64,000 nucleotides of DNA from Acuticoccus yangtzensis. Its GTDB lineage: Bacteria > Pseudomonadota > Alphaproteobacteria > Rhizobiales > Amorphaceae. Within the stretch, counting starts at the first letter, position 1. Every line of letters starts with the position of its first letter. This document shows positions 1 through 64,000 of the stretch, in pieces. The translations under genes were made by a program, and so were the position numbers. The notes beneath the pieces are model-generated. The model did no database searches. It saw only the letters and a program-made list of their open reading frames with translations, and was not told the origin of the DNA. The stretch is from assembly GCF_001927245.1 (NCBI RefSeq), contig NZ_MJUX01000001.1, positions 930,001 to 994,000 on the forward strand, read 5' to 3'.

Positions 1-1108
1 GGCCGCCGGCCTTGGCGTCGCGCTGCAGAACGCCGATGTTGACGTTCTCGCCGATGGTCATGTCGAGGAAGAGGCCGAGGCCTTTGCGGTCCTCGGTGAG
101 GTAGGCGATGCCGTGGGCGAGACCGTCGCGCGGGGTGGCGATGGAAAGCGTCTCGCCGTTCAGGATCACGCGGCCGGCGGCGGGTTTGTCGGCGCCGTAG
201 ATGAGGCGGGCAAGCTCGGTGCGGCCGGAGCCGACGAGGCCGGCGATGCCCACCACCTCGCCATGGCGCACGGTGAACGAGCAGTCGCGCACGAAGCGGC
301 CGTCGCCGAGGCCGTCGACCTGAAGCACCACGGCGCCGGGTTCGGCGGCGGCGGCGTGGTCCTTCTTGTAGAAGGTGGAGAGGTCGCGCCCGACCATCAT
401 GGAGACGACGCGCTCGGCGGTGATCTCGTCCTTCGCGAGGGTGCCGACGAGTTCGCCGTCGCGCAGCACGGTGCAGCGGTCGGCGAGCGCGTAGACCTCG
501 TCCATGCGGTGGGAGATGTAGATGATCGCGATCCCGTCCGCCTTGAGCTGGGCGATGACGGCGAAGAGCTTGTCCGTCTCGCGCTCGGTCAGCGCGGTGG
601 TGGGTTCGTCCATGACGATGATGCGCGCGTTGGTGGAGAGGGCGCGGGCAATCTCCACCATCTGCCGTTCGCCCAGCGACAGGCGGCCGAGTTGGGTCTG
701 GGGCGAGAAGGACAGGCCGAGCCGGTCCTTCAGGATAGCGCCGGCCTTGGCGTTCATGGTGCGGCGGTCGACGAAGGGGCCGCGCCGCGGCTCGGCGCCG
801 AGGAAGATGTTTTCCGCCACCGTAAGGTTCGGCGAAAGGGCGAGCTCCTGGTAGATGACGGCGATGCCGGCGGCCTTGGCAAGCTTGGGGTCGCCGGTCG
901 CGATCTCCTGCCCGTCGATGAGGATGGCGCCGCCCTTGTCGGCCACGTAGGCGCCGGAGAGGATCTTCATCAGCGTGGATTTGCCGGCGCCGTTCTCGCC
1001 CATCAGGGCGTGCACCTCGCCGCGCTCGACCTCCAGCGACACGTCCGCCAGGGCGCGCACGGGGCCGAAGGTCTTGGAGATGCCGCGCATCTGGAGGATC
1101 GGCGTCAT
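1..1108 (-). CDS. Sugar ABC transporter ATP-binding protein (RbsA/XylG type), 3' end beyond window
   Basis: ATPase of a carbohydrate ABC importer of the ribose/xylose class, which carries two nucleotide-binding domains in one chain. About 369 codons are visible. The first domain has Walker [10 protein letters not shown] (residues 37-45), an LSLGERQ signature and Walker B with MDEPTTALT. The second domain begins near residue 265 with the degenerate GLVGSGRTE loop usual for the C-terminal half of this family. The usual length is about 500 residues, so roughly the last 130 lie outside the window. Its ATG overlaps the stop of the DeoR gene by 4 nt (ATGA), so the two are co-transcribed; permease and binding protein genes probably follow outside the window. 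The sugar cannot be told from the sequence. Confidence 0.93.
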
Positions 1109-1887
1109 TGCGGCCCCGCGCTTGTTTCGGCGACGATGAGGTTCACGCCCGCGTCGCGCACCATACGCTCGTCCGCGGCGGAGATGCCGTCGTCGGTAAC
1201 GAGGGTGGTGATGCGCGACAGTGGCAGCGCGACGACCGGCGGGCAGAGGGCGAACTTGGACGAGTCGACGAGGACGATGATCTCGTTCGCCCGCTCGCTC
1301 ATCTCCTTGACGAAGCGCACCAGGAGCGGGTGCTGCTCGAGGATCCCCTGCCCCGACACGCCGAGCGCACCGACATAGAATTGGGCGGCATAGTGCGTGG
1401 GGCCGGGAACGGGGTCGTAGAGGATGCCGGGCTCGCGGTGGATGTCGCCGCCGCCGACGGTGAGATGGCAGGTGCCGTTTTCGGCGAGGTAGGCGGCGAG
1501 CGGCATAGAGTTGGTGAAGACACGCACGTTGCGGAGCGCCAGCCTGCAGCCGAACGTGAAGCAGGTGGACCCGGCGTGGACGATGACGGACGAGCCGTCG
1601 CGCACCAGTCCTTCGGCGGCGGCGGCGATGGCGCGTTTCTGCTCGACGGCGAGGTCGCGGTTTTCGACGAAGGGGAGAGCGGAGGGCGGGCGGCGCCAGA
1701 GGTTGTCCTCAAGCGCGGCGACACCGCCATACACCTTGCGCGCGACTCCGGCGTCGTTGAGCTTGTCGATGTCGCGGCGCACGGTGGCGGCCGAGACGCC
1801 CAGCACCGACTGGAGGTCCCGCACGGACACGAATGTTTGTGATGACAACATGTCAACGATGGACTGTTGCCGCTCCAGATCGCTCAT
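1105..1887 (-). CDS. DeoR/GlpR-family transcriptional regulator
   Basis: A 260-residue sugar-operon regulator. Residues 1-55 form the DeoR winged helix-turn-helix, including the family stretch [17 protein letters not shown]. The rest is the DeoRC sensor domain, which in this family binds a phosphorylated sugar; it contains [12 protein letters not shown] and the late [10 protein letters not shown] segment. It is the first gene of the operon that continues with the sugar ABC ATPase and probably represses that operon. It is divergent from the fsr gene, with about 275 bp between starts. Confidence 0.92.
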
Positions 1888-2163
1888 CCCTACCGCCGTT
1901 TTGTCACGACTTGAGCAAGAGGTTAGCGCACTCGCTCACATGTGCAAGGCCGAATGATCGACTTCAATCATTCTGCAGTGCGAACGGCGTGACCGCGCCT
2001 GCGAGGCGCAGCGTAAGCGGTTGAACGGGCGGGACGATTTCAGGTTGCCGCGAACGACCCGGGGCGGCGATAGGCTCGGCCTCTGACACCTCGCCGCATG
2101 GGCGCGGCGCGATTGCGGGCGGCGTGGCGGCGTGTCACATCTCGGCGCCGAAAGGCACCCCCT

Positions 2164-3396
2164 ATGAGCACCATCACGCCCGCTGCGGCCACTTCGTCCC
2201 CGGTTCACCCCGCGACCTTGGGCGACGACAGCGTTCCGCGCACCACCCTTGCCGTCCTTCTCGCGCTCAGCGTCTGCCACGGCATCAACGATACGCTTCA
2301 GTCGCTGCTCCCCGCGGTGTACCCGCTGCTGCAGCAGAATTATGCGCTGACCTTCACCGAGATCGGCATCCTGCACTGCGCCTTCATGGCGACGGCGTCG
2401 GTGCTGCAACCGGCCGTCGGCATCGCCACCGACAAGCGGCCGGTGTTTCAGCTCGCGACGCTCGGCATGGCCGCCAGCGGGCTCGGCCTCATTGGCCTCG
2501 CCTATGGGGCGAGCTACGGGCTGCTCCTGATGGGTGCGGTCTTCATCGGCATCGGATCGTCGATCTTCCACCCGGATTCCTCGCGCACGGCACGCACGGC
2601 CTCGGGCGGGCGCTACGGTTTCGCGCAATCGCTGTTCCAGGTGGGCGGCAATGCGGGCACGGCGCTGGGGCCGCTCTTGGCGGCCTTCATCGTGCTGCCG
2701 TTCGGGCAGACGTCGCTCGCGTGGTTCGCGGGGCTGGCGCTGATCGGCATGGCGGTGCTGTTCAACGTCGGCCGCTGGGCGAAGGCGGAGCACGGGCGAG
2801 CGGCGGCGCGGCCGAAGAAGGCGGTTTCGACGGCGCATGTGCCGCCGCGCGTGCCGCTAATCATCGCCATGCTGGGCGCGCTCATCATCTCCAAATACGT
2901 CTATCTGGCCTCACTGCAGAGCTACTTCACGTTCTACCTCATCGACAGGTTCGCCCTGTCGGTGGGCCAGTCGCAGATGATGCTGTTCGTGTTCCTTGCG
3001 GCGGTGGCGGCGGGGACGTTCGCGGGCGGGCCGATCGGCGACCGCATCGGCCGCAAGGCGGTGATCGTGGTGTCGATCCTGGGCGTTCTGCCGTTCAGCC
3101 TGGCGCTGCCCCATGCGGGACTGGCGGGGACGGCGGTGCTGGCGGCGGCGGCCGGGTTCATCCTGGCCTCGGCCTTCTCGGCGATCCTCGTCTATGCCCA
3201 GCATCTGGTGCCGGGGCGGGTCGGGCTGGTTTCCGGCCTCTTCTTCGGCTTCGCGTTCGGCATCGGCGGGCTGGGCGCCGCGGCGCTCGGCCTTCTCGCC
3301 GACGCCTACGGCATCCGCTTCGTCTACGAGGTGTGCTCGGTGCTGCCTCTGGCCGGGGTCATCGGGCTGCTGCTGCCGGCGGAACCGCGGGGCTAG
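2164..3396 (+). CDS. fsr: MFS efflux transporter, fosmidomycin-resistance (Fsr) family
   Basis: A 410-residue inner-membrane major facilitator with about 12 hydrophobic segments. The N-terminal GINDTLQSLLPAVYPLLQ stretch and the central HPDSSRTARTASGGRYG and SLFQVGGNAGTALGPL motifs are those of Fsr-type drug/H+ antiporters. GDRIGRKAV is the MFS loop between helices in the second half. The frame is open upstream to 2098, but ATG 2164 fits the family N-terminus. The last 38 nt overlap the 3' end of mprF on the other strand. Real substrates may differ from fosmidomycin. Confidence 0.85.
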   Translation: MSTITPAAATSSPVHPATLGDDSVPRTTLAVLLALSVCHGINDTLQSLLPAVYPLLQQNYALTFTEIGILHCAFMATASVLQPAVGIATDKRPVFQLATLGMAASGLGLIGLAYGASYGLLLMGAVFIGIGSSIFHPDSSRTARTASGGRYGFAQSLFQVGGNAGTALGPLLAAFIVLPFGQTSLAWFAGLALIGMAVLFNVGRWAKAEHGRAAARPKKAVSTAHVPPRVPLIIAMLGALIISKYVYLASLQSYFTFYLIDRFALSVGQSQMMLFVFLAAVAAGTFAGGPIGDRIGRKAVIVVSILGVLPFSLALPHAGLAGTAVLAAAAGFILASAFSAILVYAQHLVPGRVGLVSGLFFGFAFGIGGLGAAALGLLADAYGIRFVYEVCSVLPLAGVIGLLLPAEPRG

Positions 3397-6115
3397 GGTC
3401 GGCGGAGTTCGCCGAGGCGGGCGGCTCGGCGAACGGGTCTTCGAGCACGGGGGCGAGAGCGGCCATCGCCTCCCCGCCCGGATTGGCGGCGGCCATCGCC
3501 GTGGCGCCGCCGCCCACCCCACGCGGGCCGCGGGAAATGATGAACGTGGCGTCGATCATCACCCGCGCGACGGAGCGGGCGCCGGTGTGGGCGAGGTAGC
3601 GCGGCCGCCAGTCCGGCTTGAACTTGGCCTTGTAGTCGCGCAGCCCGCTGAAATTGAAGAAGGCGCCGCCGCTGCGATAGACGCTCGCCCCCACGCGGCT
3701 CCAGGCCGGGGCGAGGCGGTGCTCGGCAAGGCCCGACAGAGGCGCCATGCCCAGGCTGAGGCGCTCCACCCCCTCCCCCTTCAGCGCATTGATGAGCGCG
3801 ATGAAGAGATAGTCCATCGCCCCCTGCGGCAGGTCGGAGCGGTAGCGCATCAGGTCGATCGTCGCCTCGCGGTGCCCCGCCCCCGCCCAGAGATTGGCGA
3901 AGGCGACGGGCACCCCCTCGTGGCGGATCACCGCGACGTCGAAGCGGGCGAGATAGTCCTCGTCCCAGAAGCCGAGGGAGAAGCCTTTCTCGCGGCCGGT
4001 CTGGCGGGCGAGCCAGTCCTCTGAGATCGGCTTCAGCGACGGCAGCAGCGGCGCGACGTCGGCGGCGCGGACCAGCTCGAAGGTGAGGCCCGCGCGCTCG
4101 GCACGCGCGATCATCTGGCGGAAGCGCGTGGCGCGCGAGCCGTGCATGGAGAATGCGGCGAGGTCGATCACCGCCTCCTCGCCGAGCTTGGCGAAGGTGA
4201 AGCCGGCGTCGATGAAGATCGGCAGGGCGGCGGCGGAGACCTGGTAGAAGGCCGGCTCCCCGCCCGCCTTGTGCGCAAGCTCCCGGAAGCGCCAGACGAG
4301 GGCGGTGGCCTGGGCCGCATCGCGCGCGACGGGATCGCCCATGGCGAGGTAGGTGCCGCGCTGCACCTGATACATGATGAAGCCGCCGTCCTCGTCGAAC
4401 AGGAAGCACTTGTCGCCGAGGAAGGCGAGGTTGGCGTAGGGGTCGGCCGCGTCGGCGACGCCGGCGGCCACGGTGGCGGCGTCCGGCGCGGCGGCGGCGA
4501 AACCGGCCGGGCGGTGGACGGTGCGCCACAGGACGAGCAGTGCGAAGACCACCGAGGCGCCGAGGATGGCGCGCAGGAAGTGCGGCGTGTCGGCCTGGAA
4601 GGCGACCTGCCACCAGGTGACATTCTGCCAGTCCGCCGGTGCGCCGGAGACGAGCGCCACGCCGAGCGCGATGGCGATGGCCGCGGCGATGGCGGCGAGG
4701 CGGCGCAGCGAGACGGCCTGGAGCGCGCTGCCGCCACGGTCGAACGAACCGCGCGCGGCGACGAGGCAGGCGATGAGCGCGACGCAGATGAGCGCCTCGC
4801 CGATGTGAAGCCCCTTGGCGAGGCTGAGCACGGTTTCGGCCGCGAGGAGCACGATGGCGGCGACCCAGGACGCGCGCATCTGCCGCTTCAGCCCGGAGCC
4901 GACGATGAGGAGTGCGGCGCCGGACACGCTGGCGACGAAGTGGGACGCCTCGACGAACGGGATGGGCAGGCCGCGCAGGACGCCGGTCACGGGGGCCGAT
5001 GCGCCGGGTAGCGCTCCCGCAACGAGAAGGACGAGCCCGGCGGCGAACACGGCGGCGGAGAGGATGAGCGGGACCATCGGCGCCAGCACGGGGCCGAGCA
5101 GCCGCGGCAGCGTGCTGAGGCGGTGGCGCTGGGGGGCGAGTTCGGCGAGGGCGAAGGCGACGGCGCCGATGACGAAGGGCGCGACGTAGTAGACGAGGCG
5201 GAACACGAGCAGCGAGGCGAGGAGCTCGGACGGGGCGCCCGGCACCAGGATGAGGATCACCGCCTCGAACGCGCCGACGCCGCCGGGGGCGTGGCTGACG
5301 ACGCCCGCCACGGTGGCCATGGCGAAGATCGGGAGGAAGTGGAGGAAGCCGATGTCGCTTCCGGCGGGCAGCACGCACCAGAGACCGAGCGCGGCAAGAC
5401 CGGTGTCGGCGATGCCGAGGCCGGCGACGGCGAGGCCGGTGCGCGCGTCCGGCAGGGTGAGGCGCTGGCCGCCGAGGGTGACGGAGCGTCCGCCGCGCAG
5501 GATGACGACGGCGAGGAGCAGCGTGACGGCGAGGCCGATGCCGGTGGCGGCGGAGGGCGAGAGGCCGACGAGGGGCTGCAGCACCGAGGGCGCGGCGACG
5601 AGGCTGAGCCCGGCCAGCGCGGCGATGCCGAGCCAGAAGAAGACCGCACCGAACAGGGTGATGCGCACGGTTTGCCCGGCGGACAGCCCGGCCCGGCCAT
5701 AGCGGCGCAGGCGCACGGCGCCACCGGTGATGACGCCGAAGCCGAGCACGAAGGTAAAGGCCCAGCTGATGAAGCCGGTGAAGGCGGCGAGGCGCGGGGG
5801 GACGGCGGCGCCGGCCTGACGCACGGCGAGCCACTCGAACCCCATGAGGGCGGTGTAGGAACCGGCGCTGGCAATGGCCGAGGCGATGAGCATGAGCCCG
5901 CTGGTGGCGCCGACGGCGCTGGCGACGTCGCGCGCGGCGACGCCTTCCAGCATGTCGACCAGCAGGACGGCGATGGCGCCGGCGAGGACCAGCGCGCCCA
6001 GGGCCGCGAGGCGACGCGGGTGGAAGACCCGTTTGGGTCGCACGAAGGCGCGCATGCGCTGGATGGCGCGGCGATGCGCCTGGAGCGCGGCGGCGGGGGT
6101 GGCCTGGTTCTGCAT
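3359..6115 (-). CDS. mprF: Bifunctional phosphatidylglycerol aminoacyltransferase/flippase MprF
   Basis: A 918-residue membrane protein that in this family moves an amino acid (usually lysine) from its tRNA onto phosphatidylglycerol and flips the product outward, lowering surface charge and giving resistance to cationic peptides. The N-terminal two thirds are a run of transmembrane helices with the flippase motif HAPGGVGAFEAVILIL. The C-terminal third is the soluble DUF2156/GNAT-like synthase domain, with YQVQRGTYLAMGDP, GFSLGFWDEDYLARFD and GAMDYLFIALINALK segments. The frame is open to 6298, but ATG 6115 is preferred because the upstream residues look non-conserved. Whether lysine or another amino acid is used cannot be judged. 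Its 3' end overlaps fsr by 38 nt tail to tail. Confidence 0.9.
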   Translation of the reverse strand: MQNQATPAAALQAHRRAIQRMRAFVRPKRVFHPRRLAALGALVLAGAIAVLLVDMLEGVAARDVASAVGATSGLMLIASAIASAGSYTALMGFEWLAVRQAGAAVPPRLAAFTGFISWAFTFVLGFGVITGGAVRLRRYGRAGLSAGQTVRITLFGAVFFWLGIAALAGLSLVAAPSVLQPLVGLSPSAATGIGLAVTLLLAVVILRGGRSVTLGGQRLTLPDARTGLAVAGLGIADTGLAALGLWCVLPAGSDIGFLHFLPIFAMATVAGVVSHAPGGVGAFEAVILILVPGAPSELLASLLVFRLVYYVAPFVIGAVAFALAELAPQRHRLSTLPRLLGPVLAPMVPLILSAAVFAAGLVLLVAGALPGASAPVTGVLRGLPIPFVEASHFVASVSGAALLIVGSGLKRQMRASWVAAIVLLAAETVLSLAKGLHIGEALICVALIACLVAARGSFDRGGSALQAVSLRRLAAIAAAIAIALGVALVSGAPADWQNVTWWQVAFQADTPHFLRAILGASVVFALLVLWRTVHRPAGFAAAAPDAATVAAGVADAADPYANLAFLGDKCFLFDEDGGFIMYQVQRGTYLAMGDPVARDAAQATALVWRFRELAHKAGGEPAFYQVSAAALPIFIDAGFTFAKLGEEAVIDLAAFSMHGSRATRFRQMIARAERAGLTFELVRAADVAPLLPSLKPISEDWLARQTGREKGFSLGFWDEDYLARFDVAVIRHEGVPVAFANLWAGAGHREATIDLMRYRSDLPQGAMDYLFIALINALKGEGVERLSLGMAPLSGLAEHRLAPAWSRVGASVYRSGGAFFNFSGLRDYKAKFKPDWRPRYLAHTGARSVARVMIDATFIISRGPRGVGGGATAMAAANPGGEAMAALAPVLEDPFAEPPASANSADPSPAVPPAAAAR

Positions 6116-6430
6116 AGCGCGCGGACGATGCCCGTTCGGGCTTGTGTCACGGTGAGCGAAAAGGGTCCGAATGCGCTTCAAGTCCCTGTCTTCCCCCACT
6201 TTCGGATATGCGCTTGGCGAGGACGGCCATGCGGTTTGCGTCAGATCGGCATGTCCCCTCCTCAGTTGAAGGGGACGCGGCGCGATGGCCGTGGTCAATC
6301 GCAGGATGGGGGTGGTGTGGCAAGCCCGCCGGGCCCGGCCTGGCGCGCGAGTTCGGCACGGGTGGCGGCTGTGGCGACCGGCAGGAAGCGGCGCGGTCGA
6401 GCAAGATCAGGCCGGCGTGGGGGGATTGGG
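6116..6430. other. Non-coding gap between mprF and tRNA-His
   Basis: About 315 bases without a supported gene. Short frames exist on both strands, but none has a ribosome binding site or recognisable protein. The first 183 bases could belong to a longer MprF N-terminus. It probably holds the mprF promoter; no clear -35/-10 pair was identified. Confidence 0.5.
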
Positions 6431-6507
6431 TGGTACCGACACCTGGGTTCGAACCAGGGACCTCTAGATCCACAATCTAGCGCTCTAACCAACTGAGCTA
6501 TGTCGGC
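6431..6507 (-). tRNA. tRNA-His (GTG), CCA encoded
   Basis: Read on the minus strand, a full cloverleaf: acceptor GCCGACA/TGTCGGT, D-arm with AGCTCAGTTGGTTAGAGC, anticodon stem CTAGA/TCTAG with loop TTGTGGA (anticodon GTG), T-arm CCTGG-TTCGAAC-CCAGG, discriminator A and encoded CCA. The base before position 1 is T, so the usual G-1 of tRNA-His is not encoded. Position 1:72 is G:U and position 73 is A. This combination is known for alphaproteobacterial tRNA-His. Confidence 0.97.
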
Positions 6508-6658
6508 ACGTTTGCCGTTGGACGGTCCGCGCCGTCGCACGGGAAGCATCACCATGGCGGGCTCGAGGGCATGTGCCAAAAATGAAGCGGGTGTGCAAGA
6601 GGCACGGCCGCCGTGCGAGGCGGCGGCCCCGTCAGCGACGGATGTGCGTATGGCATAG

Positions 6659-6686
6659 AAAAAGCGCGCCGGGAAGCCCGGCGCGC
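6659..6686 (-). terminator. Rho-independent terminator after phasin gene
   Basis: A perfect 10-bp GC stem (6664-6673 with 6677-6686) with a 3-nt loop, followed on the minus strand by TTTTT. It lies about 35 nt past the phasin stop codon. Confidence 0.88.
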
Positions 6687-6721
6687 CTTGTGACGTTCGT
6701 TTTCCCGAAGGTTGGGGAAAA

Positions 6722-7219
6722 TCAGGCGTTGAACTTCTGGGTCGCCCGCTCCCAGGCTTCCTTCATCGGGCCGGTGGTCTCGGAGGCCAGCTTCTGGGCG
6801 GTCTCCTGCATCTCACGGGCCTGGGAAGCGAAAGCCTCGAACTGCTCACGCGCAAACTTGGTCTGCAGCTCGACGGCCTCCGAAACGGTCTTGGCGCCGG
6901 CAACTTCCTTGGCGAACGCGAAGACGCGATCGGTGTTGGCCTGGGCCTGGTCGATCAGCTTCAGGTTCAGCTCGGTGAACGACTTGCGAGCGGTCTCGTA
7001 GGTATCTTCCATCATGTCAGTCGCCTCCTCTGCGGCGTTGCGGGCATTTTCGTACATCTGGCGGGCCGTGGAGATGCTTTGCTCAGCCATCTCACGGACC
7101 ATTTTGGGGGTATCATACCCCGGAAGGGCGGACGCGAACTGATCGGTCGCCTTGTCGGCAGCCTTGAACGCCTCGTTCGCGAAAGTATCCGGGGTCGGCA
7201 TGTTTTCGTTAATCGACAT
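6722..7219 (-). CDS. Phasin family protein
   Basis: A 165-residue, helix-rich, Ala/Glu-rich protein matching the phasin family (Phasin_2), which coats polyhydroxyalkanoate granules. The helical core covers about residues 35-155 and includes AEQSISTARQMYENAR and AVELQTKFAREQFEAFASQA, typical amphipathic phasin repeats. A strong TAGGAGG lies 6 nt before the ATG. Monocistronic, with its own terminator. Its presence suggests the organism makes PHA, though phasin-like proteins also occur without granules. Confidence 0.92.
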   Translation of the reverse strand: MSINENMPTPDTFANEAFKAADKATDQFASALPGYDTPKMVREMAEQSISTARQMYENARNAAEEATDMMEDTYETARKSFTELNLKLIDQAQANTDRVFAFAKEVAGAKTVSEAVELQTKFAREQFEAFASQAREMQETAQKLASETTGPMKEAWERATQKFNA

Positions 7220-7496
7220 TTAGACCTCCTAAACGGGATCGCGGGAAGCACCGCGGCCACCTGGCCGCTGGCTATTCGCCGCTGCCAAACCCTATGTAGC
7301 GCACCGATTGTGCAGTGCAACATTTTTTTTGCGGTCGCACAGCAAAAAGCCGAAAACGCCGCCAGCGCTGCGCCATTCTGTAACCGATGCCGTCTACGCT
7401 TAACCGTTAACTGAGGCCGTGCGTTGCACGCCGGTTAACTCAATGGCAGCAACGGGCGTGCAAAATCGATCGCTGAATATAGCGCAAGGAGAGGAC

Positions 7497-9191
7497 ATGG
7501 AGTCGGACGCACCGATCGATGTCGGCAGAATGTCGCGGCCGGAGGCCGATGCGTTCCGCTACATCGCCAAGGCGCTCGGTGCGCAGTTCGCCGGCGACAT
7601 TCCGGCCGAAGCCGAGCGGGCCCCTCTCGCCAGCCTCGGATCGGACGTTCTGGTGCGCCCGTGGGACAAGCCGCGCGGCTCGATGCTGGACGTCGCCGTT
7701 CCCGATCCCAAGGCGAGCAGCCTCATCGAGCGGATGCCCGTCGCCTGTCTCGTCATCGTCAACGACGAGGTGGCCTTCATCAACCGCGCCGCGGTGGTGC
7801 TGTTCGGCTATACGTCCGCCAACATTTTGGAGGCGGCGGGCGGCGTCGGCGCGCTGTTTGCGCCGGGCGGGCCGGAGCGGCCGGGCGTCATGGCGATGAA
7901 GACCGCCGCCGCGCAGGTCTTCGGCGCCAAGGTGACGATGGCGACGATCGAGTGGGGCGGCGAAACGGGCATGTTGCTGACCGCGATCCCAGCCGAGACG
8001 GTGGAGACGGACGCGCGCGCCCGCCCCTCGCCGCGCACCATCGGCGCCGATTCGCTGATCCCGGTGCTCGACGCGAATCCGGATCCGGTGGCGATCGTCA
8101 CCCGCGGCGGCCATGTCGAGGTGTGCAACCGCGCGTTCGAGATGCTGGCCGAAGCGGGCGACAAGGTGCGCCTCGAGGACCGTGTCGGCGCCGCCGATCT
8201 GGAGCACCTGTTCGACGTCATGAAGCTGTCCTTCATGCTGGCCGACGGACAGGCGCGCACCACCAAGCCCGTGCGGGCGGGACATGACCATTATACGGTC
8301 AGCGTCGGCGCGCTGCGCCAGGGACGGCTTGCGTGCCTGGTGTTTCACCGGCGGCTGGCGGCCGACAGCGCCCATCCGCCCCACCGTGCGGGTGCGCTGC
8401 CCATGACGGCCGCGCCCGCCAATGCCGCGCCCCCCTCCGGCCACGCCCATGCGGCGACCGCGCCCACCGCACACGCGGGGACGGCACACGCGGGTACGGT
8501 GCACTCGGGAACGGCGCACGCGGGCACGGCGCACGCGGGCCCGGTGCCCGGCGGCGGCCTTCACGATTGGGCAGAGTTCGACGCAGGCGCGCCGGAAGTG
8601 AGGCCGGGCGATACGGCAGCGCGCGGAACGGGCGGCCGCATGACGGGCGGGCCGCAGCTTCCGGACGGAGACGGCGCGGGCGCAACCGGCGCGCGGGCCC
8701 TCCTTGCCGCCGCGGCAGCCGCCTTTCCTCCGGGCGGCGACGGAATGGACGGTCCCGCCCTCGCCTCCACCCCCTCCTGCGAGCCGGGCGGCACGGCGCT
8801 CTACAGGGCGGTGAGCGAGGTGCGGCGGCTGGTGAAGGACACGGCCGTTCTCATCGTGTCGGACGACAACGAGGTGGCCGCGCGGCCCGGCATCGCCAGC
8901 GCCAAGGAGGCCGAACTCATTCGGATCGTCCTTCTGACGGTGGCGGCGCGCGGGCATCCGAGTGCGGTTCTGACGGTCCGGCGCTGCGGCGCATCGACGA
9001 TCATCGAGGCGCCGGGGACGACGCGGCCGGCGCTGGAGCGCGTGGCCCAGTCGGACAGGATCGCCGATCTTGCCGTGGAGGCGGGATGCAGGGTGACGGT
9101 CGACCCGTCGGGGACCATCACCATCACCGCCGAGGAGGTGGACATCGACGCTGAGGCGAGCGAGGCGACTGTGGTTCAGTTCTTCCGCTGA
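7497..9191 (+). CDS. PAS-domain protein with degenerate histidine-kinase-like C-terminus
   Basis: A 564-residue protein; ATG 7497 is preferred over upstream starts because AAGGAG lies 8 nt before it. One PAS-like domain sits near residues 77-170 (SSLIERMPVACLVIVNDEVA), a second near 185-285 (VLDANPDPVAIVTRGGHVEV). A linker of about 150 residues, rich in Ala, Gly and Pro, holds five AHAGT-type repeats. The last 130 residues align loosely by eye with a kinase ATPase domain (LIVSDDNEV...KEAELIRIVLL), but no phospho-accepting His box, N-box Asn or G-box can be seen. It may therefore act as a pseudokinase or scaffold. It is an independent unit; the Lrp gene converges on it. Role unknown. Confidence 0.8.
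   Translation: MESDAPIDVGRMSRPEADAFRYIAKALGAQFAGDIPAEAERAPLASLGSDVLVRPWDKPRGSMLDVAVPDPKASSLIERMPVACLVIVNDEVAFINRAAVVLFGYTSANILEAAGGVGALFAPGGPERPGVMAMKTAAAQVFGAKVTMATIEWGGETGMLLTAIPAETVETDARARPSPRTIGADSLIPVLDANPDPVAIVTRGGHVEVCNRAFEMLAEAGDKVRLEDRVGAADLEHLFDVMKLSFMLADGQARTTKPVRAGHDHYTVSVGALRQGRLACLVFHRRLAADSAHPPHRAGALPMTAAPANAAPPSGHAHAATAPTAHAGTAHAGTVHSGTAHAGTAHAGPVPGGGLHDWAEFDAGAPEVRPGDTAARGTGGRMTGGPQLPDGDGAGATGARALLAAAAAAFPPGGDGMDGPALASTPSCEPGGTALYRAVSEVRRLVKDTAVLIVSDDNEVAARPGIASAKEAELIRIVLLTVAARGHPSAVLTVRRCGASTIIEAPGTTRPALERVAQSDRIADLAVEAGCRVTVDPSGTITITAEEVDIDAEASEATVVQFFR
8469..8543 (+). repeat. Five 15-bp coding tandem repeats (AHAGT-type)
   Basis: Five in-frame 15-bp units encode AHAGT, AHAGT, VHSGT, AHAGT and AHAGP within the linker of the PAS protein. 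The unit length is a multiple of three, so copy changes would keep the frame. Confidence 0.9.
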
Positions 9192-9242
9192 AGGCGGGGC
9201 GGCGGCCTGCCGCGCCGACGCGGCAGCGCTCCGTCAGGCCGC

Positions 9243-9758
9243 TCAGGCGGCGGCGGGGTTGGCGCGGACGGGCTCGGCCGCGGCCTCGTGGCCCGGCATC
9301 GGCACCCGCGGCTCGGACTTCGATTGGCGGATCGTCAGCGAGGTGCGCACGCTCTCCACGTTGTCGGCGGAGGTCAGCGTTTCGATGATGAAATTCTGGA
9401 ACGAGCGCAGCGTCTCGGTGATGCAGAAGAGCACGAAGTCGACCTCGCCGGAGACCATCCACGCATCGCGCACGATCGGCCAGGCGCGAAGCTGCTCCTC
9501 GAACTTCAACAGCTCGGCTTCGGTCTGGTTCTTCAGGCCGACGAAGGCGAACGCGGTCAGGTCATAACCGAGCTCCTTCTCGTCGATCAGCGTGCGGTAG
9601 CCGGTGATGATGCCATTCTGTTCGAGCGCCCGGACACGGCGCAGGCACGGCGGCGCCGAGATGCCGGCGCGCCGGGCAAGCTCGACGTTGGTCATACGGC
9701 CGTTGCTCTGCAAGGCCGCAAGGATCTTCCAATCAACAGCGTCTAGGCGGACTTTCAT
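9243..9758 (-). CDS. Lrp/AsnC-family transcriptional regulator
   Basis: A 171-residue regulator. Residues 1-60 form the AsnC-type helix-turn-helix (LDAVDWKILAALQSNGRMTN, VELARRAGISAPPCLRRVRALE), followed by the RAM/AsnC ligand domain with VSGEVDFVLFCITETL. Members respond to amino acids. It is divergent from the ELM1-like gene, with 119 bp between starts. The C-terminal tail after residue 150 is Ala/Pro rich and not conserved. Confidence 0.93.
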   Translation of the reverse strand: MKVRLDAVDWKILAALQSNGRMTNVELARRAGISAPPCLRRVRALEQNGIITGYRTLIDEKELGYDLTAFAFVGLKNQTEAELLKFEEQLRAWPIVRDAWMVSGEVDFVLFCITETLRSFQNFIIETLTSADNVESVRTSLTIRQSKSEPRVPMPGHEAAAEPVRANPAAA

Positions 9759-9877
9759 GGCGGTCGCGCTTATGCTCGCTTCTCGTCAAGCGGAATGGGT
9801 GTCATGACCGTGGCCCGCGATGGCGGACTTCAATCGACCCGTCGCAAGAGATTTCTACACAAAGGGACGTTCACGCC

Positions 9878-10813
9878 GTGGCCCAATGCCTCATAATTTC
9901 GGCCAGAGGCAAGAGGGGTCACGAACGCCAGGCCATCGCCATCGCACAACGGCTAGCCCTCTCCTACAGCGTTTCAATTGCGCAAGAGTTCCCAATTCGA
10001 ACTCATATCCCACCAGAATGTTTATGTCTCATTGCCGCCGGACGGCAGAGTCTTGCCCCCGCGCGGTCCGTTGCGCGCCGGGACGGGGTGCGTCCTTTCG
10101 TCCTCGCGCTGCAGCCGGTGCTCTGGCGGCCGGGTGATTTCGACGCGATCTGGTCCCCCCTCCACGACCGGCGCTGGTTCGACCGGCTGCTTCCGCCGCG
10201 GATCGAGACGCTGACGGCCCCCTCGGCGGTGACGGCGGCGGACCGCGCGTCCGGCGCCGCGCTGCTGGCCCCCAGGCTGCGGCGGCGGCCCGGAGGCGTC
10301 GTCGGCGTCATCGTCGGCGGGGCGACGGCGGACGCGCCGTTCGGCGAGGTGGACGCGGCGCGGCTTGCGGACGCGGTGGCCGGTCTCGCCCATCGCCACG
10401 ACGTCACCCTGGCTCTGACCACCTCGCGCCGGACCGGCGAGGCGCAAACGCGGCTCTTGGAGGAGCGCCTCGGCGGCGACGGACACGTGATCGTGAACGC
10501 GGACGCGCCGGACAGCGCGCTCATTTATGCCGGTCTCCTGGAGCTTGCCGACGCCTTCGTCGTCACCGCCGACTCGGTGGCGATGCTGAGCGACGCGGCC
10601 ACGACCGGAAAACCTATCCACGCCTGGCGAATCGGTCGTGGAAAACGCCGTTTCGAGCGGTTTCATAACGGCTTGATCACGTACGGTGCCATGCGGTGGT
10701 TTGACGGAGACCTGCCCTCCTGGGCCTATGCTCCTTTAGATGCGGCCGCAGACGTGGCGAACGTGTTGCGGCCGAGGTTGGGCTTGCTCCATGCTGCAGC
10801 GCAATACAAATAA
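9878..10813 (+). CDS. ELM1/GtrOC1-family putative nucleoside-diphosphate-sugar epimerase-like protein
   Basis: A 311-residue member of the family named after plant mitochondrial fission factor ELM1, common in alphaproteobacteria and of unproven function. Family-like segments are GVVGVIVGG (about residues 141-149), SALIYAGLLELADAFVVTADSVAMLSDAATTGKPIH-type C-terminal sequence, and FHNGLITYGAMRWFDG. The fold resembles a GT-B glycosyltransferase. It starts with GTG, with AAGGGA about 10 nt upstream. It lies 39 nt before trxB and is probably co-transcribed with it. Confidence 0.83.
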   Translation: MAQCLIISARGKRGHERQAIAIAQRLALSYSVSIAQEFPIRTHIPPECLCLIAAGRQSLAPARSVARRDGVRPFVLALQPVLWRPGDFDAIWSPLHDRRWFDRLLPPRIETLTAPSAVTAADRASGAALLAPRLRRRPGGVVGVIVGGATADAPFGEVDAARLADAVAGLAHRHDVTLALTTSRRTGEAQTRLLEERLGGDGHVIVNADAPDSALIYAGLLELADAFVVTADSVAMLSDAATTGKPIHAWRIGRGKRRFERFHNGLITYGAMRWFDGDLPSWAYAPLDAAADVANVLRPRLGLLHAAAQYK

Positions 10814-10852
10814 AGCGAGAAGGGCCACGCGCGTCCGCGAAAGGCGATCACG

Positions 10853-11836
10853 ATGAGTGCATCCGAAAACAACATCATCAGGACGAAGCTCCTGATCATC
10901 GGCTCCGGCCCCGCCGGCTATACCGCAGCGATCTACGCGGCACGGGCGATGCTCGAGCCGGTGCTGGTCGCGGGGATCCAGCCCGGCGGACAGATGACCA
11001 TCACCACCGACGTCGAGAATTATCCCGGATTCGCCGACGTCATCCAAGGTCCGTGGCTGATGGAGCAGATGCGCCAGCAGGCCGAGCATGTCGGCACGCG
11101 CATGATGTACGACTATCTGACCTCGGCCGACCTTTCGCAGCGCCCCTTCCGCTTCGAGAGCGACGGCGGCAAGACCTATGTGGCCGACGCGGTGATTTTG
11201 GCGACCGGCGCACAGGCGCGCTGGCTGGGCCTGCCGACCGAGGAGCAGTTCAAGGGCTACGGCGTGTCGGCCTGCGCCACGTGCGACGGCTTCTTCTACC
11301 GCGGCAAGGAGGTGCTGGTGATCGGCGGCGGCAACACCGCCGTGGAAGAGGCGCTCTACCTGACGCACCACGCCGACAAGGTGACCCTGGTCCACCGCCG
11401 CGACACCTTGCGTTCAGAAAAGATCCTGCAGGATCGACTTTTCGCCCACCCGAAGGTGGATGTGATCTGGAATGCCGAGCTGATCGATGTGCTGGGCGAG
11501 CATCAGCCGCTGGGCGTGACCGGGGCGCGCCTGCGCGACACTGTGACCGGCGCCGAGCGCGAGATGAAGGTGGACGGGATTTTCGTCGCCATCGGCCACG
11601 CTCCGGCGACGGAGCTGATCGCTGGACAGCTTCAGCTCCGCCCGTCCGGCTATGTGTGGACGAAGCCCGACTCGACGGCGACGTCGGTGGATGGTGTGTT
11701 CGCCGCCGGTGACGTGAGCGACGAGATTTTCCGCCAGGCGGTCACGGCCGCCGGTATGGGGTGCATGGCCGCGCTGGAGGTCGAGCGTTGGCTGGCCGCC
11801 AACCCCGTGACCGAGACTGAAACACTCGCAGCCTGA
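10853..11836 (+). CDS. trxB: Thioredoxin-disulfide reductase
   Basis: A 327-residue FAD/NADPH enzyme that reduces thioredoxin in the cytoplasm. The FAD Rossmann motif IGSGPAGYTAAIYAAR is near residues 16-31, the redox pair CATC at C141/C144, the NADPH motif VIGGGNTAVEEALYL at 156-170, and the C-terminal FAD motif TSVDGVFAAGDV is present. Length and order are standard. It is followed 39 nt later by the LysR-type gene, an arrangement common in Hyphomicrobiales. Confidence 0.97.
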   Translation: MSASENNIIRTKLLIIGSGPAGYTAAIYAARAMLEPVLVAGIQPGGQMTITTDVENYPGFADVIQGPWLMEQMRQQAEHVGTRMMYDYLTSADLSQRPFRFESDGGKTYVADAVILATGAQARWLGLPTEEQFKGYGVSACATCDGFFYRGKEVLVIGGGNTAVEEALYLTHHADKVTLVHRRDTLRSEKILQDRLFAHPKVDVIWNAELIDVLGEHQPLGVTGARLRDTVTGAEREMKVDGIFVAIGHAPATELIAGQLQLRPSGYVWTKPDSTATSVDGVFAAGDVSDEIFRQAVTAAGMGCMAALEVERWLAANPVTETETLAA

Positions 11837-11875
11837 CGGCTGCTCACGACCCGAAGGGGCTGAAGGCAAGACGAG

Positions 11876-12766
11876 ATGGACTGGGATAAGCTGAGGGTCT
11901 TCCATTCTGCCGCGCGCAAGGGAAGTTTCACGCACGCAGGCGAAGAGCTCGGCATCAGCCAGTCGGCGGTGAGCCGTCAGGTTCATGCGCTCGAGCAACA
12001 GGTCGGCGTGGCGCTCTTCCACCGCCACGCGCGCGGCCTGCTGCTGACGGAGCAGGGAGAAAAGCTGTTCCGGACCACCAGCGGCATCGCCCGCGAGCTT
12101 CAGGCCGTCGAAGGCGCGCTGGTCGACTCGCGCGACCGGCCGCGCGGCGTCCTGCGCGTCACCACCACGATGGGCCTCGGCACCACGTGGCTGTCCTCGC
12201 GCATCGCCGACTTCGTGGAGACCTATCCCGAAGTCCAGCTCCTGATGATCTTCGACGACAACGAGCTCGACATCGGCATGCGGGAGGCGGACATCGCCAT
12301 CCGCTGGCGCCAGCCGACGCAGCCGGACCTCGTCCAGCGGCGCCTGTTCACGGTGCATTTCCACACCTACGCCTCGCAGAGCTACATCCAGAAATATGGC
12401 GCGCCCGGCACGCTGGACGAGCTGGAGGGCCACCGCATCGTGACGTTCGGCCCCAACCCGCCGGCCTACCTGCGCGAACTCAACTGGCTGGAGATCGCCG
12501 GGCGGTCGGCGGACGATCCGCGTCCGGCGGCGCTGCGCATCTCCAACATGCCGGCGATGAAATATGCCATCGCCGCGGGCGCCGGCATCGGCGTGCTGCC
12601 CGACTTCATCATCGACGACGACAGCGACCTCGTGCGGCTCGACCTCGGCGCAGAGGCGCCGACCTACGACCTTTATTTCGTCTATGCCGAGGAGCTGCGC
12701 TCGTCGGCCCGCGTGCAGGCCTTCCGCGACTTCATCGTCCAGAAGGCGGAGGAATGGCGCTACTGA
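11876..12766 (+). CDS. lsrB: LysR-family regulator, LsrB/VtlR-like
   Basis: A 296-residue LysR-type regulator with an N-terminal winged helix (MDWDKLRVFHSAARKGSFTH, SQSAVSRQVHALEQQVG) and a C-terminal effector domain. The position directly after trxB, the MDWDKLR start and the INWLE-like stretch are those of LsrB (Sinorhizobium) and VtlR (Brucella), which control redox, envelope and small-RNA genes. The symbol is assigned by synteny and similarity and is less certain than the family. The last 13 nt overlap the next gene. Confidence 0.85.
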   Translation: MDWDKLRVFHSAARKGSFTHAGEELGISQSAVSRQVHALEQQVGVALFHRHARGLLLTEQGEKLFRTTSGIARELQAVEGALVDSRDRPRGVLRVTTTMGLGTTWLSSRIADFVETYPEVQLLMIFDDNELDIGMREADIAIRWRQPTQPDLVQRRLFTVHFHTYASQSYIQKYGAPGTLDELEGHRIVTFGPNPPAYLRELNWLEIAGRSADDPRPAALRISNMPAMKYAIAAGAGIGVLPDFIIDDDSDLVRLDLGAEAPTYDLYFVYAEELRSSARVQAFRDFIVQKAEEWRY

Positions 12767-13515
12767 GCCGCCCCTTGAGCGCCAGGGTGAGCGCCTCCGC
12801 CCCCGTTTCGCCGCGTCCGCGCCTGTTGTGGCTGGACGCGGCGCGCGGCGTCGCCATCCTGGCGATGATCGCCTACCACTTCTCGTTCGACCTCTATTAT
12901 TTCGGTTACGTCGACTGGCCGGTGACGAGCGCGCCCGGCTGGCGCGCCTTCGCGGCGAGCATCGCGTCGACCTTCCTGTTCCTCGTCGGCGTGAGCCTCG
13001 TGGCGGCGCATCGGGACGGGATCCGCTTTCGGCCCTTCCTGCGGCGCCTCGCCTGGGTTGCGGCGGGCGCGGCGGTGGTCACGCTGGGAACGGCGTTCGC
13101 GATGCCGGTGCCGATCTATTTCGGCATCCTCCACGCCATCGCTCTCTTCAGCCTCATGGCGCTTCCCTTCGTGCGCGCGCCGGTGGTGGTCACCGCGGTG
13201 GCGGCGGCGGCGGTCTTCGCCCTCCCCTTCCTGTGGCGCGATGCGATGTTCGCCGCGCCCTGGGGCTACCCGTTTGGCCTCGCCCCGCAGATGCCGGTGA
13301 CGTTCGACTATGAGCCGATTTTCCCGTGGTTCGCGTCGACGCTGCTCGGCGTCGTCACCGGCCGGCTTTTGACCTTGACGCCGCGTGCCGCGGATGCGGG
13401 GCCGGTGTGGGGCTTCATCGCGCGGCTGGGGCGGTGGAGCTTTCCGATCTACCTCCTGCACCAACCTGTGTTGTTCGGGGCACTTCTCGCCATCGCGATG
13501 CTGACGCGGGGCTGA
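12754..13515 (+). CDS. DUF1624 (heparan-alpha-glucosaminide N-acetyltransferase-like) membrane protein
   Basis: A 253-residue integral membrane protein with about 7-8 hydrophobic segments. The opening RLLWLDAARGVAILAMIAYH, followed by FSFDLYYFGYV, is the DUF1624 signature, a family related to lysosomal acetyl-CoA:glucosaminide acetyltransferase. The LHAIALFSLMALPF and FPIYLLHQPVLFG segments also fit. ATG 12754 lies within the end of the LysR gene (13-nt overlap). Role in bacteria unknown, presumably acylation of an envelope sugar. Confidence 0.85.
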   Translation: MALLSRPLSARVSASAPVSPRPRLLWLDAARGVAILAMIAYHFSFDLYYFGYVDWPVTSAPGWRAFAASIASTFLFLVGVSLVAAHRDGIRFRPFLRRLAWVAAGAAVVTLGTAFAMPVPIYFGILHAIALFSLMALPFVRAPVVVTAVAAAAVFALPFLWRDAMFAAPWGYPFGLAPQMPVTFDYEPIFPWFASTLLGVVTGRLLTLTPRAADAGPVWGFIARLGRWSFPIYLLHQPVLFGALLAIAMLTRG

Positions 13516-13590
13516 TCGGCCTGTTCATCGCCGGTTGGCTCTGACTAGGCTAGGTCACACCTGTCGTCCTCGCCCGGAGTTTGTCCGCTG

Positions 13591-13956
13591 ATGCTGCCGC
13601 ACGCTGCCCGGCTTTTCGCCGTCCTGGCCCTCGGCCTGGCGCTCCTCGCGGCGCACCCGGCGGCCGAGGCGGGGCCGCTCGTCGGCGCGCTGCCGGGGAT
13701 CGCGGCCGGCACGGTGGTCGAGGTGCAGGGCTATTGCGGGCGGCAGAATTTCGTCTGCCAGCGCCGCTTCGGAGGCGGCGGACGCTATCAGCAGTGCATG
13801 GCGCGGCGCGGCTGCGCGGTCGGCGGTGGCGGTGGCGGTGGCGGCGGGCGCTCGGCCGGGGGCAACCGCTGCGAGGCGCGCGAGCGGTTCTGCGCGCGGC
13901 GTTTCCCGCCGGGATCGCGCCAGTTCAGCGGCTGCGTGCGGCGCGGCGGCTGCTGA
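13591..13956 (+). CDS. Small secreted cysteine-rich protein
   Basis: A 121-residue hypothetical protein. Residues 1-27 form a Sec signal peptide with hydrophobic core LFAVLALGLALLAAHPAA and a likely cut after AEA. The mature part has eight Cys and two similar Cys/Arg-rich halves joined by a poly-Gly stretch of nine residues: CGRQNFVCQRRF...CMARRGC and CEARERFCARRF...CVRRGGC. This suggests an internal duplication with disulfides. It starts 75 nt after the DUF1624 stop. Function not recognised. Confidence 0.72.
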   Translation: MLPHAARLFAVLALGLALLAAHPAAEAGPLVGALPGIAAGTVVEVQGYCGRQNFVCQRRFGGGGRYQQCMARRGCAVGGGGGGGGGRSAGGNRCEARERFCARRFPPGSRQFSGCVRRGGC

Positions 13957-14013
13957 GCCGGACCATCGCCCGAGCGCATTGGAGGCGCGGCCGAGGTACT
14001 CTATATCTCGGCC

Positions 14014-16905
14014 ATGGCAGAGCGCATTGACCCGACCGACGAAACCGTGAAACCCGGCGCTTCCGAGGCGTCGGGCGGTGGCGGCTCGATCTCCGCATGG
14101 GCCGACGAAATCGAGGCGCAGGAGGGGGAGGCGAAGTCCGCCCCGGCGCCGAAGAAAGCGGCCGCGAAGTCCAAGCCCCGCAAGGCGGCCGAGGCCAAGC
14201 CCCGCAAGGCGGCCGAGGCGAAGCCGCGCAAGGTGAACGACGGCGAGGCGAAGCCCCGTGCGAAGGGCGCCGCGAGCGAGCGCACCTCGCGCGGCACGTC
14301 GATGGGCGGCAAGGCGAGCGCGCGGGACAGGGCGGCGTCCGGCCTCAACCCCGTCGCGGGCCTCGACATCGCGCTGGAGGACGCCGAGGGGCTGACGGAC
14401 AGCGGCGCGACCGCGACCGTCGCCGCGCTGGAAGACCTCATCCAGAAGGGCCGGCCGGAGTTCCGCGCCGGCGAGTGGGTGCCCCACCGCCCCGCCCGGC
14501 CGGACAAGTCCGAAGGCGGGGTGCCGCTGGAGATCGTCTCCGAATACGAGCCGCGCGGTGACCAGCCCCAGGCGATCCGTGAGCTGGTGGCCGGGCTGAA
14601 GGAGAACGACAAGACGCAGGTGCTGCTCGGCGTCACCGGGTCGGGCAAGACCTACACGATGGCGAAGGTCATCGAGGAGATGCAGCGTCCGGCGATCATC
14701 CTGGCGCCGAACAAGACGCTGGCGGCCCAGCTTTACGGCGAGTTCAAGAGCTTCTTCCCGAACAATGCCGTCGAATATTTCGTGTCCTATTACGACTATT
14801 ACCAGCCGGAAGCCTACGTGCCCCGGACGGATACGTATATCGAAAAGGAATCGTCGATCAACGAGCAGATCGACCGGATGCGCCACGCCGCCACCCGCGC
14901 GCTGCTGGAGCGGGACGACGTGATCATCGTCGCCTCGGTATCGTGCATTTACGGTATCGGCTCGGTCGAGACCTATACGGCGATGACCTTCTCGATCCAG
15001 GTGGGCGAGCGGTTGGACCAGCGCCAGCTTCTGGCCGACCTCGTGGCGCTGCAATATAAACGCTCCGACGCCAACTTCATCCGCGGCACCTTCCGCGTGC
15101 GCGGCGATACGGTGGAGATCTTCCCGGCGCACTATGAAGACCGGGCATGGCGCGTGTCGCTGTTCGGCGACGAGGTGGAGTCCATCACCGAGTTCGACCC
15201 GCTGACGGGCAAGAAGTCGGAGGAGATGGAGCTCGTCAAAGTCTACGCGAACTCGCACTATGTGACGCCGCGGCCGACCTTGCAGCAGGCGATGAAGTCC
15301 ATCAAAGCCGAGCTGAAGCACCGGCTGGTGGAGCTGAACAACGCCGGGCGCCTGCTGGAGGCGCAGCGGCTGGAGCAGCGCACCCAATTCGACCTCGAGA
15401 TGATGGAGGCGACCGGCGCCTGCAACGGCATCGAGAACTATTCGCGCTATCTGACCGGCCGCAAGCCCGGTGAGCCGCCGCCCACCCTGTTCGAGTATCT
15501 GCCCGACAACGCCATCGTCTTCCTCGACGAGAGCCACGTGACCGTGCCGCAGATCGGCGCGATGTACAAAGGCGACTTCCGCCGCAAGGCCACCTTGGCC
15601 GAGTACGGTTTCCGCCTGCCGTCGTGCATGGACAACCGCCCGCTGAGGTTCGAGGAGTGGGACATGATGCGCCCGCAGTCCGTCGCCGTCTCCGCGACCC
15701 CGGCGGGGTGGGAGATGGAGGAGGCCGGCGGTGTCTTCGTGGAGCAGGTCATCCGCCCGACGGGGCTGATCGACCCGCCGGTGGAGATCCGCCCCGCCCG
15801 CCACCAGGTCGACGACGTTCTGGGCGAGATCCGCGAGGTGGCGGACAAGGGCTACCGCACGCTCGTCACCACGCTCACCAAGCGCATGGCCGAGGACCTG
15901 ACCGAGTATCTGCACGATAACGGCGTGCGCGTGCGCTACATGCACTCCGACATCGACACGATCGAGCGGATCGAGATCATCCGCGACCTGCGGCTGGGCG
16001 CGTTCGACGTTCTGGTCGGCATCAACCTCTTACGCGAGGGGCTCGACATCCCCGAATGCGGGCTCGTCGCGATCCTGGACGCCGACAAGGAAGGGTTCCT
16101 GCGCTCCGAGACGTCGCTGATCCAGACCATCGGCCGTGCGGCGCGCAACGTCGACGGCAAGGTGATCCTTTATGCCGACCACATGACCGGGTCGATGGAA
16201 CGGGCGATCAGCGAGACCAACCGCCGCCGCGACAAGCAGCTCGCCTACAACGAGGAGCACGGGATCACGCCGGAGTCGGTGAAACGCTCCATCGGCGACA
16301 TTCTGGAAAGCCTTTACGAGCGCGACCATGTGCGCGTCGACAAAGGCATGTCGGACGGTGCCCCGGGCATGGGCCACAACATGGCCGTCACCGTGGAGGA
16401 TCTTCAGCGGCGCATGCGTGAGGCGGCGGCGAACCTGGAATTCGAGGAGGCGGCGCGGCTGCGCGACGAGATCCAGCGGTTGGAGAAGACCGAGCTTCTG
16501 CTGGCCGACGACCCGATGGCGCGCCAGCGCGACGTGGAGCTGGGCGCCGGACGCTACAAGGGCGACCGCGACTTCAACGCCAGCGCCACGCTGAAGACGC
16601 GGGCGAAGAAGCCCGGCCTGGACGACATGGGCCCCGGCACCGACCGCGGGCGCGTCCGCCGCGACGAGCCGCTGGTGGAGGACGACGCGGACCTTCCGCC
16701 GACGCGCGCACGCAAGAACAATCTCGACGAGATGACGGTGAAGCGCACCGAGAAGCCGCGCCAGAAGCCGGTGCCCGCGCGTCCGGAGACGGACGAGACG
16801 GGCATGGTGCTGCGCCACAAGGTGGGCATCGGCAGCCACGAGGACCCGGCGGACGAGAAAAAACGGGCGCGGCGCAAGAGGAAGACCGGGCGGCCGGGGA
16901 ACTGA
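14014..16905 (+). CDS. uvrB: Excinuclease ABC subunit B, with long N- and C-terminal extensions
   Basis: Damage-recognition helicase of nucleotide excision repair, working with UvrA and UvrC. Motifs present are Walker [11 protein letters not shown] (206-215), the beta-hairpin [18 protein letters not shown], the late helicase motifs [13 protein letters not shown] and QTIGRAARN, and the C-terminal UVR domain ([20 protein letters not shown]) that contacts UvrC. The protein has 963 residues against about 670 in E. coli. About 165 extra residues at the N-terminus are Ala/Lys/Pro-rich, with KPRKAAEA repeats. About 120 charged residues follow the UVR domain. No earlier internal start with a good ribosome site is clearly better than ATG 14014. 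Confidence 0.97.
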
Positions 16906-17028
16906 AGGCGCGGCCGCAGGTCGATCCGGGTGGGGCGGCGCGCGCATCGGGTCAGTTGCGTGCCGCGTGCACTAGACGTGCGCGATACGCCCGGCTAAAC
17001 CCGCGCTTATTCCGGGATGGAGGGGCCG

Positions 17029-17340
17029 ATGACCACGGACACAACCACCCCCGAGCTGAAAACCGTCACCAAGACCAAGCCGGAACGGCCGAAGCTGCAC
17101 AAAGTGCTGCTCCTGAACGACGACTATACGCCGCGTGAGTTCGTCGTGCGCGTCTTGAAGAGCGTTTTCCGCATCGGGGGCGAGACCGCCTACACGATCA
17201 TGATGACCGCGCACCAGAAGGGCTCGTGCGTGGTCAGCGTCTATCCGGCGCAGATCGCCGAGACGAAGGCCAACGCGGCCAACGCCATGGCCGAGGACGC
17301 CGGGCAGCCGCTGCAGTTCACCACCGAGCCGGAAGAATAA
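17029..17340 (+). CDS. clpS: ClpS adaptor (ClpS2-like)
   Basis: A 103-residue adaptor that delivers N-degron substrates to ClpAP. Core motifs are KVLLLNDDYTPREFVVRVL and IMMTAHQKGSC, and the chain ends FTTEPEE. These features and the lack of a neighbouring clpA resemble the second alphaproteobacterial paralog ClpS2 rather than ClpS1. ATG 17029 is chosen because GGAGGGG lies 4 nt upstream; an in-frame ATG at 17017 is less likely. A strong terminator follows. Confidence 0.93.
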   Translation: MTTDTTTPELKTVTKTKPERPKLHKVLLLNDDYTPREFVVRVLKSVFRIGGETAYTIMMTAHQKGSCVVSVYPAQIAETKANAANAMAEDAGQPLQFTTEPEE

Positions 17341-17372
17341 CGGATCATCACGCTCAGTTGAACCAATGTATA

Positions 17373-17405
17373 AGCCGGCCTGGCGATGCTCAGGCCGGCT
17401 ATTTT
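17373..17405 (+). terminator. Rho-independent terminator after clpS
   Basis: A perfect 10-bp stem, AGCCGGCCTG (17373-17382) with CAGGCCGGCT (17391-17400), 8-nt loop, then ATTTT. It lies 32 nt after the clpS stop. Confidence 0.88.
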
Positions 17406-17541
17406 CGTGTGCCGGGAGGGGTAAAACGCCAAATACGCTGCCTGTGACCTTCAGCACAGGCACCGGGATCGAGGGGGACCATCTCAGGGTTGTCGCCGGG
17501 ACACAGTGTCACCGGCACGGAAACACAACGGAGACGACCCA

Positions 17542-17841
17542 ATGACCTTCAAGTCCGCGATCCTCGCCGCCGTGATCGGTTTCGCCACCGTGACCAGCGC
17601 CGCCGCCGCCCCGCTCGGCACCCCCGCCCCCGCCGCCGCCGCGACCATCGTCGAGGCCGGCTACCACGGCCATGGCTACAAGAAGCACCACGGTCACGGC
17701 CACTACGGCCACGGCTACCACAAGAAGCGCGTCTTCTACGGCCGCAACTGCTTCGTGAAGAAGATCAAGGTGTGGTCCGACTATCACGGCCACTTCGTGT
17801 GGAAGTCGCGCAAGGTCTGCCACGGCCCGCGCTTCTACTGA
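17542..17841 (+). CDS. Small secreted His/Gly/Lys-rich protein
   Basis: A 99-residue protein with signal peptide MTFKSAILAAVIGFATVTSA and probable cleavage near AAA at 22-24. The mature region has 13 or so His in HGHGYKKHHGHGHYGHGYHK-type sequence and two Cys near the end (NCFVKK, KVCHGP), which could bind metal or surface polyanions. GGAG lies about 8 nt before ATG 17542; an upstream in-frame ATG at 17506 would spoil the signal peptide. Similar small proteins are common in Hyphomicrobiales. Function unknown. Confidence 0.78.
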   Translation: MTFKSAILAAVIGFATVTSAAAAPLGTPAPAAAATIVEAGYHGHGYKKHHGHGHYGHGYHKKRVFYGRNCFVKKIKVWSDYHGHFVWKSRKVCHGPRFY

Positions 17842-17867
17842 GCCACATCGACTGCGCGCGCAGGCGG

Positions 17868-17891
17868 AAGGGTCCCACCGGGGCCCTTTTT
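17868..17891 (+). terminator. Rho-independent terminator after the His-rich gene
   Basis: Stem AAGGGTCCC with GGGGCCCTT (one G:T pair), 3-nt loop, followed by TTT. It lies 26 nt after the stop codon and 11 nt before the recO stop on the other strand. Confidence 0.8.
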
Positions 17892-17902
17892 GCCGTTGCA
17901 GG

Positions 17903-18646
17903 TCAGGCGCCGGCCGCGTCCTCGCGCCCCACGGCCTTGATCACCGCGCGAACGAACCGCTCGCGCGCCTCGGGCAGCGGCTTGTTGGCCTCGCCCGCCA
18001 CGTGGGCCGACAGGAAGTGGCCGGTGAGGCGGAAACCGTCGGCGAGCGCGGCCGCGTCGCACACCGCGTCCGCCCGCAGGAAGGGGGGCAGCGGCAGCAT
18101 GCGGTCCTTGTAGGGCGCCCCAGCTTCGCGGCAGACCGCCCGCCCCGAGCGCGGCGAGACGTAGACGAGATCCTCGCGCCCTCCCGTCGCGGCGCAGGTG
18201 TCGAGGTCGAGCCCGTAGCCGAACTCGTCCAGAACGATCAGCTCGAAGCGCACGCCCGCCTCCCCCGCCGCGCGCGGCAGGGCGAAGGCGGCGATCAGCG
18301 CATTGGCGGCGGCGTAGAGGCGCGGGTGCGGGTCACGCTCGGGCAGGAAGGCGATGAGCGAGGCCATCGAGGCGATGCCGAAGGCGCCCCACGCGCTGTC
18401 CATCACCAGCCCCGCCCGCGCCTCGATCATCTCCAGGCTGAGCGTGCCGAGCTGGTCCTCCAGGCGGCCGCGCCAGGTTGCGGCGACGCGGTTGCCGGGC
18501 TGCGTGAGGGCGCGCATGGTCTTGGAGCGCGCGCCGCGCACGAGGCCTGAGGCGCGCCCCTCGCCGGGGGTCAGAAGCTCGACGATCTTGGAGTTTTCGC
18601 CCAGCGGCCGCGTCGACAGGATCAGGGCCTCGTCGCGCCACTCCAT
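17903..18646 (-). CDS. recO: DNA repair protein RecO
   Basis: A 247-residue recombination mediator that with RecR loads RecA on SSB-coated DNA. The N-terminal OB fold starts MEWRDEALILSTRPLGENS, with the family LVRGARSKTMR-type stretch. The middle has FELIVLDEFGYGLDLDTC, and the C-terminal helical domain has RFVRAVI. Last gene of the rpoZ-to-recO operon, 15 nt after the era stop. Confidence 0.94.
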   Translation of the reverse strand: MEWRDEALILSTRPLGENSKIVELLTPGEGRASGLVRGARSKTMRALTQPGNRVAATWRGRLEDQLGTLSLEMIEARAGLVMDSAWGAFGIASMASLIAFLPERDPHPRLYAAANALIAAFALPRAAGEAGVRFELIVLDEFGYGLDLDTCAATGGREDLVYVSPRSGRAVCREAGAPYKDRMLPLPPFLRADAVCDAAALADGFRLTGHFLSAHVAGEANKPLPEARERFVRAVIKAVGREDAAGA

Positions 18647-18661
18647 CCCCGCGGGTCCGGC

Positions 18662-19810
18662 CTAGCGGGAGAAGTCGAGGCCCATCACGCGGTAGCGCTC
18701 AGGGTCGTCGGTCCAGCGCGGGCGCACCTTCACGAACAGGAAGAGATGCACCGGCGCGCCGACCAGTTTGGCGATCTCCTGCCGCGCGGACATGGAGATG
18801 GCGCGCACGGTCTTGCCCTTCTCGCCGAGGACGATCTTCTTCTGCCCGTCCCGCTCGACGAAGATGGCCTGTTCGATCCGCACGGACCCGTTGCGCAGGC
18901 TCTTCCAGGTCTCGGTTTCCACCGTGGCCGAATAAGGCAGCTCGTCGTGCAGGCGCAGCGTCAATTGCTCGCGCGTGATCTCGGCGGCGAGCTGGCGCAT
19001 CGGGATGTCGGAAATCTGGTCTTCCGGGTAGAGCCAGGGCCCTTGCGGCATGGAGGCGGCGAGGTGGCGGGCGAGATCCGGCACGCCGCTGCCGGTCTGG
19101 GCGGAGACCATGAAGGTTTCGTCGAACCGGGTCTTCTCGTTGGCCTTCTCGGCGAGGCCCAGCAGCGTCGGCGGGTCGACGAGGTCCACCTTGGTGAGGA
19201 GCAGCGTCTTCGGCTGGCGCACGGAGGTCAGCTCGTCGAGGATCTTCTCGGTCGCCTCGGTGATGCCGCGCTTGGCGTCGATCAGGAGGCACACGCGGTC
19301 GGCGTCGTAGGCGTGGGTCCAGGCGGTCTTCACCATCGCCCGGTCGAGCCGGCGGCGCGGGGCGAAGATGCCCGGCGTGTCGACCAGGATGATCTGCGCG
19401 TCGCCCTCCATGACGATGCCGCGCACGATGGCGCGCGTCGTCTGCACCTTGTGGGTGACGATGGAGACCTTGGCGCCGACGAGTGCGTTGACGAGGGTGG
19501 ACTTGCCCGCGTTGGGCGCGCCGATGAGCGCGACGAAGCCCGCGCGTTGACGCTCGGCCGGGACGGAGGCGGGCGACAAAGCGAGCCCCACGGGGGCGGC
19601 CGCGTCGTCGGCGTCCGTCTCGGCGGCGGTGTCGGTCTCGGCGGCGTCGTCGATGTCGTCCGGCTCGGCGTCAGCGGCGGCGGCGGCGTCGGTCTCGCCG
19701 GGAACGGTCTCGCCGGTATCGTCGGCGCCGGTCGGGCAGGCGTCGGCGGCCAGCGTGTCGTCGCTGTCCGGTCGGGGCGCGTCGGGCGTCATGTCAGGTT
19801 CCGCATTCAT
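18662..19810 (-). CDS. era: GTPase Era with acidic N-terminal extension
   Basis: Ribosome-assembly GTPase that binds the 3' end of 16S rRNA. G1 is GAPNAGKST (97-105), G3 DTPGIF, G4 TKVD, and the C-terminal KH domain contains KTVRAISMSARQEIAKL. The length is 382 residues against about 300. The first 85 or so residues are a low-complexity acidic run of Asp, Ala, Glu and Thr. A start nearer the GTPase domain cannot be excluded, but ATG 19810 lies only 5 nt after the rnc stop, which suits translational coupling. Confidence 0.95.
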   Translation of the reverse strand: MNAEPDMTPDAPRPDSDDTLAADACPTGADDTGETVPGETDAAAAADAEPDDIDDAAETDTAAETDADDAAAPVGLALSPASVPAERQRAGFVALIGAPNAGKSTLVNALVGAKVSIVTHKVQTTRAIVRGIVMEGDAQIILVDTPGIFAPRRRLDRAMVKTAWTHAYDADRVCLLIDAKRGITEATEKILDELTSVRQPKTLLLTKVDLVDPPTLLGLAEKANEKTRFDETFMVSAQTGSGVPDLARHLAASMPQGPWLYPEDQISDIPMRQLAAEITREQLTLRLHDELPYSATVETETWKSLRNGSVRIEQAIFVERDGQKKIVLGEKGKTVRAISMSARQEIAKLVGAPVHLFLFVKVRPRWTDDPERYRVMGLDFSR

Positions 19811-19815
19811 GGCGC

Positions 19816-20514
19816 TTAGGAGTGCTCTCGCTGGGTCAGGCGCGCAAGGGCCGCGCGGGCCGCATTCTGCTCCGCCTCACGTTTGGAGCCGCCCTCACCT
19901 TCGGCCAGCACGCGGTCACCGTCCACCACCTCGATGACGAAGTGGGGTGCATGGTCCGGCCCGGAGCGCGCCTTCAGCCTGTAGAGCGGCGGCCGGCCGC
20001 CCTCGGCCTGGAGGTGCTCCTGCAGGCTGGTCTTCGCGTCGCGCTCGACCCCGTCGTCGCCCAGGAGCGGCTCCCAGGCGGCCAGGATCGTGCGTTCGGC
20101 CACGGCGAAACCGGCGTCGAGGAAGACGGCGGCGAGCACAGCCTCGCACGCATCGGCCAGGATGGCGGTCTTGCGGCGCCCGCCGGCCTGCGCCTCGGCC
20201 GCTCCCAGGCGAAGCGCCTTGTCGATGCCGAGCGTCAACGCCCGGTCGGCGCAGGTTTCCTTGCGCACCAGGGCGTTGAGGCGGCGGGCGAGGTCACCTT
20301 CGTCCGCGCGGGGGTCGCGCCGGTAAAGCTCGGCGGCGATGGTGAGGCCGAGCACGCGGTCGCCCACGAACTCCAGCCGCTGATAATTAGGGCCGCGCCC
20401 ATTGGCATGGACGCTGGCATGGTTGAGGGCCTCGATCAGGAAGGTGCGGTTGGCAAACTGATGCCCAAGCCGCCGCTCCAAGTCGTCGAGCGCGACATCA
20501 AACCGATCACCCAC
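19816..20514 (-). CDS. rnc: Ribonuclease III
   Basis: A 232-residue double-strand-specific RNase for rRNA and mRNA processing. The signature QRLEFVGDRVLGL holds the catalytic Glu and Asp (the usual Leu after LEF is Val), and DACEAVLAAVFLDAG supplies the second acidic pair. The C-terminal dsRNA-binding domain covers about 160-228 (KTSLQEHLQ, GGSKREAEQNAARAAL). It sits between lepB (12 nt) and era (5 nt). Confidence 0.97.
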   Translation of the reverse strand: MGDRFDVALDDLERRLGHQFANRTFLIEALNHASVHANGRGPNYQRLEFVGDRVLGLTIAAELYRRDPRADEGDLARRLNALVRKETCADRALTLGIDKALRLGAAEAQAGGRRKTAILADACEAVLAAVFLDAGFAVAERTILAAWEPLLGDDGVERDAKTSLQEHLQAEGGRPPLYRLKARSGPDHAPHFVIEVVDGDRVLAEGEGGSKREAEQNAARAALARLTQREHS

Positions 20515-20526
20515 CCGAAACTCCTT

Positions 20527-21276
20527 TTACAATGTGGTGAAGATGCGGTTCCACCGAACCGCCCACGGCCAATTCCAAATCTGCCAGATGGGCGTTCCTT
20601 CTTCGATCGAGAAGAAGATCACCTCGGCCCGGCCCACAAAATTTTCGAACGGAACGAATCCGACGCCGGTCTGGCTGCGGCTGTCGGTCGAGTTGTCGCG
20701 GTTGTCGCCCATCATGAAGTAATGGCCGGGCGGCACGGTGTAGACCTGCGTGTTGTCGAACAGGCTGTTCGGCGAGGAATCCAGCACCTCGTAGGAGACG
20801 CCGTTGGGGAGCGTCTCCTCGTAGCGGGCGGCGCGCATCTCCCGCCCGTTGGGGCCGATCTCGACATAATCGTCCAGCCTGCGGCGCGGCACCTCGCGGT
20901 CGTTGATGAAGAGGATGCCCTCGCGCACCTGGATCCGGTCGCCCGGAAGGCCGATGACGCGCTTGATGTAGTCGGTCGTATTGTCGCGCGGGAGCTTGAA
21001 GACGGCGACGTCGCCGCGCTCCGGCTCGGCCGACCAGACGCGCCCGGAGATCGGCACGATGCCGAACGGCACCGAGTAACGCGAGTAGCCGTACGAATAT
21101 TTGGAGACAAACAGATAGTCACCCACCAACAAGGTGTCGACCATCGACGCCGAAGGAATATTGAACGGTTGGAACAGGAAGGTGCGGATGACCAGTGCAA
21201 TGAGCAGGGCCTGGACGATCACCTTGATCAACTCGAACAGGCTCCCCTCGCCTTCCGACGTATTCTCTTTCGCCAC
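20527..21276 (-). CDS. lepB: Signal peptidase I
   Basis: A 249-residue membrane protease that removes Sec and Tat signal peptides. There is one N-terminal membrane helix (about 15-35), the nucleophile Ser44 in NIPSASMVDTLLVGD, the general base Lys105 in DYIKRVIGLPGD, and the box E motif MGDNRDNSTDSR. It appears to start with GTG. The 130 nt to acpS is the largest gap in this part of the operon and could hold an internal promoter. Confidence 0.97.
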   Translation of the reverse strand: MAKENTSEGEGSLFELIKVIVQALLIALVIRTFLFQPFNIPSASMVDTLLVGDYLFVSKYSYGYSRYSVPFGIVPISGRVWSAEPERGDVAVFKLPRDNTTDYIKRVIGLPGDRIQVREGILFINDREVPRRRLDDYVEIGPNGREMRAARYEETLPNGVSYEVLDSSPNSLFDNTQVYTVPPGHYFMMGDNRDNSTDSRSQTGVGFVPFENFVGRAEVIFFSIEEGTPIWQIWNWPWAVRWNRIFTTL

Positions 21277-21406
21277 GCTTTTCGAAACCCCTTGTGCGGC
21301 GCGTACTCAACACACGCCAATCGCCGCCGGGCGGCCTGTCCTACTGCTCTTAGTGCCTAAGAGAGACGCAAGCAATTGACCGGAACGGCACTCTGTCGAA
21401 CCCGCC

Positions 21407-21805
21407 CTATGCGGGAAGCGCCTCGATCACCACGAAGGCCTGGGCGAGCGGGTGATCGTCGGTCATCGTGAGATGGATCGACGGGCGGTGGCCGGGCGGC
21501 ATCATCGCATGAAGACGCTCCAGCGCGCCGCCGCTGAGCTGCATCGTGGGCTGGCCTGAGCGCAGGTTCACGACGCCCATCTCGCGCCAGGCGACACCCA
21601 TGCGGATGCCCGATCCCAGCGCCTTGGAGCACGCCTCCTTGGCGGCGAAGCGCTTGGCGTAGGTGGCCGCCGGCTTCACCCGCCGCTCCGCCTTCGCACG
21701 CTCGATGTCGGTGAAGACCCGCTGGACGAAACGCTCGCCGAAGCGGTCGAGCGTCTTTTCGATGCGGCGGATGTCGATGAGGTCGGAGCCGATGCCGATG
21801 ATCAC
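21407..21805 (-). CDS. acpS: Holo-[acyl-carrier-protein] synthase
   Basis: A 132-residue phosphopantetheinyl transferase that activates acyl carrier protein. [15 protein letters not shown] holds metal-binding Asp8; [13 protein letters not shown] holds Glu57. The GTG start at 21805 overlaps the DUF2062 stop as GTGA, and the family N-terminus (MIIGIGSDL) confirms it. Confidence 0.96.
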
Positions 21806-22497
21806 GATCGCAGCTCGGTCTCGCGCGGTTCGGCCCGGTCCTGCGCGCAGTCGGCGTCCGCAGGTCCGGGTTCGGCGTCCGCATCGCCGTAGTCGTGCGG
21901 CAGGAAGATGTCCGCAGGGGATGGCGCCATGGCGAGCGCGTCCTGCCGGTTCTGCGCCGCCTGGGCCAATCGCGCGGCCCGCAGCGATTGCGACATCATC
22001 ACCGTGGAGCGGACGAGGAGGTAGAGCCCGCCGCCGATCACCGCGCCCATCACCATGCCGCCGACGAACATGGGCTTCAGCGTCGGCCAGATGGTGCCGA
22101 ACGATTGGGTCAGGAGGTTGAAGGACAGCTCCAGGTCGCCGGGCGCCACACGGTCCGGCGCGGGGCCGAGGATCAATTCGCCGAGCTGGAAGGAGGTGAC
22201 CCAGATCAGCGGGAAGGTCAGCGGGTTGCCGACGGCGGTGCCGAAGGCGGCGGCGATCATCGACCCGCCGATCACCCAGGCGAGGGCGAAGGAAAGGAGG
22301 AAGTGAAATCCCACCAGCGGAGTGCAGGACGCGAAGGCGCCGGCCGCGACGCCGGCGGCGATCGCATGGGGCGAGGCCTCCAGCCGCAGAACGCGGTGTT
22401 TGTAATAACTGAAGGATCGTCCGAATGAGCGCCGAGGCCATGCGGCGATACGCGCACGCTCACGAAAATTCGGCCGTGCCCTACGGGCGAACAGCAT
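21802..22497 (-). CDS. DUF2062 membrane protein
   Basis: A 231-residue membrane protein with the DUF2062 core: [20 protein letters not shown] then [17 protein letters not shown] and NPLTFPLIW, giving about three hydrophobic segments, plus one more near residue 150. The tail after 180 is soluble and acidic. A good AGGAGG precedes ATG 22497. Located between rsh and acpS as in many Hyphomicrobiales; function unknown. Confidence 0.88.
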
Positions 22498-22542
22498 GCA
22501 TCCTCCTTCGAGCCAACCTGCCCGTGCGGCCTGCCGTGGTGG

Positions 22543-24672
22543 TCAGTGGCTGGCCCGCGCCGCCTCGACCACCGAGTCGAGCCGTTGCAGGTGCTCGATC
22601 ACGCGCGACAGGTGCGCCGCATCACGAACCTCGATATGGAGGTTGAGCTCCCGATAGTCAGGGGTCTTCATCACAACTGTGAGCTCGCTGAGGTCCGACT
22701 GCGACGCTTTGAGCGCCCCGGCCAGGTCCGCGAACACGCCCGAACCGTTCTTGGCGACGACGCGGACGACCGCCTTGTAGAGCGTTCCGGACGATTCCGA
22801 CAGGTCCCAACTCACATCGACCCACGAGTGCGGATCGGCGGCGACGGCCGCCAGCGCCTCGTTGGCGCCTGCGGGATAGACCATGACGCCTTCGCCGGGC
22901 TGGAGGACGCCGACGATGCGGTCCCCCGGGATGGTGGTATGCTTGGGCGAGAAGGTGATCGGCAGGTCCTCGCCGTGGCCGCGGATCTTCACGCTGACGC
23001 CGTTCGCCGGCGCAGCACTCGGCGGAGCTTCGCCGGCGTCGAAGCCGAGGGCGGCCAGGGCGTCGCTCGCCGACATCGCGCTCGACCCGATGGCGTAGGC
23101 GAGCGATTCGGTGTCGGGATGGCCGAGACGTTCGGCGGCGACGCCGAGGGACGGAATGTCCGTGTCGGCCCGGCGCACGACCTCCGCCTCGTAGAGCTGG
23201 CGGCCGAGGCGGGCGAACTTGCGCCGGTCCTGCTCGCGATTGGCGCGGCGGATGGCGGCGCGCGCCTTGCCCGTCACCGCCAGCGCATTCCAGGCGGACG
23301 GCGGGTGCGCGCCTTCCTTGCAGACGATCTCGACCTCGTCGCCGCTCTGCAGCGGGGTCACCAGCGGGCGCGAATGGCCGTTGATGCGGCAGCCCGTGCA
23401 GGTGTTCCCGACGTCGGTGTGGACCTGGTAGGCGAAGTCGATCGGCGTGGCGCCAGGCGGCAGGGCGATGAGCTTGCCGCGCGGTGTGAAGCAGTAGACG
23501 CGGTCCTGGAAGAGCTCGAGCTTGGTGTGCTCGAGGAACTCGGCGGCGCCGCCGTCGACGTCGGACAGGAGCTCGATGGTCTGGCGCAGCCACGAATAGG
23601 CTTCAGAATCGCGCGCAAGCTCACCCTGGCGCACCATCTTGCCGTCCTTGTAGAAGGCGTGTGCGGCGATGCCGTATTCGGCGAGGCGGTGCATCTCGTG
23701 GCTGCGGATCTGCAGCTCGATGCGCTGCTTGCGCGGGCCGACGAGCGTGGTGTGGATCGAGCGATAGCCGTTCTGCTTCGGCGTCGAAATGTGGTCCTTG
23801 AAGCGGCCCGGCACCGACTGCCATTTAGTGTGGACGACGCCGAGGGCGGCGTAACAGTCGGCCGTGGTGTCGACGAGGATGCGGAAACCGTAGATGTCGG
23901 ACAGGTGATCGAAGTTGATCGCCTTGCGCTGCATCTTGGCGAAGATGGAATAGGGCTTCTTCTCGCGCCCCATGACCTTGGCTTTGATGCCGCTGGCTTC
24001 GAGACGTTCGCTGAGTTCGGTTTCGATATCGGTCAGGATGGAGCCGACTTCGGCGCGCTTGTCGGCCAGCTTGCCTTCGATGAAGGCCGCCTCCTCCGGG
24101 TGGAGGACGTGGAAGGCGAGGTGCTCCAGCTCCTCACGCATCCAGAAGATGCCCATCTTGCCGGCGAGCGGGGCGTAGACCTCCATCGTCTCCTGGGCGA
24201 TGCGGCCGCGCTTGTGGACCGGCACCCAGTGGATGGTGCGCATGTTGTGCAGCCGGTCGGCGAGCTTCACCAGGAGAACGCGCACGTCCTCGGCGACGGC
24301 GAGCAGCAGTTTCCTGAGGTTCTCGCCCTGCTTGTCGGCCTGGCTGACGAAGGCGAGGCGGCCGATCTTGGTGAGGCCCTCGACCAGCTTGCCGATCTTG
24401 GGGCCGAACATCTGGTCGATCTCGGCGCGGGTGGCGTCCGTGTCCTCGATCGTGTCGTGCAGGAGGGCGGTGGCGATGGTCGCATCGTCGAGCCGCATCT
24501 GCGTCAGGATCGCGGCGACTTCGAGCGGATGGGAGAAGTAGGGATCGCCGGACGCGCGTTTCTGGCCGCCGTGCTTCGTCATCGCATAGACGTAGGCGCG
24601 GTTCAGCAGCGCCTCGTCCACGTTCGGATTGTAGGCCGCCACCCGTTCGAGAAGTTCGTACTGCCGCATCAT
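22543..24672 (-). CDS. rsh: Bifunctional (p)ppGpp synthetase/hydrolase (Rel/Spo homolog)
   Basis: Stringent-response enzyme. The hydrolase HD domain contains HGGQKRASGDPYFSHPLEV and HDTIEDT. The synthetase domain contains YSIFAKMQRK and YGFRILVD, with RFKD in VPGRFKDHIS, the RXKD form typical of bifunctional enzymes. TGS (FTPRGKLIALPPGATPIDFA) and a C-terminal ACT domain follow. Start 24672 matches rhizobial Rsh N-termini (MMRQYELLERV), with GAAGGG upstream, giving 709 residues. The frame is open to ATG 24846, which would add 58 non-conserved residues. Second gene of the rpoZ operon. Confidence 0.95.
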   Translation of the reverse strand: MMRQYELLERVAAYNPNVDEALLNRAYVYAMTKHGGQKRASGDPYFSHPLEVAAILTQMRLDDATIATALLHDTIEDTDATRAEIDQMFGPKIGKLVEGLTKIGRLAFVSQADKQGENLRKLLLAVAEDVRVLLVKLADRLHNMRTIHWVPVHKRGRIAQETMEVYAPLAGKMGIFWMREELEHLAFHVLHPEEAAFIEGKLADKRAEVGSILTDIETELSERLEASGIKAKVMGREKKPYSIFAKMQRKAINFDHLSDIYGFRILVDTTADCYAALGVVHTKWQSVPGRFKDHISTPKQNGYRSIHTTLVGPRKQRIELQIRSHEMHRLAEYGIAAHAFYKDGKMVRQGELARDSEAYSWLRQTIELLSDVDGGAAEFLEHTKLELFQDRVYCFTPRGKLIALPPGATPIDFAYQVHTDVGNTCTGCRINGHSRPLVTPLQSGDEVEIVCKEGAHPPSAWNALAVTGKARAAIRRANREQDRRKFARLGRQLYEAEVVRRADTDIPSLGVAAERLGHPDTESLAYAIGSSAMSASDALAALGFDAGEAPPSAAPANGVSVKIRGHGEDLPITFSPKHTTIPGDRIVGVLQPGEGVMVYPAGANEALAAVAADPHSWVDVSWDLSESSGTLYKAVVRVVAKNGSGVFADLAGALKASQSDLSELTVVMKTPDYRELNLHIEVRDAAHLSRVIEHLQRLDSVVEAARASH

Positions 24673-24867
24673 CGGGCGCGGCCCTTCATTCGGTCCACCG
24701 GGGCCGCCGGACGGCCCGCTCACCGTGGGCAGATGGGGTGCGGCCTGGCGCGCGGCAATGCGCGCCTCGATCGGGGCCGTGGTCACGACGTTTTCCGCAT
24801 TGGGGTGTGTGCGAAGCATCGTCTTACTCTGCACTCCCCCACGCATAACGAGAAGCCGTCTTTCGTC

Positions 24868-25260
24868 TCAGACCTCTTCCGTGCGCTCCGGCGGCACCAG
24901 GGTTTCCATGGCGCGCAGGAGTTCGTCCTCCGACATGGAGTTGAAGGTCTGGTCGATCGAATCTTCCTGCGGCGCGCCCGGGGTCTGCTGGAGCGCTGCG
25001 GCGGCCGGGATGTCGGCCTCGGGCTCGTCCACTTCGACGTTCTTTTGCAGCGAGTGGATGAGCTCTTCCTTCAGGTCTTCCGGGTGAAGGACCTGATCGG
25101 CGATTTCGCGTAAGGCGACGACGGGGTTCTTGTCGTTGTCGCGGTCGACCATGATCGGAGAGCCGGAGGAGATCATCCGGGCCCGGTGAGCCGCAAGGAG
25201 AACCAGCTCGAAGCGGTTCTCCACTTTGTCGACGCAGTCTTCAACTGTCACACGCGCCAT
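24868..25260 (-). CDS. rpoZ: DNA-directed RNA polymerase omega subunit
   Basis: A 130-residue RNA polymerase assembly subunit. [20 protein letters not shown], then [14 protein letters not shown] and [13 protein letters not shown] are the omega core (1-65). The acidic C-terminal half is the usual alphaproteobacterial extension. AGGAG lies 8 nt before the ATG. First gene of the operon running to recO. Confidence 0.97.
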
Positions 25261-25449
25261 GGTGCGGACTCCTCAAAATAGGTTGACAAGAAGGGCGATC
25301 GGATACCAAGCACTCTCGACCGACGCAAGCGTCATGTTGTAGCATCATGTGTCAGGGCGGTTTTCGCGTATGGTGTTTTCCGACGGCTTCCCCCGTCCCC
25401 TTTTCCGGACCCCTACGTCGCCCGCGATCCAGGAACAGAAAGACCCCGA

Positions 25450-26037
25450 ATGTTTGACCCGCGAGAAAAAATCGCACTCTTTATTGATGGTGCCAACCTT
25501 TATAGCGCCGCGCGATCGCTAGGCTTTGATATTGACTACAAGCGATTGCTGTCGGTCTTCGGCGAAAAAGGCTACCTCCTGCGCGCCTACTACTACACGG
25601 CTCTGGCCGAGGATCAGGAGTTCTCGACCCTGCGGCCGCTCATCGATTGGCTCGATTATAACGGCTATTCTGTCGTCACCAAGCCGCTGAAAGAGTTTTA
25701 CGATCAGAGCGGGCGCCGCAAAGTCAAAGGCAACATGGACATCGAGCTCGTGATCGATGCCATGGAGCTGGCCGATCAGGTCGATCACATCGTGCTGTTC
25801 TCGGGTGACGGTGATTTCCGCCGCCTCGCCGAAGCGCTGCAGCGCAAGGGCAAGAAGGTCAGCGTGGTGTCCACCCTGCAGACCCAACCGCCGATGATCG
25901 CCGACGACCTGCGCCGCCAGTCCGACCACTTCATCGAACTGGCCGATCTGCAGGCGCAAATCGGGCGCGATCCGTCCGAGCGAACCCCGCGTGAGCGCGA
26001 GCGCGCCCCCGAACGTCCGGTTCACCCCGCCGTTTGA
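25450..26037 (+). CDS. NYN-domain (LabA-like PIN) protein
   Basis: A 195-residue putative RNA nuclease. The NYN fold shows its acidic residues in IALFIDGANLYSAARSLGFD (Asp14), KGNMDIELVIDAM, and LFSGDGDFRRLAEALQRKGK. These Asp residues form the metal site in the family. The Arg/Glu/Pro-rich tail after residue 175 is disordered. Divergent from rpoZ, with about 190 bp of promoter space. Its stop overlaps the next gene's TTG start (TTGA). Confidence 0.9.
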   Translation: MFDPREKIALFIDGANLYSAARSLGFDIDYKRLLSVFGEKGYLLRAYYYTALAEDQEFSTLRPLIDWLDYNGYSVVTKPLKEFYDQSGRRKVKGNMDIELVIDAMELADQVDHIVLFSGDGDFRRLAEALQRKGKKVSVVSTLQTQPPMIADDLRRQSDHFIELADLQAQIGRDPSERTPRERERAPERPVHPAV

Positions 26038-26693
26038 GCCCGGCCAGCCCCGTCGGACCGCGGGATCCGGGACGCGACTGTCCCCTCTGCCCGCGGCTCG
26101 TCCAGTACCGCCATGAGCAGCGCGCGCTCGAGCCCGACTGGCACAACGCCCCGGTGCCGACCTTCGGCGACGAGCGGGCGCGGCTGCTCGTCGTCGGCCT
26201 GGCGCCAGGGCGCACTGGCGCCAATCGCACCGGCCGCCCCTTCACCGGCGACTATGCCGGCACCCTCCTCTACAGTGCCCTTTGCGCGCACGGTTTCGCC
26301 AACGACCGGTTCGATGCGCGGCCCGACGACGGGCTCGTCCTCACCGACGCCGCGGTGACCAACGCCGTGCGCTGCGTCCCGCCGCAGAACAAGCCGACCG
26401 GGACGGAGATCCGAGCCTGCGCGCCCTTCCTCGCCGCCACCGTCGCCGCGCGCGCCGAGATCACCTTCATTCTGGCCCTCGGGCGCATCGCCCACGACGC
26501 CGTGCTGCGCACATTCGGCGCCCGCCTTGCCGCCCACCCGTTCGCACACGGCGCGATCCACGCCCTGCCCGGCGGCCTGACGGTGGCCGACAGCTACCAC
26601 CCTTCCCGCTACAACGTGAACACCGGGGTTCTGACCGACGCGATGTTCCACGCCGTCCTCGCCGAGATCCGCCGCCTGATCGACAAGGCCTGA
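26034..26693 (+). CDS. Uracil-DNA glycosylase, family 5 (UDGb)
   Basis: A 219-residue Fe-S uracil-DNA glycosylase for base-excision repair. Motif A GLAPGRTGANRTGRPFTGD (55-73) lacks the usual catalytic Asp/Asn, which is the mark of UDGb. Motif SYHPSRYNVNTG is near the C-terminus. Cys16 and Cys19 (CPLCPR), with later Cys113 and Cys129, may hold the cluster. The likely start is TTG 26034, overlapping the NYN stop by 4 nt. Confidence 0.9.
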   Translation: MSPASPVGPRDPGRDCPLCPRLVQYRHEQRALEPDWHNAPVPTFGDERARLLVVGLAPGRTGANRTGRPFTGDYAGTLLYSALCAHGFANDRFDARPDDGLVLTDAAVTNAVRCVPPQNKPTGTEIRACAPFLAATVAARAEITFILALGRIAHDAVLRTFGARLAAHPFAHGAIHALPGGLTVADSYHPSRYNVNTGVLTDAMFHAVLAEIRRLIDKA

Positions 26694-26788
26694 TCGAGCC
26701 GGCTCAGAGTCATCGTTCGACGCCCCGCCCCAGGCCGTAGCCAAAGAGCCGCTGCCGGCGCGGGACGCAACGCGGGAACCATTACGGC

Positions 26789-26826
26789 AAAAGGCCCCGC
26801 GGATCAGCCGATCCGCGGGGCCTTTT
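26789..26826. terminator. Bidirectional rho-independent terminator
   Basis: A perfect 17-bp inverted repeat (26789-26805 with 26810-26826) with a 4-nt loop. It has AAAA on the left and TTTT on the right, so it can stop transcription from the UDG side and from the Wza-like gene converging on it. Confidence 0.95.
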
Positions 26827-26852
26827 CGTCTCGGCAGCGTGACGCCGGCCGA

Positions 26853-27992
26853 TCAGCGGTTGGTGAACCGCTGCGTCACCGTCAGCGCCGTGATGCCGGT
26901 CTGGATGGCAGGGCTGATGATCTGCAGGAACTTGTTGAACTCGGCCGCGGGGTGGTTGGACACGTAGATCAGGTCTTCGTCGCGCAGATCGAAGGTCTGC
27001 ATCAGGAAGAAGCTCTTCGGATCCCGCAGATTGAGCTGATAGACCACCGGCACCATGGTTCCATCCAGCGCCACCTGCGCCCTGTCCGAAAGCTGCTTGG
27101 CGATCGTGTCCGGCTCGAAACGGAACAGGAAGATGCCGCGCGGATCGGCCGTGTTGTCGTCCAGGCCGCCGACGCGGGCGAGACCCTCGGCCATCGTGAC
27201 GCGGCGCGATTCGAACGGCACTTCGGTCTTGTTCCCCGTGGCGCCGAACACGGTATAGGTGCGCCGCGCCTGGGCCAGGAGGATCGTGTCGCCCGGCTGC
27301 ACCGCGACATTTTCCTTCGGATTGTCGAACAGGTCTTCCATGTCCGCGCTGGCGACCTTGTTGCCGCGGCGCAGGATCACGCGGGTCTCGTAGGTTGGGA
27401 TGCTGGACCCGCCAGCCGCGGCGATCACGTCGAGAACACGGAAATCGGACACCGGCACCGGGATCTTACCGCCGCTGCCGACCTCGCCCAGGATGGTGAC
27501 CGTGTTCACCAGGCTGCTCGCCACCTGCACCTGAACCTGCGGCTGGATCGCCTTGTCCTCCAGCGCAGCCTCGATGTTGGCGCGCAGAGCCTTCGCCGTC
27601 AGCCCCGCGGCACGCACCGTGCCGACATAGGGGACGAAGACTTGGCCCTCGTCGTCGATCACCGCCGTGATGGCCGTCGCCTTGGACTGGGTGGAGGAGA
27701 AGAGACCGTCCGAACCGGCCTCAAAGATGTTGATAGCGATCGTATCGCCGATGGCGAGGCGGACTTCCACGCCGCCAAAGTCTACGTTGAAGAACGAAGA
27801 GAATCCTTTGGCGCGATACTGGCCGCTGACGTTGGCGGCATGCTCGTCCATGGCCACCACCACGTAGGGGGTGGGGGCGCCGAATTCGGGCTGGGTGTCG
27901 TCGATGATCGTCGTCGATGGGCCGTCGGACGGCACCGTCCCGCAGCCAACCAACGCCGCGGCACATAACAGTGCGATCCATTTCGCCAACAT
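26853..27992 (-). CDS. Polysaccharide export outer-membrane lipoprotein (Wza/BexD/CtrA family)
   Basis: A 379-residue capsule or exopolysaccharide export channel. The signal peptide ends in lipobox LVGC (Cys17). The Poly_export domain covers about 75-170 (LAIGDTIAINIFEAGSDGLF), followed by SLBB-type repeats (VTILGEVGSGGKIPVP; YTVFGATGNKTEVPF) and a C-terminal segment EFNKFLQIISPAIQTGITAL that probably forms the outer-membrane helix barrel. Encoded 268 nt after the KpsE-like gene on the same strand. Confidence 0.9.
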   Translation of the reverse strand: MLAKWIALLCAAALVGCGTVPSDGPSTTIIDDTQPEFGAPTPYVVVAMDEHAANVSGQYRAKGFSSFFNVDFGGVEVRLAIGDTIAINIFEAGSDGLFSSTQSKATAITAVIDDEGQVFVPYVGTVRAAGLTAKALRANIEAALEDKAIQPQVQVQVASSLVNTVTILGEVGSGGKIPVPVSDFRVLDVIAAAGGSSIPTYETRVILRRGNKVASADMEDLFDNPKENVAVQPGDTILLAQARRTYTVFGATGNKTEVPFESRRVTMAEGLARVGGLDDNTADPRGIFLFRFEPDTIAKQLSDRAQVALDGTMVPVVYQLNLRDPKSFFLMQTFDLRDEDLIYVSNHPAAEFNKFLQIISPAIQTGITALTVTQRFTNR

Positions 27993-28260
27993 CGCGAGGC
28001 CTCACGTTCCGAACACTACGCGGACACGCTTAACATCGACGTTGTGAGGGATGGAACGCTGGACAGGCGGATTGCAAGACATCGCGCAGACGGCGTGTCT
28101 TCTGGGCAACAAGCGCAGATCGCCCCAAACAGCCGCGCAGGCACATCATAGTGCCTGCGAAGTCTTACCAAGTATAGTGAACGTCGTCTTAACGCAACGG
28201 TGCCGGCGATGGTCGCGCCAGACTCATCGGACGGCGACCACCCAGCGCAGTCGATCCCAC

Positions 28261-29607
28261 TCAGGCCGTGCGATCGCGGATGGCGGCGGCGACCAGAATG
28301 CACAGTCCCCAGACGAAGAAGCACGTCACCCCGACGATGGCGATCCACCGCAAAGCCTCGGGGAACGTCGCCTTCTCCGGCGCCTCGCCCCGAACGAAAA
28401 CAGTCAGATAACGCTGCTGCTTCAAGGCCTCGACGCGCGCCGCTTCCAGTGTCTCGTAGGACGACTGATATTGGTTCAGCGCGAACTCACGCTCGGCCAC
28501 CAGCTCCTCATAGCGCGACAGACGCTCGGTGAGGACGGCCTCTTCGGCGGACCCGTCGTCCGCCACGCTGACCCGCCGCCGCTCGGCGTCGATCTGATTG
28601 CGCAGCGCGGCGAGTTGGTTACGAACATAGGTCACGCGCGGTGAATTATCGCTCATGGTGGCGCGCAGAGCGGTTAGCTGCGACTCAAGCTGCGCCACCT
28701 CGGCCTCGAGGCTGCCGACCACGCTCTGGCGAGCCTCGGCGGTCTTCTCCGGGCTGATCTCCTGCGTCACGCCGCGATAGGAGGCGACGGCCTTGCGCGC
28801 GTCCGCATAGCGCGTCTCGGCGAGGTCCACCTCGCGCTGGGCGGCGCGGACGCTGTCTTCACGCGCCCGCATCGAGATCTCGTTGACCAGCGCCTCGGAC
28901 TTTTCGATCACCTTGCGGGTGATGGCTTCGGCGTCGCTCGGCCGGAAGGCCCGCACCACCAGCGTCATGATGCCGTTTTCCAGCGTGTATTCGACGCTCG
29001 CCATCATGTTCCAATATTCCACCAACCCCTCGATCGGCAGCGAAGGGTCGAGCCGATAATAGGGATCGGCGCCGGGTCGGCTGTAGACCTCGAGGAAATT
29101 GGCCTCGGCGACCAGGTCTTCGACCATCGCGCGGGACATGATGTATTCTTGGACGATGAAGCTATCGGCGATCTCGCCGCCGACGGACCCGCCGGCGGCG
29201 GCGAAGAGGCCGGCCCCGTCCATTGCGCCGCTGGAATCGGCCGACCCGCGCACGGCGAACATGCTCGTCGTCGCATATTGCGGGCTGGCCATGAACGCAT
29301 AGAACAGCGCCACCACGACCACCGGCAGCAAAACGCACAGGAAGAAGGACAGACGGGCGATCCGCCCGAAGGTGGAGCGCGTCTTCTCGAGCTGAACGCG
29401 GGGCGGAAGAACGAAGGTCGGCGCGGCGGGAAGCTGCGCCTCCTGGCTCGGCGCCGGCACCTCTTGGATGTCGTTGTCGTCCACCTCGACGGGGAGCGTA
29501 CCTTGGCGGCGCTCGGCCAGATAGCGCTCACGACGCTGGGTCCGGCTGACGCGCGCGGCGCCGCGCCGGTCACCATCGGGCAGAGGAACGAGGTTCTTTT
29601 CGGTCAT
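28261..29607 (-). CDS. Capsule polysaccharide export inner-membrane protein (KpsE/CtrB/BexC family)
   Basis: A 448-residue polysaccharide co-polymerase-type protein linking the inner-membrane exporter to the outer-membrane channel. There is a cytoplasmic N-terminal tail of about 90 residues, TM1 near 88-112 (LSFFLCVLLPVVVVALFYAF), a periplasmic coiled coil near 245-390, and TM2 near 420-443. EYIMSRAMVEDL and the FRPSDAEAITRKVIEKSEALVN stretch are family-typical. It starts 6 nt after the KpsT-like stop. Confidence 0.9.
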   Translation of the reverse strand: MTEKNLVPLPDGDRRGAARVSRTQRRERYLAERRQGTLPVEVDDNDIQEVPAPSQEAQLPAAPTFVLPPRVQLEKTRSTFGRIARLSFFLCVLLPVVVVALFYAFMASPQYATTSMFAVRGSADSSGAMDGAGLFAAAGGSVGGEIADSFIVQEYIMSRAMVEDLVAEANFLEVYSRPGADPYYRLDPSLPIEGLVEYWNMMASVEYTLENGIMTLVVRAFRPSDAEAITRKVIEKSEALVNEISMRAREDSVRAAQREVDLAETRYADARKAVASYRGVTQEISPEKTAEARQSVVGSLEAEVAQLESQLTALRATMSDNSPRVTYVRNQLAALRNQIDAERRRVSVADDGSAEEAVLTERLSRYEELVAEREFALNQYQSSYETLEAARVEALKQQRYLTVFVRGEAPEKATFPEALRWIAIVGVTCFFVWGLCILVAAAIRDRTA

Positions 29608-29613
29608 AGAGCC

Positions 29614-30483
29614 CTACATGACTTCGAGGCTGGCGAGCTCGTCTTCGCCATCCTCGTCCTTCTCGTCCTGGCTTGTGAAGGGGTTGGGGTTCTCAGGCTC
29701 CGGCAGAGCCTCGAAAACTGCCGCCCCCTCCGCCACGTCGTCGAACGCAAACAAGCGGCCATCATACAATATATAAACCAGATCGCAGTTTTCCGGGAGC
29801 TGGCGCGATTTGCTGAGCGTTGAGATGTAGTCCCGCGACATGACCGCGTCCATCATCATCTGCACCCGCTCGGACTGGGGGCCGAACATCTGCGAACGCA
29901 ACTGCCCGTCCAGGATGTGACAGTCGAAATCGGCAAGCAAGTAAGCCAGCAGACCGATCCGCCGGCGCATGGCCGCAGGGATGTGGCTGAACTGTTCTTT
30001 CAGCTGCTTTTCCTGGAAATTGCAGATCTCGCAAGCGGCGCCCATCATGTAGGACGGGCTGACCCCCAGGATATTGGCGAGAAAGACGATATTCTGCCGC
30101 AGCGTCAACTTGCGGTCGAAGAACTGGAGGTAGGACACCGCCCAGGACATGCGCGAATTGACCAGCACCCGGCCCGATTGGACCGAACGGCGCTTCAGCA
30201 TCATGTCGATCAGAACCGTCTTGCCCGATCCCTTGTGGCCGAGGATCGCGATCCGGCGCCCCTTGGGGAAGGCCGCGGACAGATCGTCGAACAGCATGAA
30301 GCGGCTGGTCTTGGACTTCATCACCACGCGGCAACGGTCGAGCGCCACATGGCATTGCTCGATATCGATGACCGGCTGCGTGCGCCGCAACAGCTCATCC
30401 GTGATCGGACCCTGCCCGCTCTCGGTGCCGGTGCCGCGCGCCCGCATGGCGTCGTCGAACGAGACGATATTCGTCTCCGTCAT
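29614..30483 (-). CDS. KpsT-like ABC ATPase, apparently catalytically degenerate
   Basis: A 289-residue protein related to the ATPase of group 2/3 capsule exporters (KpsT/BexA/CtrD). Walker A GHKGSGKT (82-89) is intact. The signature region (usually SSGM) reads SHIPAAMRRR (166-175), and Walker B reads DCHILDGQ (187-194), with Gly where the catalytic Glu should be. Both changes should impair ATP hydrolysis. ATG 30483 has GGGAG 5 nt upstream. Downstream are the KpsE- and Wza-like genes; no KpsM permease is in the window. Confidence 0.82.
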   Translation of the reverse strand: MTETNIVSFDDAMRARGTGTESGQGPITDELLRRTQPVIDIEQCHVALDRCRVVMKSKTSRFMLFDDLSAAFPKGRRIAILGHKGSGKTVLIDMMLKRRSVQSGRVLVNSRMSWAVSYLQFFDRKLTLRQNIVFLANILGVSPSYMMGAACEICNFQEKQLKEQFSHIPAAMRRRIGLLAYLLADFDCHILDGQLRSQMFGPQSERVQMMMDAVMSRDYISTLSKSRQLPENCDLVYILYDGRLFAFDDVAEGAAVFEALPEPENPNPFTSQDEKDEDGEDELASLEVM

Positions 30484-30700
30484 CTCGTCTCCCGAATAGG
30501 CGATGGCCGGGCCGGGAGGGTCAAGGCCCGGCGGCTCCGTGAGGATCTGGGCGGCAGTGCGCGGCGGCCCGATCCATACGGCCGTACATAAAGCCTTTTC
30601 GCGCCCGGCGCAAAGCCGCCCCTCCCCCGCGGCGCGGGACGCCGGCATGCGCCGCACCGTGGGGGCTTGACCCGGCCGCACGTGTCGTGACCTTCACCCC

Positions 30701-31378
30701 ATGACCATGCGCCTCGTCCTTTTCGACTGCGACGGCACCCTCGTCGACAGCGCCGCCATCATCGCCACCGCCATGCGCGGCGCCTTCGTGTCGGAAGGCC
30801 TGCCGCCTCCGCCGGTGGAAGAGGTGAAGGCCATCATCGGCCTTTCGCTGCCGCGCGCCGTCGCCGTCCTCGCCGCACGCCATCCGGAGGCCCCGGTCGA
30901 ACTCCTCGTCGACAGCTATAAAGCCGCTTATCGTGATCAGGCGCTCACGACGACGCACCAGGAATTGACCTTCCCCGGGACGCACGAGGCGCTGGAACGC
31001 CTGTCGCGGCCCGATACGCTGCTCGGCGTCGTCACCGGCAAGTCGCGCCGCGGGCTGGACCGGATCCTGAAGGAACACGGCATCACCGACCGTTTCGTCA
31101 CCACCGTCACCGCGGACGATGCAGCCTCCAAGCCCGCGCCAGACATGGTGCTGAAGGCGATGGGCGAGACCGGGGCGGACGCCGCCGGCACCATCGTCGT
31201 CGGCGACACGGTGTTCGACGTCGAAATGGCGGTCAGCGCGGGCGCGCAGGCGATCGGCGTCGCCTGGGGCTACCATGCCACCCCCGACCTCACCCGCGCC
31301 GGGGCCACCGCCATCGCCGAGACGATGGACGAGCTTCCCGCCCTCATCGACGCCGCCTTGAAGGAGCGCGGCCGATGA
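30701..31378 (+). CDS. HAD-superfamily IA phosphatase (phosphoglycolate phosphatase-like)
   Basis: A 225-residue HAD hydrolase. Motif I FDCDGTLVDS (8-17) has the nucleophile and acid Asp, motif II is VVTGKS, the motif III Lys is in SKPAPDMVLKAM, and motif IV is VVGDTVFDVEMA. The helical cap is between I and II. The substrate is unknown; similar genes next to ATP12 in this group are labelled Gph-like. It overlaps the ATP12 gene start (ATGA). Confidence 0.9.
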   Translation: MTMRLVLFDCDGTLVDSAAIIATAMRGAFVSEGLPPPPVEEVKAIIGLSLPRAVAVLAARHPEAPVELLVDSYKAAYRDQALTTTHQELTFPGTHEALERLSRPDTLLGVVTGKSRRGLDRILKEHGITDRFVTTVTADDAASKPAPDMVLKAMGETGADAAGTIVVGDTVFDVEMAVSAGAQAIGVAWGYHATPDLTRAGATAIAETMDELPALIDAALKERGR

Positions 31379-32112
31379 GCGGGCGCGAGGCGCCGCGGCC
31401 GCCCGAGCCGATCCGCCGCTTCTACCGCGCCGTCACCGTGGGCGAGACGGACGCGGACGGTCTGGCGCGGGTGCTGCTCGACGCGCGGCCGATCCGCACC
31501 CCGGCCAAGGCACACCTTGCCACGCCGCCGGAGATCGCCGCGCGCATCGCCGCCGAGTGGGACGCGCAGGGTAAGTATATTCTGCCCATCAGCATGCCGC
31601 TGACGCGCCTCGCCAACACCGCCATCGACGGTGTGTCCGCCACGCTGGACGCGGTGAAGGACGACATCGCCCGCATGGCCGAAAGCGATCTCCTGATGTA
31701 TCGCGCCGATTTCCCGGCCGGCCTCGTCGCGGCGCAAAAGGCGCATTGGGACCCGCTCGTCGCCTTCGCCGAGGAAGCGCTCGGCGTTGGTGTGCGGCTG
31801 CAGGAGGGGATCATGCCGCTCGCCCAGGAGGCGGGGCTGGCGCCTGCGGTCCGCGCCCGGCTGCCGGACGCTCCCCTCCCCCTCGCCGCCTTCCACCAGC
31901 TCACCACGCTGACCGGCAGCACCCTCACCGCGCTCGCCTTCCACGCCGCGGCGATCGACTTCGAGACGCTGTGGACCGCCGCCCACGTGGACGAGGACTG
32001 GAACATCCAGGAATGGGGCGAGGACGAGGAGGCGGCCGAACGCCGCGCCCTGCGCCGCCGCGACGCCGAGGCCGCCGCCTTCGTGCTGCGCGCCGCGGGT
32101 CTTCCGGGTTGA
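31375..32112 (+). CDS. ATP12-family chaperone (F1-ATPase assembly)
   Basis: A 245-residue homolog of mitochondrial Atp12, which helps fold the F1 alpha subunit. Diagnostic stretches are IRRFYRAVTVGE, RPIRTPAKAHLATPP, MPLTRLANTAIDGV, AESDLLMYRAD and LTTLTGSTLTALAF. Widespread in alphaproteobacteria. Joined to the HAD gene by a 4-nt overlap; pccB starts 122 nt later. Confidence 0.93.
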   Translation: MSGREAPRPPEPIRRFYRAVTVGETDADGLARVLLDARPIRTPAKAHLATPPEIAARIAAEWDAQGKYILPISMPLTRLANTAIDGVSATLDAVKDDIARMAESDLLMYRADFPAGLVAAQKAHWDPLVAFAEEALGVGVRLQEGIMPLAQEAGLAPAVRARLPDAPLPLAAFHQLTTLTGSTLTALAFHAAAIDFETLWTAAHVDEDWNIQEWGEDEEAAERRALRRRDAEAAAFVLRAAGLPG

Positions 32113-32234
32113 CCTTCACCCGCGCACGCAGCGCCCTGGAGCAAAAGCGCGCGCGGACCCGCTCACATCGTTGGCTTTTTGCACCGCCGCGGTGCTAACA
32201 CCGCAGTCGAGGAAACAGATAAACGGGGCCATCG

Positions 32235-33767
<1,533 letters not shown>

Positions 33768-33786
33768 TCGGGGCGGCACAGACTTC

Positions 33787-33894
33787 GAAGGAGTGTGGCG
33801 GGGTCAAGCATCCGCGCGGACCCACGCGCAGGCCGCCCTCCAAGGGGCGGGCGAGCATGGGGAGCACGGGTGCTTGACGCCGTCACGCTCCTTC
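33787..33894. repeat. Long imperfect inverted repeat between pccB and lrgB
   Basis: Arms 33787-33810 and 33871-33894 are complementary at 21 of 24 positions and 60 bp apart. They lie just past the pccB stop. No terminal direct repeat or transposase is visible. Confidence 0.75.
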
Positions 33895-33909
33895 TCAGCC
33901 TCGATGCAG

Positions 33910-33935
33910 CCTTCAATCCCCTTCCGGATTGAAGG
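33910..33935. terminator. Hairpin, possible terminator between convergent pccB and lrgB
   Basis: A perfect 10-bp stem CCTTCAATCC with GGATTGAAGG and a 6-nt loop. There is no U-run, so terminator function is uncertain. A second 8-bp hairpin (GCGAGGGG with CCCCTCGC) follows at 33963-33984. Confidence 0.45.
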
Positions 33936-34045
33936 CCTGCCAGCCGGCGAGGCGGAGGGAGCGCGAGGGGGGAACTCCCCTCGCTGAGGCGCTGCCGGCC
34001 GCACCGCCGCCCGGTCTATGCCGCGACAGCGCCGCAGCCCGCCGC

Positions 34046-34771
34046 TCAAAACGCGCTGAAGAGCAGGAAGGCCAAGGGCACCAGCAGCGCGGTGAGAGCG
34101 CCGTTCAGCGCCATGCCCACACCGGCGAACGCGCCTGCGACGGGGTCAACCTGGAACGCCCGCGCGGTGCCGATGCCGTGGGCGGCCACACCCGCGGCGA
34201 ACCCACGCGCGCGCATGTCCTTCATGCCCATGACGTTCATCAGCGGCGTCACGGCGATGGCGCCGATGATGCCGGTCAGGATCACCAGCACGGCGGTCAG
34301 TGCCGGGATGCCGCCCAGCGCCGAGGCGATGCCCATGGCGATCGGCGTGGTGACGGATTTGGGCGCCAGTGAGGCGAGCACGTCGGACGGCAGGCCGAGC
34401 GCCCAGCCGATGAGGATCGCGCACGTGACCGCGGTCACGGACCCCGCCAGCAGAGCCGCCAGGATGGGCTTGAACGAGCGCCGCACGAGGACGCGGTTCT
34501 GCACCAGGGGCACCGCCAGCGCCACGGTCGCAGGGCCGAGCATGAAGTGCACGAACTGGGCGCCCTCGAAATAGGTGCGGAAGGGTGTCCCGGTCACCTG
34601 CAGCAGGCCGATCACCAGGACCGCCGACACCACGACGGGATTTGCGGCGGGGTGACGCCCCACGGCGGCCGCCAGTCGGTCGGCGATGGCGTAGGCGATG
34701 ACGGTCACGGTCAGCCAGGTGAGCGGCTCCTCGGAGAGGTAAACCCAGAGGGGAAGGGCCTCGTTCATCAT
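34046..34771 (-). CDS. lrgB: LrgB-family membrane protein
   Basis: A 241-residue inner-membrane protein with about 7 hydrophobic segments. MLGPATVALAVPLVQNR, PKSVTTPIAMGIASALGG and GVAAHGIGTARAF are LrgB/CidB signatures. The family is linked to murein hydrolase control or to export of small organic acids such as glycolate or pyruvate. The ATG overlaps the lrgA stop by 4 nt. Confidence 0.92.
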   Translation of the reverse strand: MMNEALPLWVYLSEEPLTWLTVTVIAYAIADRLAAAVGRHPAANPVVVSAVLVIGLLQVTGTPFRTYFEGAQFVHFMLGPATVALAVPLVQNRVLVRRSFKPILAALLAGSVTAVTCAILIGWALGLPSDVLASLAPKSVTTPIAMGIASALGGIPALTAVLVILTGIIGAIAVTPLMNVMGMKDMRARGFAAGVAAHGIGTARAFQVDPVAGAFAGVGMALNGALTALLVPLAFLLFSAF

Positions 34772-35103
34772 TCCCCGGCCACCCAGCGGAAGGCGAGCGC
34801 GGCGGCGGCGAGCGCCATGACGGTGGAGACGACGAGCGCGGCGACGAGCGCGAAACCGTGGGTGAGGAACAGCTCGCGGTGCTCCACCACGCCGACGGCG
34901 GCCGGAACGAACAGCAGCGACAGGTTGGAGAGGATCGTTCGCGCGGTGGTGTCGAGCGTGGGGCTGACGCGGCGGCGCACGAGGAGGCCCGCGCACAGAA
35001 GCGCCGCGCCGACGACAGGGCCCGGAACAGGCAGGCCCACGAGACGCACGATAATTTCGCCTATGAGCTGGCACCCCAGAAGGAGTGCGATGGCGTTGAT
35101 CAT
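34768..35103 (-). CDS. lrgA: LrgA/CidA-family membrane protein
   Basis: A 111-residue holin-like partner of LrgB with four hydrophobic segments. LLGCQLIGEIIVRLVGLPVP and GPVVGAALL match the family, as does SLLFVPAAVGVV. ATG 35103 is chosen because GAGG lies 5 nt upstream; a GTG at 35109 is possible. Divergent from pccA (about 77 bp). Confidence 0.9.
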   Translation of the reverse strand: MINAIALLLGCQLIGEIIVRLVGLPVPGPVVGAALLCAGLLVRRRVSPTLDTTARTILSNLSLLFVPAAVGVVEHRELFLTHGFALVAALVVSTVMALAAAALAFRWVAGE

Positions 35104-35180
35104 AGTCACCTCGTTTCGCTTGGGTTTCGTCGCACTATGCGTCTAAAACCACGTCAACAAGATCGACTAAAGGGACGGCA

Positions 35181-37172
35181 ATGTTCGATAAGATCCTGGT
35201 GGCGAACCGCGGCGAGATCGCCTGCCGCGTCATGCGGACCTGTCAGCGCCTCGGGATCGGCACGGTGGCCGTCTATTCCGACGCCGACCGCCACGCCCCC
35301 CATGTCGAGATGGCCGACGAGGCGGTGCGGATCGGCCCGCCCCCCGCGGCCGAGTCCTACCTTGTCATCGCTGCCATTTTGGAGGCCTGCGCCAAGACCG
35401 GCGCGAACGCCGTCCACCCCGGCTACGGCTTCCTCTCCGAGCGCGCCAGCTTCCCCGAGGCGCTGGCCAAGGCGGGCGTGACCTTCATCGGCCCCAACCC
35501 CGGCGCGATCGACGCGATGGGCGACAAGATCGAGTCCAAGCGCCGGGCTGATGCGGCGGGCGTCTCCACCGTCCCCGGCGGCAAGGGCGAGGTGAAGACC
35601 AGCGAGGAGGCCGTCGCGATCGCCGAGGAGATCGGCTACCCGGTGATGATCAAGGCGTCGGCGGGCGGCGGCGGCAAGGGCATGCGCATCGCCTTTTCCC
35701 GCGCCGAGGTGGCCGACGGGTTCGACCGCGCGCGCTCCGAGGCGAAATCCTCGTTCGGCGACGAGCGGGTCTTCGTGGAAAAATTCATCGTCGATCCGCG
35801 GCACATCGAGATCCAGGTGCTGGGCGACAAGCACGGCAACGCGATCTCGGTGCTGGAGCGCGAATGCTCGATCCAGCGGCGCAATCAGAAGGTCATCGAG
35901 GAGGCGCCCTCCCCGCTCTTGACCCCGGAGGTGCGGGCCAAGATGGGCGAGCAGGCCGTGGCGCTCGCCAAGGCGGTGGCCTACGATTCGGCCGGCACGG
36001 TGGAGTTCGTGGCCGACCAGAACGCCAACTTCTACTTCCTCGAGATGAACACGCGGCTTCAGGTGGAGCATCCGGTGACGGAGCTCATCACCGGGCTCGA
36101 TCTCGTGGAGGAGATGATCCGCGTCGCCGCCGGGGAGCCGCTGCGGTATTCGCAAGGCGACATTCAGCCGAAGGGCTGGGCGATCGAGTCGCGGCTTTAT
36201 GCCGAGGACCCGGACCGCAAGTTCCTGCCGTCGATCGGCCGCATCCGGCGCCTCTCCATGCCGGCGGAGCGCGCGCCCACGGCGGCCCTGCCGACCACGG
36301 TGCGCGTGGACACCGGCATCGTCGAAGGCTCGGAGATCTCGCGCTTCTACGACCCGATGATCGCCAAGATCGTCACCCACGGCGAGACGCGCGAGGCGGC
36401 GATCGACGCGATGTCCGTGGCGCTGGACGAAGTGGCGATCGACGGCATCCGCCACAACGGCACCTTCCTTTCGGCGCTGATGGCGCACCCGCGCTGGCGT
36501 GAGGGGAACCTCTCCACCGGCTTCATCGCCGAGGAATTCCCGGAGGGGCCGACGCTGCCCGCCACGGACGAGATCCGCACGCTGATGGCGACGGTGGCGT
36601 TTGCGGTGGAGGCCCGCGAGGCGCTGCGCCGCTCGTCTTTCGGCTCCCACCCGGTGCCGGTGCCGGGCCCCCTTTCGGCCCTGTTCGACGACGAGACGCG
36701 CGTTGAGGGCCATGTCGCCCCGACGCAGGGCGAGGTGGCCGTGACCATCGACGGTACGGCGCGCACGGTGGTGACGCACCGCGCCTCCTACGGGGTGTGG
36801 CAGGGGACGATCGACGGTGAGGCGGTGTCGATGGGTCTCGACGAGACGCCGCACGACGTGGGCCTCACCTACCGCGGCCGGCGTCTGAGGGCGAAGGTGC
36901 GGCGGCCGCGTGTCGCCGATCTCCAGGCCTTCATGCCGGAAGTGTCGGCGGCGGATACGGCCAAGAAGGTGCTGTGTCCGATGCCGGGCCTCGTCGTCTC
37001 CCTCAGCGTGAAGGAGGGCGACCAGGTGGAGGACGGGCAGCAGCTCGCGGTGATCGAGGCGATGAAGATGGAGAACGTCCTGCGCGCCGAGCGTGCGGGC
37101 AAGGTGAAGGCGGTCCATGTCGCGGAGGGCGCGAGCCTGGCGGTGGACGCGGTCATCCTCGAGTTCGAGTGA
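35181..37172 (+). CDS. pccA: Acetyl/propionyl-CoA carboxylase alpha subunit
   Basis: A 663-residue biotin carboxylase plus biotin carrier. It starts MFDKILVANRGEIACRVMRT. The ATP-grasp loop is KASAGGGGKGMRIA, and the catalytic region has FLEMNTRLQVEHPVTELITG. The BT linker domain covers about 500-580. The C-terminal biotinyl domain carries VIEAMKMENVL with the biotinylated Lys. It forms the enzyme with PccB in the methylmalonyl-CoA route. Confidence 0.96.
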   Translation: MFDKILVANRGEIACRVMRTCQRLGIGTVAVYSDADRHAPHVEMADEAVRIGPPPAAESYLVIAAILEACAKTGANAVHPGYGFLSERASFPEALAKAGVTFIGPNPGAIDAMGDKIESKRRADAAGVSTVPGGKGEVKTSEEAVAIAEEIGYPVMIKASAGGGGKGMRIAFSRAEVADGFDRARSEAKSSFGDERVFVEKFIVDPRHIEIQVLGDKHGNAISVLERECSIQRRNQKVIEEAPSPLLTPEVRAKMGEQAVALAKAVAYDSAGTVEFVADQNANFYFLEMNTRLQVEHPVTELITGLDLVEEMIRVAAGEPLRYSQGDIQPKGWAIESRLYAEDPDRKFLPSIGRIRRLSMPAERAPTAALPTTVRVDTGIVEGSEISRFYDPMIAKIVTHGETREAAIDAMSVALDEVAIDGIRHNGTFLSALMAHPRWREGNLSTGFIAEEFPEGPTLPATDEIRTLMATVAFAVEAREALRRSSFGSHPVPVPGPLSALFDDETRVEGHVAPTQGEVAVTIDGTARTVVTHRASYGVWQGTIDGEAVSMGLDETPHDVGLTYRGRRLRAKVRRPRVADLQAFMPEVSAADTAKKVLCPMPGLVVSLSVKEGDQVEDGQQLAVIEAMKMENVLRAERAGKVKAVHVAEGASLAVDAVILEFE

Positions 37173-37444
37173 TGGCGACGCGCTTCCTCATCGAGGGCCG
37201 GGTTCAGGGTGTCGGTTACCGCAACTGGCTCCAGGAGGAGGCGCGGCGCCGGGGCCTTCGCGGCACCGTGCGCAATCTGTCGGACGGCCGGGTCGAGGCG
37301 GTGATCATCGGCTCCTACGAGGAGACGGACGCGATGCTGGCGGCGTGCCGCAAGGGTCCGCCGCTGGCGAAGGTGTCCGGGATCGGGCTGGACCCGATCG
37401 ACGACCCCGACGTGTCGGGCTTCATCGTGCTGCGCGACTACTGA
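37172..37444 (+). CDS. acyP: Acylphosphatase
   Basis: A 90-residue enzyme hydrolysing acyl phosphates. The phosphate loop GRVQGVGYRNWLQ carries the catalytic Arg, and GTVRNLSDGRVEAV carries the catalytic Asn. Its ATG overlaps the pccA stop by one base (TGATG), so the two are co-translated. Confidence 0.95.
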   Translation: MATRFLIEGRVQGVGYRNWLQEEARRRGLRGTVRNLSDGRVEAVIIGSYEETDAMLAACRKGPPLAKVSGIGLDPIDDPDVSGFIVLRDY

Positions 37445-37538
37445 CCGGCTGCGGCTGACGCCCTGCGCGGGCACACGCCGGCGTCCAGGGACGCCGGCAC
37501 CCGAAGCACGTCTTCGCCCGGCGTCCACCTTCGCAAGG

Positions 37539-37657
37539 TACACGCCTGCGCCCAGTGCACGCCTGCATCCGGTGCACTCCTGCTTTCGGTGCACGCCTGC
37601 CCCCAGTGCACGCCTGCGTCCGGTGCGCGCCTGGATCCGTTCGGGCCTGCATCGGGT
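37539..37657 (+). repeat. 17-bp tandem repeat, about seven copies
   Basis: Consensus TGCACGCCTGCNTCCGG. Units begin at 37539, 37556, 37573, 37590, 37607, 37624 and 37641. The last two are more diverged. The unit is not a multiple of three, which argues against coding. Confidence 0.9.
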
Positions 37658-38041
37658 GCGCGGCTTGGTCCGGAGTTTTGGTGTCGGTACCCGCCAGCGG
37701 AGCGCGGCAACGGGCAGCGGCGGAGCGTGCCGAGGGGCGACCAACCCCCTCGGCACGCAAGCCGCGACATGACCCGCGAGACATGGCATCGGGTCTTTAC
37801 CAAGGTCGCCCCACCCTGGGTCGCAGACTGCCGCGCTGCCACACGGCAACGACAACCTTAGATGGCACGGCGCGACTTGCAAGGGGGATGCGCCATTATC
37901 CACGGCGCGGCGCGAGGATGAAGAGCGAAAGGCGGCAAAACCGCTCGTCTCATGCCGCAATTACGACCAACGTCGTATGAAAGCGGCGTGGGGCGACCGC
38001 CAGCGGCGCACCAGGCACGCAGCATATGGCCCAATACAGGG

Positions 38042-38073
38042 GGAGGATCTTGCGTTGATGCGCAAGATCCTCC
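38042..38073. repeat. Perfect 13-bp inverted repeat downstream of pdhC
   Basis: Arms 38042-38054 (GGAGGATCTTGCG and its continuation) and 38061-38073, loop TTGATG. It lies 47 nt past the pdhC stop. No T-run on either side, so it may be a terminator or an mRNA-stabilising stem. Confidence 0.6.
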
Positions 38074-38119
38074 GGCCGTTCAACGATGAAGGACTGTGCC
38101 CCTGACGCGGGGCGCCGGG

Positions 38120-39574
38120 TCAGACGAGAAGCGACATCGGATTTTCGATGTAGCGGCAGAAGGCCTGCACCACCTCGGCGCCCAGCGCACCGTCGACCAC
38201 GCGGTGATCGACGGACAGGGTGATCGTCATCACCGTGGCGATGGCGAGCGCCCCGTCCTTCACCACCGCGCGCTGCTCGCCCGCGCCGACCGCGAGGATG
38301 GAGCCGTGCGGCGGGTTGATGACGGCGGCGAAGTCCTTGATGCCGAACATGCCGAGGTTGGAGACCGCCGTGGACCCGCCCTGATATTCGGCCGGCTGCA
38401 GCTTCTTGTCCCGCGCGCGCTTGGCGAGGTCCTTCATCTCGTTGGAGATGACCGACAGCGTCTTGGAATCGGCCTTGCGCACGACGGGAGTGATCAGCCC
38501 GTCCGGGATCGCCACGGCGACGCCCACGTCGACCCCGGTGTGGATCAGGCGGGCGGACGAGGTGAAGGTGGCGTTGGCCATCGGCACGTCGCGCAGCGCC
38601 AGCGCCAGCGCCTTGATGACGAAGTCGTTGACCGAGAGCTTGTAGGCGGGCTTGCCGTCGCCGTCCTTGGGGGCGGCGGCGTTCAGGTCGGCGCGCAGTT
38701 TCATCAGCGCGTCGAGCTCGACATCGCGCGACAGGTAGAAGTGCGGAACGGTCTGCTTGGACTCCGTCAGGCGGCGGGCGATGGTCTTGCGCATGCCGTC
38801 GTGGGGGATCTCCTTGAAGGTCCCCTCCTGGAACATGGCGCGGATCTGATCGTCGCTCATGCCGCCCATCGGCGCCGCTGCGGCGGCCGGTGCCGGCTTC
38901 GGCGCGGAAGCGGGCGTGGGCGCGGGCGCGTCGGCCGTGGCGGCGGGCGCGGCCTTCGCGGCGGGTGCGGGGCTCGCCTCGGCCTTCTCGACGTCGGCCT
39001 TGACGATGCGGCCGTGCGGGCCGGAGCCGGTCACGGAGGCGAGGTCGATGCCGCCTTCCTTGGCGAGGCGGCGGGCGAGCGGCGAGGCGAAGACGCGCTC
39101 ACCGCCGGCCCCCGGCGCGGGGCCCGCCCCGTTGGTGGCCGTCGCGGCGCCGTTCGACGCGCTAGCGGGGGTTTCGGACGCCTTTGCGGGCGTTTCGGGC
39201 GCCTTGGCGGGGGCGGCCTTCGGAGCCGGTGCGGGCTCTGCCTTCGGGGCCGGTGCGGCCTCGGCCTTCGGGCCCGGTGCGGCCTCGGCCTTCGGGGCCG
39301 GCGCGGCGCCGTCGATGTCGGACGCGCTCTCGCCCTCGCCCAGCAGAATGGCGATGGTGTCGTTCACCGGAACGTCGGCCGTGCCCTCGGCGACGACGAT
39401 CTTGCCCACGGTCCCCTCGTCGACCGCCTCGACCTCCATCGTGGCCTTGTCGGTCTCGATCTCGGCGATCACATCGCCGGCTGCGACCGTGTCCCCCTCC
39501 TTCACCAGCCACTTGGCGAGCGTTCCCGCCTCCATCGTGGGCGACAAAGCCGGCATCAAGATCGGGGTGGGCAT
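38120..39574 (-). CDS. pdhC: Pyruvate dehydrogenase E2 (dihydrolipoamide acetyltransferase)
   Basis: A 484-residue E2 core protein. There is one lipoyl domain (1-80) with ETDKATMEVEAVDEG carrying the lipoyl-Lys, then a long Ala/Pro/Lys linker with PAPKAE repeats. The E3/E1-binding domain follows (FASPLARRLAKEGGIDLASV, GRIVKADVEKA). The catalytic domain ends with the His-Asp motif in SVDHRVVDGALGAEVV. ATG 39574 fits the family start MPTPILMPALSPTMEAG. E1 (pdhA, pdhB), normally directly upstream, is absent here. Confidence 0.94.
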   Translation of the reverse strand: MPTPILMPALSPTMEAGTLAKWLVKEGDTVAAGDVIAEIETDKATMEVEAVDEGTVGKIVVAEGTADVPVNDTIAILLGEGESASDIDGAAPAPKAEAAPGPKAEAAPAPKAEPAPAPKAAPAKAPETPAKASETPASASNGAATATNGAGPAPGAGGERVFASPLARRLAKEGGIDLASVTGSGPHGRIVKADVEKAEASPAPAAKAAPAATADAPAPTPASAPKPAPAAAAAPMGGMSDDQIRAMFQEGTFKEIPHDGMRKTIARRLTESKQTVPHFYLSRDVELDALMKLRADLNAAAPKDGDGKPAYKLSVNDFVIKALALALRDVPMANATFTSSARLIHTGVDVGVAVAIPDGLITPVVRKADSKTLSVISNEMKDLAKRARDKKLQPAEYQGGSTAVSNLGMFGIKDFAAVINPPHGSILAVGAGEQRAVVKDGALAIATVMTITLSVDHRVVDGALGAEVVQAFCRYIENPMSLLV

Positions 39575-39743
39575 GGCGCGTCCTTCAGTGTTTTGGCTGT
39601 GGCGCGTGCGGAACGCCTCCCGCCGCGCGGGCTGGACTGTTGGACAAGACAGGGCCGAATGCAAGGTTCGTGAGCGTCGCAAATGCCCTGGCCGCGCCGC
39701 GTCAAATCGGTGTATGGCCGCGCCATTCGTCCACGAGGCCGTC

Positions 39744-40958
39744 ATGCGCATTCTGTTCCTGCACAACAACTTTCCCGGCCAATATCGGCGCATCGCCACC
39801 CACCTGAAGACGGTGGAGGGGGTCGAGATGCTGGCCGGCTCGCTCGCCAGCAACAGCCAGGACATCGGCATCCAGAAGGTGCCCTATACGCCGCATCGAG
39901 ACGTCTCGAAGGACATCCACCCGACGCTGGTGACGGCCGAGCGCGCGGTGCTGACCGCCCAGGCCGCCTTCAAGGCGCTCTACCCGTTGAAGAGCCAGGG
40001 CTGGAAGCCGGACCTCGTCTGCTCGCACTCCGGCTGGGGGCCGTCCCTTCTCATCAAGGAGCTGTGGCCGGACACGAAGATTTTGAGCCTCTTCGAGTGG
40101 TTCTATAATCCAAGAGGCAGCGACGCGGACTTCCTGGAGCCGATCAACCACGACTCGGCCGCGCGCGCGCACTTCAAGAATATCCCCATCCTGCTCGACC
40201 TGGCGACGATGGACTGGGGCTCGTCGCCGACGCGCTGGCAGCACAGTCAGTTCCCCAAACACCTGACGCAGAATATGTCGGTTCTGCACGAGGGCGTGGA
40301 CTGCGACTTCTTCAAGCCCGGCCCCGCCTCCGTCACCCATGGCGAGAAGACGTTCACCGCCGAAGACGAGGTCATCACCTACGTCGCGCGCGGGATGGAG
40401 CCCTATCGCGGTTTTCCCCAGTTCATGGAAGCTGTGGCGAAGCTGCAACAGAAGCGGCCCCATCTACAGGTGCTCATCGCCGGTACCGACCGCACCGCCT
40501 ACGGCAAGACGCGCAAGGACGGGAAGACCCACCGCGAGCACGCTTTGGAGACCTTGGACCTCGACGAGAGCCGCATCCACTTCCTCGGCCTCGTTCCGCT
40601 TAAGACCTTGAGATCCATGTTCAGAATCACGCGGGCCCATGTCTATCTGACAGTGCCTTTCGTGCTCTCATGGTCGCTCATGGAGGCCATGGCGGCGGGG
40701 GCCTTGATCGTCGGATCCGACACCCCTCCATTGCATGAAGTTGTGGATCATAAACGCAACGGTCTGCTCACTCCCTTTTTCGATACCGACGCTTTGGTCG
40801 AAATATTGGAACATGTCTTGCGTAACGATGTTGATCACGCAAGCTTGGGCAAAGCCGCGCGCCGCACGATCACGGAACGCTATGCGCTGCCAACCATCCT
40901 GCCGAAGCAGTGGGGGATGATGCAGGCGGTGGCGAAGGGTGAACGCCCCAACTTGTGA
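39744..40958 (+). CDS. Glycosyltransferase family 4 protein
   Basis: A 404-residue GT-B glycosyltransferase. The N-terminal domain opens MRILFLHNNFPGQYRRIATH. The C-terminal GT4 domain shows VITYVARGMEPYRGFPQFMEA, then HFLGLVPLKTLRSMFR and, for sugar-nucleotide binding, SWSLMEAMAAGALIVGSDTPP and EVVDHKRNGLL. GAGG precedes ATG 39744 by 6 nt; an in-frame ATG at 39714 is weaker. Probably builds a surface polysaccharide. It is divergent from pdhC. Confidence 0.9.
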   Translation: MRILFLHNNFPGQYRRIATHLKTVEGVEMLAGSLASNSQDIGIQKVPYTPHRDVSKDIHPTLVTAERAVLTAQAAFKALYPLKSQGWKPDLVCSHSGWGPSLLIKELWPDTKILSLFEWFYNPRGSDADFLEPINHDSAARAHFKNIPILLDLATMDWGSSPTRWQHSQFPKHLTQNMSVLHEGVDCDFFKPGPASVTHGEKTFTAEDEVITYVARGMEPYRGFPQFMEAVAKLQQKRPHLQVLIAGTDRTAYGKTRKDGKTHREHALETLDLDESRIHFLGLVPLKTLRSMFRITRAHVYLTVPFVLSWSLMEAMAAGALIVGSDTPPLHEVVDHKRNGLLTPFFDTDALVEILEHVLRNDVDHASLGKAARRTITERYALPTILPKQWGMMQAVAKGERPNL

Positions 40959-41172
40959 CGTAGAAACCTTCTGGGGGGCTGCCGCCGACGAATATACCGT
41001 CGGTGGAGCGCATTAACCGAGAGGATGGATTGTCCGAAACATGATTTCGGCCAAGTTATCCTCGTCATCTGCGCAACTCTTAAGCTGAAGATGTACGGAT
41101 TGATGACAACAAACACGCCGTAGGCGGCCGAAATCGAGGACGACGGCCGCCAGCGACACAAGGAGAACTACG

Positions 41173-41475
41173 ATGCGCAAACTCGCTCTTTTTGCTCCCC
41201 TTGCCGCCCTGGCCTTCACTGCACCCGTGACCACCGCCGACGCCAAGACCGTCTGCAAACAGCGCACCGAGATGGTGCAGATCCTGTCGCGCAAGTTCAA
41301 CGAGCATCAGCGCTCGTTCGGGCTGCAGAACGACCGGCGCATCCTGGAGCTCTACGTCTCGGCCGAAGGCACCTGGACCGCGATCCTGTCGATGCCCAAC
41401 GGGCAGTCCTGCGTGGTCGCCGCCGGCGAAGCCTTCACCACGCTTCCCGCAATCCCGACCGGCGAACCGGCCTGA
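41173..41475 (+). CDS. Small exported hypothetical protein
   Basis: A 100-residue protein with a Sec signal (MRKLALFAPLAALAFTAPVT, probable cut after ADA). The mature part has two Cys, in TVCKQRTEMV and GQSCVVAAGE, likely to pair. AAGGAG lies 7 nt before ATG. The KFNEHQRSFGLQNDRRILELYVSAEGTWT-type core resembles uncharacterised alphaproteobacterial periplasmic proteins. Function unknown. Confidence 0.8.
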   Translation: MRKLALFAPLAALAFTAPVTTADAKTVCKQRTEMVQILSRKFNEHQRSFGLQNDRRILELYVSAEGTWTAILSMPNGQSCVVAAGEAFTTLPAIPTGEPA

Positions 41476-41692
41476 TCCGCAGCAGAGCGGCCGCGCCGCT
41501 CACCCGCTGACCGGGCACCCTCAGCGCAGCTCTCGGCCCCATGCTCCCGATGCGTGGGCTCGGCCGCATGCTTCCGGCTCAAAGTTCCCGGCCACATGAT
41601 CGCGCCGGCTCATGATCCTTCAACGTCGCGCCCATTGCGCCGGTGCGACGAAGGCCCTACGCCTCCTCCTTAATAAACGGAGGAAAAACGCT

Positions 41693-42442
41693 ATGGGCGT
41701 CGAAGGTAAAATCATCTGCGTCACCGGGGCGAGCCAAGGGATCGGCAAAGCCTGCGCGCTGACACTCGCGAAGCACGGCGCCAAGGTCGTGGCCGCGGCG
41801 CGCGGTGAAGACAAGCTGCAAGCCGTCGCCGACGCGGCCGAAGGGTCCATCCTGCCGGTGCGCTGCGACGTCACCGGCGAAGCGTCCGTCAACGCCCTCT
41901 TCGCCCGGATCAAATCCGAGTATGGCCGGCTCGACGTCATCTTCAACAATGCCGGCGCCAACGCCCCCGGCACCAATTTCGGCGATGTCAGCTATGACGA
42001 TTGGCGCAGGGTCGTCGGCGTCAACCTGGACGCCTGCTTCCTCGTCGCCCGCGGCGCCTATCGCATGATGCGCGACCAGGACCCGAGGGGCGGTCGGATC
42101 ATCAACAACGGTTCGATCTCGGCCCATGCGCCGCGTCCGGGCTCCGTCGCCTACACCGCCTCCAAGCACGGCGTCTCCGGCCTCACCAAGACGATCAGCC
42201 TCGACGGGCGCAAACACGACATCGCCTGCAGCCAGATCGACATCGGCAACGCCCAAACCGACATGGCCGCGCGCATGGCGACGGGCGTCCCCCAGGCGAA
42301 CGGCGAAATCGCCATCGAGCCGCTGATGGACGTGCAGGTGGTCGCCGATACGATCGTCTACATGGCCGGGCTGGACCTCTCCGCCAACGCCCAGTTCCTC
42401 ACCGTGATGGCGACGAAGATGCCCTTCGTCGGCCGCGGCTGA
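41693..42442 (+). CDS. SDR-family oxidoreductase
   Basis: A 249-residue short-chain dehydrogenase. The NAD(P) site is VTGASQGIGKAC (residues 10-21); NNAGAN lies in the middle. The active site Ser is in NNGSISAHAPRPG, and YTASKHG gives Tyr and Lys. A good CGGAGG precedes ATG 41693. Substrate unknown. It stands alone, preceded by a 217-bp repeat-like gap. Confidence 0.92.
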   Translation: MGVEGKIICVTGASQGIGKACALTLAKHGAKVVAAARGEDKLQAVADAAEGSILPVRCDVTGEASVNALFARIKSEYGRLDVIFNNAGANAPGTNFGDVSYDDWRRVVGVNLDACFLVARGAYRMMRDQDPRGGRIINNGSISAHAPRPGSVAYTASKHGVSGLTKTISLDGRKHDIACSQIDIGNAQTDMAARMATGVPQANGEIAIEPLMDVQVVADTIVYMAGLDLSANAQFLTVMATKMPFVGRG

Positions 42443-42524
42443 TCCACGCCTGCGTCACACGCAGCGCTCGGGCTTGCCGCACCGGCAAGCCCGTCAGGCC
42501 GGGGACAGCCCCGGCCCTCGCCGG

Positions 42525-42821
42525 TCAGGCGATGCTTTCGATCACACCTTCGTCGGTGACGACGCACGACGCCTGGCCGCCGCCGGCGCTGAGGAGCACC
42601 GTGTAGCGCCCCGGCTCGGTCTGCGACGAGGACACCGGCAACACGTCGCTGGCGCCGAGCCGCGTCTGCGCCTCCGTGGCGCACAGAAGCTGCAGGTCCG
42701 CCGGGGCGGTGACGACCGAGGCCCGGACCGCGCCGGACTGCGGCTCTGGCGCACTGGTCGAGGACGACTGGCAGGCCCCCAAGCTCAAGGCCGCCGCCGC
42801 GACCAGCCAGATCTTCATCAT
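42525..42821 (-). CDS. Small lipoprotein, hypothetical
   Basis: A 98-residue lipoprotein with lipobox LGAC (Cys17 from this start). ATG 42821 is preferred, with GGAG 9 nt upstream; ATGs at 42830 and 42818 are also in frame. The mature region has two Cys (LLCATEAQ; ASCVVTDEG) and ends IESIA. Found 50 nt after the L,D-transpeptidase stop on the same strand. Function unknown. Confidence 0.78.
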   Translation of the reverse strand: MMKIWLVAAAALSLGACQSSSTSAPEPQSGAVRASVVTAPADLQLLCATEAQTRLGASDVLPVSSSQTEPGRYTVLLSAGGGQASCVVTDEGVIESIA

Positions 42822-42870
42822 TGCGCTCATCTCCTCAATCGTCCTTCTTCACGGCGCACCACACGCCGCA

Positions 42871-43524
42871 CTACACACCCCGGTAAAGCGCCGCGCCCTG
42901 CATCAGGACGATGACCTTCGCCCCCACCGGCACCCGCTCGTAGAGGTCGATCACGTCGTCGTTGTTCATGCGGATGCAGCCGGACGAGATGTCGAGACCG
43001 ATCGACCATGGCTCGTTGGTCCCGTGGATGCGATAGATCGTGTCCTGGTTGCCCTCGTAGAGGTACATCGCGCGGGCGCCGAGCGGGTTGTCCACGCCGC
43101 CGGGCATGCCGTTGGCCCACTTCGCCGCCTTCGGGTCGCGCGCCACCATCTCGGCCGGCGGGGTCCAGGTCGGCCATTCGGTCTTGCGGCCGACGCGCAC
43201 GATGCCCGCCCAGCCGAACCCGTCGCGCCCGACGCCGATGCCGTAACGCATCGCCTTGAAGTCGCCAAGGACGAGGTAGAGGAAGTGCTTGTTGGCGTCG
43301 ATGACGATCGTGCCCGGCTTCTCGGCCGTGCGGAAGGTCACCACCTGGCGCTGAAAGTCGGACGGAACCTGACCGTGCTGCTTGTAGTAGCGGATGGCCT
43401 GGCCGGGGTCGTAGGGAACCCAGGTGCGCGTGTTCGGGTCGAACACCTCGGTCGCGTGGGCGATGCCAAGGGCCAGAACGCCCGCCCCCGCCAGTGCCGC
43501 CATCCGCGCGATCGTCGATCTCAT
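42871..43524 (-). CDS. L,D-transpeptidase (YkuD domain)
   Basis: A 217-residue exported enzyme that cross-links peptidoglycan or attaches proteins to it. There is a signal peptide at 1-25. The YkuD domain shows IHGTNEPWSIGLDISSGCIR, with catalytic His and Cys. The N-terminal part has FDPNTRTWVPYDPGQAIRYY. ATG 43524 overlaps the stop of the betaine-binding protein gene (ATGA), so they are co-transcribed. Confidence 0.94.
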   Translation of the reverse strand: MRSTIARMAALAGAGVLALGIAHATEVFDPNTRTWVPYDPGQAIRYYKQHGQVPSDFQRQVVTFRTAEKPGTIVIDANKHFLYLVLGDFKAMRYGIGVGRDGFGWAGIVRVGRKTEWPTWTPPAEMVARDPKAAKWANGMPGGVDNPLGARAMYLYEGNQDTIYRIHGTNEPWSIGLDISSGCIRMNNDDVIDLYERVPVGAKVIVLMQGAALYRGV

Positions 43525-44477
43525 CGGGTCCACTCCGCAATCTTATCCGCATTCGCGGCCATCCACTCGTCCGCCACCTCCTTGGCGGTCTTGCCGTCGA
43601 CGTGGATGGCGTAGCTCATCGCCTCCGCGTCCTCGGCGGTCAGCGCCATCTTGTCGAGAAAGGCAGTGATCTCCGGCTCGGCCGCGGCGAAGTCGGTCGC
43701 ATAGCCGATGTGGTAATAAGCCGGCTCCCAGCCCGACCCGGCCTTGGACTTCTCGAGCCACGCCGGGTCCACGTCCGGTGAAAGCACCTCCCAGGTCGCC
43801 GGGTCGTAGGCGGGCTCGTCCAGGGTCACGATGTCGTGCAGCGCGAACACGTGATGCGGCGCGTAGCAGTAGAAGACGATCGGCGTCGCCAGCGCCACCG
43901 CAGCGTCGACGGCCGCCATCGCCATGTCCTCGGGCATGGTGAGGAGCATCATCGTCTGGTCGTAGCCGTAGCTCTTGGCCCGCAGCCGTTCGATGCGCGT
44001 CGCCGACCAATCGAAGTCGCCGATCCACATCTCGCCGCGGCCGTCACCGTCGGTGTCGAACTTCGCCGCCATCTCCGGCTTGGCGAGGTCCGCCACCGCC
44101 TTCAGCCCGGTCGCCTCCACCGTCTCCCTGGTGGTGCAGATGTTCTGCGTCGCCTCCACGCGCGCCGGCGCCAGGCTGAGCGTCTTCAACTCGTCGGTAT
44201 ATTTCGCGACGTCGACTGACGAATTCGGCAACCAGATCTCGGGATGGATGTCGATTTCGCCCCGGTCGATCGCGTCGAAGAGCTGCACCGTACCGATCGG
44301 CCGCTTTCTCACGGCCGCGTCATAATGCTCTTCCAGCACGGTGCCGATGATCTCGGACGTCACCGCCGCGGTCGGCCAATCGGGCACGCCGATCACCACC
44401 GTCGTCTTCGCCGCTGCTGGCCCCACCAGGGCCGCGCTGGCTGCCATGGTGGCCGCCAGAGCCAGGATCCGCCGCAT
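43521..44477 (-). CDS. Glycine betaine/choline-type ABC substrate-binding protein (OpuAC)
   Basis: A 318-residue periplasmic binding protein with a signal peptide (MRRILALAATMAASAALVGP...). OpuAC features are VVIGVPDWPTAAVTSEIIGT, HPEIWLPN, FDWSATRIERLRAKSYGYDQ and TPIVFYCYAPHHVFA. The aromatic residues could form a quaternary-amine cage. GAGGGGAG precedes the start. No permease or ATPase is nearby, so it is either an orphan or serves a transporter elsewhere. Confidence 0.88.
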   Translation of the reverse strand: MRRILALAATMAASAALVGPAAAKTTVVIGVPDWPTAAVTSEIIGTVLEEHYDAAVRKRPIGTVQLFDAIDRGEIDIHPEIWLPNSSVDVAKYTDELKTLSLAPARVEATQNICTTRETVEATGLKAVADLAKPEMAAKFDTDGDGRGEMWIGDFDWSATRIERLRAKSYGYDQTMMLLTMPEDMAMAAVDAAVALATPIVFYCYAPHHVFALHDIVTLDEPAYDPATWEVLSPDVDPAWLEKSKAGSGWEPAYYHIGYATDFAAAEPEITAFLDKMALTAEDAEAMSYAIHVDGKTAKEVADEWMAANADKIAEWTR

Positions 44478-44673
44478 ATGGCTCCCCTCGTCTTGGGCGC
44501 AACCATACGGGCCGCGCATCACTCCCACGACCATGCATGTCAGCCAAATCGGGGCAACATTGCGGATCATTCGCTCGTGAAGTGTGACCAATCTTCAACA
44601 GGCGATCCGCCGCACTTTACCCGCCGCGCAGAATGCCCCAATTACGAACAAAGATGGAACTCAAGGGACTTTC

Positions 44674-46005
44674 ATGCCGCCCTCCACCGGCCGCACGCGC
44701 TCGCTGAAGGAAAAGCTCGCCATCCTCGCGGACGCGGCGAAGTACGACGCATCCTGCGCCTCGTCCGGCACCACCAAGCGCAACGCCAAGGCGTCCGGCG
44801 GGATCGGCTCGACCGAAGGGTCCGGCATCTGCCACGCTTACGCGCCTGACGGGCGGTGCATCTCGCTCCTCAAGCTGCTGCTGACCAACGCCTGCATCTA
44901 CGACTGCGCCTATTGCATCAACCGTGTGTCGAGCCGGATCGAGCGCGAGGCCTTCACGGTCGAGGAGGTGGTGGACCTCACCCTCTCCTTCTACCGCCGC
45001 AACTATATCGAGGGGCTGTTCCTGTCGTCCGGCATCATCCGCTCGGCCGATCATACGATGGAACAGCTCGTGCGCGTCGCCCGCACGCTGCGGCTGGAGC
45101 ACCGCTTCCAGGGCTACATCCACCTGAAGACGATCCCCGACGCCTCGCCGGAGCTTCTGGCCGAGGCCGGGCGCTGGGCGGACCGGCTGTCCATCAACAT
45201 CGAGCTGCCGACGGAGCGCAGCCTGACCTCCTTCGCGCCGGAGAAGTCGAGCCGGATCATCAAATCGTCCATGGCGCACCTGAAGACCGGCATCGAGGCC
45301 GCCAAGCGCACCCCGCGCGAGGAGAAGACCGGCCGCGCCAAGCCCCGCCGCTTCGCCCCTGCGGGCCAGTCGACGCAGATGATCGTCGGCGCGGACGGGG
45401 CGAGCGACCTCACCATCCTCACCACCAGCCGCACGCTTTATACGTCCTACGACCTGCGCCGGGTCTACTACAGCGCCTTCTCGCCGATCCCCGACGCATC
45501 GTCGGCGCTGCCGCCCGCCCCGCCGCCTCTGGCGCGCGAGCACCGGCTCTACCAGGCCGACTGGCTGACCCGCTTCTACGGTTTCGAGCTGTCGGACCTC
45601 GAAGGCGCCACCGCCGGCGGCATGCTGGACCTCGAGATCGACCCCAAGCTCGCCTGGGCGCTCGCCCATCGCGAGGCCTTCCCCGTCGACCTCAACCGCG
45701 CCCCGCGCGAGATGCTGCTGCGCGTGCCGGGCCTCGGCGTGAAGGCGGTGGACGCGATCGTCAGGACGCGCCGCTATCGGCGGATGAGGTTCGAGGATCT
45801 CGCCCGTCTGACGCCGACCGCGCGCAAGGCCAAGCCGTTCATCGTGCTGGAGGGCTGGCAGCCGGCGCGCCTGCTCGACGATGCCGCACTGCGCCAGCGC
45901 TTCATCAAAGGCCCGTCGCAGCTCGACCTCTTCGCCGCCCCACCCCCGCCCATAGCGCACACGTCCACGGCGACCCTGCCGCTGGCGGCGACAACCGTGC
46001 TGTGA
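44674..46005 (+). CDS. Putative DNA modification/repair radical SAM protein
   Basis: A 443-residue radical SAM enzyme of the family annotated as putative DNA modification/repair (TIGR03916 type). The CX3CX2C cluster motif is CIYDCAYC (C74, C78, C81). The N-terminus KLAILADAAKYDASCASSGT and SGICHAYAPDGRC are family-typical. Residues 337-366 form a helix-hairpin-helix DNA-binding motif (LNRAPREMLLRVPGLGVKAV). ATG 44674 has AAGGGA upstream. The stop overlaps the UdgX-fusion GTG start (GTGA). The reaction is not known. Confidence 0.92.
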   Translation: MPPSTGRTRSLKEKLAILADAAKYDASCASSGTTKRNAKASGGIGSTEGSGICHAYAPDGRCISLLKLLLTNACIYDCAYCINRVSSRIEREAFTVEEVVDLTLSFYRRNYIEGLFLSSGIIRSADHTMEQLVRVARTLRLEHRFQGYIHLKTIPDASPELLAEAGRWADRLSINIELPTERSLTSFAPEKSSRIIKSSMAHLKTGIEAAKRTPREEKTGRAKPRRFAPAGQSTQMIVGADGASDLTILTTSRTLYTSYDLRRVYYSAFSPIPDASSALPPAPPPLAREHRLYQADWLTRFYGFELSDLEGATAGGMLDLEIDPKLAWALAHREAFPVDLNRAPREMLLRVPGLGVKAVDAIVRTRRYRRMRFEDLARLTPTARKAKPFIVLEGWQPARLLDDAALRQRFIKGPSQLDLFAAPPPPIAHTSTATLPLAATTVL

Positions 46006-47519
46006 CGGCCCCTGCCCGCGCCGCCGCGCCCGCCGCTTCGGGACCGTGGCGCGTCGACCTCGCCCACCCGGCCGACTTCGCCGCCTTCCGTAACACCGCG
46101 CGCAAGCTGACCGCGGCCGGGGTCGACCCGCGCGACGTGGTGTGGCAGGTGGCGCAGGAGGATGACGCGCCCCGCGGCCTCTTCGGCACGGGCCGGAGCG
46201 TCGATGCGCTTCCCGAGCCGACGCCGGAGACCGCGCCGCGCGCCCCCCGCGCCTTCCTCTCCCTCGCCGAGGCCGTCGTCTGCCACAACGCGCCGGAGAG
46301 GTTCGCGCTTCTCCACCGCCTGCTCGCCCGCTTCGCCGCCGAGCCGAAGCTCCTCGACATCGCCAGCGACCCGGACGTTGCCAAGGCGCGCACGATGGCC
46401 AAGAACGTCGCCCGCTGCAGCCATAAGATGAAGGCCTTCGTGCGCTTCCGCGAGACGACGGATGCCGACGGCACCGCCCGCTTCGTGGCCTGGTTCGAGC
46501 CCGAGCATCATACGCTGGACCGCACCGCGCCCTTCTTCACCCGCCGGTTTCCCGAGATGCGCTGGTCCATCCTCACCCCGGACCGCTCCGCCCACTGGGA
46601 CGGCGAGACGCTGACCATGGGCCCCGGCGCCTCGCGCGACGTGGCGCCGGACGGCGACATCAACGAAGACCTGTGGCGCACCTATTTCGGCGCGATCTTC
46701 AACCCGGCGCGGCTGAAGGTGAAGGCGATGCAGTCCGAAATGCCGAAGCGCTACTGGAAGAACATGCCCGAGGCGGAGCTGATCGCCCCGCTGATCAAGT
46801 CCGCCGCCAGCCGGGCCGAGGCGATGGTGGCCGCCCCAGCCCTCGGCCCGGCGCGCTCCACCCGCATCGCCCGCGAACGGCGGAGCGAGGCCGACGCCGT
46901 CGCCGCCTTGGGCGACCACTTCGAGACGCTGGCGGACCTGAAGCGGGCGCTTGGCCACTGCACGCGCTGCCCGCTGCATGGCCCGGCGACGCAGGCCGTC
47001 CCCGGCGAAGGGGCGTTGGATGCGCCGATCATGTTCGTCGGCGAGCAGCCGGGCGACCAGGAAGATATTGCCGGCAAACCCTTTGTCGGCCCCGCCGGGC
47101 AGCTCTTCGACCGGGCGCTGGCCGATGCCGGCATCGACCGCAACCGCACCTTCATCACCAACGCGGTGAAGCACTTCAAATTCGAGCCGCGCGGGAAGCG
47201 GCGCATCCACCAGAAGCCGTCGATTTCAGAGATCCATGCCTGTGAGGCGTGGCTCACGGCCGAGCGCCGCTTCGTGCGGCCGCGCCTCACCGTGGCGCTC
47301 GGGGCGAGCGCCGCGCGCAGCCTTCTCGGCCGCACGGTCACCATCGGCAAAATGCGCGGAAAGCCTCTCGATTGGGCCGATGGGACGCCCGGCTTTCTGA
47401 CCGTCCACCCCTCTTTTCTCTTGCGGCTTCCGGACGAATCGGCACGTCGGGCAGAGTATGATAAATTCGTTGCCGACCTGTCACGTGTGCGTGAGATTTC
47501 AGTGGCGACAGGCCTGTGA
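46002..47519 (+). CDS. DUF4130-UdgX fusion protein
   Basis: A 505-residue protein. Residues 1-275 match DUF4130 (TIGR03915 type), found next to the radical SAM partner. Residues 310-500 are a UdgX-type uracil-DNA glycosylase domain: motif GEQPGDQEDIAGKPFVGPAG (347-366), loop GKRRIHQKP with His403 at the position of the UdgX residue that bonds covalently to the abasic site, TVHPSFLLR near the end, and Cys320, Cys323 and Cys414 as probable Fe-S ligands. GTG start with 4-nt overlap. Probably repairs or traps uracil or abasic sites together with the radical SAM protein. Confidence 0.92.
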   Translation: MTAPARAAAPAASGPWRVDLAHPADFAAFRNTARKLTAAGVDPRDVVWQVAQEDDAPRGLFGTGRSVDALPEPTPETAPRAPRAFLSLAEAVVCHNAPERFALLHRLLARFAAEPKLLDIASDPDVAKARTMAKNVARCSHKMKAFVRFRETTDADGTARFVAWFEPEHHTLDRTAPFFTRRFPEMRWSILTPDRSAHWDGETLTMGPGASRDVAPDGDINEDLWRTYFGAIFNPARLKVKAMQSEMPKRYWKNMPEAELIAPLIKSAASRAEAMVAAPALGPARSTRIARERRSEADAVAALGDHFETLADLKRALGHCTRCPLHGPATQAVPGEGALDAPIMFVGEQPGDQEDIAGKPFVGPAGQLFDRALADAGIDRNRTFITNAVKHFKFEPRGKRRIHQKPSISEIHACEAWLTAERRFVRPRLTVALGASAARSLLGRTVTIGKMRGKPLDWADGTPGFLTVHPSFLLRLPDESARRAEYDKFVADLSRVREISVATGL

Positions 47520-47528
47520 CGCTAGACG

Positions 47529-47551
47529 AGGCGGGCCTCGGTCCGCCTTTA
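47529..47551 (+). terminator. Weak terminator after the UdgX fusion
   Basis: A 6-bp stem AGGCGG with CCGCCT, 8-nt loop, then TT. Short and U-poor. Confidence 0.4.
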
Positions 47552-47659
47552 TCCGTTAAGCCTATGCAACGGTCGGGCCTCTCGATCCGTTGTACCTAAG
47601 CCAACGGTCACATACCTGATCGTTCATCTCGGCTACTGTTGAAGCTTCGGGGATACTCC

Positions 47660-49039
47660 ATGCGCCTTTTGATTGCGGCTGTCGTTGCGGTGCTGTGTGT
47701 CGGCGAGGCCGCGGCACAGTCTTGCACCTCGTTGCGCAACCAGCTCGCCGCGGCGCAGAGCGGCGGCGGGTCGGCCGACCTCCAGCGCCAGTACCGGGCT
47801 TACGGCTGCAATGCGTCCGGTTTCGGCCGGCACCGTGCGTGTGCGGGGATCGAAGCGCGTATGCGCCGCGGCGGCAACACGCGCGAGGTTGCGGCGTTGC
47901 AACGCCGCGTTGCCTCCGCCTGCGCCGAGCAGCGTGTCGTGCGGCGGGAGGCGCCCAAGCCGAAGAACGAGGAATATGTGATGATCGGCGGCCGCCTCGT
48001 CGCCGGCGTCCACACCGAAGGCAAGCGGGACCGCGGCATCTTCTCGGGCCTGTTCGGCAGCACGCGCCGGGTGCAGGAAGAGCGCCGCGTCGTCAGCTAC
48101 GAGCCGGACACCGGGCCGAGCAAAGGCGTCGAGCGCGTCAATCTGACGAACGAGCGGCCGACGTCGAGCAGCAAGGATTCCTATTCGTCCTCGGCCACCC
48201 GCTCCAGCGGGCACCGCAAGGGTGAGATGCGCTACGGCAGCTCGCGCACCGTGTGCGTGCGCCTGTGCGACGGGTTCTATTTCCCGATCAACAACAACTC
48301 CCACTCCGACAATTTCTACGATGAGCTGGCGATGTGCGTCGGCCGCTGCCCGGGCGCGGACGTGTCGCTCTACAGCCACAACAATTCCTCGCCCGTGGAG
48401 AGCATGCGCTCGACCATGACCGGCGAGAGCTATGTGAACCTTCCCACCGCTTTCGCCTATCGCAAGCGAGTCGTGTCCGGCTGCGGATGTCAGCCGCAGT
48501 CGATCGGCGCGCCGAACTCCAAGGACATCGATGCCGTGGTGGCCTCGCTGCGCGCCAAGGGCGAGGCGCAGACGGCGACCGACGGAGCGAGCGCCGCCGA
48601 GACGGCCGCCGCTGCCGCCGCAGCTTCGCAGGAGCCGCAGTGGACGCCGTTCCGCGCGGTGTACGACGAGACCGGGCAGCCTTTGCCGCCCCTCAAGACG
48701 GACCGCACGTCCGAGCCCCCGGCGCGCCTCGTCGGCCTGACCCTGCCGGAGGCGCCGGAGGACGACGAGCCCGCGGCCGGCTCCAGCAGCATCGCCATGA
48801 ACCAGACCGACGATTATCGCGATGTCGGCCCGCAATTCTTCTCCGAGACGCAGGCGGCGACCGACCGCATCGCTGTTCGCCAGCGCCGCCAGGGAATCGT
48901 CACGTCCGCGGTCACGGTGATCCCGCTGACGCCCGAGGCCGCCGCCGCGGCTGCCGCGGCCGAGGACGATCCCGTCGAGGTGACGCCGCTCGGCTCGGCC
49001 CCGGCCCGCGTCCCCGCCGCCGACGCGCAGGGCGGCTGA
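47660..49039 (+). CDS. DUF2865 domain protein, exported
   Basis: A 459-residue protein with a signal peptide (MRLLIAAVVAVLCVGEAAAQ). The DUF2865 domain spans about 190-280: YGSSRTVCVRLCDGFYFPIN, DELAMCVGRCPGADVSLY, and SGCGCQPQS, giving several Cys. N-terminal Cys residues also occur (SCTSLRNQL, RACAGIE). The tail is Ala-rich and low complexity. Common in Hyphomicrobiales, function unknown. ATG 47660 gives the cleanest signal peptide; a TTG at 47639 is in frame. Confidence 0.88.
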   Translation: MRLLIAAVVAVLCVGEAAAQSCTSLRNQLAAAQSGGGSADLQRQYRAYGCNASGFGRHRACAGIEARMRRGGNTREVAALQRRVASACAEQRVVRREAPKPKNEEYVMIGGRLVAGVHTEGKRDRGIFSGLFGSTRRVQEERRVVSYEPDTGPSKGVERVNLTNERPTSSSKDSYSSSATRSSGHRKGEMRYGSSRTVCVRLCDGFYFPINNNSHSDNFYDELAMCVGRCPGADVSLYSHNNSSPVESMRSTMTGESYVNLPTAFAYRKRVVSGCGCQPQSIGAPNSKDIDAVVASLRAKGEAQTATDGASAAETAAAAAAASQEPQWTPFRAVYDETGQPLPPLKTDRTSEPPARLVGLTLPEAPEDDEPAAGSSSIAMNQTDDYRDVGPQFFSETQAATDRIAVRQRRQGIVTSAVTVIPLTPEAAAAAAAAEDDPVEVTPLGSAPARVPAADAQGG

Positions 49040-49066
49040 TCACCCCGCCGAGCCTCGTTTGCCGAC

Positions 49067-49103
49067 GAAGAAGAGCCGGGCACTCAGCGCCCGGCTCTTC
49101 TTC
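49067..49103. terminator. Bidirectional terminator between DUF2865 gene and gltX
   Basis: A perfect 15-bp inverted repeat, 49067-49081 with 49089-49103, 7-nt loop. It contains AAGAAG on one side and CTTCTTC on the other, giving U-rich ends in both directions. Both genes converge on it. Confidence 0.85.
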
Positions 49104-49137
49104 GTTCGTCCCGTAGCGTCATGCGCGCGCCGGCCGG

Positions 49138-50493
49138 TCAGTCGATCTGCGACAGCGCCGCGCCGAGTCTCCGGTCCGCCTCCGCCCGGCCGAGGAGGCG
49201 CAGGATCGGCGCCAGCTCCGGCCCGCTCGCCTCCCCCGTCAACGCCAGACGCAGCGGCATGAAGAGCGCCTTGCCCTTCGCCCCTGTCGCCGTCTTCACC
49301 GCGCCGGTCCACGCCTTGAAGGTGGCCTCGTCCCACGGCTCGGGCGGGAGAGCATCGCGCGCGGCCTGAAGCACCGGCCGGTCGGACGGGCCGACCGGCA
49401 CCACCGCCGGGCCATCGCGCAGGATCGCCACCCAGGGCAGAATGTCGGTGCGCACGGAGAGATTGCCGCGCAGCGCCTCCCACACCGCGGGATCCGTCAC
49501 GCCGCAAGTCTCCGCCAGCCAGTCGGCCACCGCGGCGAAGGGCATCTCGTGCAGCAGCGCCGCGTTCAGCCGCTCCACGTCGGCCGGGTCGAAGGTGGCG
49601 GGGCTCCGGGAGATCGCCGAAAGGTCGGCGCGGGCGGCGAGCGCGCCGAGGTCCGCCACCGGCTCCACCGGGTTCGACGTTCCGGTCAAAACCGCCAGCG
49701 AGGCGACCGCCATCGGCTCGATGGAGGCCGCGCGCAGACGGGTCAGCGACAGCGGATTGTCGCGCTTGGAGAGCGGCTCCCCATCGGCGCGGGTGAGAAG
49801 ATTGTGGTGGCCGAAGGCGGGCGCCGCACCGCCCAGCGCCTCGAACAGGGCAAGCTGCACGCCGGTGTTGGTGATGTGATCCTCGCCGCGCACGACGAGG
49901 GTCACGCCCATGTCGAGATCGTCCACCACCGAGGTGAAGGTGTAGAGGTAGCTGCCGTCCGCGCGCACCAGAACGGGGTCGGACACGGCGTCGAGGTTCA
50001 CCCGCTGCTCGCCCCGGCAGCGGTCGTCCCAGGTGCGCTGCCCGTCCGGCAGGCGGAAGCGCCAGTGCGGGCGGCGCCCCTCCGCCTCGAAAGCGGCGCG
50101 TTCGGCGTCGGTCAGCGCCAGGCCGGCGCGGTCGTAGACCGGCGGACGGCCACGCGCCCGCTGCAGGGCGCGTTTGCGCTCCAGCTCGTCCGGCGTCTCG
50201 TAGCAGGCGTAGAGGAGGCCCGCCGCCTTCAGCCGCGCCGCCGCCGCGTCGTAAAGCGGGATGCGGTCCGACTGCCGCTCGACCCGCGCCGGAACGATGC
50301 CCAGCCATGCGAGGTCCGCCGCGATCGCCTCCGCATAACGCTGCTCGGAGCGTTCGGTGTCGGTGTCGTCGTAGCGAAGGATGAAGCTGCCGCCGGTGGT
50401 GAGGGCGACGGCGTAGTTGTAGAGCGCGGTGCGCGCGTTGCCGATGTGGATCTCGCCGGTTGGGGACGGGGCGAAGCGGACGATCTCGGGCAT
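49138..50493 (-). CDS. gltX: Glutamyl-tRNA synthetase
   Basis: A 451-residue class I aminoacyl-tRNA synthetase. It has the HIGH-type motif [11 protein letters not shown] (residues 10-20), the KMSKS-type motif EPLSKRD, and the core [19 protein letters not shown]-like RYDDTDTER. The anticodon-binding helical domain follows from about residue 320. ATG 50493. Alphaproteobacteria often have two GltX copies, one of which also charges tRNA-Gln; which this is cannot be told. Confidence 0.95.
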
Positions 50494-50666
50494 CAGGGTC
50501 CTGGCTTGGTCGCACGGGTGGCGTGGCGGGCGGCCCCTGCGCTGTCGGCGGGGCCTCAGCGTCCTAACCGTCCGCGCCGCGATCGTCCACGCCCCTCGCC
50601 CACGGGCCCCTCGCCCACACCCCGCGCGGCCGCGGACGGGCTCGCCGGAGCTCCCGGCGCGCCCGT

Positions 50667-51278
50667 CTACTGCGGCAGCTCCCGCGCGATGGTGCGGCCG
50701 AGGGCGAAGAGGCGCTGCTCGACGAAGCGCGGCACCTCGCACACGTAGGGCAGAGAGGCGCGCCGCTCGTTGAAGATGCGCGTCTGCCATTCCAATGCGG
50801 TCTGCGCCTCGGCGATCGCCTCGGCATCCGCCGCCCCGTCGCGCCGCAGGGCGCCGAAGTCCGCCGCCATCTGCCGCACCTGCGCGGCCACCTGGCGCTG
50901 GCGCCGGGCGTAGCGCTCTATGCCGTCGATGATCTGGCTGCGCTCGGCATTCATCGTCTGGAACAGGCCCGCGAAGAGGAGCGTGAGGCGCTCGCCCTCG
51001 TCGGCGCCGAGACCGGCGGCGAAGGTCTCGATCTCCGCCGCCGCCTCCTCCACCGGCAGGCGGCGCTGGGACAGGCGGCTCACCATCGCGGCCACCTCGT
51101 CGTCGGCGCGCCAGTCGGCGGTTTCGTCGAACACCGGGCCCGTCCACACCGCGGCGGGCGTCAGCGATGGCACCTTGCGCTGAACGCAGGGCCAGTCCCC
51201 GTCACCCTCGGCGGCGAGGACCGGGGAGACGGCCAGGACGGCACAGAGCGCGCCCGCGGCGAGCCGGACCCCGCGCAT
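50667..51278 (-). CDS. Exported helical protein in the PQQ/ABC cluster
   Basis: A 203-residue protein with signal peptide (cut near VLAAEG). The mature part is mostly helical, with a charged stretch [20 protein letters not shown] that could be coiled coil, and two Cys, one near each end (WPCVQRK; YVCEVPR), which may pair. Last gene of the minus-strand operon, 4 nt after the previous stop. Similar exported proteins of unknown role occur in PQQ-alcohol dehydrogenase and lanthanide-uptake gene sets; that link rests on context. Confidence 0.8.
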
Positions 51279-51282
51279 CGGC

Positions 51283-51708
51283 TCAGTCCGTCACGTTGAA
51301 GATGGCCTGCTGGCTCTCCCCGGTGGTGCCGGGAATGCGCAGCACGAAGCGGCCGGGGCGGATGGGGATGAAGTCCATCTCGATCTCGCCCTCGTCGTCG
51401 AATTCGAAGGAGGAGACGCCGAGCGGGCGGATCTCGATATCGTTGATGACGATCTCGTTGATCCACACGTTGCGGAAGAATTCCGGGCCCTCCAGCGCCA
51501 TCTCGCCCGAGCCGTCGGACTGGATGACGAGTTCGTAGAATTTGCCCGCCTTCAGCTCGTAGGGCGCCTCGGCCAGCGGCTGGCCGACGGAGAGTTTCAG
51601 CGGCGGCAGGTCCTCCGCCCCGCCGGTGAGGAGACCGGCCTGGCCGAAGGCGGGGCCGGCGACGAAGGCGCCGAGGGCGAGGGCGGCGGCAGTGATGCGC
51701 AAGGTCAT
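51283..51708 (-). CDS. Exported beta-rich (cupredoxin-like) protein in the PQQ/ABC cluster
   Basis: A 141-residue periplasmic protein with signal peptide (MTLRITAAALALGAFVAGPA). The rest looks all-beta, about the size of a cupredoxin, with the acidic stretch SFEFDDEGEIEMDF and the ending FVLRIPGTTGESQQAIFNVT. No Cys-His copper site is visible, so copper binding is unlikely; the acidic cluster could bind a hard cation. It sits between the beta-propeller and the helical exported gene, 4 nt before the latter. Confidence 0.8.
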   Translation of the reverse strand: MTLRITAAALALGAFVAGPAFGQAGLLTGGAEDLPPLKLSVGQPLAEAPYELKAGKFYELVIQSDGSGEMALEGPEFFRNVWINEIVINDIEIRPLGVSSFEFDDEGEIEMDFIPIRPGRFVLRIPGTTGESQQAIFNVTD

Positions 51709-51729
51709 GACGTCTCTTTCTTGTTATGG

Positions 51730-52701
51730 TTAGTCGGCGAGCGTGACGACGCCCCAGGGGAATTCACCCACGGGGATGGTGTTGACGACCTCGCGCGCGG
51801 CGACGTCGATGACGGAGACGTCGTTGGAGACGCCGTTGGTTGCGAAGATCATGTCCTCGTCAGGCGAGAAGCCGAGCTGCCAGACGCGCTGGCCGACGAG
51901 GAGATAGTCGGTCACCTCGTAGGTGGCAGCGTCCACCACGGCGACGCGGTTGGCGGGGCCGAGCGCCACGAAGGCGGTGCTGCCGTCCTTGGTGATGCGC
52001 ACGCCGACGGGCTGGATCGCTTCGGGCCTGAGGCCGGGCACCTCGAAGGTGATCTTGTGCGTCACCTCGTGCTTGATCGGGTCGATGATACTCACCGAGC
52101 CGCCGATTTCGGACGAGACCCAGACCTCGGAGCCGTCCGCCTTGAATTCGGCGAAGCGCGGGCGCTGGTCCACAAGGACGTTGCCGACGATCTCGTGGCT
52201 CTCCGTATCGATGAAGTGGGCCATGTTCGTCGTCTCCGAGGTGTTGACGATGAACTTGCCGTCCGGCGAGACGCCCATCCCCTCCGGCTCCACGCCGACC
52301 GGGATTTCGCTCACCATGGAGCGGCTCTTGAGATCGACGACGGTGACGAGATTGTCGTCCTCGTTGGCGATGTAGAGGTGGTTGCCGTCAGGGTGGAGGA
52401 CGAAGAGCTCGGGATCGGGCCCCGAGGGGAGCGTATAGAGGCGCTCGTGGGTCTTGGTGTCGTAGACCTCGACGGTGTCGTCGTCACCGACGGCGACGAG
52501 GAGGTGGGTGCCCTCCTCCGCCACGGTGATGCCGCGCGGGCGCTGGCCGACGTCGATGGTGTCGGTCACCTCCATGGTCTCAGAATCGATCACCGAGACG
52601 GAGTTGCCCTTCTCGTTGGAGACGAAGATCGTATAGGCCATGGCCTGTCCGGCCGAGGCGGTGAGCGCCAGAAGACTGGCGGCACACAGGATCGCGCGCA
52701 T
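51730..52701 (-). CDS. YVTN beta-propeller protein, PQQ-dependent catabolism-associated
   Basis: A 323-residue exported protein (signal MRAILCAASLLALTASAGQA) built of seven YVTN-type repeats, such as IFVSNEKGNSVSVIDSETM, LYIANEDDNLVTVVDL and IFATNGVSNDVSVIDVAA. The length and context fit the family named PQQ-dependent catabolism-associated beta-propeller (TIGR03866 type), related to PedA2 of the Pseudomonas ped cluster. It is a probable periplasmic scaffold or ligand-binding accessory for the ABC transporter. Confidence 0.9.
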   Translation of the reverse strand: MRAILCAASLLALTASAGQAMAYTIFVSNEKGNSVSVIDSETMEVTDTIDVGQRPRGITVAEEGTHLLVAVGDDDTVEVYDTKTHERLYTLPSGPDPELFVLHPDGNHLYIANEDDNLVTVVDLKSRSMVSEIPVGVEPEGMGVSPDGKFIVNTSETTNMAHFIDTESHEIVGNVLVDQRPRFAEFKADGSEVWVSSEIGGSVSIIDPIKHEVTHKITFEVPGLRPEAIQPVGVRITKDGSTAFVALGPANRVAVVDAATYEVTDYLLVGQRVWQLGFSPDEDMIFATNGVSNDVSVIDVAAREVVNTIPVGEFPWGVVTLAD

Positions 52702-52846
52702 GGTGCTCCTCCCAGGTGAGCGGCGTGGCCCTGGGCGTCGTGACGCGCCCTTGAAGGCCGTGGGTCGAAGGCGCCCCGGTCGGGTGCGCCGGTGGGCCGG
52801 CGGGGTCTACCCGCGCCGACGGTTTGGCGTGGCGACGGGCCGGCCG

Positions 52847-54082
52847 TCAGAAATCGCAGGCGCTCTCGGCACGGTCATAACCCAGCGTGTCGAGGAACGA
52901 GGACGGGTGAAGGAAGCCTTCCTGCGGCGACACGGAGACGACGCTCTTGCCGTCGGCGAGCAGGATGGGCTGGCGCAACTGGCGGTTCCAGGAGCGCAAA
53001 GTCAGCGCCTCGCCCTTGAAGGCGGCGAGGGAGAAGTCGGGGCCGAGAAGATAGTCGTCGATCGTTTCCGGGTCGCCCGACGCGGCGCGGGTGGCGGCCT
53101 CGCCCACGCTGCGCACCGCCATCCAGGCGAGCATGTCCTCCTCCTCCATGCGCCGCCCCACCTTGTCCAGGAAGCGGTTCTGGAGCTGGATGCCGCCCCA
53201 CTGCTCGTGCACCGGGCTCCAGGCGGTCGGCATCAGGCCGGCGCTTCCCGCAACGGGCCGCGGGGTCCAGGTGTGATAGGGCACATGGGTGCCGAAAACC
53301 TCGTTCTCGTCGGCCACCACGACGATGTCGTGCTCGGGCGCGTCCTGCAGGAAGACCGGCAGGCGGCGTTGCACCTGCACGTGGCCGGAATCGGTGGTGC
53401 GCGCGCCGCCGGTGTCCTCGAAGGTGCGGTCCTCGACGATGCGGGCGCCGAAGCGGGCTGCGGCGCGGCGGATGGCGTCCGCGAAGGCGATGTCCTCCGG
53501 GTGGGAGCCGGCGACGAGGAACCAGCGGGTCCACTTCTTCCAGGCGAGATATTGCGCCAGAGCGTCGGCCAGCATCGCTCGGCTGGGGACGATGTGGACG
53601 ACGTTGGCAAGGCACGTCTCGGTGCGCAGCGCGTCGTCCCTGGCGCCGACGTTGAAGACCAGCATGCCCTTGGCGTCGGCCGCGGCGGCGAGGGTGACCA
53701 GCGCCTCGCCCGGCATGTCGGCGATGACCCAATGGGCGCCGGCGGCGGCGAGGCGGTCGACCGCGGCGGCGGCCTCTTCGGGTGTGGCGGCGGTCTCGGT
53801 CAGGAGTTCGTAGGACTGGCCGGTGAAGCGGCCGGTGGTGTTGTTGTCGTCGATCGCGAGGGCGGCGCCCGCTGCGCCGAGGTCGGCGGCGGGGCGGTCC
53901 ATGAGGGACAGGGTCAACTCGCGCCGTTCGGGTATCAGGTAGCCGATGGCGATCGTCACCGGCTCGGCAGCGTTCGCGGCCGTGCTGACGGCGGCCGATA
54001 TAACGGCGCCGAGCGCATACGGCGCGACCAGAGCGCACGCCAAGGCGAGCGCGGCAAAGCGGCTCCTCACGGTCCCACCCAT
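52847..54082 (-). CDS. ABC substrate-binding protein, PQQ-dependent alcohol dehydrogenase system type
   Basis: A 411-residue periplasmic protein of the type-1 binding fold. After the signal peptide (RSRFAALALACALVAPYALG) comes IAIGYLIPERRELTLSLMDRP, and AALAIDDNNTTGRFTGQSYE is the hallmark of the PQQ-linked family (TIGR03863 type, PedA1/LutA-like). ATG 54082 is chosen over 54136 because it gives a proper signal peptide. First gene of the minus-strand operon, 145 nt before the beta-propeller gene and divergent from the small protein/ATPase/permease set. Confidence 0.9.
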   Translation of the reverse strand: MGGTVRSRFAALALACALVAPYALGAVISAAVSTAANAAEPVTIAIGYLIPERRELTLSLMDRPAADLGAAGAALAIDDNNTTGRFTGQSYELLTETAATPEEAAAAVDRLAAAGAHWVIADMPGEALVTLAAAADAKGMLVFNVGARDDALRTETCLANVVHIVPSRAMLADALAQYLAWKKWTRWFLVAGSHPEDIAFADAIRRAAARFGARIVEDRTFEDTGGARTTDSGHVQVQRRLPVFLQDAPEHDIVVVADENEVFGTHVPYHTWTPRPVAGSAGLMPTAWSPVHEQWGGIQLQNRFLDKVGRRMEEEDMLAWMAVRSVGEAATRAASGDPETIDDYLLGPDFSLAAFKGEALTLRSWNRQLRQPILLADGKSVVSVSPQEGFLHPSSFLDTLGYDRAESACDF

Positions 54083-54669
54083 AGGTTTCTTATCGTTATA
54101 CAGGCCGCGGTCTACGGCACGACCAGCCCAACGCAAACTAGACTGTGTGTCAACACTTAAAGAATCGAGACCATTGTCTAGATGCCTCGATCATTATTCA
54201 GTCTATTCCTGAAGGGGTTAGAGCGAGGCGCGACGGGAAGAGCGGGCACCGGGTGCGGGCAATTGCCTCACGAGGGCGGCCGCGCCCTGCCCATGTCGCG
54301 CAGGAGTTGCAACATCGGGAGGGCGTGGTCTCTCCCCTCGCCCGTTGGGCGGTCATGATGAAAGGAGCGGCAGACGGACGGATCGGGACAGGGCGTTTCT
54401 GTGGGAACATCTGCACGCCGCGCCGAATTGCTGGTGCAAGGAGGACGGTGAGATAACAGTCATACAGGTTCGGGCAAGGTTAGGCCCGAACACTGGTGAA
54501 GGCTGGGCAAAGGCTCATAAGCCGCTGAAAAGTGGCAGGGTGTCGCAGGCTGCATGGCAGACCTGCAACCGTTCGTAGCATTAAATGGTCGTCAGACCAT
54601 GCGGCGGGCACTTCCTTTGCAGCTGGAGGGCGTCAACCACGACTTTAGTTCAGTGCAGAGGAACCGAAG
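54083..54669. promoter_or_regulatory. 587-bp divergent control region of the ABC cluster
   Basis: Separates the two divergent halves of the PQQ/ABC cluster. No convincing gene; visibly less GC-rich than neighbouring coding DNA. It holds an 8-bp inverted repeat, GTTCGGGC (54468-54475) with GCCCGAAC (54484-54491), a possible operator. Short frames here lack ribosome sites and family features. Promoters presumably face both ways but were not pinned down. Confidence 0.55.
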
Positions 54670-54882
54670 ATGCCAATCATCCAACTCGTTGTTGCTGTCT
54701 GTCTCAATTCGAACCCGGCGATTTGCAGTGAGGAGCGTTTCTCGTTCATGGAACAGGTGACGACGACGACGTGCACCATGCGTGCGATGCCGTATCTGGC
54801 CAAATGGGCGGGCGACCACCCGCAATATAAAATCAAGAGCTGGAAGTGCAGCTATCCGAACGTGAACGAACAAGACGCCTGA
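54670..54882 (+). CDS. Small conserved-type protein with Cys residues
   Basis: A 70-residue protein preceded by AGAGGAA. It opens MPIIQLVVAVCLNSNPAICS and ends with AMPYLAKWAGDHPQYKIKSW then KCSYP; four Cys (in VCL, ICS, TCT, KCS) may form two disulfides. Small rhizobial proteins with the same layout (a C..C start, then PYLAQW..HP and a WKC ending) are familiar but uncharacterised. The 3' end overlaps the ATPase gene by 37 nt. Confidence 0.75.
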   Translation: MPIIQLVVAVCLNSNPAICSEERFSFMEQVTTTTCTMRAMPYLAKWAGDHPQYKIKSWKCSYPNVNEQDA

Positions 54883-55658
54883 TCCAAGGCGCGAGACCGG
54901 CGCTCGAGGTCCAGAACCTCAACCATTCCTATGGGCGCAAGGCCGCGTTGTCGGACGTCTCCTTCACCATCGAGCCGGGGCGGTTCACTGCCCTGCTCGG
55001 TCCCAACGGGGCCGGAAAGACCACCCTGTTCGGGCTGCTCACCCGCCTGTTGGCGCTGCAGACGGGGCGCATTCGCATCGAGGGCGTGGAGATCACCGCA
55101 GGGGCCGCCGCGCTGGCACCGCTCGGCCTCGTCTTCCAGCAGCCGACGCTCGATCTGGACCTCTCGGTTCGCCAGAACCTGACCTATTTCGCGGCCTTGC
55201 GCGGCCTGTCGCGGGCCGAGGCGAAGGCGCGCATCGCCGACGAGCTGACCCGGCTCGACATGGCCGAGCGGGCGCGCGAGCCGGTGCGGGCGCTGAACGG
55301 CGGCCACCGCAGGCGGGTGGAGCTGGCGCGCGCCCTCCTCCACCAGCCCTCGATCCTCCTGCTGGACGAGCCCACCGTCGGCCTCGACGTCGAGGCGCGC
55401 GGGCGCATCTGCCGCCACGTTCACGCTCTGGCGCGCGAGCGGGGCATCGCCGTCCTGTGGTCCACCCACCTCATCGACGAGGTGTGGCCGGACGACGATC
55501 TCGTGGTGCTGGGCGCCGGCGCGGTGCTGGCGAAGGGCCGCGCCGGGGACATCGTCGCCGAGACGGGGGCGGACGACCTCGCCGGTGCCTTCACCCGGCT
55601 GACGGGGGTCGAGACGGCGGGGGCGCCCACCCTCAACGCGCGCGAGGGGATGGCATGA
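54846..55658 (+). CDS. ABC transporter ATP-binding protein, PQQ-associated (PedB/LutE-like)
   Basis: A 270-residue ATPase. Walker A is GPNGAGKTT (52-60), Q-loop VFQQPTLDLDLSVRQN, the signature is the variant LNGGHRRRVELARALLH instead of LSGGQ, and Walker B is LLLDEPTVGLD. The LNGGH form is typical of this PQQ-alcohol-associated family (TIGR03864 type). It starts with GTG inside the end of the small upstream gene. The stop overlaps the permease ATG (ATGA). Confidence 0.92.
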   Translation: MQLSERERTRRLIQGARPALEVQNLNHSYGRKAALSDVSFTIEPGRFTALLGPNGAGKTTLFGLLTRLLALQTGRIRIEGVEITAGAAALAPLGLVFQQPTLDLDLSVRQNLTYFAALRGLSRAEAKARIADELTRLDMAERAREPVRALNGGHRRRVELARALLHQPSILLLDEPTVGLDVEARGRICRHVHALARERGIAVLWSTHLIDEVWPDDDLVVLGAGAVLAKGRAGDIVAETGADDLAGAFTRLTGVETAGAPTLNAREGMA

Positions 55659-56455
55659 GCGCTTACGTGCGTGCCGGGCTCGGCATCGTCCACCGCGAGC
55701 TGCTGCGCTTCGTGCAGCAGCGCGGCCGCTTCATCGCCGCCTTGGTGCGGCCTTTGGTGTGGCTCATCGTCTTCGCGGCGGGCTTCCGCGCGGTGCTCGG
55801 CGTCGCCATCCAGCCGCCGTACCAGACCTATATCACCTACGACGTCTACATCGTGCCGGGGCTGATCGGCATGATCCAGCTCTTCAACGGGATGCAGTCC
55901 TCTCTCTCGATGGTCTACGATCGCGAGATGGGGTCCATGCGCGTCCTGATGACGACGCCGCTGCCGCGCGCTTTCCTGCTGTCGGCCAAGCTGATGGCGG
56001 GGGTGATCGTCTCCATCGTCCAGGTCTACGCCTTCCTCGCCATCGCGGCGCTGTTCGGCATCACCTTCCGCTGGGAGGGCTATGTCGCGGTGTTCCCGGC
56101 GCTCGTCCTCAGTGGCATGATGCTGGGCGCCGTCGGCATGTTCTTGTCCTCCACGGTGCGGCAGTTGGAGAATTTTGCGGGGGTGATGAACTTCGTCATC
56201 TTCCCGTCCTTCTTCCTGTCCTCCGCGCTCTACCCGTTGTGGAGGATGCGCGAGTCCAGCGTCATTTTGTGGCAGATCTCGTCGGCCAACCCGTTCACCC
56301 ATGCGGTCGAGCTGGTCCGTTTCGCGCTCTACGGACAGGCCGATTGGATGGCCGCGGGGATCGTCGCGGCGGTGCTCGCGGTGTTCCTGGCGCTGGGGCT
56401 TTGGGGCTACGACCCGTCCAAGAGCTTGCGTCTGCGCGGACGTGGGGCAGACTGA
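55655..56455 (+). CDS. ABC-2 type permease, PedC family
   Basis: A 266-residue inner-membrane permease of the ABC-2 family with about six hydrophobic segments. PLVWLIVFAAGFRAVLG, the VYDREMGSMRVLMTTPLPR cytoplasmic loop, and FPSFFLSSALYPLWRM are as in the alcohol-system permease PedC (TIGR03861 type). It pairs with the ATPase gene by a 4-nt overlap. Confidence 0.92.
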   Translation: MSAYVRAGLGIVHRELLRFVQQRGRFIAALVRPLVWLIVFAAGFRAVLGVAIQPPYQTYITYDVYIVPGLIGMIQLFNGMQSSLSMVYDREMGSMRVLMTTPLPRAFLLSAKLMAGVIVSIVQVYAFLAIAALFGITFRWEGYVAVFPALVLSGMMLGAVGMFLSSTVRQLENFAGVMNFVIFPSFFLSSALYPLWRMRESSVILWQISSANPFTHAVELVRFALYGQADWMAAGIVAAVLAVFLALGLWGYDPSKSLRLRGRGAD

Positions 56456-56485
56456 CCGGCGAAAGGCGCGGCGCTGGGTGATGAC

Positions 56486-56592
56486 GGCGCACACGCGCCC
56501 GACGAAGAGCGCAGATGCGCCGAATGACAGGGCGCGGACGCGCCGAACGATAAGGCGCACAAGCGCCGCGAATGTTGAGGCGCAAAAGCGCC
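56486..56592 (+). repeat. Five regularly spaced GGCGC-N4-GCGCC mini-hairpins
   Basis: Hairpins at 56486-56499, 56509-56520 (4-bp stem), 56531-56544, 56554-56567 and 56579-56592, all with 4-nt loops (ACAC, AGAT, GGAC, ACAA, AAAA), separated by 9-11 nt spacers that resemble GAAYGANAA. They fill the gap between the permease and the next binding-protein gene, ending 14 nt before its ATG. Confidence 0.88.
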
Positions 56593-56606
56593 ATGGGGAG
56601 AGAGAC

Positions 56607-57620
56607 ATGAACGGGTTCAGCCGATCCATGATCGCGCTCGCCGCTGCCGTCGCGGCGGCCTTCAGTCTGTCCGCGGCCGGGGTCACGGCCGCCGCGGCGC
56701 AGAACCTGCCCGCCGTGCGCCTCGCCCTCCTGCAGTTCGGTACGGTGAACTGGGAGGCGAGCACCATCAAGGCGGAAGGCTTCGACACGGCCAACGGATT
56801 CACGCTGGAGATCGTGCCCTTCGCCAGCGGCAACGCCACACAGGTCGCGCTGTTGTCGGGTGACGTCGACATTTCCACCGGCGACTGGCTCTACGCCTCG
56901 CGCCAGCGGGCGATGGGCGAGCCGCTCGCCTTCGTGCCCTATTCCACCTCCATGGGCGGGCTGATGGCGCGGTGCGACGCCGGCTATTCGTCCATCGCCG
57001 ACCTCAAGGGCAAGACGATCGGCGTCGCGGGCGGTCCGCTCGACAAGAGCTGGCTGATGCTGCAGGGCCTCGCCGAAGGAGAGCACGGCTTCGACCTCAA
57101 GGCCGAGACGCGCCAGGTGTTCGGCGCGCCGCCGCTTCTGGCCGAGAAGCTGCGCCAGGGCGAGCTCGATGCGGCGCTGAACTACTGGCACTATAACGCG
57201 CGGCTGGAGACGGAGGATTATTGCGAGGTCGTCTCCGCGCAGGACGCGGCCGAGGCATTGGGGGCGACAGGCAAGCTGTCGGCCATCGGCTACCTCTTCA
57301 ACGAGACGTGGGCCGATGAGAACCCGGACCTCGCGGCGGGTTTCGTCGCCGCCTCCGCCGCCGCCAAGGCGCACCTCGCCACCGACGACGCCGCATGGGA
57401 CGCCCTGCGCGAGGACATGAAGGCGGAGAACGACGCCGTGTTCGCCGCGCTGAAGACCCATTGGCGCGAGGGAATCCCGGCCGCGGACGTCGCCCAGGAG
57501 GAGGCCGACACCGCTGCCGTCTACCTCTATCTCGCGAAGGCCGGGGGCGAGGATCTGGTCGGACCGGCCAAGGAGATGGCGCCCGGCACCTTCTGGCACG
57601 GCCTGAAGGCCGGGAACTAG
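56607..57620 (+). CDS. ABC substrate-binding protein, NMT1/SsuA-like
   Basis: A 337-residue type-2 periplasmic binding protein with signal peptide (cut near AAAAQN, residue 31). VRLALLQFGTVNWEASTIKA, ALLSGDVDISTGDW, LKGKTIGVAGGPLDKSW and GELDAALNYWHYNARLE follow the NMT1/SsuA pattern used for sulfonates, thiamine precursors and similar organics. GGGGAGAG precedes the ATG. The substrate cannot be read from the sequence. The stop is followed directly by the permease GTG. Confidence 0.9.
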   Translation: MNGFSRSMIALAAAVAAAFSLSAAGVTAAAAQNLPAVRLALLQFGTVNWEASTIKAEGFDTANGFTLEIVPFASGNATQVALLSGDVDISTGDWLYASRQRAMGEPLAFVPYSTSMGGLMARCDAGYSSIADLKGKTIGVAGGPLDKSWLMLQGLAEGEHGFDLKAETRQVFGAPPLLAEKLRQGELDAALNYWHYNARLETEDYCEVVSAQDAAEALGATGKLSAIGYLFNETWADENPDLAAGFVAASAAAKAHLATDDAAWDALREDMKAENDAVFAALKTHWREGIPAADVAQEEADTAAVYLYLAKAGGEDLVGPAKEMAPGTFWHGLKAGN

Positions 57621-58424
57621 GTGGCGGACACCTCTTCCCTCGCGCCGCCGCGCACGGCACCGCGCCGGATCGTCCCGGCGCGCACCCTCGCCGGGGCGCT
57701 GTCCGTCGCCGCCTTCTTCGCGGTGTGGATGCTCGGCACCTGGTGGATGGGGCCGCGCCTGTGCCCCAGCCCCGCCGCGGTCTTCGCGTTCATCGTGCGC
57801 GAGACGGCGTCCGGCGAACTTCCCGCCGAGCTCGGCATCACCCTGGCGCGGGTGGCGGCCGCCTTCGTCATCGCCATGACCATCGGCACGGCGGCGGGGC
57901 TCCTGATGGGCCGCTCGCGCCTTGCCAACACCATCGGCGAGCCGTGGCTGATCCTGCTCCTCAACGCGCCCGCCCTCATCGTCATCGTGCTCGCCTATAT
58001 CTGGATCGGGCTGACGGAGACGGCGGCGATCATGGCGGTGGCGATCAACAAGATCCCCAACGTGACCGTGACGATCCGCGAGGGGGCGCGGGCGATGGAC
58101 CCGCAGCTCACCGAGATGGCGCGCATCTACCGCTTCTCACGCCGGCAGATGCTGACCGAGGTGATGCTGCCGCAGTTGCAGCCCTATATCGCCGCCGCCG
58201 CGCGGTCCGGCATCGCGCTGATCTGGAAGATCGTTCTGGTGGTGGAGCTGCTCGGCCGGTCCAACGGCGTCGGCTTCCAGATCCACCTTTATTTCCAGCT
58301 TTTCGACGTGCGTGCGATCCTCGGCTACACGCTCGCCTTCGTGGCGGTGATGCTGGTGGTGGAGTTCGCCGTGCTGCAGCCGTGGGAGCGGCGGGCGAGC
58401 CGCTGGCGCGGAGGGGCGCGGTGA
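57621..58424 (+). CDS. ABC transporter permease (BPD type, SsuC-like)
   Basis: A 267-residue inner-membrane permease with about six hydrophobic segments. The EAA-type loop is REGARAMDPQLTEMARIYRF; LTEVMLPQLQPYIAAAARS follows. It begins with GTG immediately after the binding-protein stop codon. Partner of the flanking binding protein and ATPase. Confidence 0.92.
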   Translation: MADTSSLAPPRTAPRRIVPARTLAGALSVAAFFAVWMLGTWWMGPRLCPSPAAVFAFIVRETASGELPAELGITLARVAAAFVIAMTIGTAAGLLMGRSRLANTIGEPWLILLLNAPALIVIVLAYIWIGLTETAAIMAVAINKIPNVTVTIREGARAMDPQLTEMARIYRFSRRQMLTEVMLPQLQPYIAAAARSGIALIWKIVLVVELLGRSNGVGFQIHLYFQLFDVRAILGYTLAFVAVMLVVEFAVLQPWERRASRWRGGAR

Positions 58425-59161
58425 TGCTGGAGCGGGACGGCTACCGCGTCGACATCCGCACCAAGGCCCACCGCGGGGCGGACGGATCGCCGGTCCCGGT
58501 GATCGAAGGGCTCGCCTTCACGCTGCCGGAACGCGCCTTCACGTCGGTGATCGGCCCGTCCGGCTGCGGCAAGACCACCACCTTGCGCATCCTCACCGGC
58601 CTCGACACCGCCTATGACGGCGCCATCGACGCGCGCTTCGGCGACGCGCGGATCGCCGTCGCCTTCCAGGAGCCGCGCCTCTTGCCGTGGCGCACGGTGG
58701 CGCAGAATGTCGCGTTGGCGCTGCCGCCGGGGGCGGAGCGCGCGGCGCGGGTGGCCGAGGCTCTGGCGGACGTCGGCCTCGATGGGCTCGGCGAACGCTA
58801 TCCGTCGCAGTTGTCGCTGGGCCAGGCGCGGCGGGCCGCACTTGCGCGGGCCTTCGCGGTCAGGCCCGACATTTTGTTTCTGGACGAACCCTTCGTGTCG
58901 CTGGACGAATCCAGCGCGCAGCACCTTCGCCAGTTGTTGCTGAACCTCTGGGCGCGGTATCGTGTGACCATTCTCATGGTCACCCACAACGTGCGTGAGG
59001 CGGTCCAGCTTTCGGACCACATCATCCTCCTGAGCCAGCGGCCTGCAAGAGTGGTCGACGTGGTGGAAGTTACGCTCGCACGAAATGAGCGAGATGCTGA
59101 ATCTACAACCCGATTCTCCCAGGAACTGGCCGCGCTTTATCCGACCATAGTCGCGCTCTAA
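58424..59161 (+). CDS. ABC transporter ATP-binding protein (SsuB-like)
   Basis: A 245-residue ATPase. Walker A is GPSGCGKTTT, Q-loop VAFQEPRLLPWRTVAQNV, signature LSLGQARRAALARAF (LSLGQ for LSGGQ), Walker B LFLDEPFVSLDE, and switch His in VTHNVREAVQ. ATG 58424 overlaps the permease stop by one base; GTG 58421 is also possible. The end of the three-gene transporter operon; formate dehydrogenase genes follow after 96 nt. Confidence 0.93.
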   Translation: MLERDGYRVDIRTKAHRGADGSPVPVIEGLAFTLPERAFTSVIGPSGCGKTTTLRILTGLDTAYDGAIDARFGDARIAVAFQEPRLLPWRTVAQNVALALPPGAERAARVAEALADVGLDGLGERYPSQLSLGQARRAALARAFAVRPDILFLDEPFVSLDESSAQHLRQLLLNLWARYRVTILMVTHNVREAVQLSDHIILLSQRPARVVDVVEVTLARNERDAESTTRFSQELAALYPTIVAL

Positions 59162-59257
59162 CCTCGTCTCGCGCCCTTGTTTGGCCCCGACATTTCAACG
59201 ACAACGAGGGGCCGGGGGCTGGAGACTGGGACTTCAGGCCCCTTATAGTTAAGCTAA

Positions 59258-60973
59258 GTGGCGGACATGGATCTTCGTTCATCTGACCGACCGTCGGCGC
59301 GTGGCCCGCGTTCGGCGCCTCAGTCGCGTAATCCTGGCGCCCCCAAGGGCCGGCAGGTCGAGGAATCGACCGTCGACGACGTGCGCGCCATCCTGCGACC
59401 CATGCCCATCCGGCGCGACATGCTGATCGAAGCGCTGCACGTGGTGCAGGACCGCATCGGCTATATCCACGCCCGCCACATCGCCGCGCTCGCCGAGATC
59501 TTCCGCCTCGCCCAGGCCGAGGTTCACGCCGTGGCGAGCTTTTACCACCACTTCGACATCGTGAAGGAGGGGCAGATGCCGCCGGCCCCGCTCACGGTGC
59601 GCATCTGCGAGAGCCTGTCCTGCCACATGGCCGGGGCGGACGCGCTGGCCGCGGCGATGGAGGCGGCGACCGACCCCGGCAAGGTGCGCATCGTGAAGGT
59701 GCCGTGCATCGGCCGGTGCGATGCCGCCCCCGCCGCCCAGGTCGCCCGCCGCGCGATCGACAACGCCACCGTGGAAAGCTTGACCGAGGCGCTCGGCGGC
59801 CCCCGCACGCCGGACATCGCCGCCTACGAGACGCTGGACGCCTACCGCGCCGAGGGTGGTTACGGCACGCTCGCCAAGATCCTGTCGGGCGAGATCAGCG
59901 CCGACGACGCCATTCGAATCATGTCCGACGCGAAGCTACGCGGGCTCGGCGGTGCGGGCTTTCCGGCGGGCCGCAAATGGGGCTTCGTGCGCTCCTATCC
60001 CGGCCCCCGCCTGATGACCATCAACGGCGACGAGGGCGAGCCCGGCACCTTTAAAGACCGCCATTGGCTGGAGCGGCGCCCGCATCTGATGCTGGAAGGC
60101 GCGCTGATCGCCGCCAAGATCGTCGAGGCGGAGCGCATCTATCTCTACATGCGCGACGAATATCAGGGCGTGCTCGAGATCCTGAGGCGCGAGATCGCGG
60201 CGCTGGACCGCGCCGGCCTCACCCACGTGCCGATCGAGCTTCGCCGCGGCGCGGGCGCCTACATCTGCGGCGAAGAGTCGGCGATGATCGAGTCCATCGA
60301 GGGTAAGCGCGGCCTGCCCCGCCACCGCCCGCCCTACATCGCCGAGGTGGGCCTCTTCGGCCGCCCGACGCTGAACCACAACATCGAAACGCTGCTGTGG
60401 GTGCCGACCATCCTTCAGGACGGCGCCGAAGCCTTCGCCAAGATGGGCTGGGACGAGAAGCACGCCGGCATGCGCTCCTTCTCCGTCTCCGGCCGCGTGA
60501 AGGAGCCGGGGGTGAAGCTCGCCCCCGCGGGGATCCCGCTGATCCGCCTGATCGAGGATTATTGCGGCGGCATGGCCGAGGGGCACACCTTCAAGGCCTT
60601 CCTTCCGGGCGGCGCCTCGGGCGGCATCTTTCCCGCGTCCATGGCCGATCTCGCCATGGATTTCGGCACCTTCGAGCCCCACTCGGGCTTCATCGGCAGC
60701 CACGCCGTCGTCATTCTGTCGGACGCGGACTCCATCCACGACGCCGCGCTCAACACGATGCGCTTCTTCCGCCACGAGAGCTGCGGCCAGTGCACCCCCT
60801 GCCGCTCCGGCACCGACAAGATGGTGCGGCTGATGGAGCACGGCGACCTCGACCACGACCTTGCCGCCGACCTGATGACGGTGATGCGCGACAGCTCCAT
60901 ATGCGGTCTCGGCCAAGCGGCGTCCAACTGCGTCGCCCATCTCCTGCAGCACTTCCCGGAGGACGTGAAATGA
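59258..60973 (+). CDS. fdh1B: NAD-dependent formate dehydrogenase beta subunit (NuoE-NuoF fusion)
   Basis: A 571-residue diaphorase subunit carrying electrons from formate to NAD+. The NuoE-like part has a [2Fe-2S] set C117, C122, C150, C154. The NuoF-like part has the FMN/NADH region GLGGAGFPAGRKWGF and INGDEGEPGTFKDR, and the [4Fe-4S] set C509, C512, C515 (ESCGQCTPCRSGT) and C549. The fused form and length match FDH1 beta of Methylorubrum extorquens rather than the separate FdsG/FdsB. It probably starts at GTG 59258; ATG 59267 is an alternative. The stop overlaps the alpha-subunit start (ATGA). Confidence 0.94.
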   Translation: MADMDLRSSDRPSARGPRSAPQSRNPGAPKGRQVEESTVDDVRAILRPMPIRRDMLIEALHVVQDRIGYIHARHIAALAEIFRLAQAEVHAVASFYHHFDIVKEGQMPPAPLTVRICESLSCHMAGADALAAAMEAATDPGKVRIVKVPCIGRCDAAPAAQVARRAIDNATVESLTEALGGPRTPDIAAYETLDAYRAEGGYGTLAKILSGEISADDAIRIMSDAKLRGLGGAGFPAGRKWGFVRSYPGPRLMTINGDEGEPGTFKDRHWLERRPHLMLEGALIAAKIVEAERIYLYMRDEYQGVLEILRREIAALDRAGLTHVPIELRRGAGAYICGEESAMIESIEGKRGLPRHRPPYIAEVGLFGRPTLNHNIETLLWVPTILQDGAEAFAKMGWDEKHAGMRSFSVSGRVKEPGVKLAPAGIPLIRLIEDYCGGMAEGHTFKAFLPGGASGGIFPASMADLAMDFGTFEPHSGFIGSHAVVILSDADSIHDAALNTMRFFRHESCGQCTPCRSGTDKMVRLMEHGDLDHDLAADLMTVMRDSSICGLGQAASNCVAHLLQHFPEDVK

Positions 60974-63774
60974 ACGCGCCGACACCGGATCTTCGCACCG
61001 TCTCGTTCACTCTTGACGGGGAGAGCGTCGACGCGCTGCCGGGCGAATCCATCTGGGACGTCGCGCTGCGGCTCGGCAAGCGCATCCCCCACCTGTGCCA
61101 CCGTCCGGAGCCGGGCTATACGCCTGACGGCAACTGCCGCGCCTGCATGGTGGAGGTGGAGGGCGAGCGCACCCTCACCGCGTCGTGCGTGCGGCGCCCG
61201 TCCGAGGGGATGAAGGTCGCCACCACGGGGCCGCGCGTGGAGAAGAACCGCGCCCTGGTGTTCGAGCTCCTCGCCTCCGACATGCCCGCCCGCGAGGAGA
61301 GCCCCGACCCCGACGCCGCTTTCTGGCAGATGGCCGCGCTCACCGAGGTCGGCGACCAGAGGCGCTTTCCCTCCGCCCGCCCCGGCGCCGGACAGGCGAT
61401 CCCGGTGGAGAGCATCTTCCGCGACAATTCCCACCCGTCGATCGCGGTCAATCTCGACGCGTGCATCGCCTGCAATCTGTGCGAACGGGCGTGCGTGGAC
61501 GTCCAGTCCAACGACGTCATCGGCATGATGGCGCGCGGCATGGAGGCGCTTCCGGCGTTCGATTCGGCCGATCCCATGGGCCTCTCCACCTGCGTCGCGT
61601 GCGGCGAGTGCGTGCAGGCCTGCCCCACCGGCGCGCTGCGCGAACGCACGACGCTGGACGAGACCGCGACCCGCCGCGCCGTCGTCGCAGACCGCACCGT
61701 GGACAGCGTCTGCCCCTTCTGCGGCGTCGGCTGCCAGACGAAGATTTCGGTGAAGGACGACCGCATCATCAAGGTGGACGGGCGCGACGGACCCGCCAAC
61801 CACAACCGCCTCTGCGTCAAAGGGCGCTTCGGGTTCGACTATGTGCTGTCGCCCGAGCGGTTGACGAAGCCCCTCATCCGCCGGGACGACGCGCCCAAGT
61901 CCGCCGACGCGACGATGACTTTCGCCGACATCCCCTCGGTCTTCCGCGAGGCGACGTGGGAGGAGGCGCTGGAGCGCGCCGCATCCGGCTTCCGCGCGAT
62001 CATGGACACGCGCGGCGGCGCATCCCTGTGCGGTTTCGGCTCGGCCAAGGGCACCAACGAGGAGGCCTACCTCTTCCAGAAGCTCATCCGCCAGGGCTTC
62101 GGCACCAACAACGTCGACCACTGCACGCGCCTGTGCCACGCCTCGTCCGTCGCGGCGTTGATGGAAGGCGTCGGCTCCGGCGCGGTCTCGGCCCCCTTCA
62201 CCGCGGTGGAGGACGCGGACTGCATCATCGTCATCGGCGCGCGGCCGAACCAGAACCACCCCGTCGCCGCCTCCTTCTTCAAGGCCGCCGCCAAGCGGGG
62301 CGCAAAGCTCATCGTCATGGACCCGCGCCATCAGAACCTGATGCGCTATGCGTCCCACCCGGTGATCTTCAAGCCGGGGCGCGACGTGGCGCTGCTGAAC
62401 GCGATGCTGAACGTCATCGTCACCGAAGACCTCGTCGACCGGCAATATATTCAGGCCAACGTGGACGGTTACGAGGCGCTGGCCGAGAAGGTGCGCGAAT
62501 TCACCCCCGAGGCGATGGCCGAGATCTGCGGCGTCCCGGCCGAGACGATCCGCGACGTCGCCCGTACCTATGCGACGGCCGAGCGATCGATCATCTTCTG
62601 GGGCATGGGGATCAGCCAGCACGTCCATGGGACGGACAATTCGCGCGGTCTCATCGCGCTCGCCCTCATCACCGGCCATGTCGGCCGGCCGGGGACGGGG
62701 CTGCACCCCCTGCGCGGCCAGAACAACGTGCAGGGCGCGTCGGACGCCGGGCTCATCCCGATGCTCTATCCGGACTACAAGTCCGCCGAGGATCCCGACG
62801 TGCGCGCCCACTATGAGGACGCCTGGGGCCGCCCGCTGGACCCGGTGCGCGGCCTCACCGTGGTCGAGATCATGGACGCCATCGGCAACGGCGACATCAC
62901 CGGCATGTACGTGATGGGCGAGAATCCGGCCATGTCGGACCCCGACCAGCACCACGCCAGAGCCGCCCTCGCCGCTCTCGATCACCTCGTCGTGCAGGAC
63001 ATCTTCCTCACCGAGACGGCGTGGTTCGCGGACGTGATCTTCCCCGCCTCCGCCCAGGCCGAGAAGGTGGGCACCACCACCAACACCAACCGCCAGGTGC
63101 AGATGAACCGCGCCGCGATCGCGCCCCCCGGCGAGGCGCGGCAGGATTGGGAGCTCATCGTGTCGCTCGCCAACGGCGTCGGGCTCGACTGGCGCTATGG
63201 CGGGGTCGACGAGGTCTATGCCGAGATGGCGAGCCACATGCCCTCGCTGGACAACATCACCTGGGAGCGGATCGAGCGGGAGGACGCGGTCACCTACCCG
63301 TCCGCCGGGCCGGACGAACCGGGCGCCGACATCATCTTCCGCGAGGCCTTCCCCACCGCGACGGGCCGCGCCAAGGTGGTGCCGACCGAGCTCGTGCCGC
63401 CGGACGAGATGCCCGACGAGGAGTTCCCGTTGGTGCTGACCACGGGCCGTCTTCTGGAGCACTGGCACACCGGGGCGATGACCCGCCGCTCCGCCGCGCT
63501 GGAGGCGCAAGAGCCCGAGGCGATCGTGGCGATGCACCCGCGCGACATCGGCGAGAAGGGCCTGAAGGCGGGGCAGACGGTGCGGGTGGAGACGCGGCGC
63601 GGCGCCGTCAGCCTCACCCTGCGCGCCGACCGCGACGTGACGAAGGGGATGATCTTCATCCCCTTCTGCTTCACCGAGGCCCCTGCCAATTTCCTGACGA
63701 ACCCGAAGCTCGACCCGATCGGCAAGATCCCCGAGTTCAAGTTCTGCGCCGCCCGCGTCACCGCCACGCAGTAG
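60970..63774 (+). CDS. fdh1A: NAD-dependent formate dehydrogenase alpha subunit (Mo/W)
   Basis: A 934-residue catalytic subunit oxidising formate to CO2. The N-terminal [2Fe-2S] ferredoxin has C43, C56, C59, C73. Two [4Fe-4S] clusters are at C165/168/171/175 and C208/211/214/218. The molybdopterin-oxidoreductase cluster is C248/251/255/282. Cys389 in RLCHASSVAA is the metal ligand, in Cys rather than selenocysteine form. Guanine-dinucleotide-binding segments (GRPGTGLHPLRGQNNVQGAS) and a C-terminal dinucleotide-binding domain with TGRLLEHWHTGAMTRRS complete the enzyme. Length and gene order (beta then alpha) fit the tungsten-type FDH1; Mo or W cannot be told apart. Confidence 0.96.
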   Translation: MNAPTPDLRTVSFTLDGESVDALPGESIWDVALRLGKRIPHLCHRPEPGYTPDGNCRACMVEVEGERTLTASCVRRPSEGMKVATTGPRVEKNRALVFELLASDMPAREESPDPDAAFWQMAALTEVGDQRRFPSARPGAGQAIPVESIFRDNSHPSIAVNLDACIACNLCERACVDVQSNDVIGMMARGMEALPAFDSADPMGLSTCVACGECVQACPTGALRERTTLDETATRRAVVADRTVDSVCPFCGVGCQTKISVKDDRIIKVDGRDGPANHNRLCVKGRFGFDYVLSPERLTKPLIRRDDAPKSADATMTFADIPSVFREATWEEALERAASGFRAIMDTRGGASLCGFGSAKGTNEEAYLFQKLIRQGFGTNNVDHCTRLCHASSVAALMEGVGSGAVSAPFTAVEDADCIIVIGARPNQNHPVAASFFKAAAKRGAKLIVMDPRHQNLMRYASHPVIFKPGRDVALLNAMLNVIVTEDLVDRQYIQANVDGYEALAEKVREFTPEAMAEICGVPAETIRDVARTYATAERSIIFWGMGISQHVHGTDNSRGLIALALITGHVGRPGTGLHPLRGQNNVQGASDAGLIPMLYPDYKSAEDPDVRAHYEDAWGRPLDPVRGLTVVEIMDAIGNGDITGMYVMGENPAMSDPDQHHARAALAALDHLVVQDIFLTETAWFADVIFPASAQAEKVGTTTNTNRQVQMNRAAIAPPGEARQDWELIVSLANGVGLDWRYGGVDEVYAEMASHMPSLDNITWERIEREDAVTYPSAGPDEPGADIIFREAFPTATGRAKVVPTELVPPDEMPDEEFPLVLTTGRLLEHWHTGAMTRRSAALEAQEPEAIVAMHPRDIGEKGLKAGQTVRVETRRGAVSLTLRADRDVTKGMIFIPFCFTEAPANFLTNPKLDPIGKIPEFKFCAARVTATQ

Positions 63775-64000
63775 GCCGCGCCGCAGCGCGCAGTGGTCCG
63801 GACCGAGTCGGCCCGGCCGAAGCGCTCCAAGCGGAGCCGGACCGCGTAGCCGTTCGCAGCGGGTGGGGCCATGGGTCGCGCGGCACGCGGAACCGAGTGG
63901 CCCGATCGCATCAGGGGCCGCCAATTGTATGGTAATCGGGTCCGCTCGACCCGATTGCACCGGCAGGCCGCCGGTCGCCAGACAAACCGGACCGCCTGCC
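63775..64000. other. Non-coding tail of the window
   Basis: No supported gene in the last 226 bases. GC-rich, with short CCGG-type inverted repeats but no clear terminator after fdh1A. An fdhD or chaperone gene may follow outside. Confidence 0.5.

Follow-up and report, generated by a model that had tools for sequence, protein, structure and literature searches.

The closest described systems are the lut genes META1p1778-1787 of Methylorubrum (Methylobacterium) extorquens AM1 and PedA1A2BC of Pseudomonas putida KT2440. According to the mutant results available from PMC7391723, growth of AM1 on methanol with La is abolished by loss of lutE or lutF and impaired by loss of lutA, lutB, or lutG. 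In the available text of PMC6839425, no LutH homologue is reported in P. putida KT2440; LutH is thus not a requirement for PedA1A2BC. The same text raises the question of why lanthanides and pyrroloquinoline quinone (PQQ) enter the cytoplasm when the enzymes known to use them are periplasmic. The M. extorquens protein PqqT, which binds PQQ, has been solved with PQQ and Gd (PDB 9B1V; PMC12828617).

Here we analyse 64,000 nucleotides of Acuticoccus yangtzensis (contig NZ_MJUX01000001.1, positions 930,001 to 994,000), hereinafter designated the window. Judged from homology and gene order, a stretch of it is very probably a lut/PedA1A2BC-type lanthanide-uptake locus fused with a PQQ-uptake locus.

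The lut genes of the window

The list of open reading frames (ORFs) confirms the seven genes around one control region that the initial annotation described. They form two divergent units, lutABCG on the minus strand and a 70-residue protein followed by lutEF on the plus strand. Specifically, lutA/pedA1 (52847-54082, minus) encodes the periplasmic binding protein (TIGR03863, 476.5 bits, cut-off 413.6); its ORF is open from 54136, and the ATG at 54082 is the probable start codon. LutB/PedA2 (51730-52701, minus) is a YVTN beta-propeller (TIGR03866, 507 bits, cut-off 287). LutE/PedB (54846-55658, plus, GTG start) is an ABC ATPase (TIGR03864, 340 bits, cut-off 302), and LutF/PedC (55655-56455, plus) is an ABC-2 type permease (TIGR03861, 393 bits, cut-off 241). 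The permease ORF, 55457-56455, is over-extended, and the ATG at 55655, which overlaps the ATPase stop, is the likely start. The DNNTTGRF and LNGGH motifs are both present in the sequence. All four proteins score above the curated cut-offs of the families named beforehand, which supports their assignment to the families of PedA1A2BC and lut.

In the genome of a Methylobacterium very closely related to M. extorquens (hereinafter the M. extorquens-like genome), the gene order is LutA, propeller, LutC, LutD, LutE, LutF, LutG, TonB receptor, and lanmodulin, the last above the cut-off of the LanM profile. This order agrees with the published cluster META1p1778-1787. The proteins at the corresponding positions share 42.5% (LutA), 60.5% (LutB), 51.3% (LutE), and 60.7% (LutF) identity with those of the window. 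The two small exported proteins, which the initial annotation called unfamiliar, match LutC and LutG in position and sequence, with 40.3% identity over 124 aa and 39.6% over 207 aa, respectively, so that the six shared proteins span 40-61% identity. The lut half of the locus is an ordinary lut locus by homology, from which its function is assigned.

Other features set the window apart from the M. extorquens cluster. The latter lies on a single strand, whereas the window has two divergent units; the window lacks LutD, LutH (the TonB receptor), and LanM, and has the 70-aa protein ahead of lutE. A phmmer search of 118 loci finds LutD in two and LanM in nine, the window being among neither. Compared with PedA1A2BC of P. 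putida KT2440, which likewise comprises binding protein, YVTN propeller, ATPase, and permease, the window adds LutC, LutG, and a PqqT-type transporter.

Small proteins and the intergenic region

Conservation was assessed in 98 lut loci chosen by LutA, which is present in 98/98 by construction. Eighty of them come from at least 581 relatives listed, Bradyrhizobium accounts for a disproportionate share, and many loci are cut short by the end of a contig; all counts other than that of LutA are therefore lower bounds. Co-occurrence was assessed in 61 genomes.

The LutC homologue (51283-51708, minus) is an exported protein of 141 aa. Its predicted model (pLDDT 86.6) matches cupredoxin domains with Z up to 11.6 and rmsd 2.4 over 106 residues, and a cupredoxin fold is predicted. 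As for copper ligands, neither His nor Cys occurs anywhere in the window protein; the conserved carboxylates are E69, E92, E102, and D104. By sequence there is no good match among solved structures (best E 0.21). The LutG homologue (50667-51278, minus; exported, 203 aa) has two Cys that are invariant in the alignment, C31 and C180, and is predicted to form a long helical hairpin (pLDDT 90.5). The best fold match of this model, Z 8.7, is under the chance level for helical bundles, and the best sequence match among solved structures is a designed helical protein (E 5e-5). Neither exported protein has an NCBIfam match at E 0.01, and their Pfam matches are all below cut-off. Among the 61 genomes, LutC homologues occur in 13 and LutG homologues in 13, and in both cases all 13 also carry LutA.

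The 70-aa protein (54670-54882, plus) contains four Cys, and the end of its coding sequence overlaps the lutE start. It has no match in NCBIfam (E 0.01) or Pfam, and a defence library gave no lead. Homologues of the two exported proteins recur in at least 66 and at least 38 of the 98 lut loci, and those of the 70-aa protein in at least 20, indicating that all three are real genes. Homologues of the 70-aa protein are also found outside lut loci, for example on a second replicon of Sinorhizobium meliloti, and the protein is thus not lut-specific.

The divergent control region (54083-54669) contains one block, near 54549 and upstream of the 70-aa gene, that is conserved only within the genus. As a regulatory motif common to lut and xoxF the block was rejected, being absent (up to 4 mismatches) from the xoxF, PedH-like, and pqq loci of the same genome (L009, L010, L050). 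Across 97 lut loci, allowing up to 3 mismatches gives 3 matches to the block, compared with 1 in single-base shuffles.

A PqqT-type importer beside lutEF

On the same strand, lutEF is followed by the genes of a second ABC transporter (56607-59161) and by those of a formate dehydrogenase (59258-63774). Both were overlooked when the cluster was described as a possibly minimal form spanning 50667-56455; related genes continue to 63774.

The second transporter consists of a PqqT-type periplasmic binding protein (56607-57620, plus), a permease (57621-58424, plus; BPD_transp_1), and an ATPase (58424-59161, plus; ABC_tran). The binding protein matches PqqT (PDB 9b1u/9b1v) by phmmer with E 6.7e-74. 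A profile search of the PDB gives E 2e-103 for PqqT and 1e-5 for the solved protein ranked next. The homology covers the whole mature protein, at only 43.5% identity. An LDK-W motif is found in 16/16 aligned proteins, as LDKSW in the window, and its lysine probably corresponds to PqqT K142 by chain numbering. The permease and ATPase share 57.3% and 47.9% identity with those beside pqqT in the M. extorquens-like genome. By homology, the second transporter looks like a PQQ importer.

The position of this importer differs among the systems compared. It adjoins lutEF in the window, and lies about 36 kb away from lut, beside xoxF, in the M. extorquens-like genome. On pSymB of S. meliloti 1021, the genes form one run, lutABC-pqqT-permease-ATPase-lutEF, with xoxF in the same direction and lutG nearby. 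All window components other than the 70-aa protein next to lutE are present there; the S. meliloti run is on one strand with the importer genes between lutC and lutE, whereas the window is divergent.

PqqT-type genes are found in at least 42 of the 98 lut loci. Among the 61 genomes, 16 encode a PqqT-type protein, 13 of them together with LutA (Fisher p 4e-8, a value that ignores shared ancestry), and the two genes are within 10 kb of each other in 8 of these 13. Three of the 16 genomes with a PqqT-type protein lack LutA, and three of the 16 with LutA lack a PqqT-type protein; the pairing is thus not obligatory. The possibility that PqqT-type genes substitute for LutH was rejected: 19 of the at least 26 loci (among the 98) with a LutH-like TonB receptor also have a PqqT-type gene, so the two are not alternatives.

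Dehydrogenases and C1 genes of the genome

The genome encodes two PQQ alcohol dehydrogenases elsewhere, both above the TIGR03075 cut-off: XoxF on contig C23, with HDEWDFDG, and a PedH-like enzyme, in which NDAWDWDE aligns with the aspartates of PedH. Both carry the extra aspartate (D-x-D), which we take to be the lanthanide signature of such enzymes. The xox neighbourhood contains XoxJ-type (TIGR03871), CXXCW (TIGR03865), SoxYZ-like (TIGR04557), and frmA (TIGR02818) genes, all above cut-off; pqqE is also present, adjoined by gfa. A PQQ alcohol dehydrogenase above cut-off is found in all 16 of the 61 genomes with LutA above cut-off. A plug search of the genome finds two TonB receptors, neither of which matches LutH.

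The proteins thus score within the expected families and the genome has two PQQ dehydrogenases, so the ground on which lanthanide uptake was to be abandoned falls away. In the initial reading, lanthanide uptake is supported by the families and the dehydrogenases; the unfamiliar proteins and the minimal form are not.

The formate dehydrogenase genes flank the locus and are functionally related to it. They encode a NuoE/NuoF-like fused gamma-beta subunit of an NAD-linked enzyme (59258-60973, plus; best NCBIfam matches NuoF and NuoE, below cut-off) and the alpha subunit (60970-63774, plus, start approximate, ORF open from 60397; TIGR01591, 729.6 bits, cut-off 666).

Discussion

A mechanism can be proposed from the observed family membership, gene order, conserved linkage, dehydrogenases, and pqqE; the direction and cargo of transport are put forward by analogy with mutants described in other species. 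Lanthanide ions in the periplasm would be bound and passed on by the exported LutA, LutB, LutC, and LutG; LutE and LutF would pump them into the cytoplasm. The PqqT-type binding protein would capture free PQQ for import by its permease and ATPase. Periplasmic XoxF and the PedH-like enzyme would use lanthanide plus PQQ, formaldehyde would then be oxidised via the glutathione route, and the product of the adjacent formate dehydrogenase genes would oxidise formate.

The import reading has to contend with the fact that LutF belongs to the ABC-2 family, whose closest named relatives are exporters. LutA-F might instead move an organic compound, such as an alcohol-oxidation product or a quinone-related molecule, possibly outward, its tie to lanthanides elsewhere being indirect. 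DrrB and NodJ are among the ABC-2 families that the permease matches, one table in PMC12997753 lists PedB as an 'ABC efflux transporter', and the NCBIfam family names mention alcohol, not metal. We consider an organic cargo quite unlikely, given that M. extorquens lutA, lutE, and lutF mutants are described as depositing La in the periplasm (results available from PMC7391723), that a P. putida pedE mutant also devoid of PedA1A2BC is described as needing about 100-fold more La (available text of PMC6839425), and that a binding protein is present in every locus used, though by choice of query. Similarly small is the chance that the substrate of the second transporter is a sulfonate, for example taurine, and that the transporter adjoins lut by accident. 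Its best NCBIfam matches are TauA/SsuA-like, TauC/SsuC-like, and TauB-like, all below cut-off; the PDB profile match to PqqT, the invariant motif around the presumed K142, and the recurrence of PqqT-type genes in lut loci, beside xoxF in the M. extorquens-like genome, and within the lut run of S. meliloti all argue against it.

A silent or decaying cluster, as might be suggested by the relocation of xoxF to a different contig and by the lack of LutD, LutH, and LanM, is very improbable in this strain. In two LutA-carrying genomes of the same genus (G003 and G005), xoxF is 2.2 and 3.5 kb from lutG, but here it is on contig C23. Nevertheless, the seven lut-side and three PqqT-side genes are all open frames, and the xox locus is complete by family search.

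In the preferred reading, a lanthanide-uptake set is joined to a transporter resembling a PQQ importer, and the bacterium may thus acquire the metal and the organic part of one enzyme cofactor via adjacent genes. A stronger version, in which the two transporters are one module co-importing lanthanide and PQQ into the cytoplasm, with PQQ perhaps the lanthanide carrier and LutC a copper-free cupredoxin binding lanthanide via E69, E92, E102, and D104, is speculative and on balance unlikely.

The analysis supplies names for proteins deposited only as 'hypothetical protein' or 'ABC transporter substrate-binding protein'. The testable part of the locus is the module that links lanthanide import with PQQ import. 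Both importers are joined in a genomic unit that recurs in many alphaproteobacteria and forms one run in the tractable S. meliloti, which makes the question of cytoplasmic import directly testable.

The lut cluster and its gene content

The window spans bases 930001-994000 of contig C12 in a host genome of 5.04 Mb. All seven genes of the cluster were recovered by ORF reading, with the binding protein LutA (52847-54082), a propeller (51730-52701) and two exported proteins of 141 and 203 residues (51283-51708 and 50667-51278) on the minus strand, and a 70-residue protein (54670-54882), an ATPase (LutE, 54846-55658) and a permease (LutF, 55655-56455) on the plus strand. The starts of LutF and LutA were moved to 55655 and 54082, respectively. 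The divergent seven-gene cluster of the initial annotation is borne out by ORFs, strands and a profile search, in which four of the seven genes exceed the cut-offs of the NCBIfam families it had named. The observation is thus confirmed, and its interpretation is right in its core, the family assignment, wrong on the exported proteins and incomplete on extent.

The 70-residue protein has four cysteines, and the end of its coding sequence overlaps the start of lutE. In Ensifer loci, relatives of this protein sit 5' of the PqqT-type gene; others are found on a non-lut replicon of S. meliloti. The block TGCATGGCAGACCTGCAACCG (54549-54600), upstream of the 70-residue gene, is kept in two same-genus genomes and was not found in the xoxF, PedH-like or pqq loci of its own genome. 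An ORF 3' of lutG, also on the minus strand (49138-51147), contains a 21-residue glutamyl-tRNA-synthetase-like stretch, as judged by eye.

The exported proteins are LutC and LutG homologues

No curated family was found in NCBIfam or Pfam for the 203-residue or the 141-residue protein. Homologues of both were first met in lut loci from other families of the same order. Among 98 lut loci picked via LutA, in which Bradyrhizobium is over-represented and many are cut at contig ends, the 203-residue protein has homologues in at least 66 and the 141-residue protein in at least 38. LutA is above cut-off in 16 of 61 genomes searched; each exported protein occurs in 13, all among those 16 (Fisher p 8.5e-11 for each, kinship ignored). 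In one genome of the same order (G043), the lut genes are ~95% identical to Bradyrhizobium ones, which points to Hyphomicrobiales, to which Bradyrhizobium belongs, as the order.

The reference for naming was the M. extorquens-like genome G260, one of the genomes with a PqqT 96-97% identical to the solved chain. Its gene order is LutA, propeller, 141-residue homologue, 92-residue protein, ATPase, permease, 203-residue homologue, 847-residue TonB receptor, lanmodulin (NF053806, above cut-off) and 157-residue protein. Because this order equals the published lutA-H, lanM, lutI (names and functions from excerpts of PMC7391723), the propeller is LutB, and the exported proteins, which had been called unfamiliar, are LutC (141 residues) and LutG (203 residues). 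The naming fits the lutA, B, E, F and G homologues reported for Bradyrhizobium and Sinorhizobium (excerpts of PMC12628762).

The predicted structure of LutC contains a cupredoxin domain (pLDDT 86.6), with fold matches up to Z 11.6. The window sequence has no His and no Cys. Three glutamates, E69, E92 and E102, do not vary, and all 21 aligned rows carry an acidic residue at position 104. LutC may bind lanthanide. In M. extorquens, excerpts of PMC7391723 report lanthanide binding for LutD and a small growth defect with La upon loss of lutC. Runs of at least four Asp/Glu occur in the linker following the signal peptide in 20 of 37 LutC homologues (e.g. L082, L083, L104, L105 and L115), and possibly form a metal-collecting segment; the window LutC has no such run. 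The model of LutG is a long helical hairpin (pLDDT 90.5) for which fold comparison gave no informative match; Cys31 and Cys180 are invariant across 33 aligned rows.

Dehydrogenases, PQQ genes and receptors

The genome encodes XoxF on contig C23 (HDEWDFDG) and a second, PedH-like alcohol dehydrogenase on C24 (NDAWDWDE, aligned to both PedH aspartates), the only two proteins above the TIGR03075 cut-off; a third, membrane-type match is below. XoxF is neighboured by XoxJ-type, CXXCW, SoxYZ-like and S-(hydroxymethyl)glutathione dehydrogenase genes, and pqqE is above cut-off and adjoined by gfa. Of the xoxF/exaF-type dehydrogenases and PQQ genes that the initial annotation had proposed to look for, the two dehydrogenases and pqqE are present. 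The lutH-like receptor is a different case: a plug-domain search of the genome found two TonB receptors, one above the haem-receptor cut-off and one haem-receptor-like but below it, and neither matches LutH. An outer-membrane lanthanide route is likewise without assignment in excerpts on P. putida (PMC6839425) and S. meliloti 2011 (PMC12628762).

In two same-genus loci (L057, L060), xoxF lies 2.2-3.5 kb from lutG; in the window genome it is on another contig. LutH of the M. extorquens-like genome (L171:5826-8369) has the PQQ receptor PqqU as top NCBIfam match, with 74.8 bits vs a cut-off of 1200.

A PqqT-type importer follows lutF

The cluster itself stands, while the limits first drawn for it missed the genes beyond 56455. 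Directly 3' of lutF on the plus strand lie a PqqT-type binding protein (56607-57620) and the permease and ATPase of the same importer (within 56607-59161), followed by an NAD-linked formate dehydrogenase (59258-63774, plus strand) with a fused gamma-beta subunit and a separate alpha subunit, the latter above its family cut-off. The NCBIfam matches of the importer are taurine/sulfonate-like, every one below cut-off. A search of solved structures with the binding protein gave 9b1u/9b1v at E 6.7e-74, and a profile of its relatives matches these chains at 2e-103, with the next non-PqqT chain at 1e-5. The LDK-W motif is kept in 16 of 16 aligned relatives, and its lysine is, by chain numbering, the probable counterpart of PqqT K142. 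Identities to the G260 counterparts are 43.5% (PqqT), 57.3% (permease) and 47.9% (ATPase). Excerpts of PMC12828617 name 9B1V as PqqT with PQQ and Gd, and give a Kd of 50 nM for PQQ.

PqqT-type binding proteins occur in at least 42 of the 98 lut loci (34 of 80 among named loci). The gene diverges from lutA in some, lies 3' of lutG in others, or sits co-directionally between lutC and lutE, as in Agrobacterium (L126), Rhizobium daejeonense (L131) and Roseibium (L142). S. meliloti 1021 pSymB has the run lutA, lutB, lutC, pqqT, permease, ATPase, lutE, lutF, with xoxF upstream; its sister strain 2011 grows on methanol with lanthanides (excerpts of PMC12628762). R. leguminosarum pSK01 has, in one direction, lutABC-lutEF-lutG-PqqT-type ABC-xoxF-xoxG-frmA-gfa. 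Among the 61 genomes, 13 of the 16 with PqqT-type genes also carry LutA, at a distance below 10 kb in 8 of the 13 (G000, G003, G005, G010, G032, G042, G043 and G046); in another of them (G039), the PqqT-type gene adjoins lutEF. Against linkage, however, three genomes have PqqT-type genes without LutA and three the reverse, and pqqT of the M. extorquens-like genome lies ~36 kb from lutA, beside xoxF.

Discussion

Published work already describes the lut cluster, PedA1A2BC and PqqT. The literature searched did not mention PqqT genes within lut clusters; this is weak evidence of novelty, since its scope excluded most subscription journals and the paper that first described PqqT.

By analogy with published mutants of other species, from which direction and cargo are taken, LutA would most likely pass periplasmic lanthanide to LutEF for entry into the cytoplasm, assisted by LutB, LutC and LutG, and PQQ captured by the PqqT-type protein would enter through the second transporter. 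XoxF and the PedH-like enzyme would use lanthanide and PQQ; formaldehyde would be oxidised via the glutathione route, and formate by the formate dehydrogenase encoded downstream of the importer. The locus is a variant of the known lut system, in which a PqqT-type importer directly follows lutF on the same strand.
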